Origin: Chryseobacterium indologenes
GTDB lineage: Bacteria; Bacteroidota; Bacteroidia; Flavobacteriales; Weeksellaceae
Direction of reading: 5' to 3'
NCBI GenBank assembly: GCA_016025055.1
Contig: CP065590.1
Location: 4,774,001-4,838,000, forward strand
DNA: 64,000 nt
Part shown: positions 1-64,000 of the stretch, piece by piece
How the letters are laid out: every line of letters starts with the position of its first letter
Numbering within the stretch: the first letter of the stretch is position 1
The notes under the pieces: model-generated
The model's input: the letters and a program-made list of their open reading frames with translations, nothing else
What the model was told of the DNA's origin: nothing
Database searches by the model: none
Translations under genes and position numbers: made by a program

Positions 1-123
1 ACTGATATACTCTACATGTTGGATTTTCAGAAGGAGAACGGGTATAACAACAGCCAAATTTCTCTGTATTTTAGAGTAAGCCGCAATTCCATAGCCAAAT
101 GGCGGAAAATTTTTGGATATTAG
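1..123 (+). CDS. C-terminal end of a transposase-like helix-turn-helix protein (partial)
   Basis: An open frame enters from the left edge and ends in TAG after 40 codons. The visible tail has a helix-turn-helix look: a QISLYF stretch, a turn at RVS, then the recognition-helix-like RNSIAKWRKIF. This form is common in small Bacteroidota HTH proteins and in the first ORF of IS3-like transposases. No partner transposase follows, so whether this was part of an insertion sequence cannot be told from here. Confidence 0.5.
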   Translation, partial: TDILYMLDFQKENGYNNSQISLYFRVSRNSIAKWRKIFGY

Positions 124-274
124 GTGGTTGAAAATAGCACAATAATGCTTTGATGGTAGGTTCTACAACATAAATAATTCCCATGCTACAAAGATTTGAA
201 ATTTAGCTGCAATTTGATTGACAGCCGGTTATTAAGGTTTGACATGTGGTCGTTTAAATCATAATACCTATTTG

Positions 275-300
275 ACCTCTTGTTTTACAAGAGGTTTTTT
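275..300 (+). terminator. Rho-independent terminator
   Basis: An 8-bp perfect stem (CCTCTTGT / ACAAGAGG) with a 3-nt loop is followed by six T. It lies 150 nt after the partial HTH gene and could end its transcript. Confidence 0.7.
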
Positions 301-319
301 ATGCATAATTATCCGGTAA

Positions 320-466
320 GCTCAATACAAAAATGGTCTCGGTAACTTAATTCTTAATGTCAATGATGGAGGAATCCATGCTATTAAAGACATCATTTTT
401 AGAGTCTATAATGAGGTTAAGATGAAAAATAATTCTTTTACAGTATATCATGGAACATACATATAA
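320..466 (+). pseudogene. Possible C-terminal fragment of an unknown protein
   Basis: A 48-codon frame, open after a TAA and ending in TAA, has no ATG near its start. It reads like the C-terminus of a real protein (contains NLILNVNDGGIHAIKDI and FTVYHGTYI). No family is recognised. It may be a relic left between the upstream HTH protein and the next gene. The rest of the 124-597 gap holds only a terminator and a promoter. Confidence 0.22.
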
Positions 467-548
467 AAAAGTACTATTCGTGAGATATTGTGAGACTTTA
501 GTGTATCATTGAGAGATTACTTATTCTTTAAAATTCTATAGTAGAAAG

Positions 549-556
549 TAGTTTTG
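549..556 (+). promoter_or_regulatory. Bacteroidota -7 promoter element
   Basis: TAGTTTTG matches TAnnTTTG exactly and sits 41 nt before the ATG of the secreted protein at 598. No clear -33 TTG is visible. Confidence 0.5.
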
Positions 557-597
557 TACAGGAAATACATCAATAACAAAAAAGCATTATATTATTT

Positions 598-1488
598 ATG
601 AAAAAAAAAATTATTTTCGGACTTGCACTCTCTTGTATGTGCCTGTTCCCAAAAGCCCAGGTCGGGGTAAATACAAATACACCCAATAGCACATTAGTGG
701 TTAATGGTTCCTTTGAAGCAGACTATAAGGAAATTAAGGTTAATAATTATTTAATGTCTGTTAATGACTTTTATCTTACATATAATGGTACGGGTGACTC
801 TAATTTTCAACTTCCGTCTATCCAAACCGCTAATAAAAGTTTTACAGGAAGAATTTACAAGATTAAAAACATTTCAACTTCTGCTATCGTGCTGGGGCCT
901 TCAGACGGGAATGCCTTAAGAGTGGATAATAACTTGGTGACCCAATTTAGAATTCCTGCAGGCAGTTATGTCGAGGTAGTGAATAATGCCAATGCGACCG
1001 GAGGAACCTGGGATCTTTCTTTTACCGGCATCTCAAAACCGAGTCAGCTAGAAGTATACGGCGCTCAATTAACTATTCCTCCACATGGGTCAGGGATACC
1101 GAATGTGCCAGACTGGACGGGTCATAGTAATACGAATTATGATTCAGGAACGGGAAGTGATCGTTGGTGGATTATAAGTAAGTCTTCCAGCGCTTATTCA
1201 TATAACAGTTCTTATAACAACGCCAGTAGAATGACCCTTGTCTATGAATATCAGGGAACTCCTTTTAACCTTCAGAATATGAATCCTATTATTACCTGTG
1301 GAAATAATTCCAGCTATCCCGATGTATTTATAGGTTCCTTTGTAAAATTGGCTAATAACGGAACGAATGGAAAAACCAGGTTGACAGTTTCAGTAGCAAG
1401 AGTAGATTTTATAGGAGACGATGGTTCTAATGCAAGTAACTGGACGGGAACGTTTCTGATGAATGTTCTACTAGCGCGTTCATTATAA
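598..1488 (+). CDS. Secreted protein of unknown function (QVGVNT-type N-terminus)
   Basis: A 296-residue protein with a clear signal peptide (MKKKIIFGLALSCMCLFPKA, cleavage likely before QVGVNT). The mature part opens with the QVGVNTNTP motif seen on many flavobacterial exported proteins, including the one at 26418 in this window, and is rich in N, S, T, G and Y with beta-strand-like alternation. No catalytic motif and no type IX C-terminal domain is obvious. It is probably cell-surface or extracellular. It is monocistronic, with its own promoter at 549-556 and terminator at 1588-1617. Function unknown. Confidence 0.8.
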   Translation: MKKKIIFGLALSCMCLFPKAQVGVNTNTPNSTLVVNGSFEADYKEIKVNNYLMSVNDFYLTYNGTGDSNFQLPSIQTANKSFTGRIYKIKNISTSAIVLGPSDGNALRVDNNLVTQFRIPAGSYVEVVNNANATGGTWDLSFTGISKPSQLEVYGAQLTIPPHGSGIPNVPDWTGHSNTNYDSGTGSDRWWIISKSSSAYSYNSSYNNASRMTLVYEYQGTPFNLQNMNPIITCGNNSSYPDVFIGSFVKLANNGTNGKTRLTVSVARVDFIGDDGSNASNWTGTFLMNVLLARSL

Positions 1489-1587
1489 ATTTAAATGGTA
1501 AATCTAAGATTCTAAAAACACTATAAAGAGATTTTGTAACATATTTAAAATAACACATATTGTTTTGTTCAATAATTATTTTGCTAT

Positions 1588-1617
1588 AAAGCCCGTTACT
1601 TTTAACTGGCTTTTTTG
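1588..1617 (+). terminator. Rho-independent terminator
   Basis: Imperfect hairpin AAGCC..GTTA-loop-TAAC..GGCTT followed by a T run, 100 nt after the secreted protein gene. Confidence 0.6.
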
Positions 1618-1876
1618 TGAAAAAATACTTGGCAGTATGATTGACTTTCAGAAACAATTATTTATTCTTTGAGTCAACAGATGTAATGTACTCACTCTCT
1701 GATCATAAGTAATAATAGATGATAAAATTATGGTAAACATATTAAAAGATAAGAAACTATGAAAATTGGTGTACAAGTTGGTATTAGAATATTTGTGTTA
1801 ACAGATATGAATTTCTACAATTTACTAATGGATTATAGAACAATTTGTAATTTTAAAATAGATCTTATTTGAAACG
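1618..1876. other. AT-rich intergenic region with a 37-codon ORF
   Basis: Most of this stretch shows nothing. A small frame from ATG 1759 to TGA 1872 (37 codons, begins MKIGVQVGIRIFVL) ends four bases before the regulator gene at 1877. It could be a leader peptide coupled to it or chance. No family is recognised. Confidence 0.2.
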
Positions 1877-3376
1877 ATGAAAACATTTTTATTTATTTTG
1901 TTTTTGCCAATTTTTGTTTCTTCTCAAAACTTCCTTAAGCAGAATATTGACAGCAGAATCAAGCAAATTAATGATGAAAAATTTCAGAATACTTATGGTG
2001 ATGATAAAGTGCTTGCCATATGTCAGGAGCTGTATGATCTGTCAAAGGAAGATGACAACAAGATGGGAATGTTAATAGCAATAAGCAAGCGTGCACAGAT
2101 TTTTGTCAACAGATCAGACAATAATGCGTGCCTGAAACTCATGCCTGAAGCCTTATCCCTTTCTGAATCTCTTAACGACTATTATTACAAAACAGCCTTG
2201 TATGAATCTAAGGGGACAGCCTTAACGATGGCCGCTGATTATGATAATGCCAGAAAAAGTTTTAGTAATGCGCTGGCAGCAAGTAATTCTATAAAGGATA
2301 AGGATCAGTTACATTTTAAAAAAAGCTCAGTATACCTTTTTTTAGTGGATTATTGCCATTATGCATTTGAAGCCAGTAAAAACAAAATCTATAAGGATTC
2401 CATGACTTATTTCGCTAAAAATGCCTATAGTGAGGCAATAAAGATTTCAGATAAGTATAGGTCAAAAAATAAACGCATTGGTCAATCTTTAAGGATAATG
2501 GGGTCTATTGCTGCCTTTAATAATAAATTGGCAGACGCTGAGAAATACCTTGATCAGGCAGAGCAAATCATCCTTAAAGAAAATGATCAAAACTCTATTT
2601 TTGCTTTATATATGGAACGAGGAAGGATGGAGATCGATCATAAAAAGGATCCGCAAAAAGCTTTGGAATACTATAATAAAGGATTAGTCATTGCAAAGCA
2701 GCTTAATCGTCCACGATTTTATCTTCCTATTTATGAATTTATGGCAGATTATTACCAAAAAACCAAAAATCCTGATATGGAGCTTTACTATGTAAAAAAA
2801 AATAAAAGATTAAATGACAGCCTAGTTATTATTAATCAATCAGCACTCTTAAGTCAAAATAGGATCAGTAAAAAAGAGGCTTTGGAAGAATATAAGGAAA
2901 TACATACCAACACAAAAAAAATACTCCTTATCGGCGTGATGGTCATTATCATTTTTACAGGTTTTCTTATGTATTATGTAAAGAAAAGAAAAAAGACACC
3001 TCCTGTTTTATTTCGCGAGAAGTCTGAAAATGGCTCTGCCAATAAAAATATGGATGAAACACTACAAAAAAATCTTCCGGACCAGTCACAAATCTCTACT
3101 CTTTTTGAATCGGCAAAAACCAACGATAAAAATTTCCTGATAACCTTTCAACAAACCTTCCCGGAATTGTACCAAAAGCTTCTTAAGTTGAACACAGAAC
3201 TAACACCCAATGATATAGAATTATGTGCTTTTCTAAAACTCAATATTCAGACAAAGGAGATTGCCCTTTATAAAAAATCTTCGATAGGATCAGTAGATAA
3301 TCGTAAATACAGATTGCGTAAGAAGTTGAATCTTACTTCGGAAACCAATTTATATATATGGATTAATGAATTGTAA
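1877..3376 (+). CDS. Membrane-anchored TPR protein with C-terminal LuxR-like HTH
   Basis: A 499-residue one-component regulator of a type common in Flavobacteriia. Signal peptide at 1-16 (cleaved after VSS or similar), helical TPR-like repeats from about 40 to 340 (for example LADAEKYLDQAEQIIL and PQKALEYYNKGLVIAK), one transmembrane helix around 348-367 (ILLIGVMVIIIFTGFLMYYV), a K-rich cytoplasmic linker, and a C-terminal winged/HTH segment from about 435 (LTPNDIELCAFLKLNIQTKE, then VDNRKYRLRKKL). The layout puts the TPR sensor in the periplasm and the DNA-binding end in the cytoplasm. Target genes are unknown. The NRPS gene follows 340 nt downstream and is a candidate only by position. Confidence 0.85.
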   Translation: MKTFLFILFLPIFVSSQNFLKQNIDSRIKQINDEKFQNTYGDDKVLAICQELYDLSKEDDNKMGMLIAISKRAQIFVNRSDNNACLKLMPEALSLSESLNDYYYKTALYESKGTALTMAADYDNARKSFSNALAASNSIKDKDQLHFKKSSVYLFLVDYCHYAFEASKNKIYKDSMTYFAKNAYSEAIKISDKYRSKNKRIGQSLRIMGSIAAFNNKLADAEKYLDQAEQIILKENDQNSIFALYMERGRMEIDHKKDPQKALEYYNKGLVIAKQLNRPRFYLPIYEFMADYYQKTKNPDMELYYVKKNKRLNDSLVIINQSALLSQNRISKKEALEEYKEIHTNTKKILLIGVMVIIIFTGFLMYYVKKRKKTPPVLFREKSENGSANKNMDETLQKNLPDQSQISTLFESAKTNDKNFLITFQQTFPELYQKLLKLNTELTPNDIELCAFLKLNIQTKEIALYKKSSIGSVDNRKYRLRKKLNLTSETNLYIWINEL

Positions 3377-3718
3377 TAAAATCATTCTATCAATTCAAGG
3401 ATCAGCTTTTTATAAAAAGACTGAATCATCATGACACCTGTTACAAAAATATAACCTGTCTCTCAATACAACTATCCACAGATAATAACATTCACATATA
3501 GCGCCCCTTGAAAGGTGTGTCTAAAACGGTCAAAAACTATAAAAGGTTTAAAGGACAATCATGCAATAACTCGTAATTAATTCAAATTAAAGTGATTTAT
3601 TTCAATCATATGAAAGTTAAAATAATTGCATCTGAACCCATCCTATAAATTAAATAGTTACTTATCACATGAAAAAACAATTTATAGAAGTAAAATTTTT
3701 AAAATCATAACACAAATC
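3377..3718. other. Intergenic region before the NRPS gene
   Basis: AT-rich with no recognisable terminator, and no clean TAnnTTTG promoter found. The upstream in-frame TTG at 3626 would lengthen the NRPS by 31 residues, but those residues do not belong to the adenylation fold. Confidence 0.3.
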
Positions 3719-6700
3719 ATGAATTCCATTAAAAACAACCCCCACTTTAATAATTACCAAATTGATCTGCATATCAGTAATCAATTTGAAAAAATTGTTG
3801 ATACTATTCCCAATGACATTGCGCTTATTTATGAAGATCAACATCTGAGTTATGAAATGCTGAACAAAAAGAGTAATCAGCTCGCCCGGCAAATCAGGAA
3901 AGAATATCTATTGAAAACCGGGCAGGAACTTACTCCGGATACAATGATAGCACTCTATCTTGACAGAAGCTTAGAGATGATAATTTCGATATTGGCCGTA
4001 TTGAAAGCCGGAGCTGCATATGTACCTATAGATTTGTCTTATCCACAACAAAGAGTGGACCATATCCTGACGGATACCCGTGCAGAGATAATACTTTGTC
4101 AGCAAAACGATAAACAAATAGAGTTTCCTGCAGGAAAAATAATGTTTGTTGACTTACAAGAGAAATTTTATTTATCTGAAGACGCTTCAAACCTACTAAA
4201 GCATAGTCAGCCTCACGATCTTGCCTACGTAATTTATACGTCCGGAAGTTCAGGAAAACCGAAAGGGGTAATGGTAGAACATCAACAGGTGGTTTCATTT
4301 TCAAAAGGGAATAATTTCATTGATTATGAAAAGGTTCAAATGGTAGCAGGTATTTCTAATTATGCTTTTGACGGTAGTGTATTCGATATTTTTCTTCCTT
4401 TGTTAAATGGCAAACAGCTCGTTTTATTTGATCGCCACTGTCTTTTTGATCTAGAGCTTTTCAGCAGTCAATTTATAAGATACAATATAGATACGGTGTT
4501 TTTAACAACTGCATTATTTAATTCGGCAGTAATCAATAATTTGGAATGTCTGAAAGTTTTAAAACAGCTATTATTTGGAGGGGAAGCAGTTAATATAACA
4601 ATTGTTAATACATTCAAATCTTTATTCAAAGAGACTGATTTGATCCATGTTTACGGGCCTACGGAAACTATAGTATATACGAGTTATTGTAACTTAACAG
4701 ACTATAATACTACTAGTATAGTCCCTATAGGAACTGCTCTGGCAGACAAAGAACTATATGTGTTAAATGATATGCTAGAGCCGGTTGCATATGGAGAAAT
4801 AGGAGAATTATATATCGGAGGAGCTGGATTGGCAAGGGGATATATGAATAACGAGTATTTAACGAAAGAAAAATTCATAGAACTGTCTCTAGTTTGCGGA
4901 GAATCAGATGCGGTAGCTTCCGTTCGGCTATACAAGACTGGTGATCTTGTGAAAAGGCTTCCAGATGAAAACTTAGAATTTATTGGAAGAAATGATGAGC
5001 AAGTGAAGATCAGAGGGTTCCGAATAGAATTATCAGAGATCGAGCAGACGCTTCAGCAGATTCCCGGGATAAAGGATTGTAAGGTTTTAGTAAAAGAAAG
5101 ATGCACTGACTCAGGATTACATAAAAATATTGTTGCCTACTATATTTTGGATCAGAATAACACTGCGGGAAACGATAATATGGTGCTTGACAGTTGGGAA
5201 GATCTTTATGACTCTTCGGTTTATGATAAAACGAGCGGAGAAGTTGAAATGGGCTCCGATTTCTCAGGATGGAATAGCTACATAACGGGACAGCCGATTC
5301 CTTTACCAGAAATGGAAGCATGGAGAGAGAATATACTCTCAATAATTCTGCGTTTAAATCCTATCAATGTGTTGGAAATTGGAGTAGGTTCAGGTCTATT
5401 CATGTATCCATTGTTAAAAAAAGTTAAAACTTTTACCGGCATCGACCTCTCCAATGCTGTTATTAAAAGGCATTTGGAATTTCTAAAAGACACGAATGAT
5501 TTTATTAGACTCTACCATTTAAAAGCGCATGAAATTGACCAATTACCTGATAACAAAACTTATGATACGATTATCATTAATTCAGTAGCACAGCATTTTC
5601 CAAATATTGATTATTTTGAAGAGGTTTTGCAGAAGTCTTTAGATCAACTGTCCTCCAATGGTTCATTATTTATTGGAGATATAAGCAATTATGATGTACA
5701 TAAAGAAATGATAAGGGAAAAACTTACTTACAACAAGGTAACCTATGTTGAAGAAGATCTAAGAAAGCTCTTACTAAAAGAAACTCATCTCTTAATTAGC
5801 CCTAGGTATTTTAATTCTGTACAAGAAAAATACAAAAATATAAAAATCAAGGTTTTAAAAAGAGAAACCACTTATACCAATGAATTAAGCAAATATCGAT
5901 ATGATGTAGTCATTACAAAGGAGAAGGAGGCTGTTATTAGAAAACCGATGAGCCACTATATTGCGAAGCATAATACAGATCTATATAATATTCCATTTCT
6001 TAATCAGCTTACTAAAGATGGCATCATCCAGCAACTCTCAAAAGAGTTACCTGAATATATGATTCCTAACAGTTATATTGTTTTAGAATCGTTTCCTTTA
6101 ACAGCTAATGGTAAATTGGATAAAATACAACTGCCCGAGCCAGACCTAAATCATTCAGATGAATATATACCTCCTACAACAGATATGGAAAAAAGTATTT
6201 GCAGGATTTGGCAGGAAGTATTAGGAGTTAATAATATAGGAATTTCGGATGACTTCTTTAAATTAGGCGGAAATTCTATACTAGCTATTAGAACTTCACA
6301 TAGGATGAGTCATGCTTTACGTATAGAATTAAAAGCGGCTGATATTTTCAAATACCGAACAGTTTCTCAGTTATTATCTAATAAATCTAACCATAGCCGA
6401 GATATTATATCACGATATCCTTACAATCAGGCACCCCTATCGCTAACTCAAGAAGGGCTCTGGCTTGTTGAAGAGTTTGAAGGAGGGACGAATGCTTATC
6501 ATGTGCCTGCAGTCTATGAACTTACTGCAGATACAGATCCTGAAGGAATTAAATATGCGCTCCGTCAGATTGTTGCTAGACATGAAATACTAAGAAGTAC
6601 AATACAAGGAGACACTAAACGAGCTTTTCAGACAGTGCATCAAGAACCTCTTATGATTAAAGAGATCATGCTATCTTCTAAGAAAGAGATGAGATCGATT

Positions 6701-7750
6701 CTTATGGAAGATATCAATAAACCTTTTAATTTGCGAAAGGAATATCCATTACGTGCTACACTTTACAAAGTACCTTCATCTGGGAGTGAACAATACACAA
6801 CAATTCTCTTGATTAATATGCATCACATCGTTACCGACGGTTGGTCTGTTCAAATTTTTTACAAGGAGCTTTTTGCATATTACAACGCCTATAAAGAGAA
6901 TAACACCAACTTCAGTTTCCCGGAATTAGATATTCAATATAAGGACTATGCGATCTGGCAAAGACAACAACTTACTGGAGAAAAGCTGGACGATCATGTA
7001 AACTACTGGAGGGAAAGACTTTCTGGCTACCAAGTCTTGGCATTTCCTACAGATTTCCCCAGACCGAACCGTAAAGATTATACAGGTTCTAGTGAGCCAT
7101 TCACCCTAACAAAAGAAATCAGTAACAGAATTAGAGACTTAGCCAGGAAGTACGGCACCACTGTGCATAGTATAATGTTAGCCAGTGTCAATATCTTACT
7201 TAGCAAGTATACAGGACAGGATGATATTGTATTGGGAGGACATATATCTAATCGCCAGCACAGTCAGACTCAGGACCTAATTGGTTTTTTTGTAAATCTG
7301 CAAGTTAACAGGACCAAGTTAAGGAAGGGGCAAAGTTACGAGGAACTTATTCAGGAAGTTCATCAACAACAGATAAAAGTACAGGACTATCAAAATCTTC
7401 CGTTTGAAAGATTAGTGGAAGAACTTGAAATAGACCTAGATTTTTCAAAACCCATTATTTTCCAAATAGTATTTGTTGTGCAAAATTTCGATATATGTGC
7501 ACCAGAGGAATACAATAGTTTTTTACCTCCATTCAAAGAAATTCCTCCATATGAAAAGGAAGAATTCGATATAACCATTCTCGTTAATGACAATAAAGAA
7601 GAGATCTCCGGAAAATTCAGATTTGCAACGGCCTTGTTCAAAGTACAAACAATAGTAACTTTAATTGAGAATTATATGAAACTCATTGATATACTTACCT
7701 TAAATCCCCAAAGAATATATGATGAAATAAGTTTAGCAAAACTAAAATAA
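3719..7750 (+). CDS. Orphan non-ribosomal peptide synthetase module, A(MT)-T-C
   Basis: A 1343-residue synthetase counted from ATG 3719; a TTG at 3626 would add 31 residues unlike the family. Adenylation domain: A2 LKAGAAYVPID, A3 YTSGSSGKPKGV (about 173), A4 FDGSVFDIF, A5 VYGPTE (about 310), A7 TGD, A8 KIRGFRIELSEIE (about 430). Between A8 and A10 (LTANGKLDK, about 795) sits a methyltransferase domain with SAM motif LEIGVGSG (about 552), as in modules that N-methylate the loaded residue. Next comes a carrier with DDFFKLGGNSI (Ser for phosphopantetheine, about 852) and a complete-looking condensation domain (MHHIVTDGWS about 1034, then IGFFVNLQVNR). There is no thioesterase, second module or phosphopantetheinyl transferase nearby, so the product depends on partners elsewhere or the gene is a remnant. 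Substrate specificity was not called. Confidence 0.9.
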   Translation: MNSIKNNPHFNNYQIDLHISNQFEKIVDTIPNDIALIYEDQHLSYEMLNKKSNQLARQIRKEYLLKTGQELTPDTMIALYLDRSLEMIISILAVLKAGAAYVPIDLSYPQQRVDHILTDTRAEIILCQQNDKQIEFPAGKIMFVDLQEKFYLSEDASNLLKHSQPHDLAYVIYTSGSSGKPKGVMVEHQQVVSFSKGNNFIDYEKVQMVAGISNYAFDGSVFDIFLPLLNGKQLVLFDRHCLFDLELFSSQFIRYNIDTVFLTTALFNSAVINNLECLKVLKQLLFGGEAVNITIVNTFKSLFKETDLIHVYGPTETIVYTSYCNLTDYNTTSIVPIGTALADKELYVLNDMLEPVAYGEIGELYIGGAGLARGYMNNEYLTKEKFIELSLVCGESDAVASVRLYKTGDLVKRLPDENLEFIGRNDEQVKIRGFRIELSEIEQTLQQIPGIKDCKVLVKERCTDSGLHKNIVAYYILDQNNTAGNDNMVLDSWEDLYDSSVYDKTSGEVEMGSDFSGWNSYITGQPIPLPEMEAWRENILSIILRLNPINVLEIGVGSGLFMYPLLKKVKTFTGIDLSNAVIKRHLEFLKDTNDFIRLYHLKAHEIDQLPDNKTYDTIIINSVAQHFPNIDYFEEVLQKSLDQLSSNGSLFIGDISNYDVHKEMIREKLTYNKVTYVEEDLRKLLLKETHLLISPRYFNSVQEKYKNIKIKVLKRETTYTNELSKYRYDVVITKEKEAVIRKPMSHYIAKHNTDLYNIPFLNQLTKDGIIQQLSKELPEYMIPNSYIVLESFPLTANGKLDKIQLPEPDLNHSDEYIPPTTDMEKSICRIWQEVLGVNNIGISDDFFKLGGNSILAIRTSHRMSHALRIELKAADIFKYRTVSQLLSNKSNHSRDIISRYPYNQAPLSLTQEGLWLVEEFEGGTNAYHVPAVYELTADTDPEGIKYALRQIVARHEILRSTIQGDTKRAFQTVHQEPLMIKEIMLSSKKEMRSILMEDINKPFNLRKEYPLRATLYKVPSSGSEQYTTILLINMHHIVTDGWSVQIFYKELFAYYNAYKENNTNFSFPELDIQYKDYAIWQRQQLTGEKLDDHVNYWRERLSGYQVLAFPTDFPRPNRKDYTGSSEPFTLTKEISNRIRDLARKYGTTVHSIMLASVNILLSKYTGQDDIVLGGHISNRQHSQTQDLIGFFVNLQVNRTKLRKGQSYEELIQEVHQQQIKVQDYQNLPFERLVEELEIDLDFSKPIIFQIVFVVQNFDICAPEEYNSFLPPFKEIPPYEKEEFDITILVNDNKEEISGKFRFATALFKVQTIVTLIENYMKLIDILTLNPQRIYDEISLAKLK

Positions 7751-7768
7751 ATGTAATGAACCTTAACC

Positions 7769-7880
7769 CGCCCGGCAAATCAGGAAAGAATATCTGTTGA
7801 AAACCGGGCTGGAACTTACTCATGATATAATGATAGAAGTTTATCCTGACAGAAGTTTAGAGATGATAATTTTGGATACG
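7769..7880 (+). pseudogene. Relic copy of the NRPS adenylation domain start
   Basis: About 106 bp just after the NRPS stop match 3882-3988 inside the NRPS adenylation domain, roughly 85-90% identical by eye. The relic still encodes RQIRKEYLLKTG and PDRSLEMII in one frame, then loses similarity and reaches a stop. It has no start codon. This is what remains of a second synthetase gene or module, or of a partial duplication. Confidence 0.75.
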
Positions 7881-8106
7881 CGCCTGAATAAGTTCTTTTA
7901 TCTGTAAGAATATTCCGGTATAAGTAAGCTTAACATTATATTTCACAAAAAAGATGAAATCCAAACTCATTTTCTAATGATTGAATGCTTCGGGTTATAG
8001 CCGATTGAATGATATTCATTTCAGAGACTGTAATCAGAAATGTAACTCTTTAGCTAGAGCAAGAAGATATTTTAACTGACATAAACCAGTAATACCATTT
8101 AAGAAA

Positions 8107-9000
8107 ATGCAAAAGAAAAATATATATTATATACTGCTTATTATAGGTACAGCGTTCTGGGGCATCTCTTTCCCAGTTACAAAGAATGCGATAACAAGCT
8201 CAAAACCAGCTTTATTCTTATCCTATAGATTCCTGATGGCAACGGTTGCTTTAGCAATTTCTTTTTCAAAATATTTAAAATTAATCAATCTGAACACCTT
8301 AAAAGCAAGCTCTAAACTCGCTATTCCGTTAATGCTGGGTGTCGTCTTTCAAACTTTAGGTTTAAAATATATTGAAGCATCACAATGTACGTTTATAGCG
8401 GGTTTAGGTGTAGTTGTAGTACCCGTTATGAAATGGATATTTTACAAAATAAGAATTCCAAGTAAAATTTGGACAACCTCACTAATAGCATTAACAGGCT
8501 TATGTATTATTGCATTGACGAATGATTTAAAAATCAACAAAGGTTCAATGTATACAATGCTTGGGACATTGGGTTTTAGCTTATACCTGATACAAGTAGA
8601 AAGAGAAAATAAAAATATTGATATTGCAGGAACAATAATACCCATGTTTGCAATCTGTTCATTATTATCCTTCTGTTATACCGGTACGGAAGTTATTAAA
8701 AATTGGTTTCCAACAGATAGAAACTTCTGGTTCTCAGTAATATTTTGTGCTCTGTTCTCAACCACATATATGTATACTGTTTCTATGTTAGCACAAAAAT
8801 ATATCAACGCTGAGAAAGTTGCAATCATATATTTATTTGAACCGATTTTTGGAACTATTGCATCCTACTTTATTCTTGATGAACTTATTACAATACGCTT
8901 ATTATTGGGTGGAGCCTTTATCATGTTAGCAACATTTTATTCAGAAATTACTTTAATAAAAAATTCCGTCAGGGCTAAAGATTTTAGTGAATTTAATTAA
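8107..9000 (+). CDS. EamA/DMT-family transporter
   Basis: A 297-residue, very hydrophobic inner-membrane protein with about ten predicted helices in two EamA repeats. The first repeat opens with IGTAFWGISFPVTKNAI (typical WG.SFP signature) and the second ends with the LFEPIFGTIASYFILDE motif of the family. DMT proteins export or exchange small metabolites and amino acids. Lying 350 nt after the NRPS on the same strand, it could export the peptide product, but that is a positional guess. Codon use and AT content resemble the NRPS neighbourhood. Confidence 0.88.
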   Translation: MQKKNIYYILLIIGTAFWGISFPVTKNAITSSKPALFLSYRFLMATVALAISFSKYLKLINLNTLKASSKLAIPLMLGVVFQTLGLKYIEASQCTFIAGLGVVVVPVMKWIFYKIRIPSKIWTTSLIALTGLCIIALTNDLKINKGSMYTMLGTLGFSLYLIQVERENKNIDIAGTIIPMFAICSLLSFCYTGTEVIKNWFPTDRNFWFSVIFCALFSTTYMYTVSMLAQKYINAEKVAIIYLFEPIFGTIASYFILDELITIRLLLGGAFIMLATFYSEITLIKNSVRAKDFSEFN

Positions 9001-9267
9001 TGGTACTCATCCTCATGTTTTTTACAACCGCTCTTCAACCATGAGCAATCATAGACCGGCTATGCCAGCTCCAGCTTTTTATTTGAAGTCTGAATTTAGA
9101 TGAAAAACAAACCATAGTAATACAGATATATGCAACGGCAACAGTAATGCAACTGTTCTGAAAGCACCCTTTCTAAGCGATCAATACATACCACAAAACA
9201 TCATATTATCTCCTTGTGGTCCTATACTTGCAGTGTGTACCATTATCAACCACAAAAATATATTGTT

Positions 9268-9804
9268 ATGGAAACTAAAAAATCCACCAGAAAAAGGACA
9301 ACTACAACATCATCAAACAGCAAGGTTTCTTCCAAAAAAGTAACACCTAAAACACCGGCAAAGAAAGATGCTGCCAAAGACTTGAAGGATCTCTTCGAAG
9401 ATTCTTTAAAGGATATTTACTGGGCAGAAAAGGCATTGGTTAAAGCATTACCGGTAATGATGAAAAATGCCACGGATAAAAAACTGAAGGATGCTATTGA
9501 GAAGCATCTTGAGGAAACCAAAGGGCATGTTCAGAGACTTGAGGATTGTTTTAAAGCCATTGGTAAAAAACCACAAGCAAAAAAATGTGATGCCATGCAG
9601 GGATTGCTGGATGAAGGAAAAAGCATTATAAAAGAAACTAAAGCAGGTTCAGTAAGAGATGCCGGAATTATTGCTGCATCGCAAAAAGTAGAGCATTATG
9701 AAATAGCTACTTACGGGACTTTAGCTGCATTTGCGAAAGTGCTGAAGGAAAAACAATGTCTCAAAAACTTCCTTGACACACTCAGCGAAGAGAAAAAAAT
9801 GTGA
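9268..9804 (+). CDS. YciE/YciF-type ferritin-like DUF892 protein, C-terminus frameshifted
   Basis: Stress-associated ferritin-like four-helix protein. The start chosen is ATG 9268 (METKKSTRKRTTTT); the frame is open upstream but those residues are not family-like. A lysine/threonine/alanine-rich tail of about 40 residues precedes the DUF892 domain (LKDLFEDSLKDIYWAEKALV, then HLEETKGHVQRLE with E and H ligand candidates, then VEHYEIATYGTL). The frame stops early after LSEEKKM. Removing one A from the run 9793-9799 continues it as LSEEKKCDSLLTKVADTTLNSKAK to a stop at 9856, the normal family ending. A terminator follows directly. Such proteins are induced by osmotic or oxidative stress; here it fronts a stress-type cluster. 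Confidence 0.87.
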   Translation: METKKSTRKRTTTTSSNSKVSSKKVTPKTPAKKDAAKDLKDLFEDSLKDIYWAEKALVKALPVMMKNATDKKLKDAIEKHLEETKGHVQRLEDCFKAIGKKPQAKKCDAMQGLLDEGKSIIKETKAGSVRDAGIIAASQKVEHYEIATYGTLAAFAKVLKEKQCLKNFLDTLSEEKKM

Positions 9805-9866
9805 CAGTCTTCTCACCAAAGTGGCTGATACTACCCTCAACAGCAAAGCAAAATAATACATGATGG

Positions 9867-9892
9867 TAAAAAGAGGCTTAGGCCTCTTTTTA
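9867..9892 (+). terminator. Rho-independent terminator
   Basis: Nine-bp stem AAAAGAGGC / GCCTCTTTT with a 4-nt loop and T tail, eleven bases after the repaired DUF892 stop at 9856. This supports the longer reading frame. Confidence 0.8.
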
Positions 9893-9941
9893 CGTCTTTA
9901 GCCTAAAGTATTATTGTACTCTATATAAGAATAAATAAATT

Positions 9942-10538
9942 CTAAAGACAAATTTTCCCGTTGAGTATACATAAATGATTTTCCTGTTCCAACTTTTTCA
10001 CTGTTCTGACAACTGTTTCCAAACGAAGTCCGGTAATATCCGCTATCTGTTGCCTGCTGAATGGCACGATATACATAAAGGGCTCTTCCACTTTATCATG
10101 ATTTTTCAGAAAATGTAAAACGCCTAAAACCCTTTTTGCGGAACTGCTCGTCGAGAGCAAATCAAGCATTTTATAACGATAGAACATTCTTTCTGCAGTA
10201 TAAGCCATTACATTATTGAGTAATGAAGAATTTGAGTTGATCAAATGCATAAAGTCTGGCTTTGGCAGTTTAATGATTTTTGCTTCGGTAATTGCTACTG
10301 CATTTATACAATATGGCGTCTCATGCCATAGAAAGGTTTCTGCAAAACAGTGTCCTTCTGATGGCAGACTGTAGATGATTTCGCTACCGTCATCTCTGTA
10401 TGTATTGAGTTTAACAATTCCCGAAATAATCTGAAAATAAAACTTAGGTAAAGAACCGTCCAGCAGTATTGATTCTTTTGCACCATATATTTGAACTTCA
10501 CCACCATTTCCAAGTAGTACCTCTTCATCAATTACCAT
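9942..10538 (-). CDS. Crp/Fnr-family transcriptional regulator
   Basis: A 198-residue regulator with an N-terminal cyclic-nucleotide-binding-type beta-barrel (about 15-115; GIVKLNTYRDDGSEIIYSL and GHCFAETFLW) and a C-terminal Crp-type winged helix (about 150-190; FSRQQIADITGLRLETVVRTV, close to the Crp recognition helix). No Fnr-type N-terminal cysteine cluster is present. It is transcribed opposite to the flanking DUF892 and 104-residue genes. Its targets may be the neighbouring stress genes, but no operator was identified. Confidence 0.9.
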   Translation of the reverse strand: MVIDEEVLLGNGGEVQIYGAKESILLDGSLPKFYFQIISGIVKLNTYRDDGSEIIYSLPSEGHCFAETFLWHETPYCINAVAITEAKIIKLPKPDFMHLINSNSSLLNNVMAYTAERMFYRYKMLDLLSTSSSAKRVLGVLHFLKNHDKVEEPFMYIVPFSRQQIADITGLRLETVVRTVKKLEQENHLCILNGKICL

Positions 10539-10742
10539 TATAATTTATATAAAATTCTTACAACTGAAATCCCGCCAGACTGTTCTCAAAAGCTGATAAT
10601 ATTCAGAAAACACCATCCCTGATTGCTGGCCGGGATCAAATAGTATCCACTGATTTTCTATGCGATACAGCACCACCGTAAAATATACCACATTTTAACT
10701 ATTGGCAAAATAATTGTAATTATATTAACAAATATCTATCGC

Positions 10743-11057
10743 ATGAATAATACAGTAAAAATAGCATTAATATTCGTAACCGGAGGTTATTTACTTTATC
10801 TGGGTTCACGAAAAAAAAGCCGGAAGAAAAAATCATTCATCGCTCCAGATGGAGTTACTTATACAGAAGATACGATTTATCGTTCCTATGATAATAAATT
10901 GTATAAAAATGGCAAGGAAATTCATTTTAAAACTCCGGAACTTTATGACGTTTCTTATCAACATTGGTATGATAATGCAGGTGAAAAGATTCCTGTAAAG
11001 CAAAGAAAAATAAGTAAGGAGGTAATCTACCACCATAAAGGACTACGGCACCAATAA
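10743..11057 (+). CDS. Small membrane-anchored hypothetical protein
   Basis: 104 residues, N-terminal helix VKIALIFVTGGYLLYLG followed by a strongly basic KKSRKKKS stop-transfer segment, so it is probably a type I/II single-pass inner-membrane protein with a soluble tail rich in Y, K and H. The family is not recognised. The tail YTEDTIYRSYDNKLYKNGKEIHF looks beta-rich. It lies 44 nt before the small lmo0937-type gene and may be co-transcribed with it. Confidence 0.6.
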   Translation: MNNTVKIALIFVTGGYLLYLGSRKKSRKKKSFIAPDGVTYTEDTIYRSYDNKLYKNGKEIHFKTPELYDVSYQHWYDNAGEKIPVKQRKISKEVIYHHKGLRHQ

Positions 11058-11068
11058 TTCTATCCTGA

Positions 11069-11272
<204 letters not shown>

Positions 11273-11286
11273 TGAAGTAAAATTAT

Positions 11287-11333
11287 AAAAAATAGATATA
11301 GAGTTCTTTCAGGTATTCTATATCTATTTTTTT
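11287..11333 (+). terminator. Rho-independent terminator
   Basis: Long A/T-rich stem (AAATAGATATAGA pairing with TCTATATCTATTT) followed by a run of T, 15 nt after the 56-residue membrane protein stop. It can also act on the minus strand. Confidence 0.65.
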
Positions 11334-11421
11334 GTTATTAAAAGAATGCTCATGAAGCGTTTTCTCGACTAAGTTTTGTTTTTTTTCCAAGCCCAGCTAC
11401 TATCTAAGAGGAATTTTCACC

Positions 11422-11979
11422 TTATCTATGCTTATCAAGTTCAAGCTTAAAACATCCCAGTATAAATTCACTGTAATACAACTGAGCATTGATTGGTTTT
11501 GTTCTTGAATGAAGATCCAGCTTTTCGGAAAGAATGATGTTTCCTCTGTAGGAAATGGCAAAATAAGCAAACAGCTTCCCATTAGATTCTTCTACAGGAG
11601 TAGCATATCCGGTTACTCCAATTCCCCAATCTGTATTAAACCGTTCCGCGGCATGTAGCGCCATGGTTTCGGCAATATGGGGTGAAACACAGTTATGCTC
11701 TTTCGCTTCGTGAGGATTTACCTGAAGCAGGTTCACTTTTTCTTCTAATGTATAAGCGGTAAGTCCTCCCTTAAAAAACCGGGAAGCATCTTTCATCTGA
11801 GAGAAGGAAAACTGCAAAAAATCTGAGGTTACACTTTCAGCTGTTGAAACCGTTTCATTAGCAGAAAGGAGACATTCCCCGATACGTTTAAACAATTTTT
11901 CAAGCTCAATAATAAAATATACCAGAGATTTTACTGACAGCTCATCAGCCTGACCGATTTGAGAAGGTTTTACAATCAT
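11422..11979 (-). CDS. CinA C-terminal-domain protein (PncC-like amidohydrolase fold)
   Basis: 185 residues matching the stand-alone CinA/PncC domain: SANETVSTAESVTSDFLQFS (family TAESCTGG-like start, here modified to ESVTSD), FFKGGLTAYTLEEKVNLL, and WGIGVTGYATP (cf. GIAGPGG/GITG). PncC deamidates NMN; CinA is associated with competence and nucleotide repair. The usual TGG of the first motif is TSD here, so the activity may differ. It is followed 10 nt upstream on the same strand by the iron-permease-family gene, probably one transcript. Confidence 0.8.
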   Translation of the reverse strand: MIVKPSQIGQADELSVKSLVYFIIELEKLFKRIGECLLSANETVSTAESVTSDFLQFSFSQMKDASRFFKGGLTAYTLEEKVNLLQVNPHEAKEHNCVSPHIAETMALHAAERFNTDWGIGVTGYATPVEESNGKLFAYFAISYRGNIILSEKLDLHSRTKPINAQLYYSEFILGCFKLELDKHR

Positions 11980-11989
11980 AATAAAAACG

Positions 11990-12409
11990 CTATGTATTAG
12001 TTACGGGTGAAGATTGATCAGCGTCACCTGAATTTTTGTTTGATTTATCCTTTGCTAAAGTGCTTAACCTTTCGTAATAAGCATGGAGCTTATCCAGTTC
12101 CTCTTCCGTCAGATCTTCAATAGCAACCAATCGGTTACTTGCTTTCTCATAGGAAGCAATTAACTCATTGAGTTTAATCTGAATTGCTTTAGAATCTTTA
12201 TTCTGAGTCTTTTGGATCAGGAAAACCATTAAAAAAGTCACAATAGTCGTTCCTGTATTGATGACAAGCTGCCACGTTTCAGAGTAATTGAAAACAGGAC
12301 CTGTAATAGCCCAAATAATAACAAGTGCGCTTGCTGTTATAAATGCTTCTGCACTTCCGGTCATACATACGGCACGATCCGAAAACCGTTCAAAAAAGTT
12401 TTTTTTCAT
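11990..12409 (-). CDS. Low-affinity iron permease family protein
   Basis: 139 residues. The N-terminal half carries two hydrophobic helices (FITASALVIIWAITGPVF and LVINTGTTIVTFLMVFLIQ) with the family signature WQLVINTGTTIVTFLMVFLIQKTQNKD, followed by IQIKLNELI and a charged coiled C-terminus. This matches the bacterial Iron_permease (PF04120-type) family, named after the yeast Fet4 relation; metal transport by the short bacterial forms is not well shown. It is transcribed with the CinA-like gene. Confidence 0.85.
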   Translation of the reverse strand: MKKNFFERFSDRAVCMTGSAEAFITASALVIIWAITGPVFNYSETWQLVINTGTTIVTFLMVFLIQKTQNKDSKAIQIKLNELIASYEKASNRLVAIEDLTEEELDKLHAYYERLSTLAKDKSNKNSGDADQSSPVTNT

Positions 12410-12560
12410 AAAATAAATACCACTTACAATATAGATTCTAATGTATCAAAATAATGGCTTAAACATTATGATCACGATCATCTTGCTTCTGTTTTTAAAT
12501 CAAATATTGAAATAAATCTTAATAAAAAAACATTTAGATACCACATTTTATCTCAGTTAT

Positions 12561-12591
12561 TTGGAAAATTTAAACATATGTTTTAATTTTG
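12561..12591 (+). promoter_or_regulatory. Strong Bacteroidota promoter (TTG-N20-TAATTTTG)
   Basis: TTG at 12561-12563, a 20-nt spacer and TAATTTTG at 12584-12591 match the Bacteroidota consensus at both elements. No ORF follows; a terminator lies about 50-70 nt downstream. Confidence 0.65.
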
Positions 12592-12596
12592 TACCG

Positions 12597-12662
12597 ATTC
12601 TCATGTTTAATTTGAGTTTTCATGGTTATTAGTTTTTATCCCCCTTTATTGGGGGATTTTTA
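12597..12662 (+). ncRNA. Candidate small RNA of about 65 nt
   Basis: Bounded by a consensus promoter and a terminator with stem ATCCCCC / GGGGGAT (12638-12644 / 12651-12657) and a T-rich tail. The 5' half contains a CTCA/TGAG mini-hairpin. No start codon leads a useful frame. Its size and isolation suggest a short regulatory RNA; no Rfam family is recognised. It lies between the iron-permease-family and LEA-like genes. Confidence 0.45.
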
Positions 12663-12781
12663 TTTTATTCCTTTAGCATTATATTTTCATCCATTCAATT
12701 AGCATCATGGAAATCATAAAAATAGGAGCCCTACTGTATCGTAACGCCCCTTATATAGTATATTAATATACCAAAAAAAAC

Positions 12782-12816
12782 AAAAAAGGCCATTGCTTTA
12801 TCAGCTCCGGCCTTTT
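12782..12816 (-). terminator. Rho-independent terminator
   Basis: Stem AAAAGGCC / GGCCTTTT with T run when read on the minus strand, eleven bases after the LEA-like gene stop. Confidence 0.7.
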
Positions 12817-12826
12817 CGTGACTAAC

Positions 12827-13126
12827 TTAATTTGTTTTTTTTCTCCATTCAGCTTTCACATCTTCGGCAGCATCCTTTGTACCTTCCCATGCTTCATCAG
12901 CTTTATCTTTAATATCTTCCCAGGCATCTGAAATATTTGATTTTACTCTTTCCAACCAGTCTTCCTGAGTAGCTTCTTCATCGTTATTTCTTTTTTCATT
13001 GATATAATCTTTAGCTTTATCCGCTAAATCACTGATCTTCCACTTCGCATTATCTGCTGCATTTTTTAAAGAGTTTTCAGTTTCATTGACTGCATTTTCC
13101 GCTTTGTTATAATCTGAATTGTTCAT
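12827..13126 (-). CDS. LEA-like / YtxH-like hydrophilic stress protein
   Basis: 99 residues, almost entirely charged or alanine, with no hydrophobic segment. Repeated 11-mer-like helices (NSLKNAADNAKWKISDLADKAKD, then DAWEDIKDKADEAWEGTKDAAED) are typical of late-embryogenesis-abundant-like and CsbD/YtxH-like bacterial stress proteins, which are often unfolded in solution. It is a single gene with its own terminator. The precise role is unknown; the surrounding genes support a general stress function. Confidence 0.7.
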   Translation of the reverse strand: MNNSDYNKAENAVNETENSLKNAADNAKWKISDLADKAKDYINEKRNNDEEATQEDWLERVKSNISDAWEDIKDKADEAWEGTKDAAEDVKAEWRKKTN

Positions 13127-13344
13127 AATATAATATTTAATAATTTGGTATATAAATATACAATGACCATGCCTAAAAAAAATTCTGAAACGTTAAAATT
13201 TCTTAAAACTGCAATATACGACCAGCGATTCCATTTCTAATTTCATGTATACACTTAACAATCAAATATATACTCATTTTTCGCGGCATTTATCATTTTG
13301 AAAATGTGTGGTATCTATTTTTTATAAGATGTATTTACGGGAAT

Positions 13345-13968
13345 CTAAATTTTTTCCAGCATATGACCGAAATACCCTTTTTTCGTCTCCAGATAGCTTT
13401 GATTCATTTCATTGGAATCAATTTCCAAGGGAATCCGTTCATTAAGGATAATGGAAGTATTCTCAAGAGATTTAAGTTTATCCGGATTGTTGGTCAGCAG
13501 GTTGATCGTTTTGACCCTTAAAATCTCCAGTATTTCAACTGCTACGTTAAAATTTCTTCCATCTGCAGGCAGTCCCAGTTTCAGATTAGCTTCAACCGTA
13601 TCAAAGCCCTGTTCCTGAAGCTGATACGCTTTAAGTTTATTAATAATTCCTATATTTCTTCCTTCTTGTCTGAGATAAATGATCATTCCTCCGTTTTCAG
13701 ACATATATTTCATAGCTGCATCCAGTTGTTGCCCGCATTCGCACTTTTGTGAATGAAAAACCTCTCCTGTAATGCATTCGGAATGGAATCTTACATTGAC
13801 GGTCCCGGCAAAGTCAGTATGTTCCGCAACCCAAGCCAGATGAGGACTCCAGTCATCATCGGTTTCTGAGAATGCATACACCGTGAATATACCATAATCT
13901 GTAGGTATGGTTGATTGTGCCTGTATCTTTTGCATTGTACTTATTTTAGATTGTTTATTTATGGTCAA
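13345..13968 (-). CDS. ribA: GTP cyclohydrolase II
   Basis: 207 residues. It opens the riboflavin pathway by converting GTP to the diaminopyrimidine phosphate and formate. Visible: zinc site and active-site region VRFHSECITGEVFHSQKCEC, YLRQEGRNIGI (the RQEGRGIG motif) and the nucleotide-binding LLTNNPDK. Two starts are possible: ATG 13968, overlapping the lipocalin gene by 14 nt, or an in-frame ATG at 13935. It is the last gene of the carotenoid-type operon. A stand-alone GCHII is unusual since many Bacteroidota use RibBA, so this may be a second copy serving a stress need. Confidence 0.92.
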   Translation of the reverse strand: MTINKQSKISTMQKIQAQSTIPTDYGIFTVYAFSETDDDWSPHLAWVAEHTDFAGTVNVRFHSECITGEVFHSQKCECGQQLDAAMKYMSENGGMIIYLRQEGRNIGIINKLKAYQLQEQGFDTVEANLKLGLPADGRNFNVAVEILEILRVKTINLLTNNPDKLKSLENTSIILNERIPLEIDSNEMNQSYLETKKGYFGHMLEKI

Positions 13969-14506
13969 ACGGACTTTTCTTATCCTGTTTCACCCAGATG
14001 AGCTTTGAGGTATCATAGCCTATTTCCTTTGCTTTGAGGAGGAAGCGCTGTTTAATATTTTCAGGTATATTTTTTTCACGGGAAAGAATCCACAAATAGT
14101 CGAGATTCTTTCCTGCAACCAGGGCGTAGGTATAGTCTTCGAGAGCTACTATATTATATCCGGAATAAAAAGGTCCAAAAAAACTCACCTTCAGGGCGGC
14201 CGTATTTTTATCTCCTCTGAACTTTGCAGTACCGTTAACAGATACCCATTTATTCTTTTTAAAATTATATCCGCTGTTGACCACATCAACGCTTCCATCT
14301 GTATTCAGACTGTACTGTGCCATGGCATTATCAAGATCTTTTTCAAACCTGTAATCAAATCTTGCCAGCTCATACCATGTACCCATATATCTGTTGACAT
14401 CAAACTGATTCACAGGCTGTGCTTTTTCAGGTATAGAAGAACATGAAGCCAAGACTGATACCAATCCGAGCATACTTAAAAATCCAATAATTCTTTTATG
14501 TATCAT
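13955..14506 (-). CDS. Outer-membrane lipocalin (Blc-type lipoprotein)
   Basis: 183 residues. Lipoprotein signal with lipobox LASC near residue 22, then the lipocalin signature FDVNRYMGTWYELARFDYRFEKDL (GxW at about 42-44) and later GPFYSGYNIVAL and YLWILSREKNI, the usual third motif. Bacterial lipocalins carry lipids or fatty acids in the outer membrane under envelope stress. It overlaps both neighbours (crtY-like by 11 nt, ribA by 14 nt), so it is translated from the same message as the pigment genes and could bind or move the carotenoid; that role is inferred. Confidence 0.92.
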   Translation of the reverse strand: MIHKRIIGFLSMLGLVSVLASCSSIPEKAQPVNQFDVNRYMGTWYELARFDYRFEKDLDNAMAQYSLNTDGSVDVVNSGYNFKKNKWVSVNGTAKFRGDKNTAALKVSFFGPFYSGYNIVALEDYTYALVAGKNLDYLWILSREKNIPENIKQRFLLKAKEIGYDTSKLIWVKQDKKSPFDHK

Positions 14507-15185
14507 TTTTAGTTATTTTTTTAAAAACGTAAATATTTAACAAGAACTGGCTGTAGCCGTAAACAGCATCTTCAATGGGAATGGTTCCCATTCTAATGCC
14601 TAAAAAATCATGAGGATTATAATTCACAACAGGTGAAGGGATGACAGATCCTGTCAGAATTCCGTTTACTGCGAAAAAGCCGGGCATTAAAATCAGGTAA
14701 ATCAGGCTCGCCTTAGCAATCCATTCCTTTTTTGCAATCCAATGGAGGTACCCCAGTGTGAGTATGGTTACGATAACGGTAAGCAGCGTATATATTCTTT
14801 CGTAATAAAGAAGTCCCACCACACTCAGAACAATGAGGGAGGTAAATACAATAAGATTATTAAAAGCATTAGTCCATTGCAGGGTAAAAAACTTTTCAAA
14901 GCAATAATAGGTAAAAACGCAGGCAAAAGGAATACAGTAGAAAAACAGCCATTCTTCCAGAGGAAGACCCGCTATTTTATATCCTAAAGTATAGGAGTGA
15001 TCAAACCACCACACTCCTTTATGCGTGAACCATATATCCCAAATTATAAAGGGAATCGCCACGATGGTAGATGAGATCAGAAATTTGACAAAGAGCTTAT
15101 TAAATTGTATCCGTCTGTCAAAAGATGCTAAAAAGCAAATAATGACCGTAAAAAAGTTAATAAGTATGTAGGTGTAAGGCATCAT
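14496..15185 (-). CDS. crtY: Lycopene beta-cyclase, CrtYc-CrtYd fusion type
   Basis: 229-residue polytopic membrane protein with about seven helices built from two homologous halves, each carrying the family motif: PLEEWLFFYCIPF (about 76) and PIEDAVYGYSQF (about 201). This is the non-flavin membrane-embedded cyclase of archaea, actinobacteria and Bacteroidota, which closes both ends of lycopene to beta-carotene. It overlaps crtZ by 4 nt and the lipocalin by 11 nt, giving tight coupling. The assignment rests on the two PxE(E/D) motifs and the operon. Confidence 0.88.
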   Translation of the reverse strand: MMPYTYILINFFTVIICFLASFDRRIQFNKLFVKFLISSTIVAIPFIIWDIWFTHKGVWWFDHSYTLGYKIAGLPLEEWLFFYCIPFACVFTYYCFEKFFTLQWTNAFNNLIVFTSLIVLSVVGLLYYERIYTLLTVIVTILTLGYLHWIAKKEWIAKASLIYLILMPGFFAVNGILTGSVIPSPVVNYNPHDFLGIRMGTIPIEDAVYGYSQFLLNIYVFKKITKNDT

Positions 15186-15640
15186 TTATTGAAATACATT
15201 TTAAAATATTTAACAGGAACCCATAAAAAACCAAAGCACTCGCCCTCTTCCTTTCCCAGATGTTTGTGATGTTGCTTATGGGCACGTCTTATAGCCAGGA
15301 AATAAGGATTCGTGGTTTTTGTCAAGATCTTTGTCCTTTGATGGATAAAAATATCATGAACAAAGAAGTACGCCATCCCGTAAAGACTTATTCCGAGACC
15401 GATATAGAACCAATGGCTGAAATCCTGCTTCACACCCAGATATAACAAGGCAATAGCAGGGGTTGCAAAAATGAAAAAAAACAGATCATTCCGCTCAAGC
15501 TTTCCTTCATGGCTATGATCATGGTGATCTCTGTGCAGGCCCCACAAAAACCCATGCATAATGTAGCGATGGATGAGCCATGTGGCTCCCTCCATAGAAA
15601 TAAACACTGCCAAAACGATCAGAAAATTCATATCAATCAT
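15182..15640 (-). CDS. crtZ: Beta-carotene 3-hydroxylase
   Basis: 152-residue membrane di-iron hydroxylase converting beta-carotene to zeaxanthin. The histidine clusters expected for CrtZ are all present: HRYIMHG (about 24), HRDHHDHSHEG (about 37), FVHDIFIHQR (about 92) and HKQHHKH (about 117), between hydrophobic helices. It overlaps crtY by 4 nt and the SRPBCC gene by 4 nt. With crtI, crtB and crtY it completes a route from GGPP to zeaxanthin; the GGPP synthase (crtE) must lie elsewhere. Confidence 0.93.
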   Translation of the reverse strand: MIDMNFLIVLAVFISMEGATWLIHRYIMHGFLWGLHRDHHDHSHEGKLERNDLFFFIFATPAIALLYLGVKQDFSHWFYIGLGISLYGMAYFFVHDIFIHQRTKILTKTTNPYFLAIRRAHKQHHKHLGKEEGECFGFLWVPVKYFKMYFNK

Positions 15641-16108
15641 CTTTTAGCTTTGTTATTAAAAAGATCGTTCAATACGCGGTATCGGAAATCAAAAATATTT
15701 TTGAGTTTCTTCTTTACCAGGATTGTATGGGCCAGTCGTCCCAAAATTCCCAGAGGAAGCTGATAATCTACTGTATCTTTCATCAGTACGCCTTTATCAT
15801 TGGCAATGAACTCATGATGATGATTCCAGTACTTATAAGGTCCTTGTTTTTGAAAGTCTGTAAAACTTTTTAAATCTTCTACCTGGCTGATCACAGTCTT
15901 CCACTTCATCGGGATTCCCAATATGGGAGAAACGGTATAATCTATTTCCATTCCTTTAAAAATCGGCTGATCCGCATCTTTTGAGTGAACCACAAAATTC
16001 ATGCTCTCGGGCGTTATCTCTGATAAATTATTTGGAGATGAAAAAAAATTCCCAAGCTCTTTCAATACTGCAGTTGAGCTGCTGTTCTCTGTATAATCTG
16101 TACATCAT
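15637..16108 (-). CDS. SRPBCC-family protein of the carotenoid operon, N-terminus frameshifted
   Basis: Hydrophobic-pocket (START/Bet v1-like) protein found in flavobacterial carotenoid operons, presumably binding a pigment intermediate. The uninterrupted frame begins only at 16065. A second frame from ATG 16108 or 16105 reads MYRLYREQQLNCSIERAWEFF and, with one base less in the A run 16041-16048, runs on into SSPNNLSEITPESMNF. This gives a normal-length 156-residue protein with the usual start. Later motifs: ILGIPMKWKT and YWNHHHEF, then DTVDYQLPLGILGRLAH. It sits between crtZ and crtB. Confidence 0.82.
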
Positions 16109-16182
16109 ATTATTTTTTATGCTTATTTACCTTTCCGAACAATACATCCGGCGCCGCTGTTACAGACTAGAAATAAGCGGAT

Positions 16183-17004
16183 TTATATCGTATATAACTT
16201 TTCAATGCCACCAATATCTTTTGTGAATTGGCAATTCTGATCCTTCGCTGCAACATATGCTGTGAGCTGGTCTTTTTTATTTTTTTCAAACAGCGATAAA
16301 TAATACCTGTACGCCAGGTACACCCCGAAAATGGAAGACCCAGGCAGTTTTTTTATCCCCTGTAATGCTTCTTTAAATTCTTCTTCAATTTCTTTTTCAA
16401 TCCGGAGTTTAACGGTATTATTGAATACGGACATATTCAGGGAAGGAAAATAAGTACGACCCAGCACCTGGTAATCATCTTTCAGATCGCGTAAGAAATT
16501 AACTTTCTGAAAAGCGGATCCCAGCTTCATGGCAAAAGGTTTAAGCTTCTCATACTGCTGCTTATTGCCTTCTGTAAAAATCTGCAGACACATCAGCCCT
16601 ACCACTTCTGCAGACCCATGGATATACTCATTGTACAGTGTTGAATTGTAATCAATTTGATGCAGGTCCATTTCCATACTATGCAGAAACTGACGGATCA
16701 GTTGTTGATCAATCGCATACTGTCGGACCACTTCCTGAAATGAATGCAGAATAGGATTAAGAGATATTCCTTCCTGAATGGCCTCATCAGTCTCCATCTG
16801 TAATCTCTTCAAAAGTTTCTCCTTATCATAACCGTGAAAACTATCTACAATTTCATCAGCAAGACGCACATATCCATACACGGCATAGATGGCAGGTCTG
16901 ATGGATGGCTTTAAGGCCAGTATTCCTAATGAAAAACTGGTACTGTATTTTTGTGTCGTGCACTTACTGACTTCGTAAGACAATTCATCAAACAATTTTT
17001 TCAT
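16183..17004 (-). CDS. crtB: Phytoene synthase
   Basis: 273-residue squalene/phytoene synthase-family enzyme, head-to-head condensation of two GGPP. Aspartate-rich motif YVRLADEIVDSFHGYD (DxxxD form, about 48) and the second motif FLRDLKDDYQVLGRTYFP (about 171), with the conserved YCxxxAGxVG region read here as EYIHGSAEVVGLMCLQIF. It overlaps crtI by 17 nt. Membrane-associated cytoplasmic enzyme at the start of the carotenoid route. Confidence 0.93.
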   Translation of the reverse strand: MKKLFDELSYEVSKCTTQKYSTSFSLGILALKPSIRPAIYAVYGYVRLADEIVDSFHGYDKEKLLKRLQMETDEAIQEGISLNPILHSFQEVVRQYAIDQQLIRQFLHSMEMDLHQIDYNSTLYNEYIHGSAEVVGLMCLQIFTEGNKQQYEKLKPFAMKLGSAFQKVNFLRDLKDDYQVLGRTYFPSLNMSVFNNTVKLRIEKEIEEEFKEALQGIKKLPGSSIFGVYLAYRYYLSLFEKNKKDQLTAYVAAKDQNCQFTKDIGGIEKLYTI

Positions 17005-18496
17005 TTTTTTCTATTTTTAGTTTACTGACTTCAGATGCTACAATTTTTCCTGAAATTAATGATGGAGGAACTCCAGGTCCCGGTACCGTTAATTGTCCTG
17101 TATAAAAAAGATTCCTGATCTTTTTGTTTCTTATCTTGGGTTTTAATACTGCCGTTTGGGATAAAGTATTGGATAATCCGTAGGCATTTCCTTTATACGC
17201 ATTATAATCTGCCATGAAATCACTTACACAATAACTTTTTTTATACTCTATTCTGGACATAAGATCAACTTCACCGGTGTGCTTTTCGATCCTTTCCAGC
17301 ATTTCTACCAGATATTTTTCCCTTACCGCTTCTTCGTCGTGTATTCCCGGTGTAAGGGGAAGCAATAAAAAGAGGTTTTCACAGGATTCGGGCGCAACAC
17401 CGGGATCTGTTTTTGAAGGACAGCATGAATAAAAAAGAGGTCTGGAAGGCCATTTTTTATGTTTATAAATACAGTCAATATGATCATCCAGCTCGTTTTC
17501 AAAAAACAGGGTATGATGTTTTAAATTTGCTATTTTCCCTTTGACTCCCAGATAATAGATTAAACATGAAGGTGCAAAGGTTCTGGATTCCCAATAGGTA
17601 TTGTTGTAATTTCTCAGGGACTTGGGAATTAAAGTCTCTGTGTGATGGTAATCTGCAGAAGCAATCACCGCATCAAACTCGTAGTCTTTACCATCAATCC
17701 GTATGGAGTGGATCCTGTCATCTTCCGTATTGAGTTTCTGGACGTCCTTGTTAAAATGAAAAACTACCCCCTGTTTTTCAGCTACTTTCTGCATCGCTAA
17801 TACAAGCTGATAAAAACCTCCCATCGGATATTTGGTTCCCAAAACATAGCCTCCATAATTCATCAGGCTATAGAGAGCGGGAATATTCTGAGGGGCCGCC
17901 CCCAGGAAAATTACAGGAAACTCCATCAGGGATCTTAATTTCAGATCAGAAAAATAACCGGACACATATTTCCTGAAATTGCTGAGAAGATCCAGTTGAA
18001 AGATACTACCTGCTATTTTTAAAGAGGCAAATTCAAACCAATTATAGCATGGTTTGGTCACAAAATCCTGCATACCTACCTCATACTTGTATTTTGCGGA
18101 CTTCATAAATTGATCATACTGCTTAGCAGCGCCCGGCTCTATCTTTTCGAATAATTCGCGGATGTCATTACTTTTCTCAGGAACCATAATTTTTTCTTCT
18201 GAAAAAACCATCTCAAACTGAGGATCCAAGGAAACCAATTCATAGAAATCAGCTACTTTATACCCAAAATCACGGAAAAAACCTTCGATAATATCCGGCA
18301 TCCAATACCAACTTGGGCCCATATCAAAAACATATCCCTCGTCGGTTGTAAATTGCCTTGCACGCCCTCCAGGTTGTGAATGTCTCTCAAATACATGCAC
18401 CTCATCCCCTGCTTTCGCAGCGTACGCAGCAGCGGAGAGTCCCGAAAACCCGGATCCTATCACCGCAATTCTCTTTCTTGCCTTTCCCGTATTCAT
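16988..18496 (-). CDS. crtI: Phytoene desaturase
   Basis: 502-residue FAD-dependent CrtI-type desaturase converting phytoene to lycopene. Dinucleotide-binding GSGFSGLSAAAYAAKAGDEV at about 13-32, FERHSQPGGRA soon after, and the C-terminal CrtI signature YTGQLTVPGPGVPPSLISGKI (about 465). First enzyme gene of the operon, 41 nt after the MarR regulator stop, and overlapping crtB. Length and motifs are complete. Confidence 0.95.
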   Translation of the reverse strand: MNTGKARKRIAVIGSGFSGLSAAAYAAKAGDEVHVFERHSQPGGRARQFTTDEGYVFDMGPSWYWMPDIIEGFFRDFGYKVADFYELVSLDPQFEMVFSEEKIMVPEKSNDIRELFEKIEPGAAKQYDQFMKSAKYKYEVGMQDFVTKPCYNWFEFASLKIAGSIFQLDLLSNFRKYVSGYFSDLKLRSLMEFPVIFLGAAPQNIPALYSLMNYGGYVLGTKYPMGGFYQLVLAMQKVAEKQGVVFHFNKDVQKLNTEDDRIHSIRIDGKDYEFDAVIASADYHHTETLIPKSLRNYNNTYWESRTFAPSCLIYYLGVKGKIANLKHHTLFFENELDDHIDCIYKHKKWPSRPLFYSCCPSKTDPGVAPESCENLFLLLPLTPGIHDEEAVREKYLVEMLERIEKHTGEVDLMSRIEYKKSYCVSDFMADYNAYKGNAYGLSNTLSQTAVLKPKIRNKKIRNLFYTGQLTVPGPGVPPSLISGKIVASEVSKLKIEKNEKIV

Positions 18497-18537
18497 TGTT
18501 ATTTATTTTCTTGTTTTAACTGGTATCTTCAATATGC

Positions 18538-19189
18538 TCAGTTTAATTTTTTATATGCCTCATCCAACAGATCCTTTACTTCCAGATTCATACGATACAA
18601 GGAATCATGGAATTCGTCCAATTTCGAGAGGATTATAATGAGCAGCATCTGTTCGGAGTGGCTAAGATTTCCTACAACCACGCGGGAAGCCTTGCGGATA
18701 TCCTTCATATGCTCTTCCAGCACCGCAAGCCCCTTCTCCGTTATGTTAATATATTTTGCTCTTTTATCAGTTTCAGAAACACTTTGTGCCACCCATCCAT
18801 GGTGAATCAATCGGTTAATAATCAGAATGCCTGCTGATTTCTCATGGGCATTATGATGAATCAGTTCCATTTTAGTCATCGCCCCTTTCGTTTTGAGCCC
18901 TATGAGATATATAAAATCATCCTGACTGGAGAAAACTGAGTTTCCCACTGCCGACTTTGAATACGATTTGGCATATCTTCCCATCCTTATCAATAAAGTA
19001 TTGATCATGCTCTCCGGACTCCTTCCTGATTCCTTACCTATCCAATTCGGATCATGCGCCTCAGAGCGGGACTCACTGATCCATCTCATAAACCCCCTGC
19101 AAATCGTTATTGTATACCGATTTACCTTCATTTTGCTGTGTGAATTGCTGAACAAGTTCAACAACAGCTTTTATAAGATGAAAATTCAT
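18538..19189 (-). CDS. MarR-family regulator of the carotenoid operon, frameshifted near the N-terminus
   Basis: Winged-helix MarR repressor or activator (LIGLKTKGAMTKMELIHHNAHEKSAGILIINRLIHHGWV, then the wing ETDKRAKYINITEKG). The uninterrupted frame starts at 19164, but a second frame from ATG 19189 reads MNFHLIKAVVELVQQF and merges with it as LQGFMRWIS if one C is dropped from the run 19093-19097. That start matches flavobacterial MarR proteins. It is the first gene of the operon, and a perfect palindrome overlaps its promoter, suggesting autoregulation of the whole pigment operon. Confidence 0.85.
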
Positions 19190-19207
19190 AACCTATAAAT
19201 TAGTATA

Positions 19208-19229
19208 CAAATATACTTAATTAAGTGTA
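19208..19229 (-). promoter_or_regulatory. Promoter of the marR-crt operon with palindromic operator
   Basis: On the minus strand TATATTTG (19208-19215) is a perfect -7 element. Abutting it upstream is the perfect 12-bp palindrome ACTTAATTAAGT (19215-19226), extended to near-symmetry at 19212-19229. This is the expected size and place for a MarR-dimer operator blocking the polymerase. Confidence 0.6.
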
Positions 19230-19624
19230 TAAATAAACTTTTTTTTTTTTTTATTTTATTTTATCAATATTTGTACTCATTTATTTCAATACAGGAAACA
19301 GATAATTTATCAATCAAGCTATATGTATAAAGGGTTATTGCTGAAAAAACGTCATGGAATAATGTAGAGGTACAGAAGTACTGGAAAGTATATTTATCAA
19401 CCAAAAACTAATTACAATCAAATAAAGAAAATGCGGGATCAAAATGAAGCAGAGAATCTATTTACTATGTAACATGTAAAAAAGAGCAAATTTTCCATGT
19501 TATTTTTAGTATTACAACACGAAGTTTACAAACCGGGAAAATCTCCAATAAAATAAACTATGGATGTTATTTTTTTATTTAAAGCCCCCCGATTAAACCG
19601 TCACATTTTTAATTAATAATCTAT
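19230..19624. other. AT-rich intergenic region
   Basis: Contains a 13-T homopolymer (about 19238-19250) and no credible ORF, RNA gene or clear promoter. Confidence 0.3.
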
Positions 19625-19992
19625 ATGAAAAAAATCATTTCACTTTTAGCCTTATTACCTTCTGCCCTGTTATTTTCCCAACAACTTACAGGAGTAGGTT
19701 TTCAAAAGGGAGAAAATGAGTCTTGGGCTATTAATGTCGATGTGTCTACAAAACAAAATGTTATAGTTTCTTATCCCGTGCTAGGATGTGCTGGTAAATG
19801 GAACCTGATAAAAGATGAAGGAAAAAAATCCTGTTCAAGGAAGTAATTGAAGAAGGTGTTGATCAATGTACACCAACAGGCTTTGTTACTTTAGTAAAAG
19901 ACGAAATATCTCCATCCGCTTACAGATTTTACATTTATGAAAAGAAGGAAGACAAAACCCCTTATGCTATCGGAATTCTCGAAGGAAAATAG
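19625..19992 (+). pseudogene. Small secreted protein, frameshifted
   Basis: Signal peptide MKKIISLLALLPSALLFS, then QQLTGVGFQKGENESWAINV. The frame stops at 19844-19846 after GKKSCSRK. Adding one A to the run 19822-19828 continues it as DEGKKILFKEVIEEGVDQCTPTGFVTLVKDE and RFYIYEKKEDKTPYAIGILEGK to a TAG at 19992, giving about 122 residues and a terminator 50 nt later. The restored protein looks like a small periplasmic or exported beta protein; two cysteines in the restored form could pair. Family not recognised. Confidence 0.65.
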
Positions 19993-20040
19993 AAACAGGC
20001 TCATCTGAACAGATAAATAATCTTTAAGATTAAAATGTAA

Positions 20041-20077
20041 AAACAAAAAATCCCGCAGTAGCGGGATTTTTTGTTTT
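20041..20077. terminator. Bidirectional rho-independent terminator
   Basis: Perfect stem AAACAAAAAATCCCGC / GCGGGATTTTTTGTTT with a 4-nt loop, between convergent genes (19625 plus and 20083 minus); A and T runs serve both strands. Confidence 0.85.
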
Positions 20078-20082
20078 TACAT

Positions 20083-20601
20083 TTATTTTATTTCTACAGG
20101 AACCGAGATTTTATCCCAATCCATTGTGAAACCATTATTGTTTATCTTATATACCAAGTTTTCCTGTGTTGCCGGTAAAGCTTTTGTTTTTACATCAACA
20201 CGTAAGGCATCTTTGGCTTGTTCATATTTATAAGCTCCCCATTGCTTTGGCTCTTTGTTAAAAATTGCGGTCCATGTTCCGCTTTCTTTAGGGATCAGGA
20301 AAAAACTATATTTACCTGCAGGTAGTTTTTTACCCTGAACGGTAAGGTCTTTATCCGTTTCGAAAGTAGTCGCTTCATTGGCACCTGCCCGCCAGACTTT
20401 ATCATAAGCTTCCAAACCGCCCCATATGGTACGTCCTTTAACAGAAGGGCTGCTATAGGCGATGGTAATGTTTGCATCTTTAATTTTTCCCGTTGCAGTA
20501 GCAGGAGGGCTGGCAGGTTTTTTAGTATCCTGTGCAAAGGCATTCAGGGAGATTGTCATGGTCGCAACAAGTACGGTTGCCGATTTGATGATGGTTTTCA
20601 T
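20083..20601 (-). CDS. DUF2911 domain-containing secreted protein
   Basis: 172 residues: signal peptide ending in NAFAQ, then the DUF2911 core [40 protein letters not shown] and [32 protein letters not shown]. These proteins are widespread in Bacteroidota and exported; no biochemical role is established. Last gene of the PIG-L / symporter operon, 37 nt after the symporter stop, with a strong terminator beyond it. Confidence 0.92.
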
Positions 20602-20638
20602 AATATTTTTGTTTATTTGTATGCTTACTGTTGTTTGC

Positions 20639-22330
20639 TTACGAATTTACTGCTTTATGCTTATAAAACAATACCCCAACGGCAGAAAATATAATGACTG
20701 CTGCTGCCCCGATTACATTGAGCCAGAGGAAAGAAACGACATCGAACTGATACACGGCAATAACCGTAATTTCCGATAAAATGGCAGCAATAAATACATT
20801 CGGGCCGTCAACTTTTTTATAGTAAAATGCGACCAGGAAAATTCCCAGTATCGGCCCGTAGAAAAGAGAACCCAATACATTAACCGCTTCGATAAGCGAT
20901 CCCATCTGTGTCGCAAACATCGCAACACCGATTGAAAAGATTCCCCATGCTAAAGTATGCAGCCGGCTATATTTCAATTCAGTCTTATCGTCAGGAATTT
21001 CTTTGCTGAATATTAAATGAACATCTTTTAATGAGCATGCAGCAAGGGAATTCAACGCTGCCGAAATGGAACCCCAGCTGGCCAGAAAAATAACGGCGAA
21101 TAACAAACCTATCATTCCTACAGGCAAGGTATTTTTTACAAAATACAGGAATATATAGTTGGTATCCGTTTTCTCGGCATTATAGTTTGAATTGTTGATC
21201 GCTTCCTCTACCCTTCCATGAAGTTCTTTAACCTGAGTCTGGGTATTTTTAAAATCCTGAATTCTTTGTTTGAGTTGGGGAGAATGAATTTCCTTGAGCT
21301 TTAGAATTTCTTTTGATTCGGCATTAAATTTTATTTGTAAATCCTGATGATCTTTTTCAAAAATTGCCGCCTGCTCAGGTTGCTTTTCCTTTAAATATTG
21401 ATAAGACCGTTCATTAAAGTAAATCGGAGCCGGTTTCAGAGAAAAGAATGCGAAAAGTAAAGCACCGATCAGCAGAATAGCAAACTGCATCGGGATTTTA
21501 ACCAATCCGTTCAGCAACAAGCCCATTTTTGCATTGGTATTGTCTTTCGCTGTAATATACCTCCCCACCTGGCTCTGATCTGTGCCGAAGTAAGATAATG
21601 CCAGAAAAAAACCGCCGATTAACCCACTCCAGATATTGTATTTATCTTTCCAATCGAATTCTGTAGTAATGACATTGAGCTTTCCAGATTTCCCGGCGAG
21701 ATAGAGTGCGTCCTGAAAACCAATTCCATTCGGCATATTCTGAATAAGCAGATATCCCGCAAAAGCCATTGTCCCCAGAATAATAAGAAACTGTAATTTC
21801 TGGGTGTGGGCAATTGCTTTTGCACCACCAACATAGGTATAAATCAACAAAATACCTCCTGTTAAAACATTGGTTAAGTAAATATTCCAGTTTAAAACAC
21901 TTGATAAAATAATACTCGGAGCATAAATGCTGATTCCTGTTGATAAACCTCTGGAAAAAAGAAAAAGCAGCGACGTGAGTACCCTTGTTTTTTTATCAAA
22001 ACGGTTTTCTAAATATTCGTAAGCTGTATAAACATTTAAGCGTTGAAAAATCGGGATGAAAGTGATACAGATCACAATCATCGCGAGAGGTAATCCAAAG
22101 TAATACTGTACGAAACGCATGCCGTCTGTATAAGCCTGGCCCGGTGCAGACAAAAATGTAATGGCACTGGCCTGCGTAGCCATAATTCCTAAAAGCACAA
22201 TGTACCACGGCATTTTATTATCTGCTTTCAGGTAAGATTCGTTGCTTTTCTGACCACGACCAATGAATACACCATAAATCACCACTACCAAGAGTGTAAA
22301 AATAAGAACTGTCCAGTCTATAGTACTCAT
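20639..22330 (-). CDS. Sodium:solute symporter family transporter
   Basis: 563-residue inner-membrane SSS-family carrier with about 13 helices. It shows [17 protein letters not shown] (the conserved TM2 region), [19 protein letters not shown] (TM3 signature), and [17 protein letters not shown] in the middle, with a soluble K/E-rich loop at about 320-375. The substrate is unknown; coupling to the secreted PIG-L deacetylase suggests a sugar or acid released by it. The start codon overlaps the stop of the 34-residue peptide gene (ATGA), implying coupled translation. Confidence 0.92.
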
Positions 22331-22431
22331 GCCCAGAATTTAGTAAACCAATAATAAAATGCGATCTGTAATACTAATGCAGCTGCTAATAGTATGTACC
22401 AGGTATTCCAATTTTTAAGTTGCTTGTTCAT
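22327..22431 (-). CDS. 34-residue single-pass membrane peptide between PIG-L and symporter
   Basis: A 34-codon gene, begins MNKQLKNWNTWYILL and continues through a hydrophobic helix to [10 protein letters not shown]. Its ATG overlaps the PIG-L stop by one base (TGATG) and its TGA overlaps the symporter start (ATGA), which is the geometry of real coupled genes. Aromatic belts flank one membrane helix, N-terminus basic and therefore probably inside. It may be an accessory subunit of the symporter, as the small DUF4212 subunits are for other SSS carriers, but it is much shorter and the parallel is only inferred. Confidence 0.7.
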   Translation of the reverse strand: MNKQLKNWNTWYILLAAALVLQIAFYYWFTKFWA

Positions 22432-24935
22432 CAGTTCTTCTGTGCAGATAAAAAGTTAAAAAATAAACGTGCCGCTCCCACATTTCCCGCAGGCAGCTGT
22501 CTGAAAAACGCCAACGGGGTATAAATAAAATTACCTTTACCATATTTGGCATATAACGTTGATCCCTGCAGAGGTTCTTCGCCTGTATCATACATTTCAA
22601 AAAGCGGTTCATACGCTGCATCCCATTGGGCAGGGAAATAAGCACCCCGCTCCTGTACCCAGCCTTTAAAATCATCTGCAGTAATTTTATTCGGGAAGTT
22701 CAGCAATTTATGGCCTGGATTTAAGAACTTAACCGATGCATTTTCTTCAGTGACCCGCTTATTGGCAATACTGAAATTGTACATTCCCAATTGATCAACG
22801 GTTGTATCCTGGTTGGTGTTGTACTGCATCACCAGATTACCTCCGGCTTTTGCATAAGACCATAAAAAGGGCATCCAGCGACCCAGCTTTTTCTCTGTGT
22901 TATTGGCGCGAACACCAAGTATAATGGCATCATATTGCGAGAGCTTGTTCCGACTATTATTTTCGATGGATTCATCTGAGTTGCCGTAAAAATCTTCATC
23001 TTTCAGAACGTCAACCTGAATACCTGCAATGCGTAGGAACTCAGGAATAAAATCGCCCGCACCTTCAATATATCCTACTTTTTTAATCTTCGCCTGAATA
23101 TCACCTTTCATTACGGTTACCGTCGCAGGAGCAAAATATTGTAGGGATGGTAAATGAGGGTACTGAATTAATACCTGTTTTTTATTAAAAGTGGCTCCAT
23201 CTGCAACAAAGCTGGCATCCAATTGCCGACGGGCAGAATTAATGGCAGCAAGCTTGGTTTTTGGAATAACGTAATTGATGGTAGTATCTTTTCCATTGTT
23301 CAGACTTACATCAGCTCCACCTAATCGTTCTCCGTTATACATGAGGTTTAGAACACCTTTACGATACGGTTTATTAGAATTGACTTTCACATTTAAATTC
23401 AATTGTAAATCTTCATCTTCCCTGACTAAATAAAGCGGTTGTGTAAACTTCAGTTCCAGTGCAGGAAAAATGCGCAAAGCTTCCACGACATCACCACGCA
23501 CGGGGTCTAATTTTTTGAAAGATAAAGGAAGTTGAACCTGAAACTTTTCAGAACCGATTTTTAACCCAAGCAAAACATTCAAAGGTGACTCTGCTTCAGG
23601 TAAACCGACTAAGGTATCATTTGGAACCGAGAAAGTTGCTGCATTTACAGGAGGTTTTGCCAACCAGTAAGGTTCTGTGAGTGCTGCATCTTCAGGAATC
23701 TGAATGTCATGCTGGAGGGTAATCAACGAATCTTTTGATAGTTTTCTGTTGAAGCTTTCAGATTGATTTACCCATTTTACATTTTCTAACACAACAGGGT
23801 CTGCAGCTCTTGAAATCAGATTTAACCTGAAATTGTAATGATTGCCGGCAACTGCTTCAGCCTGATTGGTAACCACCTCGCCCATAAACCCGACGCAGCT
23901 TACAATGATATGGTCAAGAGATTTCAGTTTGTCTTTTTTTACATCTGCATCCTTTAGCGCTACAACTTTTTTCCGTAAGGCAAGCAAAGCAGGTAAGCTG
24001 AGGTCAGGGTTATTGAAGCTGAAAGCGGAAATAATCTTATCCAGAGACTGGTCTATATCAGCGTTTCCTTGTGAAGTCCAGGTTTTAGGTATTCCGTCAA
24101 AAAGGGTTGCTTTTGCAGGCTCACCACTGACATGGGCAAAATATTCAGTTCTGATTCCAGCGACAGACTGTGTTCCGGCACCCTGGCTTTTATGTAAACT
24201 CCTGCTTAGCCCTGCCAGTTCACCATAGCCCATTCCCAATTGTGGATCATATTGCCCAACCGTAACTTTCAGTTGATTTTCAGCGGTTGTATTAACTCCA
24301 CCAAAACGGAAGGTATTCCACAATACGCGTTTGGGTTGCCATACGTTAACATATTTCAGTTGGTCCGGAAAAGCATTTTTATCGCCTGCCAGCTTAAAAG
24401 CTTTTTCCGCCACCACTGCCGAAGCTGCATGTTGTCCGTGACCTGCCGCAGCAGTAGGTGGAAAGCGGCAAATGATAACATCAGGACGGAATTGACGGAT
24501 TACCCAGACCACATCTGCTGTAATACTGTCTGCATTCCATTGTTTAAAAGTATCAGTAGTATTTTTAGAGAACCCGAAATCAATCGCACGGGTAAAAAAC
24601 TGCCGGGCGCCGTCCAACTTTCTTGCTTCCAACAGCTCATGTGTTCTGATTAAGCCCAATGCAGCACCCTGCTCTGTTCCTAATAAATTCTGACCGCCGT
24701 CTCCCCGTGTTAGGGATAAATAGCCCGTTTCTACATTCTGATCATTGATGAGCCAAGACAGCAATCCCGTATTCTCATCATCAGGATGAGCTGCAAGGTA
24801 TAAAACTTTAGGCAGCTGTCTAAGCGTTTTGAGCTCGCGGTAAATTTCAGATGATTTGGAGGGCCGAACCTGTTGGGCCGAACAAAAAACCGTATTCAAT
24901 CCAAGGATAAATACAGTGCTTACTTTTTTGAACAT
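22431..24935 (-). CDS. Secreted PIG-L family deacetylase
   Basis: 834 residues with signal peptide (ends VFCSAQ). The N-terminal LmbE/PIG-L zinc deacetylase domain shows the metal motif AAHPDDEN (about 47-54), TRGDGGQN, and GHGQHAASA (HxxH-type, about 165). After it come beta-sandwich segments and a C-terminal glutamine-amidotransferase/ThuA-like region (about 620-830; AIILGVRANN). This is the long Bacteroidota version of the family, probably acting on N-acetylated sugars in the periplasm. First gene of the operon, with a well-formed promoter upstream. Confidence 0.92.
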   Translation of the reverse strand: MFKKVSTVFILGLNTVFCSAQQVRPSKSSEIYRELKTLRQLPKVLYLAAHPDDENTGLLSWLINDQNVETGYLSLTRGDGGQNLLGTEQGAALGLIRTHELLEARKLDGARQFFTRAIDFGFSKNTTDTFKQWNADSITADVVWVIRQFRPDVIICRFPPTAAAGHGQHAASAVVAEKAFKLAGDKNAFPDQLKYVNVWQPKRVLWNTFRFGGVNTTAENQLKVTVGQYDPQLGMGYGELAGLSRSLHKSQGAGTQSVAGIRTEYFAHVSGEPAKATLFDGIPKTWTSQGNADIDQSLDKIISAFSFNNPDLSLPALLALRKKVVALKDADVKKDKLKSLDHIIVSCVGFMGEVVTNQAEAVAGNHYNFRLNLISRAADPVVLENVKWVNQSESFNRKLSKDSLITLQHDIQIPEDAALTEPYWLAKPPVNAATFSVPNDTLVGLPEAESPLNVLLGLKIGSEKFQVQLPLSFKKLDPVRGDVVEALRIFPALELKFTQPLYLVREDEDLQLNLNVKVNSNKPYRKGVLNLMYNGERLGGADVSLNNGKDTTINYVIPKTKLAAINSARRQLDASFVADGATFNKKQVLIQYPHLPSLQYFAPATVTVMKGDIQAKIKKVGYIEGAGDFIPEFLRIAGIQVDVLKDEDFYGNSDESIENNSRNKLSQYDAIILGVRANNTEKKLGRWMPFLWSYAKAGGNLVMQYNTNQDTTVDQLGMYNFSIANKRVTEENASVKFLNPGHKLLNFPNKITADDFKGWVQERGAYFPAQWDAAYEPLFEMYDTGEEPLQGSTLYAKYGKGNFIYTPLAFFRQLPAGNVGAARLFFNFLSAQKN

Positions 24936-24954
24936 TTAATTTTACTTTGCAGGG

Positions 24955-24983
24955 CAAATATAAGTAAATCATCTTTCTTTCAA
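24955..24983 (-). promoter_or_regulatory. Promoter of the PIG-L operon
   Basis: On the minus strand TTG (24981-24983), an 18-nt spacer and TATATTTG (24955-24962) match both Bacteroidota promoter elements. The ATG of PIG-L is 19 nt beyond the -7 element. Confidence 0.7.
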
Positions 24984-25257
24984 CATTAAAAGAAGCAGAC
25001 TGTGAATTTCATAAAAAAAACGATTATTTTTTATTAAAACACAATTTTTATAAGGTTTATTCTCGCAGACGGAGGCTTTTATTTCCACAGATTCATCCGA
25101 CTGAGCAGATCTTACATAGATATTCGTGCATTCGTGGCATAAAAACATCATTAAGTACCTATCCATCAAAAAATCTGTGTACTTCCTGTACACAAAAATT
25201 TCACTTAAAATCGCTTAAGTGTCTAAAATCTTTTGTGCCTTTTGTGGTTAAGTTTAA

Positions 25258-25932
25258 TTACTTATTATTTTCAATTGTATTTCGTGTAAGATAGATATAA
25301 TTAAACATGCAAAATGTAGCTGCAGCTCCGAAAGTATGCCACAAAAAGTGTGTTCCGAAGCTCAACCATCCCCATTGATCAACGATACGGAAAGTGAGTG
25401 CAAGAACAAACGACAATAAAGCAAAACCAACCCATTTGCCTGCTTCCCATTGAGTGAAAATCAAATACTTTAGCACCGAGAAAAGTACAAATGAGGCCAT
25501 CAATGCATAATTGATATTGATAAAGAGAGAAGTATTATCTGTCAACATCCAGTTTCTCAAACCCAACATCAATATCAGATAGACAAGAACTATTATAACA
25601 GCATAGTACCATCTGGTGCTCTGCGCTACAAAGTAAAATCCGGCAGACAGACAGAGTAACATAATGGGCAGCCAATCCATCATGATAAATACCGGCCACT
25701 GCCTGAATGAATGATAGACAGTTCCGCCTATGGCTCCGATATATAATAAAACCAAGCAGTAAGATAAAAAAGGATATCTTTTAAAATTACCCTTCATTTT
25801 AATGGTCCAGAAAATGGCTAAGGCTAAAAAAAATACAGCAGTTACTGCATTTAACGGCTCAGGGAAAAGCTGTGCCATATCTGTTTCTTTATATAACATG
25901 CCTCCGTCCGGAGGTAGTAGGTTTATCGGCAT
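25258..25932 (-). CDS. Ceramidase-like seven-helix membrane protein (CREST superfamily)
   Basis: 224 residues, about seven helices. Motifs of the alkaline ceramidase / CREST metal hydrolases are in place: EPLNAVTAVFFLALA (cf. the ExxN..TN region), GTVYHSF (YH, about 74), MMDWLPIM (D, about 87), and the C-terminal HFLWHTFGAA (HxxxH, about 197). These residues bind zinc in the family. Bacteroidota make sphingolipids, so lipid amide hydrolysis is plausible, but the substrate is not known. Single gene. Confidence 0.78.
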   Translation of the reverse strand: MPINLLPPDGGMLYKETDMAQLFPEPLNAVTAVFFLALAIFWTIKMKGNFKRYPFLSYCLVLLYIGAIGGTVYHSFRQWPVFIMMDWLPIMLLCLSAGFYFVAQSTRWYYAVIIVLVYLILMLGLRNWMLTDNTSLFININYALMASFVLFSVLKYLIFTQWEAGKWVGFALLSFVLALTFRIVDQWGWLSFGTHFLWHTFGAAATFCMFNYIYLTRNTIENNK

Positions 25933-26386
25933 TATCTTTAATATACTTCATCTAAATATAGAAAAAATTTTGGCAGGAAATACCCGGATGTATCTGATTA
26001 TATTTTATAAAATTGTTAATTCTACTTTTTATACCCATAAACCGGATTGGTTGTAAAACGTATTTACTCCAAGCTCTTGCGAAATTATTTATGATTAAAA
26101 GATATGCGGTATTTTAAAATCTGGACAATTTATCAGATGTGTTTATAGCACTTCTTACCTTCAGGATATTAAAAAGAGATAAATATCAATACTTTTTTTA
26201 AAAAAAACATTTTATTTCAGAGAAAACTTAAATTTAACATCAATTGTCACAACCCCACATAAATTACTGAAAATAAATAAATTGCAATTCATTTTAAACC
26301 CATTACATTTTTATAAAATATTACAAGTTAATTAATTTTTTTTCATCTATTAAGGAATTATTTTATTTTTTTTTCATAAAATAAGT
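25933..26386. other. Intergenic region, nothing recognised
   Basis: AT-rich, with a long T/A-rich tail near 26330-26370. No credible ORF or RNA. The promoter of the following gene lies at its right end. Confidence 0.3.
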
Positions 26387-26394
26387 TATATTTG
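26387..26394 (+). promoter_or_regulatory. Bacteroidota -7 promoter element
   Basis: TATATTTG, exact consensus, 24 nt before the ATG of the secreted protein at 26418. Confidence 0.6.
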
Positions 26395-26417
26395 ACTTAG
26401 CAAAATCACACCATAAT

Positions 26418-27635
26418 ATGAAAACAAAATTTACACAATTCAGTGCTATTTTTATTGCCGGATTCTCATTTGCCCAAGTTGGTATCAATACAAGTGTTCC
26501 CAAAACAACAATGGATGTATCTGCTAAAAGAGACAATTCGGGTATACTTACGGATAACACGCAAACGTACGGATTACAGGCTCCAAGGCTTACAAGGGCT
26601 GAACTTACAGCCAATACGGCGAGCTATGGCAGCGATCAGAGAGGAGCATTAATTTATATTACGGATGTCACCGGTGGAGATGCTACAGGGCAGCGTATCA
26701 ATGTTACTGCTATGGGCTATTATTATTTTGATGGCGTTGTATGGCAAAGGCTTACCCAAGCAACCAATGCCATTTCTCCGGCGATTTCCGCATTACAATG
26801 TACTACAGCTTATTTAAATCCTTCCACGTATACTCCGGGTACTCCTTTCAACGGAAACCTTAGAGTTACCTATAGCCAGGGAAATGGTGGTTCGTATAAT
26901 TCAGGAGCTCCTTTTACAGTGAACGGATTAACTTTCCAGCTAAGACCCGGAACTTTAGAGTTTGGTGATGGCGAATTGGTGTTCTCCGTAACCGGAACTC
27001 CTACCACTGCGAATGATATGACTCTTCCTCTGAACAGCTCTGCAATCCCTTTCTTAACAGCAGCACAAAACTGTACTGCTACAGTGGGAAATAGCAGCCG
27101 TGCTGACATTTCACCCGTTGCTGCCATGGGATATCCTACCCTAACAACTGATGCCAACGGGAAACAAGCCTATACTTTTCCTCTGACTACTCCGGATGGT
27201 AAGTATTCCATAAGGGTAATATTTGACACTACAAGTGGTACAACTGCTGCCGTTCCCAATGTACAATTGTATAATAATACAGGTGCTACCGTGAATCTCT
27301 ATTGGAATTACAATACCGAATATGGGGGTTATATTGGTTCAGCGGTAACAACAAACAATATTACCTCAGGAGTATGGGGTGGTATGGCAGACTCATCAGC
27401 AACCTGGTACCCTCAAGGCACAGGGGCAGTAGGAAACGCTTACTGGGGGAACGTAGGGATTATAGACGGAGCCAGTGGCGGACCTGAACACAGAAGATAT
27501 ACCTGGATAGACAGCAATGCTTCTTCAAAAACCGCTTATACCGCAACCATTATGGCAGGAGCACCCACTTCTGGAAGTGCCCAACCCAACCTTTCTAAAA
27601 TATACATCAAGATAGAGCAAGTGAAAGCACAATAA
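26418..27635 (+). CDS. Large secreted protein of unknown function (QVGINT-type)
   Basis: 405 residues with signal peptide (ends GFSFA) and a mature N-terminus QVGINTSVPKTTMDV like the protein at 598. A segment LQAPRLTRAELTANTASYGSDQRGALIYITDV (about 49-80) is the standard Flavobacteriia surface-protein opening. The remainder is G/T/N-rich and beta-strand-like, with three cysteines. No catalytic motif or sorting domain is seen. It probably forms part of the exported surface layer; function unknown. A strong terminator follows. Confidence 0.82.
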   Translation: MKTKFTQFSAIFIAGFSFAQVGINTSVPKTTMDVSAKRDNSGILTDNTQTYGLQAPRLTRAELTANTASYGSDQRGALIYITDVTGGDATGQRINVTAMGYYYFDGVVWQRLTQATNAISPAISALQCTTAYLNPSTYTPGTPFNGNLRVTYSQGNGGSYNSGAPFTVNGLTFQLRPGTLEFGDGELVFSVTGTPTTANDMTLPLNSSAIPFLTAAQNCTATVGNSSRADISPVAAMGYPTLTTDANGKQAYTFPLTTPDGKYSIRVIFDTTSGTTAAVPNVQLYNNTGATVNLYWNYNTEYGGYIGSAVTTNNITSGVWGGMADSSATWYPQGTGAVGNAYWGNVGIIDGASGGPEHRRYTWIDSNASSKTAYTATIMAGAPTSGSAQPNLSKIYIKIEQVKAQ

Positions 27636-27673
27636 TAAATGTCCCAAAAAAGTTAGACACTTTTTAGGTAACC

Positions 27674-27705
27674 AAAAGGCGCCAACTGTAGTTGGTGCCT
27701 TTTTT
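27674..27705. terminator. Rho-independent terminator
   Basis: Stem AAAAGGCGCCAAC / GTTGGTGCCTTTT with a TGTA loop and flanking A and T runs, between convergent genes. Confidence 0.8.
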
Positions 27706-27753
27706 ATTTTTATAACTAAGCTTTTCTTCATCATTGATCTTAAAATCAAAACT

Positions 27754-28545
27754 TTAAGATCTCCCAATAATTTTGGCTTTTTCTTTCATAATCCCAAAGT
27801 AGGAATTGGTAAAAGCCGACAGACTTTTATAACCAATCATAAAAGCGATCTGGCTTAAAGTATATTCTCCTGTATCAATAAGTTCAATACTTTTTAAAAT
27901 ACGGATCAGCTGCATATATTTTTGGATCGTAATCCCTGTTTCCCGCTTAAATATACGCTGAAGGCTTCTTACAGACATTAAGGACAGATCAGCCAAGTCA
28001 TCTATACTTACCTGTTCCATGTAATTCTTATTAATATAACTGCATACAGGCAGTAATCTTGGATCTACCGGAATCGGGATTTGTAAACCTACTTTCTCTG
28101 TGCAGAAATGAGGAAGGCTATTCAATAAAGCGGTCAGGAAATATCCCTGTTCTTCATTTTCTTCCAATAATTTATTCCACTTTGAGGCATATTGTAACAT
28201 TTCTCTCAAAACCGGAGGCGCTGCAAAAACATGCACTTTATTATAAAAATCATTGTCGAAAACCGTTTTGAATAAAATCACCATCAGATTAACCGTACTG
28301 GCTTCCGACTGAGTATGATGTTTTTTGCCTGAAGGGATCCAGATTAAGTGATTTTGTGGAACCAGATAGATTTTATTCTCAATGTGAAAATACTGATACC
28401 CCTCTTCAACATAAGTCAGCTGATATCTTTGATGAGTATGATCATAGTCATCATGGGTCCAGTCTTTCTCATACCAGACATAAGCATCAATATTAATTTC
28501 ATCATCAAACTCCCCTTTTCTTTTTTCTGATAATCCACATTTCAT
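27754..28545 (-). CDS. AraC-family transcriptional regulator
   Basis: 263 residues: N-terminal cupin-type ligand domain (about 20-110; YQLTYVEEGYQYFHIENKIYLVPQNHLIWIPSGKKHHTQSE) and two C-terminal HTH motifs (about 165-260; ISIDDLADLSLMSVRSLQRIFKRETGI, then YTLSQIAFMIGYKSLSAFTNSYFG). It is divergent from the DapB-like gene at 28809, which it may regulate; the inducer is unknown. Confidence 0.92.
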   Translation of the reverse strand: MKCGLSEKRKGEFDDEINIDAYVWYEKDWTHDDYDHTHQRYQLTYVEEGYQYFHIENKIYLVPQNHLIWIPSGKKHHTQSEASTVNLMVILFKTVFDNDFYNKVHVFAAPPVLREMLQYASKWNKLLEENEEQGYFLTALLNSLPHFCTEKVGLQIPIPVDPRLLPVCSYINKNYMEQVSIDDLADLSLMSVRSLQRIFKRETGITIQKYMQLIRILKSIELIDTGEYTLSQIAFMIGYKSLSAFTNSYFGIMKEKAKIIGRS

Positions 28546-28808
28546 TTTGGCGTTTTATATAATAATTCTGGCAAATTTAATAAAAATACCAATTGTAAAT
28601 TTGCATTATCAAATAGATACACTTCCTGTTTTTCTACAATCAGATGAATTTATAGTAAGCATTTACTGTTAAACGATAAAAATTTATCAAAGGAAAAGAC
28701 GTAAGAAGGTTATATATTCAATACATGGAAACTCATCTGTTGAAATTCAAACTATCTTTGAGATAGATTAATAGTAAAAATAACATTCAATACATAAAAA
28801 ATAATATT

Positions 28809-29612
28809 ATGAAAAAAGTTTTTGTTGCAGGAGCCACCGGATGGGCGGGTTCTGAAATTAGCAGAGCAATATTTAATAATGACGAAATGATATTAACAGG
28901 CGGACTTTCTTTATCTCAAGATGGGAAAAATCTGTCAGAGATTCTGTCATTAAAATCAGATAACAATATACCCTTATTTAAATCTGTAGAAGATGCAATA
29001 GAACATGTAGAATTTGATATTCTTGTAGATTTTACCAAACCGGTGATCGCGAAGCATAATATCCACACGGCTTTGCAAAAAGGTAAAAAAGTCATTATTG
29101 GAACTTCAGGACTTACGGATAAAGATTATGAAGAAATAGAGCGTATTGCCAATGAAAATAATACTTCTGTTCTTGCTGCAGGAAACTTTGCACTCACTGT
29201 TGTTTTATTGCAAAAGTTTGCTGAAATGGCTGCAAAATATATTCCTCACTATGAGATCATTGACTATGCGGATGCTAAAAAAATTGATGCACCAAGCGGA
29301 ACAGTGGCAGAACTGGCTTATCGTCTTTCTAAAGTTCAAAAGCCCGAACTAGCTGTAGCCATAGATGATACCATAGGAAATAAAGAAACAAGAGGCGCAA
29401 CAATAAACGGTATACAGGTTCATGCTGTTCGTCTGCCGGGTCACACACTCGGCGTTGAAACGATCTTTGGACTCAAAGGAGAAAAATTAATCCTAAGACA
29501 TGATTCCGGAGAAAGTGCAGAGCCTTATGTAAAAGGAGTGCTTCTTGCCATCAAAAATATAGATACTTTCAAAGGGTTACGAAGAGGATTAGACTCAATC
29601 ATGGAATTTTAA
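28809..29612 (+). CDS. DapB-like dihydrodipicolinate reductase paralogue lacking the catalytic His pair
   Basis: 267 residues with the DapB layout: Rossmann GATGWAGSEI (about 8-17), DILVDFTKPV, GTSGLTD, AAGNFALTVVLL, and KKIDAPSGT (about 158-166). In true DapB the loop before this reads E..HH..KxDAPSGTA with catalytic His159/His160 (E. coli numbering). Here the matching positions are A154 and D155, while Lys158 and SGT remain. The fold and cofactor site are kept but the chemistry is probably different. Its isolation next to an AraC regulator also argues against a housekeeping lysine gene. Canonical dapB presumably lies elsewhere. Confidence 0.82.
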   Translation: MKKVFVAGATGWAGSEISRAIFNNDEMILTGGLSLSQDGKNLSEILSLKSDNNIPLFKSVEDAIEHVEFDILVDFTKPVIAKHNIHTALQKGKKVIIGTSGLTDKDYEEIERIANENNTSVLAAGNFALTVVLLQKFAEMAAKYIPHYEIIDYADAKKIDAPSGTVAELAYRLSKVQKPELAVAIDDTIGNKETRGATINGIQVHAVRLPGHTLGVETIFGLKGEKLILRHDSGESAEPYVKGVLLAIKNIDTFKGLRRGLDSIMEF

Positions 29613-29651
29613 CAATACGTGTTTGAAGTTACGCTTGTTTAGCCACTAATT

Positions 29652-29687
29652 AAAAAAATCGTTACTTTTTTAAGCAGCGATTTTTTT
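29652..29687 (+). terminator. Rho-independent terminator
   Basis: A-run, AATCG ... CGATT stem and T-run, 40 nt after the DapB-like gene. Confidence 0.65.
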
Positions 29688-29695
29688 CATTTATA

Positions 29696-30010
29696 CTTTT
29701 GTCTTAAAACAAAAGTATACAAAAATTCAAGACCGGAATCATCCTCTAAAAATTGATATTGACTCCTAAAATTTCCAAACTCGCATGGAATCAAATCCTT
29801 ATTCTTCGACTCAAAATCTCAGCCATGCTAAACAGTGGAAATTTTTTAACGGATTCAATCTCATTTTTTTTAACGCTCCTGCTTCCCAGGTCCATTAAAC
29901 ATTACCCATCGAAGTCCACCCGTTTTTTATCGTCGTTTTTCTTTGTATTTAAACATAAAATTCAAATTCTCCCCAACTTTTGGTCTTGATCCAAAAAATT
30001 ACGCAAAGTT
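29696..30010. repeat. Non-coding dispersed-repeat (MITE-like) element
   Basis: Starts with the hairpin ACTTTTGT-cttaaa-ACAAAAGT (about 29696-29716) and is bounded by inverted TCAAGACC (29727-29734) and GGTCTTGA (29982-29989). No protein frame of merit. The pattern of AAAAGT / TCAAGACC ends around a C/T-rich body resembles dispersed intergenic repeats of Chryseobacterium as I remember them; copy number was not tested. Confidence 0.45.
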
Positions 30011-30148
30011 AATCAACCTTTGCCCTTATTTTATGATGATAAAGGATAGAATCATCAGTTTAAAAAATGAAAACTTTGCGTCAGAAAAACACATCATCAG
30101 CACATTCATTATCTGTATCAACACCCTTCAACCTTTTCAATCTTATCC

Positions 30149-30688
30149 TCAATTGGTATCAGCTATTTTCTTTTCTCTCCTTCTTTGAAGAATAAGGTGT
30201 GCAGCATCCAGCATTTTAACGGTATGAATGTAGGGCATCACGATATTCCTTTCCGGGAGATTTTCATAGACACCCATTGAGAAATAGACGATTCCGGACA
30301 TAAAATAATCAAATTCTTTGAGGGTGTATTCTCTGAATGCTTTTTTGAAAACCAGCAGCGGATTCCGGTATTCCTTCTCCGAAAGCAGTCCAAGAATCCA
30401 AGGAGAAATCTTTTCCGGTTGGGTATCAACCGTCCATTTCCTATCCTTCAGCATGATGAGATAGCCTGCCCGGATAAACGACCTCATCGACTGGTAAAAC
30501 TCAAAGATCACCGCCGGATCTTCATTGATCCAGCTATTTCTCTTTACGGCATAATTCATTATGTTGCTGAGCAATTCTTTGGAAACATCCAGCTCATTGA
30601 ACTGAAAGAAAGTTTCCATCAGCCGTAATCCGGAGTGCTTCTTCTCTGCCCGAAACCGGGGAGTGAAATTTGTTTTTATCTTTTTCAT
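30149..30688 (-). CDS. Hypothetical protein, divergent from XRE regulator
   Basis: 179 residues from the preferred start ATG 30688 (MKKIKTNFTPRFRAEKKHSGL); an upstream frame adds 12 residues from 30724. Mostly alpha-helical, aromatic and basic, no signal peptide or membrane segment. Phrases such as METFFQFNELDVSKELLSNIMNY and RNPLLVFKKAFREYTLKEFDYFMSG suggest a compact helical bundle. No family recognised. It shares a 90-nt divergent promoter region with the XRE gene, containing a 14-bp perfect palindrome. Confidence 0.7.
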   Translation of the reverse strand: MKKIKTNFTPRFRAEKKHSGLRLMETFFQFNELDVSKELLSNIMNYAVKRNSWINEDPAVIFEFYQSMRSFIRAGYLIMLKDRKWTVDTQPEKISPWILGLLSEKEYRNPLLVFKKAFREYTLKEFDYFMSGIVYFSMGVYENLPERNIVMPYIHTVKMLDAAHLILQRRREKKIADTN

Positions 30689-30729
30689 TGTGTGTATTTT
30701 TTTATAAATGTAAGAAAAAAACAATTAAA

Positions 30730-30743
30730 ACACATATATGTGT
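30730..30743. promoter_or_regulatory. Perfect 14-bp palindrome in divergent promoter region
   Basis: ACACATATATGTGT is its own reverse complement and lies between the divergent hypothetical gene and the XRE regulator (ATG 30779). Size and place suit a dimeric XRE operator. Confidence 0.45.
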
Positions 30744-30778
30744 TGATGAAAAATTTTAGAAAGTCCAAAATTTACTAA

Positions 30779-31087
30779 ATGTATAAATGGGAAATAGAGG
30801 AATTAAAATTTCAAATTGGAAAGCTTATTCAATTATATAGGTTGAAAAGAGGGCTTTCACAGTTTCAGCTTGGAAATGAGCTTAATATCTCAAGCAACCA
30901 TGTTGGTAGAATTGAAAGAGCTGAAACTAATCCCACCATTGAAAGTCTTGTTACATTCTGTAATTTTCTTGAGATTGATCTATTACATTTATTTACAAAA
31001 CTCAATGAAAAAGAATTAAAGAAGATTGAAAGTGAGATCGATCGACTACAAAAAGAATTTAAAAATCAAAATAAGAGAAAATCCTGA
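30779..31087 (+). CDS. XRE-family helix-turn-helix regulator
   Basis: 102 residues. HTH_3 domain at about 13-66: LIQLYRLKRGLSQFQLGNEL, SSNHVGRIERAETNPTIESLVTFCNFLEID, then a charged coiled tail (LNEKELKKIESEIDRLQKEF). Short phage- or island-type regulator acting as a dimer. A palindrome 36 nt upstream may be its operator. It leads the low-GC stretch holding ParA and DUF6602. Confidence 0.9.
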   Translation: MYKWEIEELKFQIGKLIQLYRLKRGLSQFQLGNELNISSNHVGRIERAETNPTIESLVTFCNFLEIDLLHLFTKLNEKELKKIESEIDRLQKEFKNQNKRKS

Positions 31088-31106
31088 CGAAAGTTGGGAT
31101 TTTTTT
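31077..31106 (+). terminator. Rho-independent terminator
   Basis: AAATCC ... GGATTT stem followed by seven T, overlapping the end of the XRE gene. Confidence 0.6.
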
Positions 31107-31369
31107 GTGGCCAAGCTTTTTAAATCTTTAAGAAATTCCGTGAAAATACTGAATTAAAATTTGGAAGTGCTTTTTATTTTTGCTGTTTACGGGAATCCGT
31201 AATTTAGATTAAAAAGGAGTTTGTATTTTAGGCAAAAAATAAAGGTAATAATTAACAATCTTGTATCACAAGAAAACATGATAGCAAACACTTTTTTGTT
31301 AGTAGCATTTTAATCAGTATAAACTGAACTTAGTATGTACAAAAATATTTGAATTAAAAAATTATATAT

Positions 31370-32470
31370 ATGGCAAAAATTATTTCTCTATTTAATCACA
31401 AAGGTGGAGTAAGTAAAACCACTACTGTTTTTCATTTAGGTTGGAAACTAGCATCACAAGGGAAGAAAGTTTTAATGATCGATGCTGATCCACAATGTAA
31501 TCTTACAGGTCTAACTTTAGGGTTAGATGATTATAATTCCTTATTAAAATTCTATGAAAATAAAAGCAATACAGACATTTTTAATAGTCTTGCGCCTATT
31601 TTTGAATTCTCAGACGTAAGTATCGCAGCAAAAGAGAATCCGCATGCAATAACACCAACAAGTAATCCTAATTTATTTATTTTAGCAGGCAATATTAGAT
31701 TTTCAGAATTAGATATACAGATTGCAACAGCATTAACTAGTAGTGGCACAATTCCAATTCTACGCAAATTTGTAGGTGCTTTTAATAGTTTTGTTAGAAA
31801 AATTGCAGAAGAAAATGGTATTGATATTGTAATTGTAGATATGAGTCCAAGTGTCTCATCAACAAATCATTGCATTTTCATGAGTTCAGACTACTTTATT
31901 ATTCCTGTTTCTCCTGATTTTTATTGTTATCAAGCAATTGACTCTCTAAGTAATGTTCTCCCAAAATGGGCAACAGATATAGAAAAATTCAAAGGTGAAA
32001 GTGAAGATGATTTACCGATTGGAAACCCTAAAATGTTAGGTTTTATTACACAAAACTATAGAATTTATACGGTTGGTAGAACGGCTTCTGATACAGAAGA
32101 TGTAGTTGCACCAAAGCAAATGTCCAAAGTTTATCAAGACTGGCTTGACAGAATAAATCATATTTTAAATACTAAGCTTGTTCCTGAATTACGAGAAAAA
32201 GATATGATTGTTGACGAAACTCTATTTCAAGAATCAGTAACTTATGGTGATGCGTACCACTTATCAGGAATCCAAAATTTCAGTGGGTTAATACCTGTTT
32301 CACAAGCAACTGCTAAACCTATTTTTGAGTTAACTAAAACTGATGGAAATTGGACAGGAGCCAGATGGAAATGGAAAAAAAATGGTAAAGAATATGGGAT
32401 TAAAAATAATATAGAGGAAGCAAATATGGTTTATAATAATCTCGCAGAAGCTGTAATCAAAATGATATGA
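31370..32470 (+). CDS. ParA-family ATPase (MinD/ParA-like, P-loop)
   Basis: 366 residues, soluble. Deviant Walker A HKGGVSKTTTVFHLGWKLA (KGGxxK[ST], about 10-18), switch I region MIDADPQCNLT (about 35-45) and Walker B IVIVDMSPSV (about 151-160). The C-terminal third (about 300-366; RWKWKKNGKEYGIKNN) is longer than chromosomal Soj. No ParB and no parS site are nearby; instead a DUF6602 nuclease-like gene follows 109 nt later on the same strand. This suggests a two-gene island function rather than chromosome partition. Codon use is visibly more AT-rich than neighbours. Confidence 0.88.
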   Translation: MAKIISLFNHKGGVSKTTTVFHLGWKLASQGKKVLMIDADPQCNLTGLTLGLDDYNSLLKFYENKSNTDIFNSLAPIFEFSDVSIAAKENPHAITPTSNPNLFILAGNIRFSELDIQIATALTSSGTIPILRKFVGAFNSFVRKIAEENGIDIVIVDMSPSVSSTNHCIFMSSDYFIIPVSPDFYCYQAIDSLSNVLPKWATDIEKFKGESEDDLPIGNPKMLGFITQNYRIYTVGRTASDTEDVVAPKQMSKVYQDWLDRINHILNTKLVPELREKDMIVDETLFQESVTYGDAYHLSGIQNFSGLIPVSQATAKPIFELTKTDGNWTGARWKWKKNGKEYGIKNNIEEANMVYNNLAEAVIKMI

Positions 32471-32579
32471 TAAAGATTCGTTGATTAATGGAATATTAAA
32501 CTTCTTTATAATACACCTTCAATACAACATTACACAAACCTAAGTTAATTATCTATAATCAATTATTAAATAAAATTAT

Positions 32580-33446
32580 ATGTCTTTTGATTTTAAAAAT
32601 TACGTTAGTTATTTAGCAGATGAATTAATTCGAAATTTTGACTATGCTAGTGCTGCAACCACACCTGTATTAATCGGTAGCGCTAAAGAAAAAGAAATAA
32701 GTAGAAAACTTGAAATGCTTTTACCTAATTCTGTTGGTGTTGGTTCAGGATGTATTATTGATAGTTTTGGTAATACAAGCAAACAAATGGATATAATTAT
32801 TTATGAAAAAGAATTTTGTCCAATATTTTGTATTAATGAATCAGCAGAAACTACTTATTATCCGTGCGAAGGGGTCATTGCTGCTGGGGAAGTTAAAAGT
32901 ACCCTAAATTCTAAGGAATTAGAAAATATTTTTGATAAGGCAAGTTCAGTAAAGAAATTAAGAAGATATTCTGTAGCCGAAATAGGGAGTTTCTCTCAAG
33001 AGCCATATTTCTCTTTCCGAACTTATAATTCAAAGACGGCTTTCGAATGCTCAACTGAAGAAAATTTTGATCAAACAAATAAAATTTTAGATCAGATTTT
33101 CTTTTTTGCTCTATGTGGAAACTTAGACTTAAAACCAGAAACGTTTGTCGATAAATTTAGTAAACATTTATATTCAGTTTCAAACGGAGAGGAACCAAAT
33201 ATTATTAGCATTTTAAATTCTGGATTAATGTTATTCAGAAATAAAGCTCAAAACAGAGTTGCTTATAGCCTTAAGGATGCAGACTCATTATATTTTTTAC
33301 CCGGAAATAATAATTTTGAGTTTTTATTAGGAATAATTATTCAAATGATATCAAGCGGACGAACAGTTCCAGTAAGTGCTTTTAATAGATATTTGAGCTT
33401 TAATACTAGTGTCTGTTTATTGGGAGGTGTAGATAAAGATTTATAA
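32580..33446 (+). CDS. DUF6602 domain protein, PD-(D/E)xK nuclease-like
   Basis: 288 residues, no membrane segment. N-terminal GSAKEKEISRKLEMLLP, then VGSGCIIDSFGNTSKQMDIIIY (Asp71) and PCEGVIAAGEVKSTLN (Glu104-Val-Lys106). The D ... ExK spacing with the intervening strand is the PD-(D/E)xK arrangement, and the whole outline fits the DUF6602 family. Catalytic nuclease activity is inferred from these residues. It follows ParA on the same strand and may be its effector. AT-rich composition suggests acquisition by transfer. Confidence 0.78.
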   Translation: MSFDFKNYVSYLADELIRNFDYASAATTPVLIGSAKEKEISRKLEMLLPNSVGVGSGCIIDSFGNTSKQMDIIIYEKEFCPIFCINESAETTYYPCEGVIAAGEVKSTLNSKELENIFDKASSVKKLRRYSVAEIGSFSQEPYFSFRTYNSKTAFECSTEENFDQTNKILDQIFFFALCGNLDLKPETFVDKFSKHLYSVSNGEEPNIISILNSGLMLFRNKAQNRVAYSLKDADSLYFLPGNNNFEFLLGIIIQMISSGRTVPVSAFNRYLSFNTSVCLLGGVDKDL

Positions 33447-33540
33447 TAATCTTCATGCTCTAATATGCAAAAAAATAACCTTCGTTGGGATTTTTAAGCA
33501 AAACAACCTACAATCCTATATTATTGTAGGAATTCACAAA

Positions 33541-33575
33541 AAAAATGCCGGATACTTTTCATATCCGGCATTTTA
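33541..33575. terminator. Rho-independent terminator
   Basis: Perfect stem AAAATGCCGGATA / TATCCGGCATTTT between convergent genes. Confidence 0.85.
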
Positions 33576-33632
33576 TAATATTAAACTGAATTAGTCAATA
33601 CTTTCCAGTGAAGTAAACCTATCAGAGTAAAG

Positions 33633-34373
33633 CTATTTCTTAACTTCCGCAATAGCCTCTTTAATTCCTCCTCCAGCAACTTCAAAGAATGAAGGTCCTG
33701 CCAGAAGATATACTTTTTCTAATTTCTTGGTTTTGGAAAGGTTATGTTCTTTCAAATACACTTCGGAGCGGTTTGCATTCACAATACCTCTTACTACATT
33801 TCCTGCTACCAGAGCGGTTGGAGAATCAATACCGGCATCTTTTAAATCGCTTGCAAAGGCAAAATTACTTACTCCTAATCTCATGGCTTCACGTGCTGCA
33901 ACTTCTCCCACAGATGTCATCAATTCAGGAGTGAATTTGTTTCGGTCTCCTAAACCAATTAGCAACAGTTTATTTGCAGACATGGAACCTTTTGGAGGAG
34001 AAATCAAAATGGTTTCCAAAGAATGTCCTTTGAAGTAGCCGCCTTGTCTTATTTTTGTAAATTCTCCTTTCAAAGCTTCATCTAAATGTACTAATCCGTT
34101 CAGGTTGGCGGGCAATGCCTGAGCACTGTGGATGTCGTTATCCGTATATTCAAAAACACAGGCAACCTGCAATTGAGCCTCTGCAGAAGATGGTCCTTGA
34201 ACCAATCCAATCATTGAAATCCCATCCACAGAACCCCAGTTTTTTGAAGTTCCAACAGCTGTGGGAACTACAGAGGAATTTGCAGTTGTTGTTTGAGAAA
34301 AAGTTAAAGTTGAAAAAATCAACCCTGTAATTAACATGGATTTGCCCAATGTATTCTTTACTATATTTTTCAT
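33633..34373 (-). CDS. Exported M17 leucyl-aminopeptidase N-terminal domain protein
   Basis: 246 residues with signal peptide (ends STLTFSQ). The rest matches only the N-terminal, non-catalytic macro-like domain of M17 aminopeptidases (LIGLGDRNKFTPELMTSVGEVAAREAMRLGVSNFAFASDL). The metal-binding catalytic half is absent with no sign of a frameshift. It therefore cannot be a peptidase; ligand binding in the periplasm is possible. Promoter TAACTTTG sits on the minus strand at 34410-34417. First gene of a region with alginate-export, DoxX and amidohydrolase genes. Confidence 0.8.
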   Translation of the reverse strand: MKNIVKNTLGKSMLITGLIFSTLTFSQTTTANSSVVPTAVGTSKNWGSVDGISMIGLVQGPSSAEAQLQVACVFEYTDNDIHSAQALPANLNGLVHLDEALKGEFTKIRQGGYFKGHSLETILISPPKGSMSANKLLLIGLGDRNKFTPELMTSVGEVAAREAMRLGVSNFAFASDLKDAGIDSPTALVAGNVVRGIVNANRSEVYLKEHNLSKTKKLEKVYLLAGPSFFEVAGGGIKEAIAEVKK

Positions 34374-34471
34374 AATAATTGTTTTAAATGTTTAAGTTTT
34401 AGTATGTATCAAAGTTAGTTTTAGAAATCATTCTCAGCATTGACGTGAGATAATTAAAAAGATCCGATTCA

Positions 34472-35842
34472 TTAAAATTTGAATACTATTCTTGAATTAA
34501 TAAAAAGTCCGTCTTTGTCATTTTCGATAATATCATCTACAAATGCTCCGGTTTTAAAATACTGAATCCCTGTATTGAAGGTTAAAAATTGATTGATTTT
34601 ATAATTAAAACTGCCTAAAAAAGCCGTTCCGATATATCTCTTTTTAGAATTCATGGAAGTGAGATTCAATGAGCCGCTTGGCCTGTAAACACCATCCTGT
34701 AAAGAATATCTCCAATTGAAAACCACATCTGCCTGAACTGTTATTTTATGACTCAAATCTATGGTTGCATAAGGATGTATATCAATAAGATTCACAGGTC
34801 CTATTTGTGGATTAAATCCGAAATACCCACCTTTCGGATAGAGCGGATTGAAAGTTCCCAATTTTCCATCTCCTTTGTTTTTGTCGCCCGAAATATAATC
34901 GTTACGAAGATTGATGGTGGGTTTTCCTTTCACATTTTCAAACATATACCCTATATCCGCAGAAGCAGTCCATGCACTTATTGTTCCTTTATTAAAGTTC
35001 CCGAACTGATACGCCATTTCAAAGTTATAAATAAAACCGCCTCCATATTTCCAAAACCGGCCGCCTAAAGTATGTCTTGTCTCATCTCCTGTTCCATCTT
35101 CAAAACGGGATTCTTTTCTGTGAATTCCCAGATAATACCATTCTAAATTCCCACTTTCCGGAAGAATCAAGGTATTATAACTTCCCCAAAGGCTTACAGA
35201 TTTGGAAATCTTATTATCAAAGGCTCCGGTATTAATTTCGCTTGCCATCATCACAAAAGCATCTGATTTGAAATTTCCTCTTTGATACATTAGTTTCAAT
35301 CCATCAAAATAAAGTCTTAAGTTCGGACCTTCCCGCACAGAAATCAATCTTCCACTTCCATAATCCAGTTCCTGTCTTCCTGCACGAACGGTTAATTTTT
35401 CTTTTTCATTTTTAACGACATCTACATCCAGAAAAAGATTCTGAACATTAAGATGATCTTCATCAATTGGTCTTGGCCCGTTCTTCCTGCCATTCTCCCA
35501 GGCACTTCTCAACTGTCCGAAAACCCTTACCCTTGACCTTAAATGCAAATCACCATGAATTGTATATCTCTGGATAAAAAAAGGATTGCTACCAATTCCC
35601 AATCTGCCCCAGTCTTCATTATTAAATTCCACAAATTCCGCTCTTGCTTCTCCGCCTAAGGATAAATATTTACTGTTATTATTTTCAGAAAGCGGAATAT
35701 ATTTCAGAGCATTGTAAAATGTTTTTGTTGAATCCCGGTACGCTGCATAATTCTCATCAAACCTCATAAGTTTAAATTGTGCTGAAACCGCAATGGGAAG
35801 CATAATCTGAACAATCCATACTATCTTAATCAGCTTTTTCAT
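34472..35842 (-). CDS. Alginate-export family outer-membrane beta-barrel protein
   Basis: 456 residues: signal peptide (ends VSAQ), then Alginate_exp-type barrel strands, with LSLGGEARAEFVEFNNEDWG, DLHLRSRVRVFGQLRSAWENGRK and a region LTVRAGRQELDYGSGRLISVREGPNLRLYFDGLKL that is a family hallmark. In Bacteroidota these act as 18-strand porins for unknown solutes, not alginate. It ends in an aromatic residue (VFKF), as expected for Bam insertion. It overlaps DoxX by 4 nt. Confidence 0.88.
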   Translation of the reverse strand: MKKLIKIVWIVQIMLPIAVSAQFKLMRFDENYAAYRDSTKTFYNALKYIPLSENNNSKYLSLGGEARAEFVEFNNEDWGRLGIGSNPFFIQRYTIHGDLHLRSRVRVFGQLRSAWENGRKNGPRPIDEDHLNVQNLFLDVDVVKNEKEKLTVRAGRQELDYGSGRLISVREGPNLRLYFDGLKLMYQRGNFKSDAFVMMASEINTGAFDNKISKSVSLWGSYNTLILPESGNLEWYYLGIHRKESRFEDGTGDETRHTLGGRFWKYGGGFIYNFEMAYQFGNFNKGTISAWTASADIGYMFENVKGKPTINLRNDYISGDKNKGDGKLGTFNPLYPKGGYFGFNPQIGPVNLIDIHPYATIDLSHKITVQADVVFNWRYSLQDGVYRPSGSLNLTSMNSKKRYIGTAFLGSFNYKINQFLTFNTGIQYFKTGAFVDDIIENDKDGLFINSRIVFKF

Positions 35843-36270
35843 TGTAATTTTTTTCTTATATAATGATCAATAGAATATTTCCCCGGGCCCACAAAAAGCA
35901 GAAACAAATAACATAAACTATACATAAACGGTGTATCTTTTATCAGTAAAGCATCATTCCAATGAAGGACAAAATATCCGGTTAAAGTCACCGCTAATAT
36001 TGGTAAAACTGCTGCTCTTGTCAAGAATCCTAAGATGACAAATACAGGAAAAAACAAGTTAGCGGCGTCAGCAAAAAGACTGTTGAATGCTTCCGGAAGA
36101 TTTAATGGATTGGGAACCCTTTCTGCTTCCGCAACACCTATTCCGAGTTTTTTCAGTCCGTGAGCAAAGATTAATTCTAATGATAGTGCTATTCTGAAAA
36201 TCAATAATGCAATGTGAATTAATTTTCCTTCAAGGCTCGTATTGGTGATGGTTTGGATGAACTTTTTCAT
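35839..36270 (-). CDS. DoxX-family membrane protein
   Basis: 143 residues with four helices (LIHIALLIFRIALSLELIFAHGLKKLG, LFFPVFVILGFLTRAAVLPILAVTLTGYF, YSLCYLFLLFVGPG). It resembles DoxX/DoxD-like quinone-associated proteins. Coupled by 4-nt overlap to the alginate-export-type porin. Function in this setting unknown. Confidence 0.85.
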   Translation of the reverse strand: MKKFIQTITNTSLEGKLIHIALLIFRIALSLELIFAHGLKKLGIGVAEAERVPNPLNLPEAFNSLFADAANLFFPVFVILGFLTRAAVLPILAVTLTGYFVLHWNDALLIKDTPFMYSLCYLFLLFVGPGKYSIDHYIRKKLQ

Positions 36271-36391
36271 AGTTGTAGGTTTGAAAATGATTGGATAGTG
36301 ATTCTTTTAAACCACCCCGTCAAAAATTCTTTGAATTTTCGCCACCCCTCCAAGGGAGGGGAATTTTGGAGCGAAGTAGCTTTTAGTTTCG

Positions 36392-38164
36392 TTATTTGGT
36401 CTGATATCCGCCGTAATATTTTACAGGAGACCATTCTGGAAGTACAGGAAGCGAAGCCGGAGCAACATGTTTGTATGTTTCGTCTCCATACACTACTTTT
36501 CCGTCCACAATGGTTAATTTTGAAGTAATATCTTTAATTTCTTCTTCATTAACACTGAAATAATCTCTGTCTAAAATAGTAAGGTCTGCGAAATATCCTT
36601 CTTTGATTTTTCCTTTTTCATAATCCTTTATAAGCTCATACCCTCCAAAAGTAGAAAGTGATAAAGCTGTTTTTCTGTCCAGAGCGTTTTCTTTTGCCAT
36701 AACCTGAGTTCCACCCAAAGTTTTTCCTGAAGTAACCCAATATAAAGCAACCCACGGATTATAACTTGCCACTCTCGTTCCGTCTGTTCCCAGCCCAACC
36801 GGAATTCCCATTTCAAGCATTTTCTTTACCGGTGGAGAAGCCAAAGCAGCTTTTTTACCATAGCGATGGATGAAACTTTCCCCCTGATAGGCCATTCTGT
36901 GTTGCACTGCAATACCTCCGCCCATGGTCTTAATTCTTTTCATGTTTTCTTCAGACACTGTTTCAGCATGGTCAATAAACCAGACCAATCCGTTCAAAGG
37001 GGTCTCTCTATTGACTTCTTCAATGACATTTAAAAACCTTGTAATACTTTCATTATAGGTTGCGTGAATTCTGAAAGGCCATCTTTTTTTTACCAAAAGA
37101 CTCACCACATCTTTCATATTTTTCTCCATTGTTGCAGGTAATTCCGGTCTTGGAAAAAGAAAATTTTCAAAATCGGCACCATCTGAAACCAGGTTTTCTC
37201 CCCCTCCATTCACATGATAATCAATTTCATTATGGTCATTATGCCCGTGGTCATCAATATCAACCATTCCGGTCCATTTTGTATAATCAGACAATTCAGA
37301 ACCTTTCTTTTGAGCAAACAGATAATAAGGTAATCTAACCGTAATCTTTCCCTGCTTATTCAGAGCATCCGTTGTTCCGTAGTCGTCCGGAAAATTCTGA
37401 AAACCACCGCCCGCATCCATCACAGCAGTTACTCCAAGACGATTGAGTTCAGTCATATACTGTAAGGTAGAATTTTCTTTTTCTGCCTCTGATAATTCAG
37501 GTAATTTTGCTAAAGTTGAATACAGAATAAATGCATTAGGCTCTGCCACCAACAAACCAGTCGGGTCTCCGTTGCTGTCTTTTTCAATTAAACCCTGAGA
37601 CGGATTGGGGGTGTCACCGTTAATATTTAATTCCTTTAAACCAGCTTTATTCAACCAGGCTTTTCCGTAGAGATACATTACAAAAGTTGGGACCTCACCC
37701 GTTGCTTCGTTGATTTCTGCCAAAGTGGGCAGTCTTTTTTCTTCAAACTGATATTCATTCCAGCCACCAATCACTCTTACCCATTGTCCTTTCGGTGTTC
37801 TCTGAGCCTGCTCTTTCAGCATCTCTAAAGCTCTTTTCAAGGTTTTCACCCCATCCCACCGAAGCTCTGTGTTATAAAATCTTCCTCCACGAATTACATG
37901 TAAATGGCTATCAAATAATCCGGGAATCACTCTGTTTCCTTTAGCATCAATTAATTTTGTAGAACTTCCTTTTAGTTTTAAAATCTGAGCATTCGTTCCT
38001 GTACGGAAAATTTTATGGTCTTTAATGGCAACTGCCTGAACTTCCGGATTTTTATCATCCATCGTTGTTATTTTTCCGTTGGTTACAATTAAGTCAGCTT
38101 TCTGAGCATTCATCAATCCTGCTCCTAACACCATTGAGAATAGAATTTTATGTAGTGATTTCAT
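36392..38164 (-). CDS. Exported amidohydrolase (YtcJ-like)
   Basis: 590 residues with signal peptide (ends GLMNAQ). Amidohydrolase TIM barrel: PGLFDSHLHVI (HxH metal pair, about 83-90), later WPFRIHATYNES and GLVWFIDHAET (metal His), and GLGTDGTRV (the last Asp). The C-terminal ADLTILDRDYFSV closes the composite domain. The family hydrolyses amide or ester bonds of small nitrogen compounds. It precedes DoxX and follows the isochorismatase-like gene on the same strand; substrate unknown. Confidence 0.9.
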   Translation of the reverse strand: MKSLHKILFSMVLGAGLMNAQKADLIVTNGKITTMDDKNPEVQAVAIKDHKIFRTGTNAQILKLKGSSTKLIDAKGNRVIPGLFDSHLHVIRGGRFYNTELRWDGVKTLKRALEMLKEQAQRTPKGQWVRVIGGWNEYQFEEKRLPTLAEINEATGEVPTFVMYLYGKAWLNKAGLKELNINGDTPNPSQGLIEKDSNGDPTGLLVAEPNAFILYSTLAKLPELSEAEKENSTLQYMTELNRLGVTAVMDAGGGFQNFPDDYGTTDALNKQGKITVRLPYYLFAQKKGSELSDYTKWTGMVDIDDHGHNDHNEIDYHVNGGGENLVSDGADFENFLFPRPELPATMEKNMKDVVSLLVKKRWPFRIHATYNESITRFLNVIEEVNRETPLNGLVWFIDHAETVSEENMKRIKTMGGGIAVQHRMAYQGESFIHRYGKKAALASPPVKKMLEMGIPVGLGTDGTRVASYNPWVALYWVTSGKTLGGTQVMAKENALDRKTALSLSTFGGYELIKDYEKGKIKEGYFADLTILDRDYFSVNEEEIKDITSKLTIVDGKVVYGDETYKHVAPASLPVLPEWSPVKYYGGYQTK

Positions 38165-38231
38165 AATTTACTTTTAGGGGTTTGAAAAAGAAAAGGCAGG
38201 TAGGTTTTCAACCTGCCATTATTGAAATTGA

Positions 38232-38930
38232 TTAGTGTTTAAGCATATCCTGTGCATACTGGATTCCTAAACCGTAAGCACCACCATATTTTTTCATTAA
38301 ATCATTCACTGGTTTATATGTTTCTTTTCTAGACCAATCTCTCTGTAATTCAAGAACATACTGAACGGATGTAATTGGATGTGCACCGGCCTGAACCATT
38401 CTTGTAACCGCCTGATCGTGAGCTTCTTTAGAGATATCACCAGAAGCATCTGTGATGATATACACCTCATACCCTTCATCAATAGCAGATAAAGCCGGAC
38501 CTACCACACAAACGCTTGTCCACAGACCTGCTAAAACCAGTTTCTTTTTATTTTTTCCTGTGATGGCTTTATGAGCATTTACATCTTCCCAAGTGTTCAT
38601 CGTAGTTCTGTCCACATACCTACTTGTTACTTCAGGATAAATTTCTGAAATTTCAGGAAAAACTGGCCCTGCGAACGATTTTTCTGCTACTGTAGTTACC
38701 ACTGTAGGAATATTGAAGATCTTAGAACCTCCGGAAATTAAGGCTACGTTATTTCTCAGTTCTTCCATGCTGATGCTTTTTGTTGCGAATGCCATCTGTC
38801 CTTCGTGGTCAATTAAAACCAAAGCGTGGTTTGTTGGATTCAGCATTGATTTCCCTGCGTTCTGAGCGAATGCGGTTACCGATACTACTACTGCTGCGAA
38901 TGTTAAGATTAACTTTTTCATAATGTTCAA
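38232..38930 (-). CDS. Exported isochorismatase-like cysteine hydrolase
   Basis: 232 residues, signal peptide (ends TAFAQ), then the isochorismatase-fold motifs ALVLIDHEGQMAF (Asp about 40), LVLAGLWTSVCVVGPALSAIDEGY (nucleophile Cys about 142) and a long C-terminal tail. It is close to YcaC-like hydrolases of unknown substrate. An upstream promoter with a 20-bp operator is shared with two other sites in this region. Confidence 0.9.
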   Translation of the reverse strand: MNIMKKLILTFAAVVVSVTAFAQNAGKSMLNPTNHALVLIDHEGQMAFATKSISMEELRNNVALISGGSKIFNIPTVVTTVAEKSFAGPVFPEISEIYPEVTSRYVDRTTMNTWEDVNAHKAITGKNKKKLVLAGLWTSVCVVGPALSAIDEGYEVYIITDASGDISKEAHDQAVTRMVQAGAHPITSVQYVLELQRDWSRKETYKPVNDLMKKYGGAYGLGIQYAQDMLKH

Positions 38931-39006
38931 TTTTTAAATGTTGTTTAGTAAGAATTTTATTTTAAATTTTAGAATCTCACTGAGTATTTGTTTGATTTTG
39001 ATATGG

Positions 39007-39055
39007 CAAATTTAGGGCGGTCATAAAGACTACACATTTAACTAGTTTAATAAAT
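39007..39055 (-). promoter_or_regulatory. Promoter with 20-bp operator, copy 1 (isochorismatase-like gene)
   Basis: Minus strand: -7 element TAAATTTG (39007-39014), then exactly 21 nt to the operator 39036-39055 (ATTTAACTAGTTTAATAAAT on the plus strand). The AACTAGTT centre is a perfect palindrome. This places the operator where a class II Crp-type activator contacts polymerase. Confidence 0.65.
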
Positions 39056-39185
39056 TACCCTTAATGATAAAAAGTTGAATTTATTTTCAAACGTTGTCAC
39101 TCTATTTAATCAAAACCTAAATAACAACCAACAAAAACACTTATAATAAACTATTTAAACTTAAAACAACACTTTAAATACAAAC

Positions 39186-39221
39186 AAAAAAAATAGGCTT
39201 AGATCATAAAATCCAAGCCTA
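39186..39221 (-). terminator. Rho-independent terminator of the cryptic minus-strand transcript
   Basis: Minus-strand stem AGGCTTGGAT / ATCTAAGCCT with a six-base loop and eight T; it ends no annotated gene, only the short transcript started at promoter copy 2. Confidence 0.8.
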
Positions 39222-39271
39222 AACACCTCACACGTTTCACTCTTAAAAAAGACACTGTTTAATTTTTATCA

Positions 39272-39370
39272 CTACATCACCATCGGAAAATCCATCATTA
39301 AAACCTCTATACTTTCTGAAATCAAATAATGTTCAAATCGGAAATAATAAAAAAATTTTAATAAATCCAA
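39272..39370 (-). CDS. Candidate 32-residue peptide gene in a regulated short transcript
   Basis: Frame from TTG 39370 (preceded by ACGGAG) to TAG 39272, begins MDLLKFFYYF and ends VLMMDFPMVM, hydrophobic-aromatic with a few charges. It lies within a transcript of about 190 nt bounded by promoter copy 2 and the terminator at 39186. An alternative reading from ATG 39423 needs one extra T in the run 39381-39385 and would begin before the likely transcription start. The transcript may also be a non-coding RNA. No family recognised. Confidence 0.35.
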   Translation of the reverse strand: MDLLKFFYYFRFEHYLISESIEVLMMDFPMVM

Positions 39371-39392
39371 AATCTCCGTCTTTTTGATACTG

Positions 39393-39441
39393 TAAATTTA
39401 GAGTGATGAAACATCATGTACATTTAACTGGTTTAATAAAT
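39393..39441 (-). promoter_or_regulatory. Promoter with 20-bp operator, copy 2 (cryptic transcript)
   Basis: Minus strand: near-consensus -7 TAAATTTA (39393-39400), 21 nt, then the operator at 39422-39441, identical to copy 3 and one base from copy 1. Confidence 0.6.
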
Positions 39442-39465
39442 CATATTTTTAGAAAATAAAGATAC

Positions 39466-39858
39466 TCAGACAGTCGCCACAATTTTAATTTCGACTAGCT
39501 GTCCCGGCAATGCAAGTCCACTTACTCCAACCATTGTACTGGCTACAGATTTAGGGTAATTGTAAAATTCTGTCTTGAAATTTTTCCTTGCCTCAAACGC
39601 TGTTGTCATATCCATTGCATAGATAACTTCTTCCACCACATTTTCCATCGTCATGTTATATCTTGACAATAATTCTTTGATATTGGCATAGGTTTGTTTC
39701 ATCTGTTCTTCCATTCCTTCTGCCAATTCCCCATTCTTGTTGTGACCCAACTGACCGGAAATCCAAACGGTATTTCCTTTTTTTACCGCCTGTGCGTATC
39801 CGTAGATCTCTTCCCAAGGCATTCCCAAGCCTTCTGCTGTTTTGTTTTCCTGTATCAT
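39466..39858 (-). CDS. RidA-family protein
   Basis: 130 residues, Rid/YjgF fold: GNTVWISGQLGHNKNGELAEGMEEQMKQTYANIKELL and VASTMVGVSGLALPGQLVEIKIVATV. Canonical RidA has an Arg that binds the imine carboxylate (about R105); here the corresponding segment reads SGLALPGQLVEIK without an obvious Arg, so it is probably not a standard enamine deaminase but a Rid-subgroup protein. It has its own promoter with operator copy 3. Confidence 0.88.
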   Translation of the reverse strand: MIQENKTAEGLGMPWEEIYGYAQAVKKGNTVWISGQLGHNKNGELAEGMEEQMKQTYANIKELLSRYNMTMENVVEEVIYAMDMTTAFEARKNFKTEFYNYPKSVASTMVGVSGLALPGQLVEIKIVATV

Positions 39859-39882
39859 TTTTTATGGTTTAAATTAATACAG

Positions 39883-39931
39883 CAAATGTAGAACTGATAA
39901 AAATCTTAGAAATTTAACTGGTTTAATAAAT
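39883..39931 (-). promoter_or_regulatory. Promoter with 20-bp operator, copy 3 (RidA gene)
   Basis: Minus strand: -7 TACATTTG (39883-39890), exact consensus, 21 nt, then operator 39912-39931 (ATTTAACTGGTTTAATAAAT on the plus strand). Confidence 0.65.
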
Positions 39932-40039
39932 TACTTTTTCTTTTACTCTAAATAAAAAGATGATTTACACATTCTGTATAAACCACCTTCATATTTTTTA
40001 TTTTTCACAGCCTCTCCAGGAGAGGAAAATCTCTATGTC

Positions 40040-40630
40040 TTATTTTTGTTTCTCTTTATCCGCTAAACGTTTCCTAATGGTGCTTACAAACTCCTTTGAA
40101 ACACCAAGGTATGATGCAATATAATACTGTGCTACTCGCTGCGGGATTGTAGGATACACCCTGATAAATTCCAGATAACGGTCTGTAGCGGGTTGAGAAA
40201 TGGTGTTAACCAGCCGGTTTTGAAGCGTCACCACATACCGCTGCATCATCAGCCGGAACGCTCTTTCAAACTTCGGAACCTTCTGCATGAGTTCTTCTTT
40301 AGTTTCCGGATTCAACATATAAATTTCGGTGTCTTCCAGGGCTTCTATAAAAATCTTTGAGGGCGTTTTATTATTAAAAGAATCAATATCGGTAATCCAC
40401 CAGTCTTCAACAGCAAACAGAAGGGTAACTTCAAAACCGTTTTCATCAAGATAATACGTTCGAACGCAGCCCTGCTTTATAAACCCTTCGAACTGACAAA
40501 CCTCCCCTTCGCGCAGAAGGTGTGTTTTCTTCGGGTACTTCTGAAGGGTCAGCAAACCTTCATATATATTTTCCTCTTCAGGAGTTAGGGTAACAAATCG
40601 TGAGATGTTTTTGATAATATTTTGAAACAT
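40040..40630 (-). CDS. Crp/Fnr-family regulator, probable activator of the three-site regulon
   Basis: 196 residues of the Bacteroidota Crp-like type: cNMP-binding barrel (about 20-115; GEVCQFEGFIKQGCVRTYYLDENGFEVTLLFAVEDWW) and a shortened C-terminal HTH (RVAQYYIASYLGVSKEFVSTIRKRLADKE). Its nearest promoters carry a repeated 20-bp pseudo-palindrome at fixed distance from the -7 element, the place for such an activator. The link is inferred from proximity and geometry. Confidence 0.9.
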   Translation of the reverse strand: MFQNIIKNISRFVTLTPEEENIYEGLLTLQKYPKKTHLLREGEVCQFEGFIKQGCVRTYYLDENGFEVTLLFAVEDWWITDIDSFNNKTPSKIFIEALEDTEIYMLNPETKEELMQKVPKFERAFRLMMQRYVVTLQNRLVNTISQPATDRYLEFIRVYPTIPQRVAQYYIASYLGVSKEFVSTIRKRLADKEKQK

Positions 40631-40694
40631 ACATTTATTTTACAGTTGCAAATTAGCAAAAAGCGTGTAAAATTCATAGTTCAGAAGCTATTTG

Positions 40695-40892
40695 ATGATC
40701 GTAAAAATACTGACATTTAATAATGATCTGAAGAAAAGATTGGGCAGAAAGCAAATTAAACGGTCAAAACAAAAAATTGTTGTCAATAAGGAGAAAATTA
40801 AACCAGAAAATGGTGGATACAAGATTGTTTATCCCGGTTTTCCAAGCGGAATGTCCACTACAGAACACAAACAATTAATAAAGATCTTTTAG
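40695..40892 (+). CDS. Small basic hypothetical protein
   Basis: 65 residues, begins MIVKILTFNNDLKKRLGRKQ, very lysine-rich then NGGYKIVYPGFPSGMSTTEHKQ. No family recognised. It may be a real small gene or a frame-damaged relic in the divergent region between the Crp-type regulator and the hydrolase. Confidence 0.3.
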   Translation: MIVKILTFNNDLKKRLGRKQIKRSKQKIVVNKEKIKPENGGYKIVYPGFPSGMSTTEHKQLIKIF

Positions 40893-40928
40893 AATGTATT
40901 GAAGCTTAATAAAAGAGCAAAATAATCA

Positions 40929-40961
40929 AGAGATGAATCAGTTTGATTCATCTCTTGATTG
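40929..40961 (-). terminator. Hairpin downstream of the hydrolase gene
   Basis: Perfect 14-bp stem (CAAGAGATGAATCA / TGATTCATCTCTTG, loop of a few bases), 20 nt after the hydrolase stop on the minus strand. The T tail is weak. Confidence 0.5.
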
Positions 40962-40980
40962 TATATTTAATATCGCAACT

Positions 40981-41898
40981 TTATGCTTTCATATGTTTTA
41001 GTATCCAGAGTAAACATTCTTTAGAGTCCATGATACTCCAGGAATGAGGATGTCTTGTACCGTCCGGACGGATTCCACGATCATTGGTGATGACAAGATC
41101 AGCGTTTTTGTGACCTTTTAGTCGCAAAAGATTAATCATAGCCGTAATATCTGCCACATTAAGGTCGTAAATATCCCTTCCTCTGTTTTCCATCTGCCAT
41201 ATAATTCCCGGTTCTGTATATATAAGAATAGGGATATTCAGGAGATATTTTGCATTACCACCATCTTTTTCACGGTAGGAAAACATAGATTCTCTTAGGT
41301 AATTGGCTTTGTTTTTATCCGGTGTACCCATGGCATCAACCATTTCAGCCGTGAGATATTTAGCTTCATTAGTTCCAATATCAGAATAGTTTCTTTCGAT
41401 CTCTCTCTGCAACCTGTAATACATATTCTCGTAATCTAACGGTGCATCAACAGCGAATACTGAATTGGGGATAAAATAGGTGTTTTTGTCCCTAACTGCT
41501 CTTTCAGCATAGGTAACAGCCAGCATACCACCGCCGGAAAGCCCTCCAATTGATATTTTATCTTTAGAAACTTTATGCTTTTCTACTGTATCTTTTACTA
41601 TTCTGTCTAAAAACTTCTGCTCTATATGAAATCCAAAATCCCCATCTTCCCAGGTTGGAAATAATACGATAAGATTCTTTTCCAATGCTAGATCATCCAG
41701 ATTAATCTGATTCATTACTTTTTCGCCATTTTCACCACCACCGGGTAAAATAACAAGTATTCCTTCAGCTTTACCCTCCGGAACTAATTTCAGATAATGG
41801 TTCCGGGTATCCTTAAAAGTTATTTTTTCAGAAGTCTGTCCAAAAAGATGAGTACAAAGCATTCCCAATAACAGGGTACAATATCTGATTTTCATCAT
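40981..41898 (-). CDS. Secreted alpha/beta hydrolase
   Basis: 305 residues, signal peptide (ends LFGQ). Alpha/beta-hydrolase fold: ILVILPGGGENGEKV (oxyanion region), nucleophile elbow SIGGLSGGGMLAV (Ser about 141) and GTRHPHSWSIM near the end with the catalytic His. An esterase-like Asp is likely in the middle. Substrate unknown; it is the only gene between the hairpin and the OmpA gene. Confidence 0.85.
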   Translation of the reverse strand: MMKIRYCTLLLGMLCTHLFGQTSEKITFKDTRNHYLKLVPEGKAEGILVILPGGGENGEKVMNQINLDDLALEKNLIVLFPTWEDGDFGFHIEQKFLDRIVKDTVEKHKVSKDKISIGGLSGGGMLAVTYAERAVRDKNTYFIPNSVFAVDAPLDYENMYYRLQREIERNYSDIGTNEAKYLTAEMVDAMGTPDKNKANYLRESMFSYREKDGGNAKYLLNIPILIYTEPGIIWQMENRGRDIYDLNVADITAMINLLRLKGHKNADLVITNDRGIRPDGTRHPHSWSIMDSKECLLWILKHMKA

Positions 41899-41923
41899 TA
41901 CATAATTTATTACAGTGCTTACA

Positions 41924-42928
41924 TTATTTTTTCACCAGCTCCACTCTACGGTTTTGTGCCTTCCCTTCTTCGGATCCATTATCCGCCATCGGGTTTTTGC
42001 TTCCGAAACCCTCAGCTGAAAGCCTTGTTTTATCAATGCCTGAAGTGGCGATCGCATTCAATACCGCTGTAGCGCGGTCTTTTGAGAGCTGGAGATTGTG
42101 GGCATCGTTTCCGCTGTTATCGGTATAGCCGTTAATGGCCAATTTTAGGTTGTTATCGCTTTTCAGGACTTTTGTGATTTCATCTACGGCTTTTTTGCCA
42201 TCGGGCTGTAAGCTCGCTTTATCGGTATCAAAATTAATATGCAATACCGCCTTGCCTTTTGTATCCAATTCTTTTTTATGTCATCAGATTTTAAGATGGA
42301 AATCGTTTGTTTAAACGGTGCTTTCTGTAAAATTTGTATTGCTCCGGTCGAAGTATTTCCATAGAGCTGAATATAAATATCATCACCATTTGGTCTTCTT
42401 ATGACATACACTTTTACAGGTTCGTTCCAATAATCTATAGAGCCTTCTTCGCCAAAATATTTGGCTTCAGGTTGTATTCTGTCGAGCTCCTGTTGGGAAA
42501 CTTTACCATCAAATATTTTCACACCACCCACTTTTGTAATCAGCGTCATCATAGCTTTTCAGAAAATAGGGCAGCGACCATTCTTCTGTATTGCTTTTCT
42601 CGTTGACTATATATGTCTTCCATACTTTTCCTTCTATTGGTGTCATTACGTCTTTAAGAGGAAAAAATAACATATCATAGCTTCTTTGTACCGGTTTGTT
42701 TTGGAATTCCAGTCCTTTAGGCAGGCTAAAAAAGGGAAGTTCGCCCACTTCAGCGGTGGAAACCGGAATGGAGTTGATATCAAATTGAGTTTCTCCCGGA
42801 GATTTTTCTGTACCTGCAGTATTTCCTATGGCGACACTGTCCTTTGCAGCCTCTGTTTTCTGTTCAGTCTTTTTGTTGCAGGCACCGAGTAAAGCGCCTA
42901 TTGATAGAATAATCAGCGTTTTTTTCAT
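41924..42928 (-). pseudogene. OmpA-family lipoprotein, broken by two frameshifts
   Basis: Lipoprotein signal with lipobox LGAC (MKKTLIILSIGALLGACNKK), a middle domain, and a C-terminal OmpA peptidoglycan-binding domain (VLHINFDTDKASLQPDGKKAVDEI, INGYTDNSGNDAHNLQLSKDRATAVLNAI, SEEGKAQNRRVELVKK). The three parts lie in three frames. Removing one T from 42532-42535 joins the first two (DYKVGGVKIFDGKV) and adding one T to 42272-42277 joins the last two (SDDIKKELDTKGKAVLHI). The repaired protein is about 335 residues and would anchor the outer membrane to the wall. Confidence 0.85.
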
Positions 42929-43202
42929 GTTAATAAATTTAGTTTTTTTGATCTATAAAATTCTTCCAATAATAAGACATCAAACAGCACAAATCCTTCT
43001 TCATCCGCATCTGTATCAAAATCTTTATATGTACTGTTTTTTGCGACACTAACTTACAAATAAAATGCGGATGTGAGGCTCTTAGGTAAGGATTTTATTG
43101 ATCAAAGACAATATACCGGTGATCAGTTTTCTGATGCAAACCTTTGATGTCCTTTATCATCAAAACTCCTGCTTATACCATAAAATTACTCAGGAAATAC
43201 AC
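42929..43202. other. Intergenic region, nothing recognised
   Basis: AT-rich with no ORF or hairpin of note between the OmpA and PhzF genes. Confidence 0.3.
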
Positions 43203-43210
43203 TACCTTTG
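43203..43210 (+). promoter_or_regulatory. Bacteroidota -7 promoter element
   Basis: TACCTTTG, exact TAnnTTTG, 26 nt before the PhzF-type ATG. Confidence 0.55.
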
Positions 43211-43235
43211 CTACAGACCGAAATTTTTATAAATC

Positions 43236-44024
43236 ATGAAGTTAGAATTATATCAGATAGATGCCTTTACAGACAAGGTCTTCCATGGAAACCCTGCGTG
43301 TGTTGTTCCTTTAAAAAATTGGTTACCCGATGAAACCCTCTTACAAATAGCCAAGGAAAATGCCGTAGCAGAAACAGCTTTCTTTATTAATAATGGTGAT
43401 ACTATTCATTTGAGATGGTTTACTCCTGAAATCGAAATGGATCTATGCGGGCATGCTACTCTTGCTACGGCTCATTGCCTGGCCTCCATCTTAAATTATC
43501 CGAACAACAGAATCGTTTTTGAAACCAAAAGCGGCGAATTAACGATTGATGTGAAAGACGGATTTTATTATATGGACTTCCCGTCAAGAATGCCTGAAAC
43601 ATCCACTCTTCCTGATGAGATAAGCCGATCTCTTACTGTACAGCCTAAGGAAGTATTCAAATCGAGAGACTATGTTCTGGTATATGAATCTGAGAAAGAT
43701 ATAAAAAATATAAAAGTTGACCAATCCATTCTGGACCTTATCAATCTGGATCCGGGAGGTGTTGTGGTGACCGCAGCAGGCAGTGACAGTGATTTTGTTT
43801 CAAGATATTTCACACCGCAGTCATCGATCCTTGAAGATCCTGTAACGGGCTCTGCGCACTGCTCACTCATTCCGTTCTGGTCAGCAAGATTAGGAAAAAA
43901 CACGCTTTTTGCCAGACAGCTATCAGAAAGAGGCGGTGAACTCTTCTGTGAAAACAAAAATGAAAGAGTAATTGTAGCGGGTAAAGCCAGAACATACTCT
44001 ACAGGACATTTATGGATAGACTAA
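43236..44024 (+). CDS. PhzF-family isomerase
   Basis: 262 residues with the PhzF/diaminopimelate-epimerase-like fold: DAFTDKVFHGNPACVVPL at the start, EMDLCGHATLATAHCL (about 69) and EDPVTGSAHCSLIPFW (about 203). No phenazine genes are around. This is the single-gene form common in bacteria, of uncertain substrate. Confidence 0.9.
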   Translation: MKLELYQIDAFTDKVFHGNPACVVPLKNWLPDETLLQIAKENAVAETAFFINNGDTIHLRWFTPEIEMDLCGHATLATAHCLASILNYPNNRIVFETKSGELTIDVKDGFYYMDFPSRMPETSTLPDEISRSLTVQPKEVFKSRDYVLVYESEKDIKNIKVDQSILDLINLDPGGVVVTAAGSDSDFVSRYFTPQSSILEDPVTGSAHCSLIPFWSARLGKNTLFARQLSERGGELFCENKNERVIVAGKARTYSTGHLWID

Positions 44025-44090
44025 CGATAATTGATAAGGTTTTACCATTCAACAATGGAATTACAAAACAATTTTCCGATCAAAAAAAAT

Positions 44091-44116
44091 AGCGCCACTT
44101 TACAATAAGTGGCGCT
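44091..44116. terminator. Rho-independent terminator
   Basis: Perfect stem AGCGCCACTT / AAGTGGCGCT, A-run before and T/A-rich after, between convergent genes. Confidence 0.75.
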
Positions 44117-44167
44117 TATATTAATCAGTAATCACATGATCAGCTACATCTGATTACATTTTTTATT

Positions 44168-44204
44168 GTTAAAGTTGAGAACAGTCGTACAATCTCAACT
44201 TTTC
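44168..44204 (-). terminator. Hairpin downstream of the PatB-type gene
   Basis: Stem AAAGTTGAGA / TCTCAACTTT directly abutting the PatB stop on the minus strand; weak T tail. Confidence 0.5.
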
Positions 44205-45362
44205 TTATTCTTTCAAAGCTTTTTTCAGGCGTTCAAGGCCTTCCTTCAGAACTGCCCTCGGACATCCGATATTGATTCTTAGAAAGCCTTCACCACTTTT
44301 ACCATACATCGTTCCCGAATTGAGCCAGACTTTTCCCTTCATCAAAAGAATCTTCGACAATTCATCAGAAGTTATACCGAACGCTCTGCAATCCAGCCAA
44401 ACCAGATAGGTAGCTTCCAAAGGAATCACTTTAATTTCCGGCAACTCTTCACTGCAAAAATTTTCCAGCAATATAAAGTTCTCATACAGATAATTTTTCA
44501 GCTCATGCTTCCATTCATATCCTTTGGTATAGGCCGCCATCAAAGCTTCCATCGCAATGGGGTTAGCATAACAGTTCTCCTGAAGCTCTAAAGTTTTAAA
44601 AGTCTGTTCCAATATAGCTTTATCCTGGGAAATAAGATATGATACGGGCATCCCTGAAAAATTAAAAGTCTTGCAGGGCGAGCCGCAAGTCACGGATTGA
44701 AGGTCATAGTCGCGGGCAACCGAAACAAACGGAATATGCTTTCGGTCATTAAAAATCAAGTCAGAATGAATTTCATCAGAAACCACCATTACCTTATTCC
44801 GTGAACAGATCTCAGCTATTTTTTCTAAATCCTCTCTGGTCCATACTTTTCCGACCGGGTTATGAGGATTACAAAGTAACAGGAGTTTCGTTTTGGGGTC
44901 CGAAGCTTTTTTCTCCAGATCATCAAAATCAATCGTATAGTTTCCGGCTTCGTATTTCAGATCATTGCAAACAATAGAACACCCGTAATTTTCTAAAATG
45001 GAAAAAAAATGATTATAAACAGGAGGCTGCAAAATAATCTTTTCGTCGGGCCTCACAAAAGTACGGATGATGGCCGAAATGGAGGGCAGAACTCCCGTCG
45101 CAGGTAAGAGCCAGTCTTTTTCTATTCTAAAATTATGGTTCGTCTCCCACCAATCAATGACTGAATCATGAAAATTTTTAGGAATGGTACCATATCCGAA
45201 AATACCATGTAACACTTTTTCAGAGATAGCCTGAATCACTTCCGGAGCAGTTTGGAAATCCATATCAGCCACCCACATGGGTAAAATATCTTCTTTACCC
45301 CAATCCCACTTTACGGAATGACTTCCTCTTCTCTCTATGATTTTGTCGAAATTGTATTTCAT
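44205..45362 (-). CDS. MalY/PatB-family PLP-dependent C-S lyase
   Basis: 385 residues, fold-type I aminotransferase-like enzyme. MWVADMDFQTAPEV near the N-terminus is diagnostic for PatB/MalY, followed by NPHNPVGKVWTREDL and the PLP lysine in CGSPCKTFNFSG (about 233). The family cleaves C-S bonds of cysteine conjugates. It follows the binding-protein gene of the egt operon by 8 nt on the same strand. Hercynylcysteine sulfoxide lysis (EgtE step) is also a PLP-dependent C-S beta-lyase reaction, so this gene could supply that activity; otherwise it is a cystathionine beta-lyase. Confidence 0.9.
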   Translation of the reverse strand: MKYNFDKIIERRGSHSVKWDWGKEDILPMWVADMDFQTAPEVIQAISEKVLHGIFGYGTIPKNFHDSVIDWWETNHNFRIEKDWLLPATGVLPSISAIIRTFVRPDEKIILQPPVYNHFFSILENYGCSIVCNDLKYEAGNYTIDFDDLEKKASDPKTKLLLLCNPHNPVGKVWTREDLEKIAEICSRNKVMVVSDEIHSDLIFNDRKHIPFVSVARDYDLQSVTCGSPCKTFNFSGMPVSYLISQDKAILEQTFKTLELQENCYANPIAMEALMAAYTKGYEWKHELKNYLYENFILLENFCSEELPEIKVIPLEATYLVWLDCRAFGITSDELSKILLMKGKVWLNSGTMYGKSGEGFLRINIGCPRAVLKEGLERLKKALKE

Positions 45363-45370
45363 TTAGGTCG

Positions 45371-46285
45371 TTATTTTGAATCCAGATAATTTTTGAGGTC
45401 TGAAATATTCGTAATCTTAAGCTCCCGTGCCTGCTGTCTCCGCATCATCAGGGCATAAGCATTATTAAATCCAAGCGGTTTCAGCCATTCGATACCGTAT
45501 TGTTTCCGGAATTCCATATTCACGTAATCAAACGTCTTTTCCGGGCTTTTAGATACTTCTTCTACAGTTTTTGCAGAAGGTTTCAGCAAAACCAAAAGTC
45601 CGGTTCCGGTGTATTCGGGATAGAAATCGATTGCATCATTCATCAGGGCGTCAAAGCAAATTTTGGTTCCTCCGAGCCCTGTTTTAGTCTCCACTTTATA
45701 ATCAGTGTACCCTTCAATGAGCATTTTGTAAATTTCGGTAAGAATATACTGTTCACCAAAAATTTTTGATCCGATTTTTATGGTTTGTGAATTTCCTTTG
45801 CGCGGATCTTTATATAAATTCATTTTTACTAAAAAATCTCTGGCAATTTTCTCAGGGCTTTCTTTAAGATAATCAGCCTTATAATTCAGATCTGTCATGA
45901 TGGAATCATTGAAATTTCCTGAGACAAGATCCAATGTTTTTTCTAATTCAGGAAACTTTGCCAATGTTTTTGTCTTGATGACCGGAGCGGCAAAATAAGG
46001 AGGGAAAATCTTCTTATCGTCGTTCAGAACATATAAGTCAAAAGCTTTGATTCTTCCGTCTGTAGAGTATCCGCTGATCAGGTCCAATTCTTTTTCGTAA
46101 GCTGCCTTATACATAATGGCATCACTTACCACGAGAGGATGTGCATCCAGACCATATACCGACCGAAGTCCGAGGTCGCCATCCTGCCTTCCCATAAATT
46201 CGGGTGTAAAACCAGCCTTAAGTTTATGATCCGGGGCTGAAGTCAGAAGATAAATTACACCCATGATCACCAATAGGGCAGGCAC
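45371..46285 (-). CDS. Osmoprotectant-type (OpuBC/EgtU-like) substrate-binding domain, separated by a frameshift from its permease
   Basis: 304 residues of the QAT-type glycine-betaine-binding fold: FMGRQDGDLGLRSVYGL, IGSKIFGEQYILTEIYKMLIE, TGLGGTKICFDALMNDAIDFYPEYTGTG and a C-terminal KPLGFNNAYALMMRRQQARELKITNISDLKN. Its first residues (PALLVIMGVIYLLTSA) are a membrane helix. One extra T in the run 46297-46303 joins it in frame to the permease gene as SVKKIQYIVPALLVIMG, giving a 520-residue permease-binding-protein fusion like OpuB-C fusions and EgtU. Ligand not proven. Confidence 0.85.
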   Translation of the reverse strand: MPALLVIMGVIYLLTSAPDHKLKAGFTPEFMGRQDGDLGLRSVYGLDAHPLVVSDAIMYKAAYEKELDLISGYSTDGRIKAFDLYVLNDDKKIFPPYFAAPVIKTKTLAKFPELEKTLDLVSGNFNDSIMTDLNYKADYLKESPEKIARDFLVKMNLYKDPRKGNSQTIKIGSKIFGEQYILTEIYKMLIEGYTDYKVETKTGLGGTKICFDALMNDAIDFYPEYTGTGLLVLLKPSAKTVEEVSKSPEKTFDYVNMEFRKQYGIEWLKPLGFNNAYALMMRRQQARELKITNISDLKNYLDSK

Positions 46286-46935
46286 AATATATTGTATTTT
46301 TTTACCGACTTGTAGCTCAATTTCTGTAACACAGCGATAGTCTGGTCCAGAACAACAGCCAGTAAAGCCGCCGGAATTGCTCCCGCCAGAATCATATTGG
46401 TATTGTTCAGTGAAATTCCCCCAAAAATAAATTCCCCCAAACCGCCTGCAGCAACAAAGGAAGCCAGGGTTGCCACTCCCACATTGATGACAGCCGCCGT
46501 CCTGATGCCTGCAATGATTACCGGCATTGCTAAAGGAAGCTCAACTTTGAAAAGCCTTTGTGTTCTGTTCATTCCCATTGCTTTGGCTGCTTCAGTCACC
46601 GCCGGATCTACTTCTGTGATTCCTGTATAAGTATTTCTGATGATGGGTAAAAGGGCATAAATCAGTAAGGCTACAATGGCCGGAGTAGCTCCGATTCCGA
46701 ACGCGGGAATCATAAAACCCAGCAAAGCAATGCTCGGGATGGTTTGTAAAATTCCTGCTATTCCTAAAACAGAACCTGATAGTTTTCTTTTCCGGGCAAT
46801 TAAAATCCCCAAGGGTACACCGATAATGATGGCCAGAAACAGAGACAAAAAAGTAAGTCCCAGATGCTGAACAACCTGCGTGAGCAATTTTTCGTGTTGT
46901 TCGGTAATAAATTGCCAAAAATTCTGCTCACTCAT
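46267..46935 (-). CDS. ABC permease (OpuBB/EgtU-like), C-terminus frameshifted
   Basis: 222 residues with five or six helices. BPD_transp_1 signature EAAKAMGMNRTQRLFKVELPLAMPVIIAGIRTAAVINVGVATLASFVAAGGLG (EAA motif, about 135-190). The frame ends YNILCLPYW just where a linker helix is expected; restoring one T in 46297-46303 continues into the binding-protein domain. Start overlaps the ATPase gene by 4 nt. Inner membrane. Confidence 0.88.
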   Translation of the reverse strand: MSEQNFWQFITEQHEKLLTQVVQHLGLTFLSLFLAIIIGVPLGILIARKRKLSGSVLGIAGILQTIPSIALLGFMIPAFGIGATPAIVALLIYALLPIIRNTYTGITEVDPAVTEAAKAMGMNRTQRLFKVELPLAMPVIIAGIRTAAVINVGVATLASFVAAGGLGEFIFGGISLNNTNMILAGAIPAALLAVVLDQTIAVLQKLSYKSVKKYNILCLPYW

Positions 46936-47852
46936 ACGGTCTGAAATTTTCGGTATTCATTAAAAGCTTTAACCAGATTTTCATAGTCTGCGGAAAGCGA
47001 AATATCTGCACTCAATCGTTGCAGAGCATCCCAGACCGCAGTATTTTCTGAAAGCCCAAGGTCGTCATATAAGCGACTGCCCTCCATTAGCAGTTTCACA
47101 TCTTTCAGGCTGGCTACTTTATACTCCAGTAAAAGCTTGTTTTTAGCAAAAAAATTTTTAACAAAATCATTTTCAGGATAGTATAACATTTCTTTTGGAG
47201 TTCCGGTCTGAATAATTTTTCCCTTATCCATCAGGCAAATCTTATGACCTAAGTCAAATGCTTCCTGAACGTCATGAGTAACGAGAATAATGGTTTTACT
47301 TTTAAGTTCTTCCAGTGATTTGAATTCTGCATGAATATCGGCTTTGGTGATAGTATCCAACGCTCCGAACGGTTCATCCATCAGTAAAACGGGTGAATCT
47401 GCAATCAGGGCGCGTGCAATTCCTACTCGTTGTTGCTGTCCACCGCTTAATTCATGGGGAAACCTGGAAAGCAGTTCTTCCGAAAGATGAAGCTTGTGTA
47501 ATAGCTCCAGAGTTCTTTCGACTGTCTTTTTCCTGTTCCACTTCAACAGGTCAGGAACAACCGCAATATTCCGTTGAATGGTATAATGAGGAAACAATCC
47601 GGAATGCTGCATCACAAAACCAATCCCCATCCGTACGTCTTCCACTTTCTGCGACCGAATATTCCTGCCGTTGATCAAAATACTCCCGGAATCAGCTTCA
47701 ATCAGGCGGTTTATCATTTTCAATGTGGTTGTCTTTCCGCAACCGCTCGTTCCCAGCAGCACCAAAACTTCCCTGGCGTCCGCCTGGAAGGAAATGGCAT
47801 CGACTGCTTTTTTTCCGTTAAAACTTTTTGAAACTGATTCAACTGTAATCAT
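46932..47852 (-). CDS. ABC transporter ATP-binding protein (OpuBA/EgtV-like)
   Basis: 306 residues from the preferred ATG 47852 (MITVESVSKSF); an upstream start at 47894 adds 14 non-family residues that overlap egtB. Walker A GTSGCGKTTT (about 35), Q-loop MQHSGLF, ABC signature LSGGQQQRVGIARAL, Walker B PVLLMDEPFGALD, His switch VTHDVQEAF. A C-terminal extension follows (about 240-306) instead of full CBS domains. Cytoplasmic energizer of the permease / binding-protein fusion downstream. It is transcribed directly after egtB. Confidence 0.9.
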   Translation of the reverse strand: MITVESVSKSFNGKKAVDAISFQADAREVLVLLGTSGCGKTTTLKMINRLIEADSGSILINGRNIRSQKVEDVRMGIGFVMQHSGLFPHYTIQRNIAVVPDLLKWNRKKTVERTLELLHKLHLSEELLSRFPHELSGGQQQRVGIARALIADSPVLLMDEPFGALDTITKADIHAEFKSLEELKSKTIILVTHDVQEAFDLGHKICLMDKGKIIQTGTPKEMLYYPENDFVKNFFAKNKLLLEYKVASLKDVKLLMEGSRLYDDLGLSENTAVWDALQRLSADISLSADYENLVKAFNEYRKFQTV

Positions 47853-47860
47853 AGGCCAAA

Positions 47861-49057
47861 TTATTGTGCAAGTCTGATTCCTGTAAACTGCCACTTGAGG
47901 TGGGTCTGGAAAAAATTCCGATAGGTGTTTCTGCTGTGTCCGGCAGGTGTGGCTACCGAAGAACCGCGCAATACCATTTGATTTACCATAAATTTCCCGT
48001 TATATTCTCCGACAGCGCCGGCTTCTTTTTTAAATCCGGGATACGGAAGATAGGCAGAATGAGTCCACTCCCATCTTTTTCCCCAGTCGAAAGATTCTGA
48101 TGCCACTTCCCATTCGGCTTCGGTTGGGAGACGTTTTCCTTTCCACGAAGCAAAAGCAGAAGCTTCGAAAAAATTGATATGGCAGACTGCTTCTTCTAAA
48201 TCGACTTCCTGTAACCCGTTGAGCGTATAATTCATCCATTTACCATCGATAAAGTACCAGTATAAAGGAGATTTTGCGTTATTTTGCCGCACCCAGTCCC
48301 ATCCTTCGGCATGCCAGTACCTAAAGTCTTCATAACCACCGTCTTCGATAAATTCGAGATATTCCCTGTTGGTCACTAACTGATTGCAGATTGTAAAATC
48401 ATCCAGATACACTTTATGTCTTCCCAGTTCGTTATCAAAGCAAAAACCTTCACCCTTAAAACCAATTTCATAAATTCCTGCGGAAAAATGAAGCATTTCT
48501 GAGGTTTCGGTTTGTTGTTTTTGTACAGTATTTTCCTTTTTATAGGCAGGAAATAACGGATTGTGTCCTAAAATATATTTAATGTCTGTCAGTAACAATT
48601 CCTGATGCTGCTGTTCGTGGTTTAACCCTAATTCCAGTAATGGCTCCAAGGATTCTGTAAGATAGCCATTCTGAAGAAATTCGGTCATCTTCCGATCCAC
48701 ATATTCTCGGTATTTAAATACATCTGAAACGGAAGGGCGGCTCAGATTGCCCCTATCAGTACGGATAACGCGGGCTCCTATGGTTTCATAATAACTGTTG
48801 AACACAAAGTTGTACTGAGGATCAAAAACTTCGTAATCCGGAAAATTGGGCTGTAAAATAAATGTTTCAAAAAACCACGTTGTGTGGCCTAAATGCCATT
48901 TTGGAGGGCTTACATCAACGACGGGCTGAACGACATAATCTTCTATTTCCAAAGAGCGGCAGATCTCAACGGAATGATTCCGGATTTCCGAAAATTTCTT
49001 CAACCGGCGGGTATGAGGCATTGTTTTTGGGAATAAAGCATCTTTTTTCATAAACAA
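47861..49057 (-). CDS. egtB: Ergothioneine biosynthesis protein EgtB (sulfoxide synthase)
   Basis: 398 residues. N-terminal DinB-like iron-binding domain: KWHLGHTTWFFE (His55/His58) and LNHEQQHQELLLTDI (HxxxH, about 157), the three-His iron site. C-terminal formylglycine-generating-enzyme-like domain: LGRHKVYLDDFTI, RLPTEAEWEVASESFDW and the ending MVLRGSSVATPAGHSRNTYRNFF and LKWQFTGIRLA. EgtB joins hercynine to cysteine or gamma-glutamylcysteine with O2. No egtA or egtC is adjacent, so the direct-cysteine type is likely. Eleven bases separate it from egtD. Confidence 0.95.
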   Translation of the reverse strand: MFMKKDALFPKTMPHTRRLKKFSEIRNHSVEICRSLEIEDYVVQPVVDVSPPKWHLGHTTWFFETFILQPNFPDYEVFDPQYNFVFNSYYETIGARVIRTDRGNLSRPSVSDVFKYREYVDRKMTEFLQNGYLTESLEPLLELGLNHEQQHQELLLTDIKYILGHNPLFPAYKKENTVQKQQTETSEMLHFSAGIYEIGFKGEGFCFDNELGRHKVYLDDFTICNQLVTNREYLEFIEDGGYEDFRYWHAEGWDWVRQNNAKSPLYWYFIDGKWMNYTLNGLQEVDLEEAVCHINFFEASAFASWKGKRLPTEAEWEVASESFDWGKRWEWTHSAYLPYPGFKKEAGAVGEYNGKFMVNQMVLRGSSVATPAGHSRNTYRNFFQTHLKWQFTGIRLAQ

Positions 49058-49067
49058 TCTTTTTAAA

Positions 49068-50048
49068 TTATACCATCCAGATCGAGTCTACAAACCAGTT
49101 TTTAGCGTCTTTAACTTCCATAAGGATATGAAAACCAGAATCTGCGGCCAGTTTTTTGATATCCTGTTCCGAGAATTTCTGAGAAATTTCCATATCGATC
49201 AGTTCATTTTCTTTGAAATGAAACGAATGGCCTGCGACCTGAACCTCCTGATCACAAAGACTTACCAGAAAGCTCCTGCAAGCACCTGAAACGGGGTCAT
49301 AATTCTGATAATGCTGAAACTGATCTACCTTGAAATCGGCTTTCAGCTCATGATTGATCCTGGTCAGGAGATTAAGGTTAAACGAAGCGGTAATACCCGC
49401 AGGATCATTATATGCTGCAAGAATCGTATGTGGGTTTTTCTTGAGATCAAAGCCTACCAGAAATAAATCTCCGGTATTGAGTTTCCTTTTCACCTCGCTG
49501 CAGAAATGTCTGGCTTCTTCTATTTCCATATTGCCAATATTGCCGCCCAAGAAAAGCACTACTTTTTTTCTTTTTGAAATGCCGGTGGCTTTATCAAGCA
49601 TATCAAAATAGTCACCTTCCAACGGAAAAATTTCCAGGTCAGGTAACTTTTTCTTTAGGTTCTGCTGCAAAACATTGAGAATATTACCTGAGATGTCGAT
49701 GGGCATGTAGGTAAAATCCGTTCCTTTGTCTACTAAATTTTTAAGGAGATAAGAAGATTTCATAGCATCTCCTGCTCCCATTTCTATAAGGTCAAAAGAC
49801 TCATTGATATTGGAAATTGCCCTGGTGAGTTCTTCTGTTTTATTTTGAAAAATTTCCAGCTCACAATTGGTAAGGTAGTACTCCGGCATCGCCATAATCT
49901 GTTGAAAAAGGCGGTCTCCTGTTGTATCATAAAAATATTTTGAAGATAATTTTTTCGGATCAGCGGACAGGCCTTTTAAAACGTCTGAATGAAAAGTCTG
50001 GGCACGGTCATTTTTAAGATAATAATCCTGTTTTAACTGTCTATTCAT
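49068..50048 (-). CDS. egtD: L-histidine N-alpha-methyltransferase EgtD
   Basis: 326 residues. SAM-dependent enzyme that trimethylates histidine to hercynine, the first step of ergothioneine synthesis. Signature elements: LSSKYFYDTTGDRLFQQIMAMPEYYLTNCELEI (family start), LIEMGAGDAMKSSYLL (SAM motif, about 85), YMPIDIS, FLGGNIGNMEIEEARHF and YNDPAGITASFNLNLLTRINHEL. It starts the operon egtD-egtB-transporter-lyase. Confidence 0.96.
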   Translation of the reverse strand: MNRQLKQDYYLKNDRAQTFHSDVLKGLSADPKKLSSKYFYDTTGDRLFQQIMAMPEYYLTNCELEIFQNKTEELTRAISNINESFDLIEMGAGDAMKSSYLLKNLVDKGTDFTYMPIDISGNILNVLQQNLKKKLPDLEIFPLEGDYFDMLDKATGISKRKKVVLFLGGNIGNMEIEEARHFCSEVKRKLNTGDLFLVGFDLKKNPHTILAAYNDPAGITASFNLNLLTRINHELKADFKVDQFQHYQNYDPVSGACRSFLVSLCDQEVQVAGHSFHFKENELIDMEISQKFSEQDIKKLAADSGFHILMEVKDAKNWFVDSIWMV

Positions 50049-50401
50049 AGTTTATATTTTGTTTTGGTTCTTGGTTAAGTGCAACTATCTTGCCGCCATC
50101 AGAATAAATTTCTGTTACCCTATACCCAACCAGCATTTCATCTAATTAAAGATAGTCTTTTTTACGGGTTTTTATCCTACCACATTTTATATATGGATAA
50201 AATGTGGTCCCACTCCGTATTGCTCTTTCTCATCAAAATGCTTTACCAATATTGTTTTTTTATGAAAAAAAAATTTTCAATGCTACCATCAAATTGTTAA
50301 GTAAGCATTCTTTATATTAATTTTTTAAAATAAGAGATAAGAATCTTTTTGAGAGGTTTAAATGAGTAATTTAGCGTTGGATTAAAATGTGTTAAGATTC
50401 T
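50049..50401. other. Divergent promoter region of egtD and the MG2 protein
   Basis: AT-rich with no ORF, terminator or clean -7 element identified. Confidence 0.3.
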
Positions 50402-52791
50402 ATGAGAAATCTATTCTTTTTATTGCTTGTATCAATGGGACAGCCTGTACTGGCACAAACCAAACTGGAAAAAGCAATCACCAATCTGGAAAAAAATTAT
50501 CAACAGGAAAAGGTATACTTACTGACTGACAAAACCCAATATGCGGCGGGGGACAAAATATGGTTTAAAAGTTTTGTATTCGACGGATACAACCGTTCTG
50601 CATTATCGACTACTCTGTTTGTGGAATTGTATAATTCTGATAAAAAATTAATAGACTGGAAAACAATACTTCTCACCAACGGAGAAGGCAGTGGTGATTT
50701 CCAATTGAAAGAAAGCCTCCCTGAGCAGGTTTATTTTGTAAGGGCTTACACGCCTTATATGACCAATTTTAATGAAGACTTTCAGGTTGTAAAAAGTATC
50801 CCGGTTTACAATCCCGATTCTCCTGAATCTCTGGTAATTTCCAAAAGCTCTGACTGGTCTGCAAAAGCTTTTCCGGAAGGTGGAACTTTCATTAACGGTA
50901 TTCCCACAAAATTTGCTGTAAGACTATCATCTGACACCTCTCTGCCCGAAAACTGGAGTGGAAAAGTGGTTGATACCGAAAAACCCAATGTCGCCATCAC
51001 TACATTTAAAGCTTTTGATAGAAATGTGGGATCTTTTACCCTAACTCCAACTTCGGGAAAAAAATACCAGGTTATCATTCAGGATCATACCGGAAAAATT
51101 AAAACAACAGATCTGCCGCAAGTCTCGGACAGCGGTCTCCATCTTGAAGTCAACAGCTCCAAGGACGGGATTAAGTATAGCTTAAAAGGTGTAAATCTGA
51201 AACAGCAACTTCAGCATTATAAAATCGTTGGAACGATCAGCAACCACCTTGCTTATAAAGCCAACATCAACCAGTTGATCAATGAAGTTTCAAGCGTTAT
51301 TCCTACCAAAATCAGCAATGGGGCCAACGGCATTTTGCAATTAGCCATTTTTGATGATCAGGACAATCTGGTGGCTCAAAGACTTTGCTTTATAAAACCC
51401 GATAACCTGAAAATTGAGAAAGCAGAAATTATAGACCGAAGCATCAAACAGACGCCAAGATCTTTTAACAGCATCGATCTTTCTCCGGAGTCTTATTTTA
51501 AAAATTATACTGTTTTGGTAAGTGAGGATGACGGCAGCAATAAGGCAGACGAAGAAAATATCCTGAGCGGACTTTGGCTCACAGGGGATTTTACTTCAAA
51601 AATAGACAGCCCGGCACAATATTTTTCGAATAATGCCAATACTGAAGCCCTGGATGCTCTTCTTATTTCTGAAAAATGGAAAAGATTTGACTGGAATTCC
51701 GTGCTTAGCGGAACTATACCTACCATTCACACCCTTTCGCAACAGTTTCTTTCATACAAGATCAAACCTATTAAAAATAACGGACTGGTGATTAATGCCA
51801 ACGTCAATCTGATGTTGAAAATGGGCAAAGAGGAGCCTGTGATCAATCAGTTTATAACAGACCAAAACGGATACGTTTATTTGAATAATCTCAATAATGA
51901 CGAACCTGTGAATGTTTCTTTATTTGTAAATTCGGAAAATAAGGAATCTGGTAATAATGATTTATTCGTCACCGCCGAACCTTTGGTAAATCCTACTCCT
52001 TTTAATGGCAATTTCCCGGGCACGAAATATATCCTTACAAAACCTGCCGGAAATAAAACGCTTCCACCAGCAATTGCCAGAGCAATCAATACGCAAAAAA
52101 ATAATAGGAAAATAGAGAATGCTGAGATAGAAATTGAGCAGATAAAATTGGTAGGAAAAAGAAAGATCCCAAAGAAGAGTTGGATAAGCAGCTATCTACG
52201 GGCATGTTCAGCTCCGGAAATTCTACGATATTTGATTTTGTCAATGAGGATCAGCATACGTCAGGAGCTGTGAATATTTTAGACTGGCTTCAGGGAAGAG
52301 CGGCCGGTTTAACGTTCCAGAGAAACAGTTCAGGGGTAAATGTACCTTCTATACGTGGGCAACAAGCTAAATTGTATCTGGATGAAATGCCTACAGACGC
52401 AGATATGATTGCCAATATCCCGGTAAACAATATTGCCATGGTAAAGATTCTTAAAGGAGCCGGATTGGTAGGTAACGCCGTAGCAGTCTATACCATGAAG
52501 GGGAATATGAAATCCAAGAGCAAAGAAACACAAACGCAAAAGAACAACTCAGCGGTCATAAAAGGCTATGATAAACCCTCGGATTTCCCGATTGGAATGA
52601 TAGATGATGACGCGAAAATTGAAAAAGATACCCGCGAAACACTGTACTGGAATCCTAATTTGTTTGACAGCGATTACGTTCCGCCAAGAATCAAATTTTT
52701 CAACAACGACATTGGTAAACAATATAGGGTGCTGATCATCAGCTTTGATGAAGATGACCATCTTCTTTATGACCAGCAAATACTGAAATAA
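50402..52791 (+). pseudogene. MG2-domain / TonB-plug-like exported protein, frameshifted
   Basis: Signal peptide (ends VLA), then LEKNYQQEKVYLLTDKTQYAAGDKIWFKSFVFDG, an alpha-2-macroglobulin-type MG2 segment of Bacteroidota, several beta-rich domains, and at the C-terminus a TonB-plug-like region (VNILDWLQGRAAGLTFQ, YLDEMPTDADMIANIPVNNIAMVKIL). The first frame stops at 52273; the second begins before 52180. Adding one A to the run 52156-52160 merges them as VGKKKDPKEELDKQLSTG, giving about 796 residues. No barrel follows. It presumably assists an outer-membrane surface complex; function unknown. Confidence 0.82.
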
Positions 52792-52798
52792 TAAAATC

Positions 52799-52830
52799 AG
52801 CCTTTTAATAATTTTGAAAGGCTTTTTTAT
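52799..52830 (+). terminator. Rho-independent terminator
   Basis: AGCCTTT / AAAGGCT stem with six T, 8 nt after the MG2 gene stop. Confidence 0.8.
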
Positions 52831-52996
52831 TTGTCGTTATTCAATACTGACAATTGTTATTGACTATTCTTTAAAATTTGAGTCTAAAACAATATTGGAC
52901 AAAACAAAAACAGGAATTTGTAACAGTACAGAATTTTTTAACAGAATCTTTCAAAAGAAAACAGTAAATATTCCGTTTAATTCTTAAATTTAGCCA

Positions 52997-53470
52997 ATGC
53001 AAAAGAACCTTTATCTCATCCTCATCTCATTTTTTCTTACCAGTTGCTATACTTACCAGGTAAAAAAACAGGTGGATCCGACAACCGGCAACAAGCAGGA
53101 ATCTAAAAAGAATACAGCTCTTGCCAATACCAATTCCCCACAAATGCAAAGTACAGCAGTAAGTAATCCTCAAAACCAAAATATACAGCAGCCTCCTGTT
53201 CCAGTCAATGTTCAGGAAAAACTTACGGCCGGTAAAAATGTTAAAATTGACGTTGAACGCAGAAGTTATAAAGTGATCGTTGACCGATGGGAAGGTGACA
53301 GCCTGGTTGCCCATCCGGTTCGCAATGCTAAAAAAACACTCAAATTCCATAAAAACCAGATCGATGCCGAGAGGATCAGGGAAAAACGCTTTTCACAACC
53401 CATCGCTGATATTCTCACAGTCACTGCATATGCTGCCATTGGGGTTGGAATTTATCTTCTTGTGCAATAA
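52997..53470 (+). CDS. Lipoprotein of unknown function
   Basis: 157 residues: lipoprotein signal with lipobox LTSC (about 14-17), a disordered N/Q/P-rich segment (30-75), a soluble part (KLTAGKNVKIDVERRSYKVIVDRWEGDSL) and a C-terminal hydrophobic helix ILTVTAYAAIGVGIYLLVQ. Having a lipid anchor and a terminal helix is unusual. Family not recognised. Confidence 0.75.
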   Translation: MQKNLYLILISFFLTSCYTYQVKKQVDPTTGNKQESKKNTALANTNSPQMQSTAVSNPQNQNIQQPPVPVNVQEKLTAGKNVKIDVERRSYKVIVDRWEGDSLVAHPVRNAKKTLKFHKNQIDAERIREKRFSQPIADILTVTAYAAIGVGIYLLVQ

Positions 53471-53630
53471 TAAAAGAGTTTTTTGTATTCATTCCTGAAA
53501 CAATTCAGACAACCTGGGACAGAAAAACTTATGATATCCAATCCTTCATAATGGTAGTAATTGCATTATGATTCATTAATTATGTTTTGATGAAGGTAAA
53601 AAATTTATAAGAAAATTATTGCATAAAAAA

Positions 53631-53651
53631 CCACACGAAACAATCGTGTGG
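53631..53651 (-). terminator. Rho-independent terminator
   Basis: CCACACGA / TCGTGTGG stem with a 5-nt loop; T run on the minus strand, 125 nt beyond the secreted beta-propeller-like gene. Confidence 0.65.
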
Positions 53652-53777
53652 AAAAATTGAGATTAATTCGTTTTATAATTTCCTAAAACTAGGTATGTAT
53701 GTAGTTTAAAAAATAAAAAAAACAATGCGCTAAATAATAATGTATTGTTGTAATAATTCTTTTTATCTAGCTTCCCT

Positions 53778-55025
53778 TTATTGATACTTCGAAAAATCCA
53801 CTGCAAAAATGCACCTGTTGACCTGACTGCCATTCTGAGCTCCGGCGTTGGGTTCGTATTCCGTAAGGCTCCACAGATAATTGTATTGAGATTCATAATA
53901 GAGAGATTCTGCACCATAGGGCCATCGGTAGCGTACAGTGTCATCAGCTCCATCGGTATATCTTGCCAACCGGGCGTTGGAGCCATAAGAATTGCTTGGA
54001 GATCCCGTACATGAGAGCCATGTTCTGTTTCCTTTCCTGAATACCCCCTGAATGCCATGGGCATGGTTATCGGCAAAAAGGCTGTTCTTCGGACTTACAC
54101 CAACAATCCCTGAGTTCTGAAGTTTGCCTCCAGCATCAATGGGAAATCCAAAGACTTTAGGAACAATAGAAGCATCAGCACTGCCTGCATAATACTGACC
54201 TGTCCAGAGCTGGGTTCCTTCATCGTTGACCTGTATCGTGGAGAAAGGACTGGCATTACTGATCTTTTGATATCCGATCTGAGGTAATATATACCTATAG
54301 TTGAAAGCAAACAGATTACCGTTGGTATCTTTACCACATTTGTCATTGGTAGCATCTCCCGTACTGACTTCAATAATTTTATCCAGATCAAATATACGAA
54401 CACCAAGATTGGTGCTGCTGAGGTAGATTTTCCCTTTGAAATAAGCAATACCTCCGGCATGCACTTTTAACGGAGCATAGGAGCCATACTGAGTATAATT
54501 GGTGGTGCCTGTCGGAATATCAGGTTGCACGAGAAGAATATGTCGATAGGTAAGATAAGTACTTGAGCTTGGGCTGATGTCAATAAGCGTAATGCGGGAA
54601 CCTTTATATTCGGCATCATCTTTTGCATACCAGCTCACCAACAGGTAACGGATACCATCTTTGGTAAATCCGGCAATGCCCTGTGGACGCCAGATAGAGG
54701 TAGTTTCATCGTCAGTGTTCCAACGGATTCCCCGGACTCTGTTTTCTTCAGGGATATTGAATCCATAGACTTCCGTGTATGAGTTTCCGCCAATGGCCTG
54801 ACGGTTTTTATTGACCTGGGAAGGCTTTAAAAAGGTAAATCCAGAATTGATATAGGTACTTGTGTCAACAAAAGGGTTCACACTTACATCTGTAGCCGCT
54901 TTAGCAGCATTTACCTGTAAAGGGAGCTCTTCCTCCATTGAGGGAGAGGTTAATTGGTTGTTCTGGCATGCGATACTGGTCACAGCAAGCATCAGCATCC
55001 AGCCAAGGAGTTGTTTTTGAATCAT
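53778..55025 (-). CDS. Exported propeller-like lipoprotein of unknown function
   Basis: 415 residues with a lipobox-like VTSIAC at about 15-20. The soluble part has repeated blade-like strands: GIRWNTDDETTSIWRPQGIAGF, YFKGKIYLSSTNLGVRIFDLDKIIEV, EGTQLWTGQYYAGSADASIVPKVFGFPI, GIQGVFRKGNRTWLSCTGSPS and SLYYESQYNYLWSLTEYE. The pattern suggests a beta-propeller of six or more blades. Similar exported proteins occur in actinobacteria as well; no function is known to me. Single gene. Confidence 0.75.
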   Translation of the reverse strand: MIQKQLLGWMLMLAVTSIACQNNQLTSPSMEEELPLQVNAAKAATDVSVNPFVDTSTYINSGFTFLKPSQVNKNRQAIGGNSYTEVYGFNIPEENRVRGIRWNTDDETTSIWRPQGIAGFTKDGIRYLLVSWYAKDDAEYKGSRITLIDISPSSSTYLTYRHILLVQPDIPTGTTNYTQYGSYAPLKVHAGGIAYFKGKIYLSSTNLGVRIFDLDKIIEVSTGDATNDKCGKDTNGNLFAFNYRYILPQIGYQKISNASPFSTIQVNDEGTQLWTGQYYAGSADASIVPKVFGFPIDAGGKLQNSGIVGVSPKNSLFADNHAHGIQGVFRKGNRTWLSCTGSPSNSYGSNARLARYTDGADDTVRYRWPYGAESLYYESQYNYLWSLTEYEPNAGAQNGSQVNRCIFAVDFSKYQ

Positions 55026-55242
55026 AATCAGATCGGTAATGAGGTGTAGAATGTATTACTAGTTTAAATTGCACACGAAACTACCGGATTTCATCGGTAC
55101 TGAAATTACCTCAGCATTAAATATGTATTACATTTTATGATTCCGGGATCATTCTATTTTTCTTACAAACACGACACGTATAATATACTTTACCATAACA
55201 ATATTTAATTATATTTGAAAATAAAACTACGTAATCACTCCT

Positions 55243-55731
55243 ATGAAAAATACAATTCCTGAAATACAACTCAGATCCACTACAATTGCAGATCTACCCA
55301 TTTTATTCCGGTTTCAGCTTGATCCTGAAGCAAACCATCTGGCAGCATTTACCTCAAAAGATTCTGCCAATCAGGAAGCTTATCTTGCTAAATATACCAA
55401 ACTGCTGGCTGATCCCACAGTCAACAATCAAACCATTATAGTCGATACAGTGATCGCAGGAAGTATTGCCAAGTTTATGATGGAGGGTGATGCAGAGATC
55501 ACATACTGGATTGATAAGAGTTTCTGGGGGAAAGGGATCGCTACGAAAGCATTAGAAAAACTACTTGCTATGGAAACAGTCAGACCTATATTCGGGCGTG
55601 TTGCTTTTGATAACCTTGGCTCACAGAAAGTTTTGGAAAACTGTGGATTTGTAAAAATAGGGACTGACAAAGGATTTGCCAACGCCAGGCAAGCGGAGAT
55701 TGAGGAATTTATTTACAGACTTGATCATTAA
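55243..55731 (+). CDS. GNAT-family N-acetyltransferase (RimJ/RimL type)
   Basis: 162 residues. RimJ-like layout: QLRSTTIADLPILFRFQLDPEANHLAAF at the start, then AEITYWIDKSFWGKGIATKALEKLL (acetyl-CoA P-loop region Q/RxxGxG/A, here WGKGIA), RVAFDNLGSQKVLENCGFVKIG (motif B). Acetylates an amino group of a small molecule or protein; substrate unknown. Confidence 0.92.
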   Translation: MKNTIPEIQLRSTTIADLPILFRFQLDPEANHLAAFTSKDSANQEAYLAKYTKLLADPTVNNQTIIVDTVIAGSIAKFMMEGDAEITYWIDKSFWGKGIATKALEKLLAMETVRPIFGRVAFDNLGSQKVLENCGFVKIGTDKGFANARQAEIEEFIYRLDH

Positions 55732-55773
55732 TCGCGGGATAAGGCGTAATTTTTTTTTTGGACGGCAGGCGGA

Positions 55774-56183
55774 TTAATCTAGCTTAAAAAAGAAATACAC
55801 GACCGCTGCCCATTCTTTATTGATACCATTAGCATAGCCGATAGTACTGTGACTGCTATTTTCGACCGTCCCGTTATCTTTGATATATCCTATGGTGGAA
55901 CGGCTGCTGTTTTCTACGGTGCCGTCTTTTTTAACATAGCCTACAGTAGAATGACCGGCATTTTCTATAGTGCCATCACCTTTGATGTAGCCGATTGTTG
56001 AATGATTTTTATTCTCAATCGTTCCGTCAGATTTAATGTAACCCACTGTGGAACGGTTCCTGTTTTCGATAGTGCCGTCCGGTTTGATATATCCTGTTGT
56101 ACTATGGCTTCCCGACTCTATGGTTTGGGCGTTTACAAGAGAAAGATTAAAAAAAGGAAGGAAGTAACAATAATATTTTTCAT
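55774..56183 (-). pseudogene. Secreted 18-residue-repeat protein, frameshifted in the signal peptide
   Basis: Five to six tandem repeats of 18 residues (consensus GYIKxDGTIENxxHSTI) followed by GYANGINKEWAAVVYFFFKLD. The continuous frame starts at 56046, but with one A added to the run 56149-56155 a signal peptide from ATG 56183 (MKNIIVTSFLFFNLSLVNAQ) joins to TIESGSHSTTGYIK. The full precursor would be about 136 residues. Regular G-Y and D-G spacing suggests a beta-solenoid or hairpin stack on the cell surface. The DNA repeats are in frame, so this is not CRISPR. Confidence 0.75.
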
Positions 56184-56280
56184 GGTTTTAAAATTTTAAC
56201 AGGTTTATCATATGAGCCCATTTTGATCTGTTCAAAAATATTGATCAGTTTTTTTAAAAACGGTTTAAAAAAGAAAAGAT

Positions 56281-56976
56281 TTATTGTTTTTCAAGATGCT
56301 TCATCACCTCTTTTGCCATCTCCTTTGAACTGAACGGATTTTGTCCGGTAATAAGATGATCTGCCACCACAACATTTGAAGTCATGGGAATGAAAGCTTT
56401 CTTCAGATCTGCACCCCGTTCTTTGATAGCGGCTTCCAGGTTAAAAGGAACTTCTCTTTTACGTCTGGCAATGGTTTCTTCAAACCAATCAAAACCAGTC
56501 ATAGATTTATCCTTGATCAGATATTCCCCATTGGAAAGTTTTACATTCAGAAGCCCACCTACACCATGACAAATTGCGGCTACCAGTCTTCCGCCTTCGT
56601 ATTGTTTTTTAACTACGGATTGTATGGCTCTGTCGTCCGGAAAATCATACATGGTTCCATGTCCGCCGGCCAGATACACCAATTCGTACTGAATATCGGA
56701 AACATCACTTAACCGCTGGCTGTTGTTCAGTAATTGCCGGAAAGAAACATCATTCCAGTAAGTCGTGGAAATTTTATCCAGAACAAAAGGCTTGAGGCTT
56801 TCCGGATCTACCGGTACATTACCGCCATCTGGACTCGCAATGGTGATATCATATCCTTTTTCTCTGGCAGCGTGATAGATATGGGTAAGTTCACTAAGCC
56901 AGAGGCCTGTTTTCAGATGACCGCTGGCATATATGTTGACATTGGTTACAATGATTAAAATTTTTAAGGTGTTCAT
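56281..56976 (-). CDS. DJ-1/PfpI-family protein (Hsp31-like)
   Basis: 231 residues from ATG 56976 (MNTLKILIIVTNVN); an upstream frame from 57033 adds 19 residues across the promoter and is less likely. DJ-1/PfpI features: SPDGGNVPVDPESL, the AICHGVGGLL nucleophile elbow (Cys about 130) and YLAGGHGTMYDFPDD (Glu/Asp partner region). Glyoxalase III/chaperone or deglycase activities are known in the family; which applies here is unknown. Its upstream region shares an element with the epimerase gene. Confidence 0.9.
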   Translation of the reverse strand: MNTLKILIIVTNVNIYASGHLKTGLWLSELTHIYHAAREKGYDITIASPDGGNVPVDPESLKPFVLDKISTTYWNDVSFRQLLNNSQRLSDVSDIQYELVYLAGGHGTMYDFPDDRAIQSVVKKQYEGGRLVAAICHGVGGLLNVKLSNGEYLIKDKSMTGFDWFEETIARRKREVPFNLEAAIKERGADLKKAFIPMTSNVVVADHLITGQNPFSSKEMAKEVMKHLEKQ

Positions 56977-57021
56977 ACTCTTGTATTTTGTATCACAAAT
57001 TTCGGAATAACAAACTGACGA

Positions 57022-57060
57022 CAAGTAACCCAATTCAGGAAAGTTGTAACCTGATCTCTG
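57022..57060 (-). promoter_or_regulatory. Shared upstream element, copy A (DJ-1/PfpI gene)
   Basis: On the minus strand CAGAGATCAGGTTACAACTT and then CCT-AATTG with a second GTTACTTG; about 32 of 38 bases match copy B at 59341-59380. GTTAC half-sites spaced about 21 nt apart are typical of AraC-type binding. Confidence 0.55.
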
Positions 57061-57100
57061 AATCTTATCGGTTAGTTTTTACTGTTTTATACCACAAAAA

Positions 57101-58036
57101 TCAATTAAATGAAGCCCTGAATTCCAGTGGAGAGAAAGAAGTACGGTTTTTAAACAGACGATGGAAAGACTGCGGATGCTCAAATCCCAGCTGGTAAGCG
57201 ATTTCAGAAACCGACATAGCTGTTGTAGACAACAATTCCTTGGCCTTTTCAATTAGTCTGTTTTGGATATGCTGCTGCGTGGTCTGCCCTGTTTGTACCC
57301 TAAGCATATCGCTGAGGTAATTTGCACTTAAATTCAGTTCATTGGCTACAAAATGAACAGAAGGAATCCCATTAATAATCAATTTATCCTTTCTGAAATA
57401 ATCATCCAGTAAATTTTCCAGTTTTGAAAGTAAATCATTGTTCACCTTTTTCCGGGTTAAAAACTGTCGGTTATAAAAACGATCACTGTATTTCAATAAA
57501 AGCTCAAGATTAGAGACCAGTAAATCCTGCGTAAAAGAATCCATATTGGCATCTATTTCCTGTTCTACATTACTGATAATATCCATCACAGATTTTTCCT
57601 CTTTTTCGGAAAGATGTAGCGCTTCGTTGGTTGCGTACGAGAAAAAACCATAGTCCTTCACTGTTGAAGCCAAAGGATACCCTTGGAAAAAGTCAGGATG
57701 AACAACCAATACAAAGCCTTTTACACCGTTTAAAAGAATATCTTCAAACTGCAGAACCTGATGAGGTGCAATAAAGTACATAAACCCTTCCTCAAAATCA
57801 TAATACTGCTGCCCATATTTGCATTTTCCACCTGCGCAGTCTTTTTTCAGGGCAACTACATAAAAATCGGTTATTACGGTACTGAGAATGGTTTCAGGCT
57901 CCAATTGTACATCATCAAAATTAAATACACTGATCAAAGGATTTGAAGGTTTCCTCAATCCTAAAAACCGGTGCAGTGCACTGATGGATGAAACTTTTTC
58001 CGGAGTTTTCATTGGTTGCATTTCAGATTTATTCAT
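57101..58036 (-). CDS. AraC-family transcriptional regulator
   Basis: 311 residues: N-terminal cupin-like domain (about 45-180; YDFEEGFMYFIAPHQVLQFEDI) and C-terminal double HTH (about 220-305; VHFVANELNLSANYLSDMLRVQTGQTT, then MSVSEIAYQLGFEHPQSFHRLFKNRT). It lies between the DJ-1 and epimerase genes, all minus strand, and both of those have a matching upstream element, so it probably controls them. Confidence 0.9.
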   Translation of the reverse strand: MNKSEMQPMKTPEKVSSISALHRFLGLRKPSNPLISVFNFDDVQLEPETILSTVITDFYVVALKKDCAGGKCKYGQQYYDFEEGFMYFIAPHQVLQFEDILLNGVKGFVLVVHPDFFQGYPLASTVKDYGFFSYATNEALHLSEKEEKSVMDIISNVEQEIDANMDSFTQDLLVSNLELLLKYSDRFYNRQFLTRKKVNNDLLSKLENLLDDYFRKDKLIINGIPSVHFVANELNLSANYLSDMLRVQTGQTTQQHIQNRLIEKAKELLSTTAMSVSEIAYQLGFEHPQSFHRLFKNRTSFSPLEFRASFN

Positions 58037-58106
58037 TTTTTTTAAACTAGACAGTGAAATAGACTCACTGTTCTATGAGTGTTAAGATATTACGATGTTT
58101 TAAACT

Positions 58107-58184
58107 ACATAGACACATAGATTTAGTTTAATAAAATACATACTTGTATTTTTCCTTCAATCATCATTTTCTATGTGTCTATGT
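58107..58184. repeat. Inverted repeat in the intergenic space
   Basis: ACATAGACACATAGA (58107-58121) and its exact reverse complement (58170-58184) form a 15-bp stem around a 48-nt AT-rich loop. Similar intergenic elements are common in this group, to my knowledge; no T tail marks it as a terminator. Confidence 0.55.
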
Positions 58185-58227
58185 GATTAGATAAAAACTC
58201 TTTTTAGCCTATTCTAAGGTAGTGATT

Positions 58228-59164
58228 TTATTGTTTTCCTGAAAGCTGTTCTGCTTTTATCTGCATGATCCCCTTTTTGTAGTCTGTTACCTGAAAGCCA
58301 GGAAAACGACTTCTGAACTTTGAATCATCAAAGATATTGTCATGCTCATATCTCGGTAGCAACTCCAGCAGCTCTTTCACTCTTTTACTGAATAAAGATC
58401 CGATGGTGAAGAAAAACTTAGGAACAACGGAATATTTCAGATCTTTTCCATAAATCCCTGACGCTATTCTGATAAATTCACGGTATGTCGGGTGGCTTTT
58501 ATCAACGGGAAGGTGCCAGGTCTGTCCGTAGGCATCTGGAGTATTTCCAATTAATGCGGTGGCACGGCTCGCATCGGGAGTCCATATTAAACTTCTTTTT
58601 TGTCTGCACTCAAGGGAACCTTCAGCGTTTTACCCTCTCTGATGTTATTAAAAATCAAAGTATTGGTAATACTTTGTGTCTTTCCCGGTCCATAAAATTC
58701 TGGAGCACGACAGATAACCGCTTCCAGCCCGCCGGATTGTATTTCTTTCAATACCATATCAGCCATTTTTCTTCTTACCTTTCCTTTTCTGCCAACCGGG
58801 GCAAATGTCGTGTTTTCAGTCAGTACCCTGTCATCCTGCGGATACATATAGGTATTATCAAAAAACACGAGTTTTGTACCGTTGACCTTACAGGCATCAA
58901 TCACATTACGAAGAATAAGAGAAAAGTGTTTTTCCCAAAGATCCGAACTTATCGGAAGTCCTAAAGTGAAATAAGCAATCTCACTGCCTTCTACCGCTTC
59001 TATGGCTTTTTCACGACTTGAAAGATCTGCAGAGAATACCTCATCGGTATCATTGACTTTTTTGCATCTCTGCTGACAATACGAATATCGGAAGTGAAAT
59101 TTCTTTTTAATTCTCTGGCCAGCTCTTCGCCAATCTGTCCGTTGGCACCTAATATTGTTTGCAT
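58228..59164 (-). pseudogene. NAD-dependent epimerase/dehydratase-like protein, two frameshifts
   Basis: Atypical SDR: MQTILGANGQIGEELARELK (Rossmann GxxGxxG), YFTLGLPISSDLWEKHF, KLVFFDNTYMYP (Tyr), CRAPEFYGPGKTQ, then TPDASRATALIGN and a tail ending AEQLSGKQ. The parts are split over three frames. Adding one T to 59058-59063 and one T to 58596-58601 repairs a protein of about 311 residues. Only an internal 105-residue segment remains as an uninterrupted ATG frame. Start ATG 59164. Coexpressed in theory with the DJ-1 gene under the AraC regulator. Confidence 0.85.
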
Positions 59165-59340
59165 ATTATTGTATTTTTAATTTTTTTAAACCTGAAAGAT
59201 CAGGGGTTACATTACTCTATGACGGTTTGATTATACCTGATTATATCCATTGTGATGTGGTTTTATTATTTTCTGTTGTTGTTAAAGATTTCATATCCTG
59301 TTGTTTTTAATAAGACAAAGTTCAGAAGAACTGAAATAAA

Positions 59341-59380
59341 CAGAGTATCTCAATTAAGGGAAGTTGTAACAGAATCTCTG
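59341..59380 (-). promoter_or_regulatory. Shared upstream element, copy B (epimerase gene)
   Basis: Minus strand CAGAGATTCTGTTACAACTT followed by CCCTTAATTGAGATACT, aligned base by base with copy A at 57022-57060. Confidence 0.5.
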
Positions 59381-59652
59381 TTTACGAATAGAAAATATAA
59401 GTTTATACAATAAAGGAAGAATTGACGGTGATGATGCGTGGAGTATTTATTTTATGTTGTTTGCTTATACATATAAATGCTATTCTTCCAAAGATTTGAA
59501 TGTATCTATAGCCTGGATTTACAGTAGTATGGGAAAGTGTCAGTCATTAAAAACAATGAAAAGTGACCTTAAGTTTGTTGCAGAAAAATCTAAAATTAAG
59601 ACTTTGAATTATGAAGCCACACTCTCCCATTTGGAAGTCATGATATTTTACT

Positions 59653-59685
59653 AAAAAAGCACCATGATATGAATGGTGCTTTTTG
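59653..59685 (-). terminator. Rho-independent terminator
   Basis: AAAAGCACCAT / ATGGTGCTTTT perfect stem with T run on both strands; about 40 nt after the adenosine-deaminase-like stop. Confidence 0.75.
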
Positions 59686-59723
59686 TTGTTAAGAGATTGC
59701 CAATAAAAGCGGCTTATCTTTTA

Positions 59724-61232
59724 TTATTTTAGTTGTGAATTTGCTTTCTGAACAAAATCATTCCATTGTGTATTCAGATGGGCGATTGCAGTTTCCTTTT
59801 CTTTGTTGTTCAATGAAGAATAATTAATTGAATTAAAAACAAGCTTTTTCAGCGCTTTTACATCAAGTTCCCAATATGCAAATGCGGTCCAGAAATCATA
59901 ACTAAGCCCTTCATAGCCGTACACACTCGGATCATCACTATTAATGGAACACTGAATTCCGTGGCTTAGCAAAACTCTCGCCGGATGATTTCTCATATCG
60001 CTTACATAACCTAAAATCTGATTACTGATGGGGCTTACTTCCACCAATTTGTCCTGTTTTTTGACCAATTTCATGGATTCCGGAAAATAAATCAGGTTAA
60101 GACCATGGCCAATTCTTTTGTTATCCAGCAATGAAACATCCAGAATATTTTTGTTAAAGACGGAAGTAGTTTCTCCGGCGTGCAGGAAAAGTGGCATATT
60201 CACCCCATATTTCCCGGCCAGCTCATTCAGCTTGTTCCAGTTTTTCTGAAAAGAATTGATACTGTGCCCTGCAGCCTCATCTGCCACAAGATCAAATCCT
60301 GAAATCATATCCGGGAATTCTTTTTTCAATGCAAATGCAGTTTCCAGCTGTTTTTCAATGCTTTCGGGATCTAAAAATTTAAAGCTTGAATAGATTAATT
60401 TTAAGCTAAACTGTGGATCAGATGTACGTATCTCTTTCACAATGTCCTGCAGATCAGTAACAGTTTTCGTGAGAGGATATTTCCCGTGCTGAAAATCATA
60501 CAATTCATCAAAGACATATCTGATCTCTACATGCTGTACGTTGTCCTTCAGGAGTTCACGGAAACCTTCTTTATAATATTCTTTGAAAAAAGGACGATAA
60601 GGCAACAACAGATTGATGCGGGTAAACCGTTTTTCAAATTCAATCCAGTAATCATTATAATTGCTCAGGTTATCCCGTTTTAAAGTGAGAAGTCCCAGCA
60701 ATTCCTTTTCAAAATCAGGTTGTGCAGTCAATTTCTTATCAAGACTGACAAATCCCTGAGGTACTTTTCCGTTTTCAAAAAAAGCCAGCTGTCCGTAAAT
60801 AAAATCTTTGGTATCTTTCTGGTCAAAAACGTAGCATTCTTTATATTTTCTTGCCGCTGAAATAACCCATTTCATACTTGCCAGACCTCCGCTATGGGTG
60901 TGCAGCAAACCACCTTTAGGCATTTTCTGAATAATCTTAAATAGTGCAGTGCTTTCAATCAATGGTTTTATCTGATTAAAAGAACTATTATATATCGGGA
61001 TTTTTTGTTTCTCTGTTTCAGCCAGAAACTGCTTTCTTAGCTGAAATAGTTTTTTGTCCAATACCGATTCGGCATCAGATAGCTGAATATCGGCATCAAA
61101 AGCCTGTGCTGCATTTTCTTTTTCTAATAATGTCCACTTCTGCTGATATGCAGATTGTCCGTCCGCCTTGGTTTGGGCTCCCAGCAAAGGAAATCCAAAA
61201 AGCAGAGCGTAAGTAAAGTATTTTCTCATCAT
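59724..61232 (-). CDS. Secreted adenosine-deaminase-like protein (ADGF type)
   Basis: 502 residues: signal peptide (ends LLGAQ), a helical N-terminal region (25-115; DADIQLSDAESVLDKKLFQLRKQFLAE) and the adenosine deaminase TIM barrel: MPKGGLLHTHSGGL (HxH, about 108), FLHAGETTS (His, Glu), RIGHGLNL, SINSDDPSVYG (Asp-Asp). The extended N-terminus and export signal resemble the ADGF/ADA2 group. It probably deaminates adenosine or related nucleosides in the periplasm. Confidence 0.9.
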   Translation of the reverse strand: MMRKYFTYALLFGFPLLGAQTKADGQSAYQQKWTLLEKENAAQAFDADIQLSDAESVLDKKLFQLRKQFLAETEKQKIPIYNSSFNQIKPLIESTALFKIIQKMPKGGLLHTHSGGLASMKWVISAARKYKECYVFDQKDTKDFIYGQLAFFENGKVPQGFVSLDKKLTAQPDFEKELLGLLTLKRDNLSNYNDYWIEFEKRFTRINLLLPYRPFFKEYYKEGFRELLKDNVQHVEIRYVFDELYDFQHGKYPLTKTVTDLQDIVKEIRTSDPQFSLKLIYSSFKFLDPESIEKQLETAFALKKEFPDMISGFDLVADEAAGHSINSFQKNWNKLNELAGKYGVNMPLFLHAGETTSVFNKNILDVSLLDNKRIGHGLNLIYFPESMKLVKKQDKLVEVSPISNQILGYVSDMRNHPARVLLSHGIQCSINSDDPSVYGYEGLSYDFWTAFAYWELDVKALKKLVFNSINYSSLNNKEKETAIAHLNTQWNDFVQKANSQLK

Positions 61233-61794
61233 AATTTGGGGATCTCTTTTGCACAGTCATTAATCCATCATCATATCCGGATACGAAATTGTGCAGGTAA
61301 ATAATCTTCAAAAATATAATTAATTTTTCTAGAAAACATCCGCAGGCTTGGGAAAAATTAATTATTCTTCTTAGTCTTAACAAAGGATTTTGTTCGGCAT
61401 TCTTACTTTCCGCCTTAAGAAATGATCAATTATAATTTTAATACTATAAAATTTTCCAATATAAATTCTTTGGGAAACTTGCCCATCACTTTATCTGTAT
61501 TACTGATAACTAATCAAATAAGCCTGTTTGTTTAATGACTGTACCTCTTTGAATCAGGATCATAAAATAACCAAAAAGTCTACAAAAACAATAGACTTAT
61601 TATGTTAATTTTAATTCATGGCGGCAAACTCTATTTTTTTTAAAACTTTTAACATTTATGCAGCAAACACAAATACCTATATATCAATAAGATAAATATA
61701 AAATGGATTATTCAATTCTATTAACCCACTAATTTAGTAGACTAATATGATTTATCTCATATGCCCATTTAAACGATGTTCATGAATTATTAAA
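61233..61794. other. Intergenic region, nothing recognised
   Basis: AT-rich with no ORF, RNA or hairpin of note up to the promoter at 61795. Confidence 0.3.
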
Positions 61795-61802
61795 TAATTT
61801 TG
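61795..61802 (+). promoter_or_regulatory. Bacteroidota -7 promoter element
   Basis: TAATTTTG, exact consensus, 33 nt before the ATG of the 53-residue ORF; no clear TTG at -33. Confidence 0.5.
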
Positions 61803-61834
61803 ACCCAGTTAAAAAAATTATAAACTTTATTCTC

Positions 61835-61996
61835 ATGAATAAGAACTCCTTTGATTCTTACCTGCTCACCATCATGACTATTGCAGCTGCTCAGCAAAAA
61901 AACTGTACAGATAAAGGTCTTTCAAAGCATACTATCATTTCTGAAGATATGTGTTTCGAATCTATGATGTGTATGTGTACCATGATGATGTCATAA
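61835..61996 (+). CDS. Candidate 53-residue Met/Cys-rich peptide
   Basis: Frame begins MNKNSFDSYLLTIMTIAAAQ and ends with the odd tail MCFESMMCMCTMMMS (seven Met, three Cys in fifteen). Such tails bind Cu(I) in other peptides or mark a processed precursor. However the same DNA in another frame reads FRIYDVYVYHDDVITFEGIH and stays open to about 62058, so the tail may be an out-of-frame artefact of a damaged gene, in line with other frameshifts in this window. The gap to the receptor start is 200 nt. Confidence 0.35.
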   Translation: MNKNSFDSYLLTIMTIAAAQQKNCTDKGLSKHTIISEDMCFESMMCMCTMMMS

Positions 61997-62196
61997 CTTT
62001 CGAAGGAATACACATTACTGTAGGAATTAAAGTCCAATCAGTTCAAGACCTGATCTAACCAGGGCATACTTCCCCCTAGCTTTTAATACTCCCTATTGTA
62101 TCCTCCCTGAAAAAGGAGGCAGGAAATTATTATTTCATAACCGGAGAAATCACAGTAATACACCCGTTCAATTTTAAACTTAAATATGATACTAGA

Positions 62197-64000
62197 ATGA
62201 GAAGAAAACAATGTAAAATCGGTGTATTGGCCCTGCTCTTATTGGCAGAATATGGCTTTGCACAAACTAAAGACAGCCTTTCCAAAGAAAATGCCATTAA
62301 AGAAGTGGTTGTAGTAGCTTTCGGAAAGCAAAAAAAGAAGAAATCACCGGATCTGTGCAATCTTTAAAAGCCAAAGACCTTTCTAATCTCCAAAACGGAA
62401 ATATCCTTCAGGGAATCGGAGGTAAAGTAGCAGGAGTACAGGTTATTTCTTCCGGTCAGCCCGGCTCCCAACCCACCATCAGAATGAGAGGAATCGGTTC
62501 TATTAATGCATCCAGTGATCCGTTAATTGTCCTGGATGGTATTCCTTACAGCGGAAACCTTAACAGTATTGCAGCCTCTGATATTGAAAGTATATCCTTT
62601 CTTGAAGATGCTTCCTCCAATGCCCTATATGGTTCCCGGGGAGCCAACGGTGTCATTATTGTGAATACAAAAAGGGGTAAAAATAAAGGACTTGGCATTG
62701 AGGCTGATGTAAGAACGGGAGTTAATTTCAGATCCATTCAGGATTATCCGGTGTATACTTCACCACAGGATTATTATACTGCTTTTTATAACAGGGCAAG
62801 GATTGGTGAAGTGGCAAGGCTAAAGCAACCGGGAGCTGTTCCTTCAGGTCCTACTCCACATGATGTAGGGTTGACTGCATTGAACAGACTTGGATATAAT
62901 GTTTATAATGTACCTTTTGCCCAACTGATCAGACAGGATGGTTCTTTTAATCCCGATGCCCGGTTATTATATCAGGACGACTGGAAAAAACTTCTTTTCA
63001 AGCCGGCTTTAAGAAGAGAGGCGACCGTTGGAATTAATGCCAACGGCGATCAGGTAAAATCATATACCTCTTTACATTATCTGGATGACAAAGGATACCT
63101 TATCTCCTCAGGATTTGAAAGATTCGGAATACGATCCAATATAGATTACTCCATTACTTCAAAATTAAAATTGACCAGTGCCCTTTCCTATACCTACAGC
63201 AAACAGGATTTTGGTGAAACGGGCGGGTTTTCAAATCCTTTCCAGTTTGCAAGAAATATTTCACCTTTTTATCCTGTTTTCTTGAGAGACGACAATTATC
63301 AGAGATTATATGACAGCTATGGAAATCCTTTGTATGATTACGGAGACGGAAGCGGTCCTAACGGTGCGACAAGATCCTATGCCGTTTTCGAAAATCCGGT
63401 AGGTAACCTTCAAAAAGATAAATCACAAACCACAAGCAATATCACCAATATCAACCTGGGGCTAAATTATGAAATCATTAAAGGTTTGGATTTCACCTAC
63501 AACTTCGGGGCCTATCTTGAAAATGTAAGAAATCTTCAGTTCGGAAACACAGAAGGAGGAACTTCTTCATCCGTAGGCGGTACCCTTACCAAAGGATCAC
63601 AGTTCAGATACACACTGAATCATCAGCAATTGCTGAGTTACCAGAAAAAAGTGGATAAGCACAACTTCAACATTTTGATTGGTCATGAATTAAACAAAAT
63701 CAAAAATGAAGGAATGTCAGGAAACAAACAGCAGCTTTTATTGCCAAACTCTCTGTCTTTTGACAATGCGGTAAAAATAACAGATCTTTCTGGGAATGGC
63801 TACGAGTATGCTGTAGAAGGTTATTTCTCAAGATTGCTTTACAATTATGATGGTAAATATTTTTTTAATGCCAATGTAAGACGCGACGGTTCTTCCGTTT
63901 TCGCTCCGGAAAGCAGATGGGGTACTTTCTACGGATTGGGGGCCGCATGGAATGTTGCCAAAGAAGATTTCCTGAAAGACAATTCCGTGGTGAATGCCCT
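62197..64000 (+). pseudogene. SusC/RagA-family TonB-linked outer-membrane receptor, frameshifted and cut by window edge
   Basis: ATG 62197 starts a signal peptide (MRRKQCKIGVLALLLLAEYG, FAQ). The short N-terminus TKDSLSKENAIKEVVVVAFGKQKK stops out of frame at 62367. With one A added to the run 62330-62336 it continues as EEITGSVQSLKAKDLSNLQNGN, plug motifs GQPGSQPTIRMRGIGSINAS and LDGIPYSGNL, DASSNALYGSRGANGVIIVNTKRG, and barrel strands to the window end. The expected N-terminal carboxypeptidase-like domain is missing, so it is a short-N receptor. A SusD partner would lie beyond the edge. Confidence 0.88.

Follow-up and report, generated by a model that had tools for sequence, protein, structure and literature searches.

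EgtU of Streptococcus pneumoniae, an importer of the antioxidant ergothioneine, comprises an ATPase and a permease fused to a substrate-binding domain (PMC9732360), an arrangement also found in relatives of the transporter that we describe here. According to the parts of that paper used here, EgtU was described in bacteria unable to make ergothioneine, whereas the transporter in the window (the whole 64,000-nucleotide stretch of Chryseobacterium indologenes DNA that was analyzed) sits in an operon for ergothioneine synthesis. Each lobe of its binding domain is homologous to the corresponding lobe of EgtU, with 41% identity in the C-lobe, and the aromatic cage as well as K242, T296, E375 and R379 are common to both. 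Yet the order of the lobes is permuted between the two proteins, and pocket positions differ (G244F, T274G, F293Y and Y337F). A second point of comparison is the structure 1sw1, which we take to be AfProX, the glycine-betaine-binding protein of Archaeoglobus fulgidus. To our knowledge, AfProX is not encoded in an egt operon. It has the usual lobe order, unlike the window domain, and agrees with the window at 8 of the 9 pocket positions compared in the N-lobe (242, 244, 274, 275, 293, 296, 337 and 341 in EgtU numbering), the exception being D rather than N at 339. The assignment of 1sw1 was made because its Y63 and F107 fall at the placements given in PMC9732360. OpuAC of Bacillus subtilis (2b4m), which binds glycine betaine and proline betaine, is 14% identical to the window domain and, as described in parts of PMC9732360 and PMC2861598, has a tryptophan cage where the window domain has tyrosines.

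Among the synthesis enzymes, the best solved relative of the window EgtB over nearly its whole length is EgtB of Chloracidobacterium thermophilum (8qf6, 6qki and 6o6l, at about 422 bits, with the next structure at 135). The HxxxHxE-like stretch, which we take to hold the iron ligands, is aligned between the two enzymes, and the arginines of the adjoining Arg-rich segment, whose role we likewise presume, are unchanged. The Chloracidobacterium enzyme is stated in sections of two reviews to prefer cysteine (PMC10903977) and to show both EgtB- and Egt1-type activity (PMC9103826). EgtE of mycobacteria (TIGR04343) is PLP-dependent and acts at the same step as that proposed below for the window PatB, which differs from EgtE in belonging to TIGR04350 and to aminotransferase class I/II. 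A literature search, covering titles and the starts of abstracts among the top-ranked matches, returned no report of the operon, of a permuted EgtU or of an ergothioneine reductase.

Layout of the operon and a proposed pathway

The preliminary description had claimed an operon of egtD, egtB, ATPase, permease, binding domain and PLP lyase, and the open reading frames listed for the window have this order on the minus strand, with tight joints and with EgtD, EgtB and PatB scoring over curated cut-offs. The egtD gene (49068..50048; this and the next five features are on the minus strand) encodes an L-histidine N-alpha-methyltransferase of 326 aa (PF10017; TIGR03438, 299.8 bits against a cut-off of 290.9). 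After a gap of 10 nt follows egtB (47861..49057), a sulfoxide synthase gene of 398 codons as listed, for which the start in relatives corresponds to 49051. Its product scores 546.3 bits with TIGR03440 (cut-off 360), and also 355.4 bits with the SenA model, under the cut-off of 420 for that model. The ATPase (46932..47855; 307 aa; PF00005), separated from egtB by 5 nt, is of the betaine/choline class; in the ORF list it begins further upstream, with a GTG at 47894, and it gives 277.8 bits with the proV model TIGR01186, under its cut-off of 326.6. Its gene overlaps by 4 nt that of the permease (46267..46935; 222 aa in its own frame; PF00528, 104.3 bits), which is the first part of the fusion. 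The second part (45371..46285; 304 aa in its own frame) is a substrate-binding domain of circularly permuted form that follows a TM helix, with PF04069 matched in two stretches, and the two frames overlap each other. A gap of 8 nt separates the binding domain from patB (44205..45362), which encodes a PatB-type PLP C-S lyase of 385 aa (TIGR04350, 431.8 bits against a cut-off of 340) and a candidate stand-in for EgtE. A convergent gene for a PhzF-family isomerase (43236-44024, plus strand) adjoins the operon and is not counted as part of it. The host genome is a single contig of 4.92 Mb, 97% complete.

We consider it somewhat probable that this operon makes a histidine betaine and imports, or re-imports, ergothioneine or hercynine; here we infer the enzyme activities, the direction of transport and the substrate. 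EgtD would convert histidine to hercynine by methylation, EgtB would combine hercynine with cysteine to give a sulfoxide, and the PatB-type lyase, in place of EgtE, would split the sulfoxide to yield ergothioneine. Together, the ATPase and the permease-binding fusion would make up an ABC importer of the EgtU/OpuF-like type whose binding domain is circularly permuted. Its substrate would be a quaternary amine of the pathway, most likely ergothioneine, through recapture of leaked product or scavenging, and next hercynine.

Sulfur donor and candidate lyase

No EgtA or EgtC match was found in the host genome, in agreement with the absence of egtA and egtC claimed earlier. Taken together with the kinship to the Chloracidobacterium enzyme, this suggests that the window EgtB may use cysteine directly. 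No EgtE match over the TIGR04343 cut-off was found in the host genome either, the best score being 38.9 bits, against a cut-off of 400, at another place.

The suggestion that the PLP lyase fits the missing EgtE step gained from the distribution of its gene. Among 148 Weeksellaceae genomes, PatB of the operon type (at least 58% identity) is found in 12, all of which have egtB (p 4e-9; this and the p-values below are too small because the sampled genomes are related). In 11 of these 12 carriers patB lies within the egtB cluster, and in 10 it adjoins the binding domain. One carrier (G474) has patB directly after egtB, with no transporter within the 16 kb examined, and another (G519) has patB on another contig and a transporter reduced to an ATPase remnant. 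More distant PatBs (38-42% identity) occur in 13 other Weeksellaceae genomes, none of them with egtB. In a PatB tree of 26 rows, an operon group of 14 rows, including two Flavobacterium copies, is split from ten of the thirteen distant PatBs with middling support (83/98). We also scanned for relatives with the permuted domain as query and kept the best 80 of 586 as named loci, which overlap with our phylum and family genome sets so that the counts are not additive. PatB at 45% identity or more is present in 8 of these 80 loci, and a remnant of 64 codons in one other (L140).

Possibly, PatB is an ordinary cystathionine or cysteine-conjugate beta-lyase whose gene entered the operon by chance or because it helps to supply cysteine. 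The nearest solved relatives of the protein are lyases of just these kinds, the cut-off that it passes is that of PatB in general, and operon-type PatB is missing from 22 of the 34 Weeksellaceae genomes with egtB; the separation of the operon group in the tree has, as noted, middling support. We nevertheless hold this alternative to be unlikely, in that PatB tracks egtB in every carrier and stands beside it in G474 with no transporter nearby, while 13 genomes without egtB carry the more distant PatBs. There is also a precedent, since a PLP beta-lyase of Erwinia tasmaniensis is reported in the part of PMC9103826 used here to have completed ergothioneine synthesis in vitro. By its probable role, then, the window PatB is a good candidate for an EgtE stand-in, although by sequence it falls outside the EgtE family, and it may be considered as the lyase still missing from cysteine-type pathways.

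The binding domain and the substrate of the transporter

Alignments with EgtUC place the lobes of the window domain in swapped order, the C-lobe coming first (approximately residues 20-159 of the binding-domain frame) and the N-lobe second (approximately residues 165-304). Matches to a predicted structure of the domain (mean pLDDT 89.3) also show the swapped lobes. We detected the permuted form in 22 of 395 sampled Bacteroidota genomes and the usual lobe order in 31; all 80 named loci are permuted, because they were selected as the best relatives of a permuted query. In a plasmid search that returned 289 records, 24 of the 30 matches listed were in two pieces, the order of which is not given, and each of the other 6 was a single piece spanning 33-46% of the query; in no case among the 30 did one piece contain both lobes. 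The lobe order of OpuAC has already been noted in print. A word search of PMC2861598 found no mention of it. As a natural circular permutation, the domain offers a way to examine closure and docking in binding domains.

Pocket positions have been defined for EgtUC (PMC9732360, in the part used here). At 14 of these, S. pneumoniae has K242, I243, G244, T274, T275, F293, T296, Y337, N339, Y341, E375, R379, Y419 and Y443; the window has, in the same order, K, I, F, G, T, Y, T, F, N, Y, E, R, Y and Y. The aromatic cage (N339, Y341, Y419 and Y443) and K242, T296, E375 and R379 are kept in the window and in the 21 permuted loci read, whereas the three published ergothioneine markers have given way to the residues of AfProX (G244F, F293Y and Y337F). 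A survey of 40 Bacteroidota loci, of which 21 are permuted and 19 of usual order, gave F at position 244 in 34 of 38 readable loci and Q in the other 4, which belong to one genus (L060-L063), with no G at this position; positions 293 and 337 are Y and F, respectively, in all 39 readable loci. Among the 120 closest proteins, F occupies position 244 in every one and Y position 293 in 119, the motif being unlocated in the remaining protein.

According to the sections of PMC9732360 used here, EgtU too has a betaine-type aromatic cage, and therefore the finding of such a cage cannot decide between betaine and ergothioneine. The same sections report that G244F alone reduced ergothioneine binding by SpEgtUC approximately 100-fold; they add that relatives lacking these residues, the H. 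pylori group included, can still contribute to uptake with lower affinity. For these reasons the pocket argues against a high-affinity site of the EgtU type, yet would leave ergothioneine possible as a ligand. Comparison of the pocket with that of EgtU, as proposed in the preliminary description, thus bore out the cage and not the three markers. The further statement there that the fusion is exactly that of EgtUV does not hold, given the circular permutation and the missing specificity residues, and direct orthology to EgtU is ruled out by this lobe order and the same three letters.

Linkage of the transporter to ergothioneine synthesis is strong. Genomes in which transporter and lyase occur mostly without egtBD had been named beforehand as a possible refutation, and this did not come about for the transporter: we found egtB (counted over the TIGR03440 cut-off) in 20 of the 22 genomes with the permuted transporter and in 25 of the 31 with the usual order, compared with 113 of the 395 genomes of the phylum sample overall (Fisher p ~5e-10 for each form). 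The two remaining permuted-transporter genomes (G081 and G364) have egtD nearby and no egtB match. In 13 of the 22, egtB and the transporter belong to a single run of genes on one strand; in one (G348) egtD and two other genes separate them on the same strand, and in 6 egtB is elsewhere in the genome. For the usual-order transporter, egtB lies within ~4 kb in 6 of 31 genomes, and in 3 of these is divergent. The Weeksellaceae sample has egtB in 34 genomes and the permuted transporter in 17, every one of the latter in a single cluster with egtB (p 3e-13). The transporter has egtB as a neighbor in 76 of the 80 named loci, either upstream (29 loci, in Chryseobacterium, Epilithonimonas, Flavobacterium and Sphingobacterium) or downstream (47 loci, in Mucilaginibacter, Pedobacter and others). 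Of the other four, one (L188) has egtD only and three (L142, L196 and L199) have neither gene, and all four genomes carry egtB and egtD. The transporter is not needed for synthesis, because 68 of the 113 phylum genomes with egtB have neither form of it.

In 43 of the 80 named loci, a gene for a flavin disulfide oxidoreductase of ~460 aa precedes the transporter genes by no more than 700 bp, and in a 44th (L196) it lies beyond the binding domain on the opposite strand; the three copies scanned contain PF07992 and PF02852. Where egtB is downstream, 41 of 47 loci have the reductase and 5 of the remaining 6 are contigs cut upstream; where egtB is upstream, which is the window's gene order, none of 29 has it. 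The reductase also occurs beside egtB-egtD at a locus with no transporter there (L086) and in a Weeksellaceae genome of mixed gene order (L216). When two copies were compared with NCBIfam, the nearest models among the best 25 of 58 and of 57 families were those of PRK06370, lipoamide dehydrogenase, RclA and MerA, all below cut-off. As a guess from its linkage, this enzyme might reduce oxidized ergothioneine, and the related operons thereby point to a candidate ergothioneine-redox flavoprotein.

The likeness of the pocket to AfProX at 8 of 9 N-lobe positions, and the prevalence of F at position 244 with G in no readable locus, are what would be expected if the transporter took up osmolytes of the glycine-betaine/proline-betaine type and were tied to ergothioneine synthesis only through shared regulation under stress. 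We think this improbable in view of the near-constant linkage to egtB and egtD in two different gene orders and the disulfide reductase adjoining the transporter in related operons. Also, another binding protein of the OpuAC type (216.5 bits) is encoded in the host genome beside a permease and the end of an ATPase, which we read by eye as a ProVWX-like, separate ABC system of the glycine-betaine type; osmolyte uptake therefore need not depend on the operon transporter. Equally improbable, in our estimation, is an importer that takes hercynine and not ergothioneine, feeding EgtB and sparing three methylations. We know of no hercynine-selective binding site. Since egtD is present in most carriers, these produce their own hercynine; G081 and G364, with the permuted transporter and egtD but no egtB match, would fit hercynine uptake. 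The F at position 244 fills a spot beside the thioimidazole water network of EgtUC and may suit a ligand that lacks the thione, but hercynine has the same imidazole, and SpEgtUC and SaEgtUC hardly bind it (PMC9732360, in the sections used here).

Returning to ergothioneine as the favored substrate, the data suggest that makers of this compound may also take it, or a precursor, back in, and an importer linked to synthesis in makers raises the question of recapture, scavenging or precursor uptake. We would tentatively extend this to a closed ergothioneine economy run in Bacteroidota from one locus, with cysteine-type synthesis, a PatB drafted in as EgtE, an EgtU-like importer for recapture with a binding domain permuted independently of OpuAC and, in the operon version of Pedobacter and Mucilaginibacter, a flavoprotein that reduces oxidized ergothioneine. 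If so, ergothioneine import would be a trait of makers too, reached with a betaine-type pocket. The operons may also be of use for ergothioneine production.

The frame break between permease and binding domain

In the window, the permease and the binding domain are in two different frames, and the preliminary description had claimed a fusion after frame repair. Relatives agree with this claim: a single ORF of 521-522 aa encodes permease and binding domain in each of 5 relatives, and the fusion is one ORF in 79 of the 80 named loci, the 80th (L185) being cut by a contig end. Programmed frameshifting at a run of A residues is unsupported, because the 12 of 80 loci that have a run of at least 7 A in the 80-base junction are read in one frame; no such run was found at the junctions of L123-L152 (30 loci, nearly all nearest kin). 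The likeliest cause is an assembly error, because a second gene in the window (50402-52791) is also broken yet is whole in two relatives; a mutation of the strain is also possible. The weak EgtE-like match elsewhere in the host genome is likewise split over frames.

Genomes with egtD and the DUF427 neighbour

In two of the sampled genomes, G081 (locus L063) and G364 (locus L061), we observed both egtD and the permuted transporter, in which the C-lobe of the binding domain precedes the N-lobe, and no match to egtB was found anywhere in either genome. Hercynine is therefore the predicted product in both, and it is then either left unsulfurised or sulfurised by another enzyme.

In three loci, all from one genus, egtD is directly followed by a DUF427 (PF04248) protein (L060, 14319-14807; L061, 14944-15441; L063, 6397-6885). 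A DUF427 protein also adjoins the ATPase in L069 (near 10374-10853), where the transporter has the usual form.

Operon arrangements and a linked oxidoreductase

A pyridine-nucleotide flavin disulfide oxidoreductase of ~460 aa is linked to the transporter, egtB or both in Mucilaginibacter/Pedobacter-type operons (L199, 3934-5316, + strand; L045-L052, L086, L216 and 44 of loci L151-L201). This linkage makes the enzyme a candidate for ergothioneine redox recycling.

The family genome G527 (L216) carries the run egtD-reductase-ATPase-permease-binding domain-egtB, which resembles the Mucilaginibacter/Pedobacter operon types and was possibly acquired by horizontal transfer. In C. caseinilyticum (G534, the genome of L142), egtB and egtD are each present in two copies, none adjoining the transporter. 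L160, a short MAG contig, bears egtB fragments in both orientations, probably through misassembly.

Further broken or apparently broken genes in the window

At 50402-52791 (+), a single gene, 798 aa in two relatives, is split over two frames. Visual examination of 41924-42928 (-) revealed three frames that overlap and look like one OmpA-type lipoprotein gene with two breaks.
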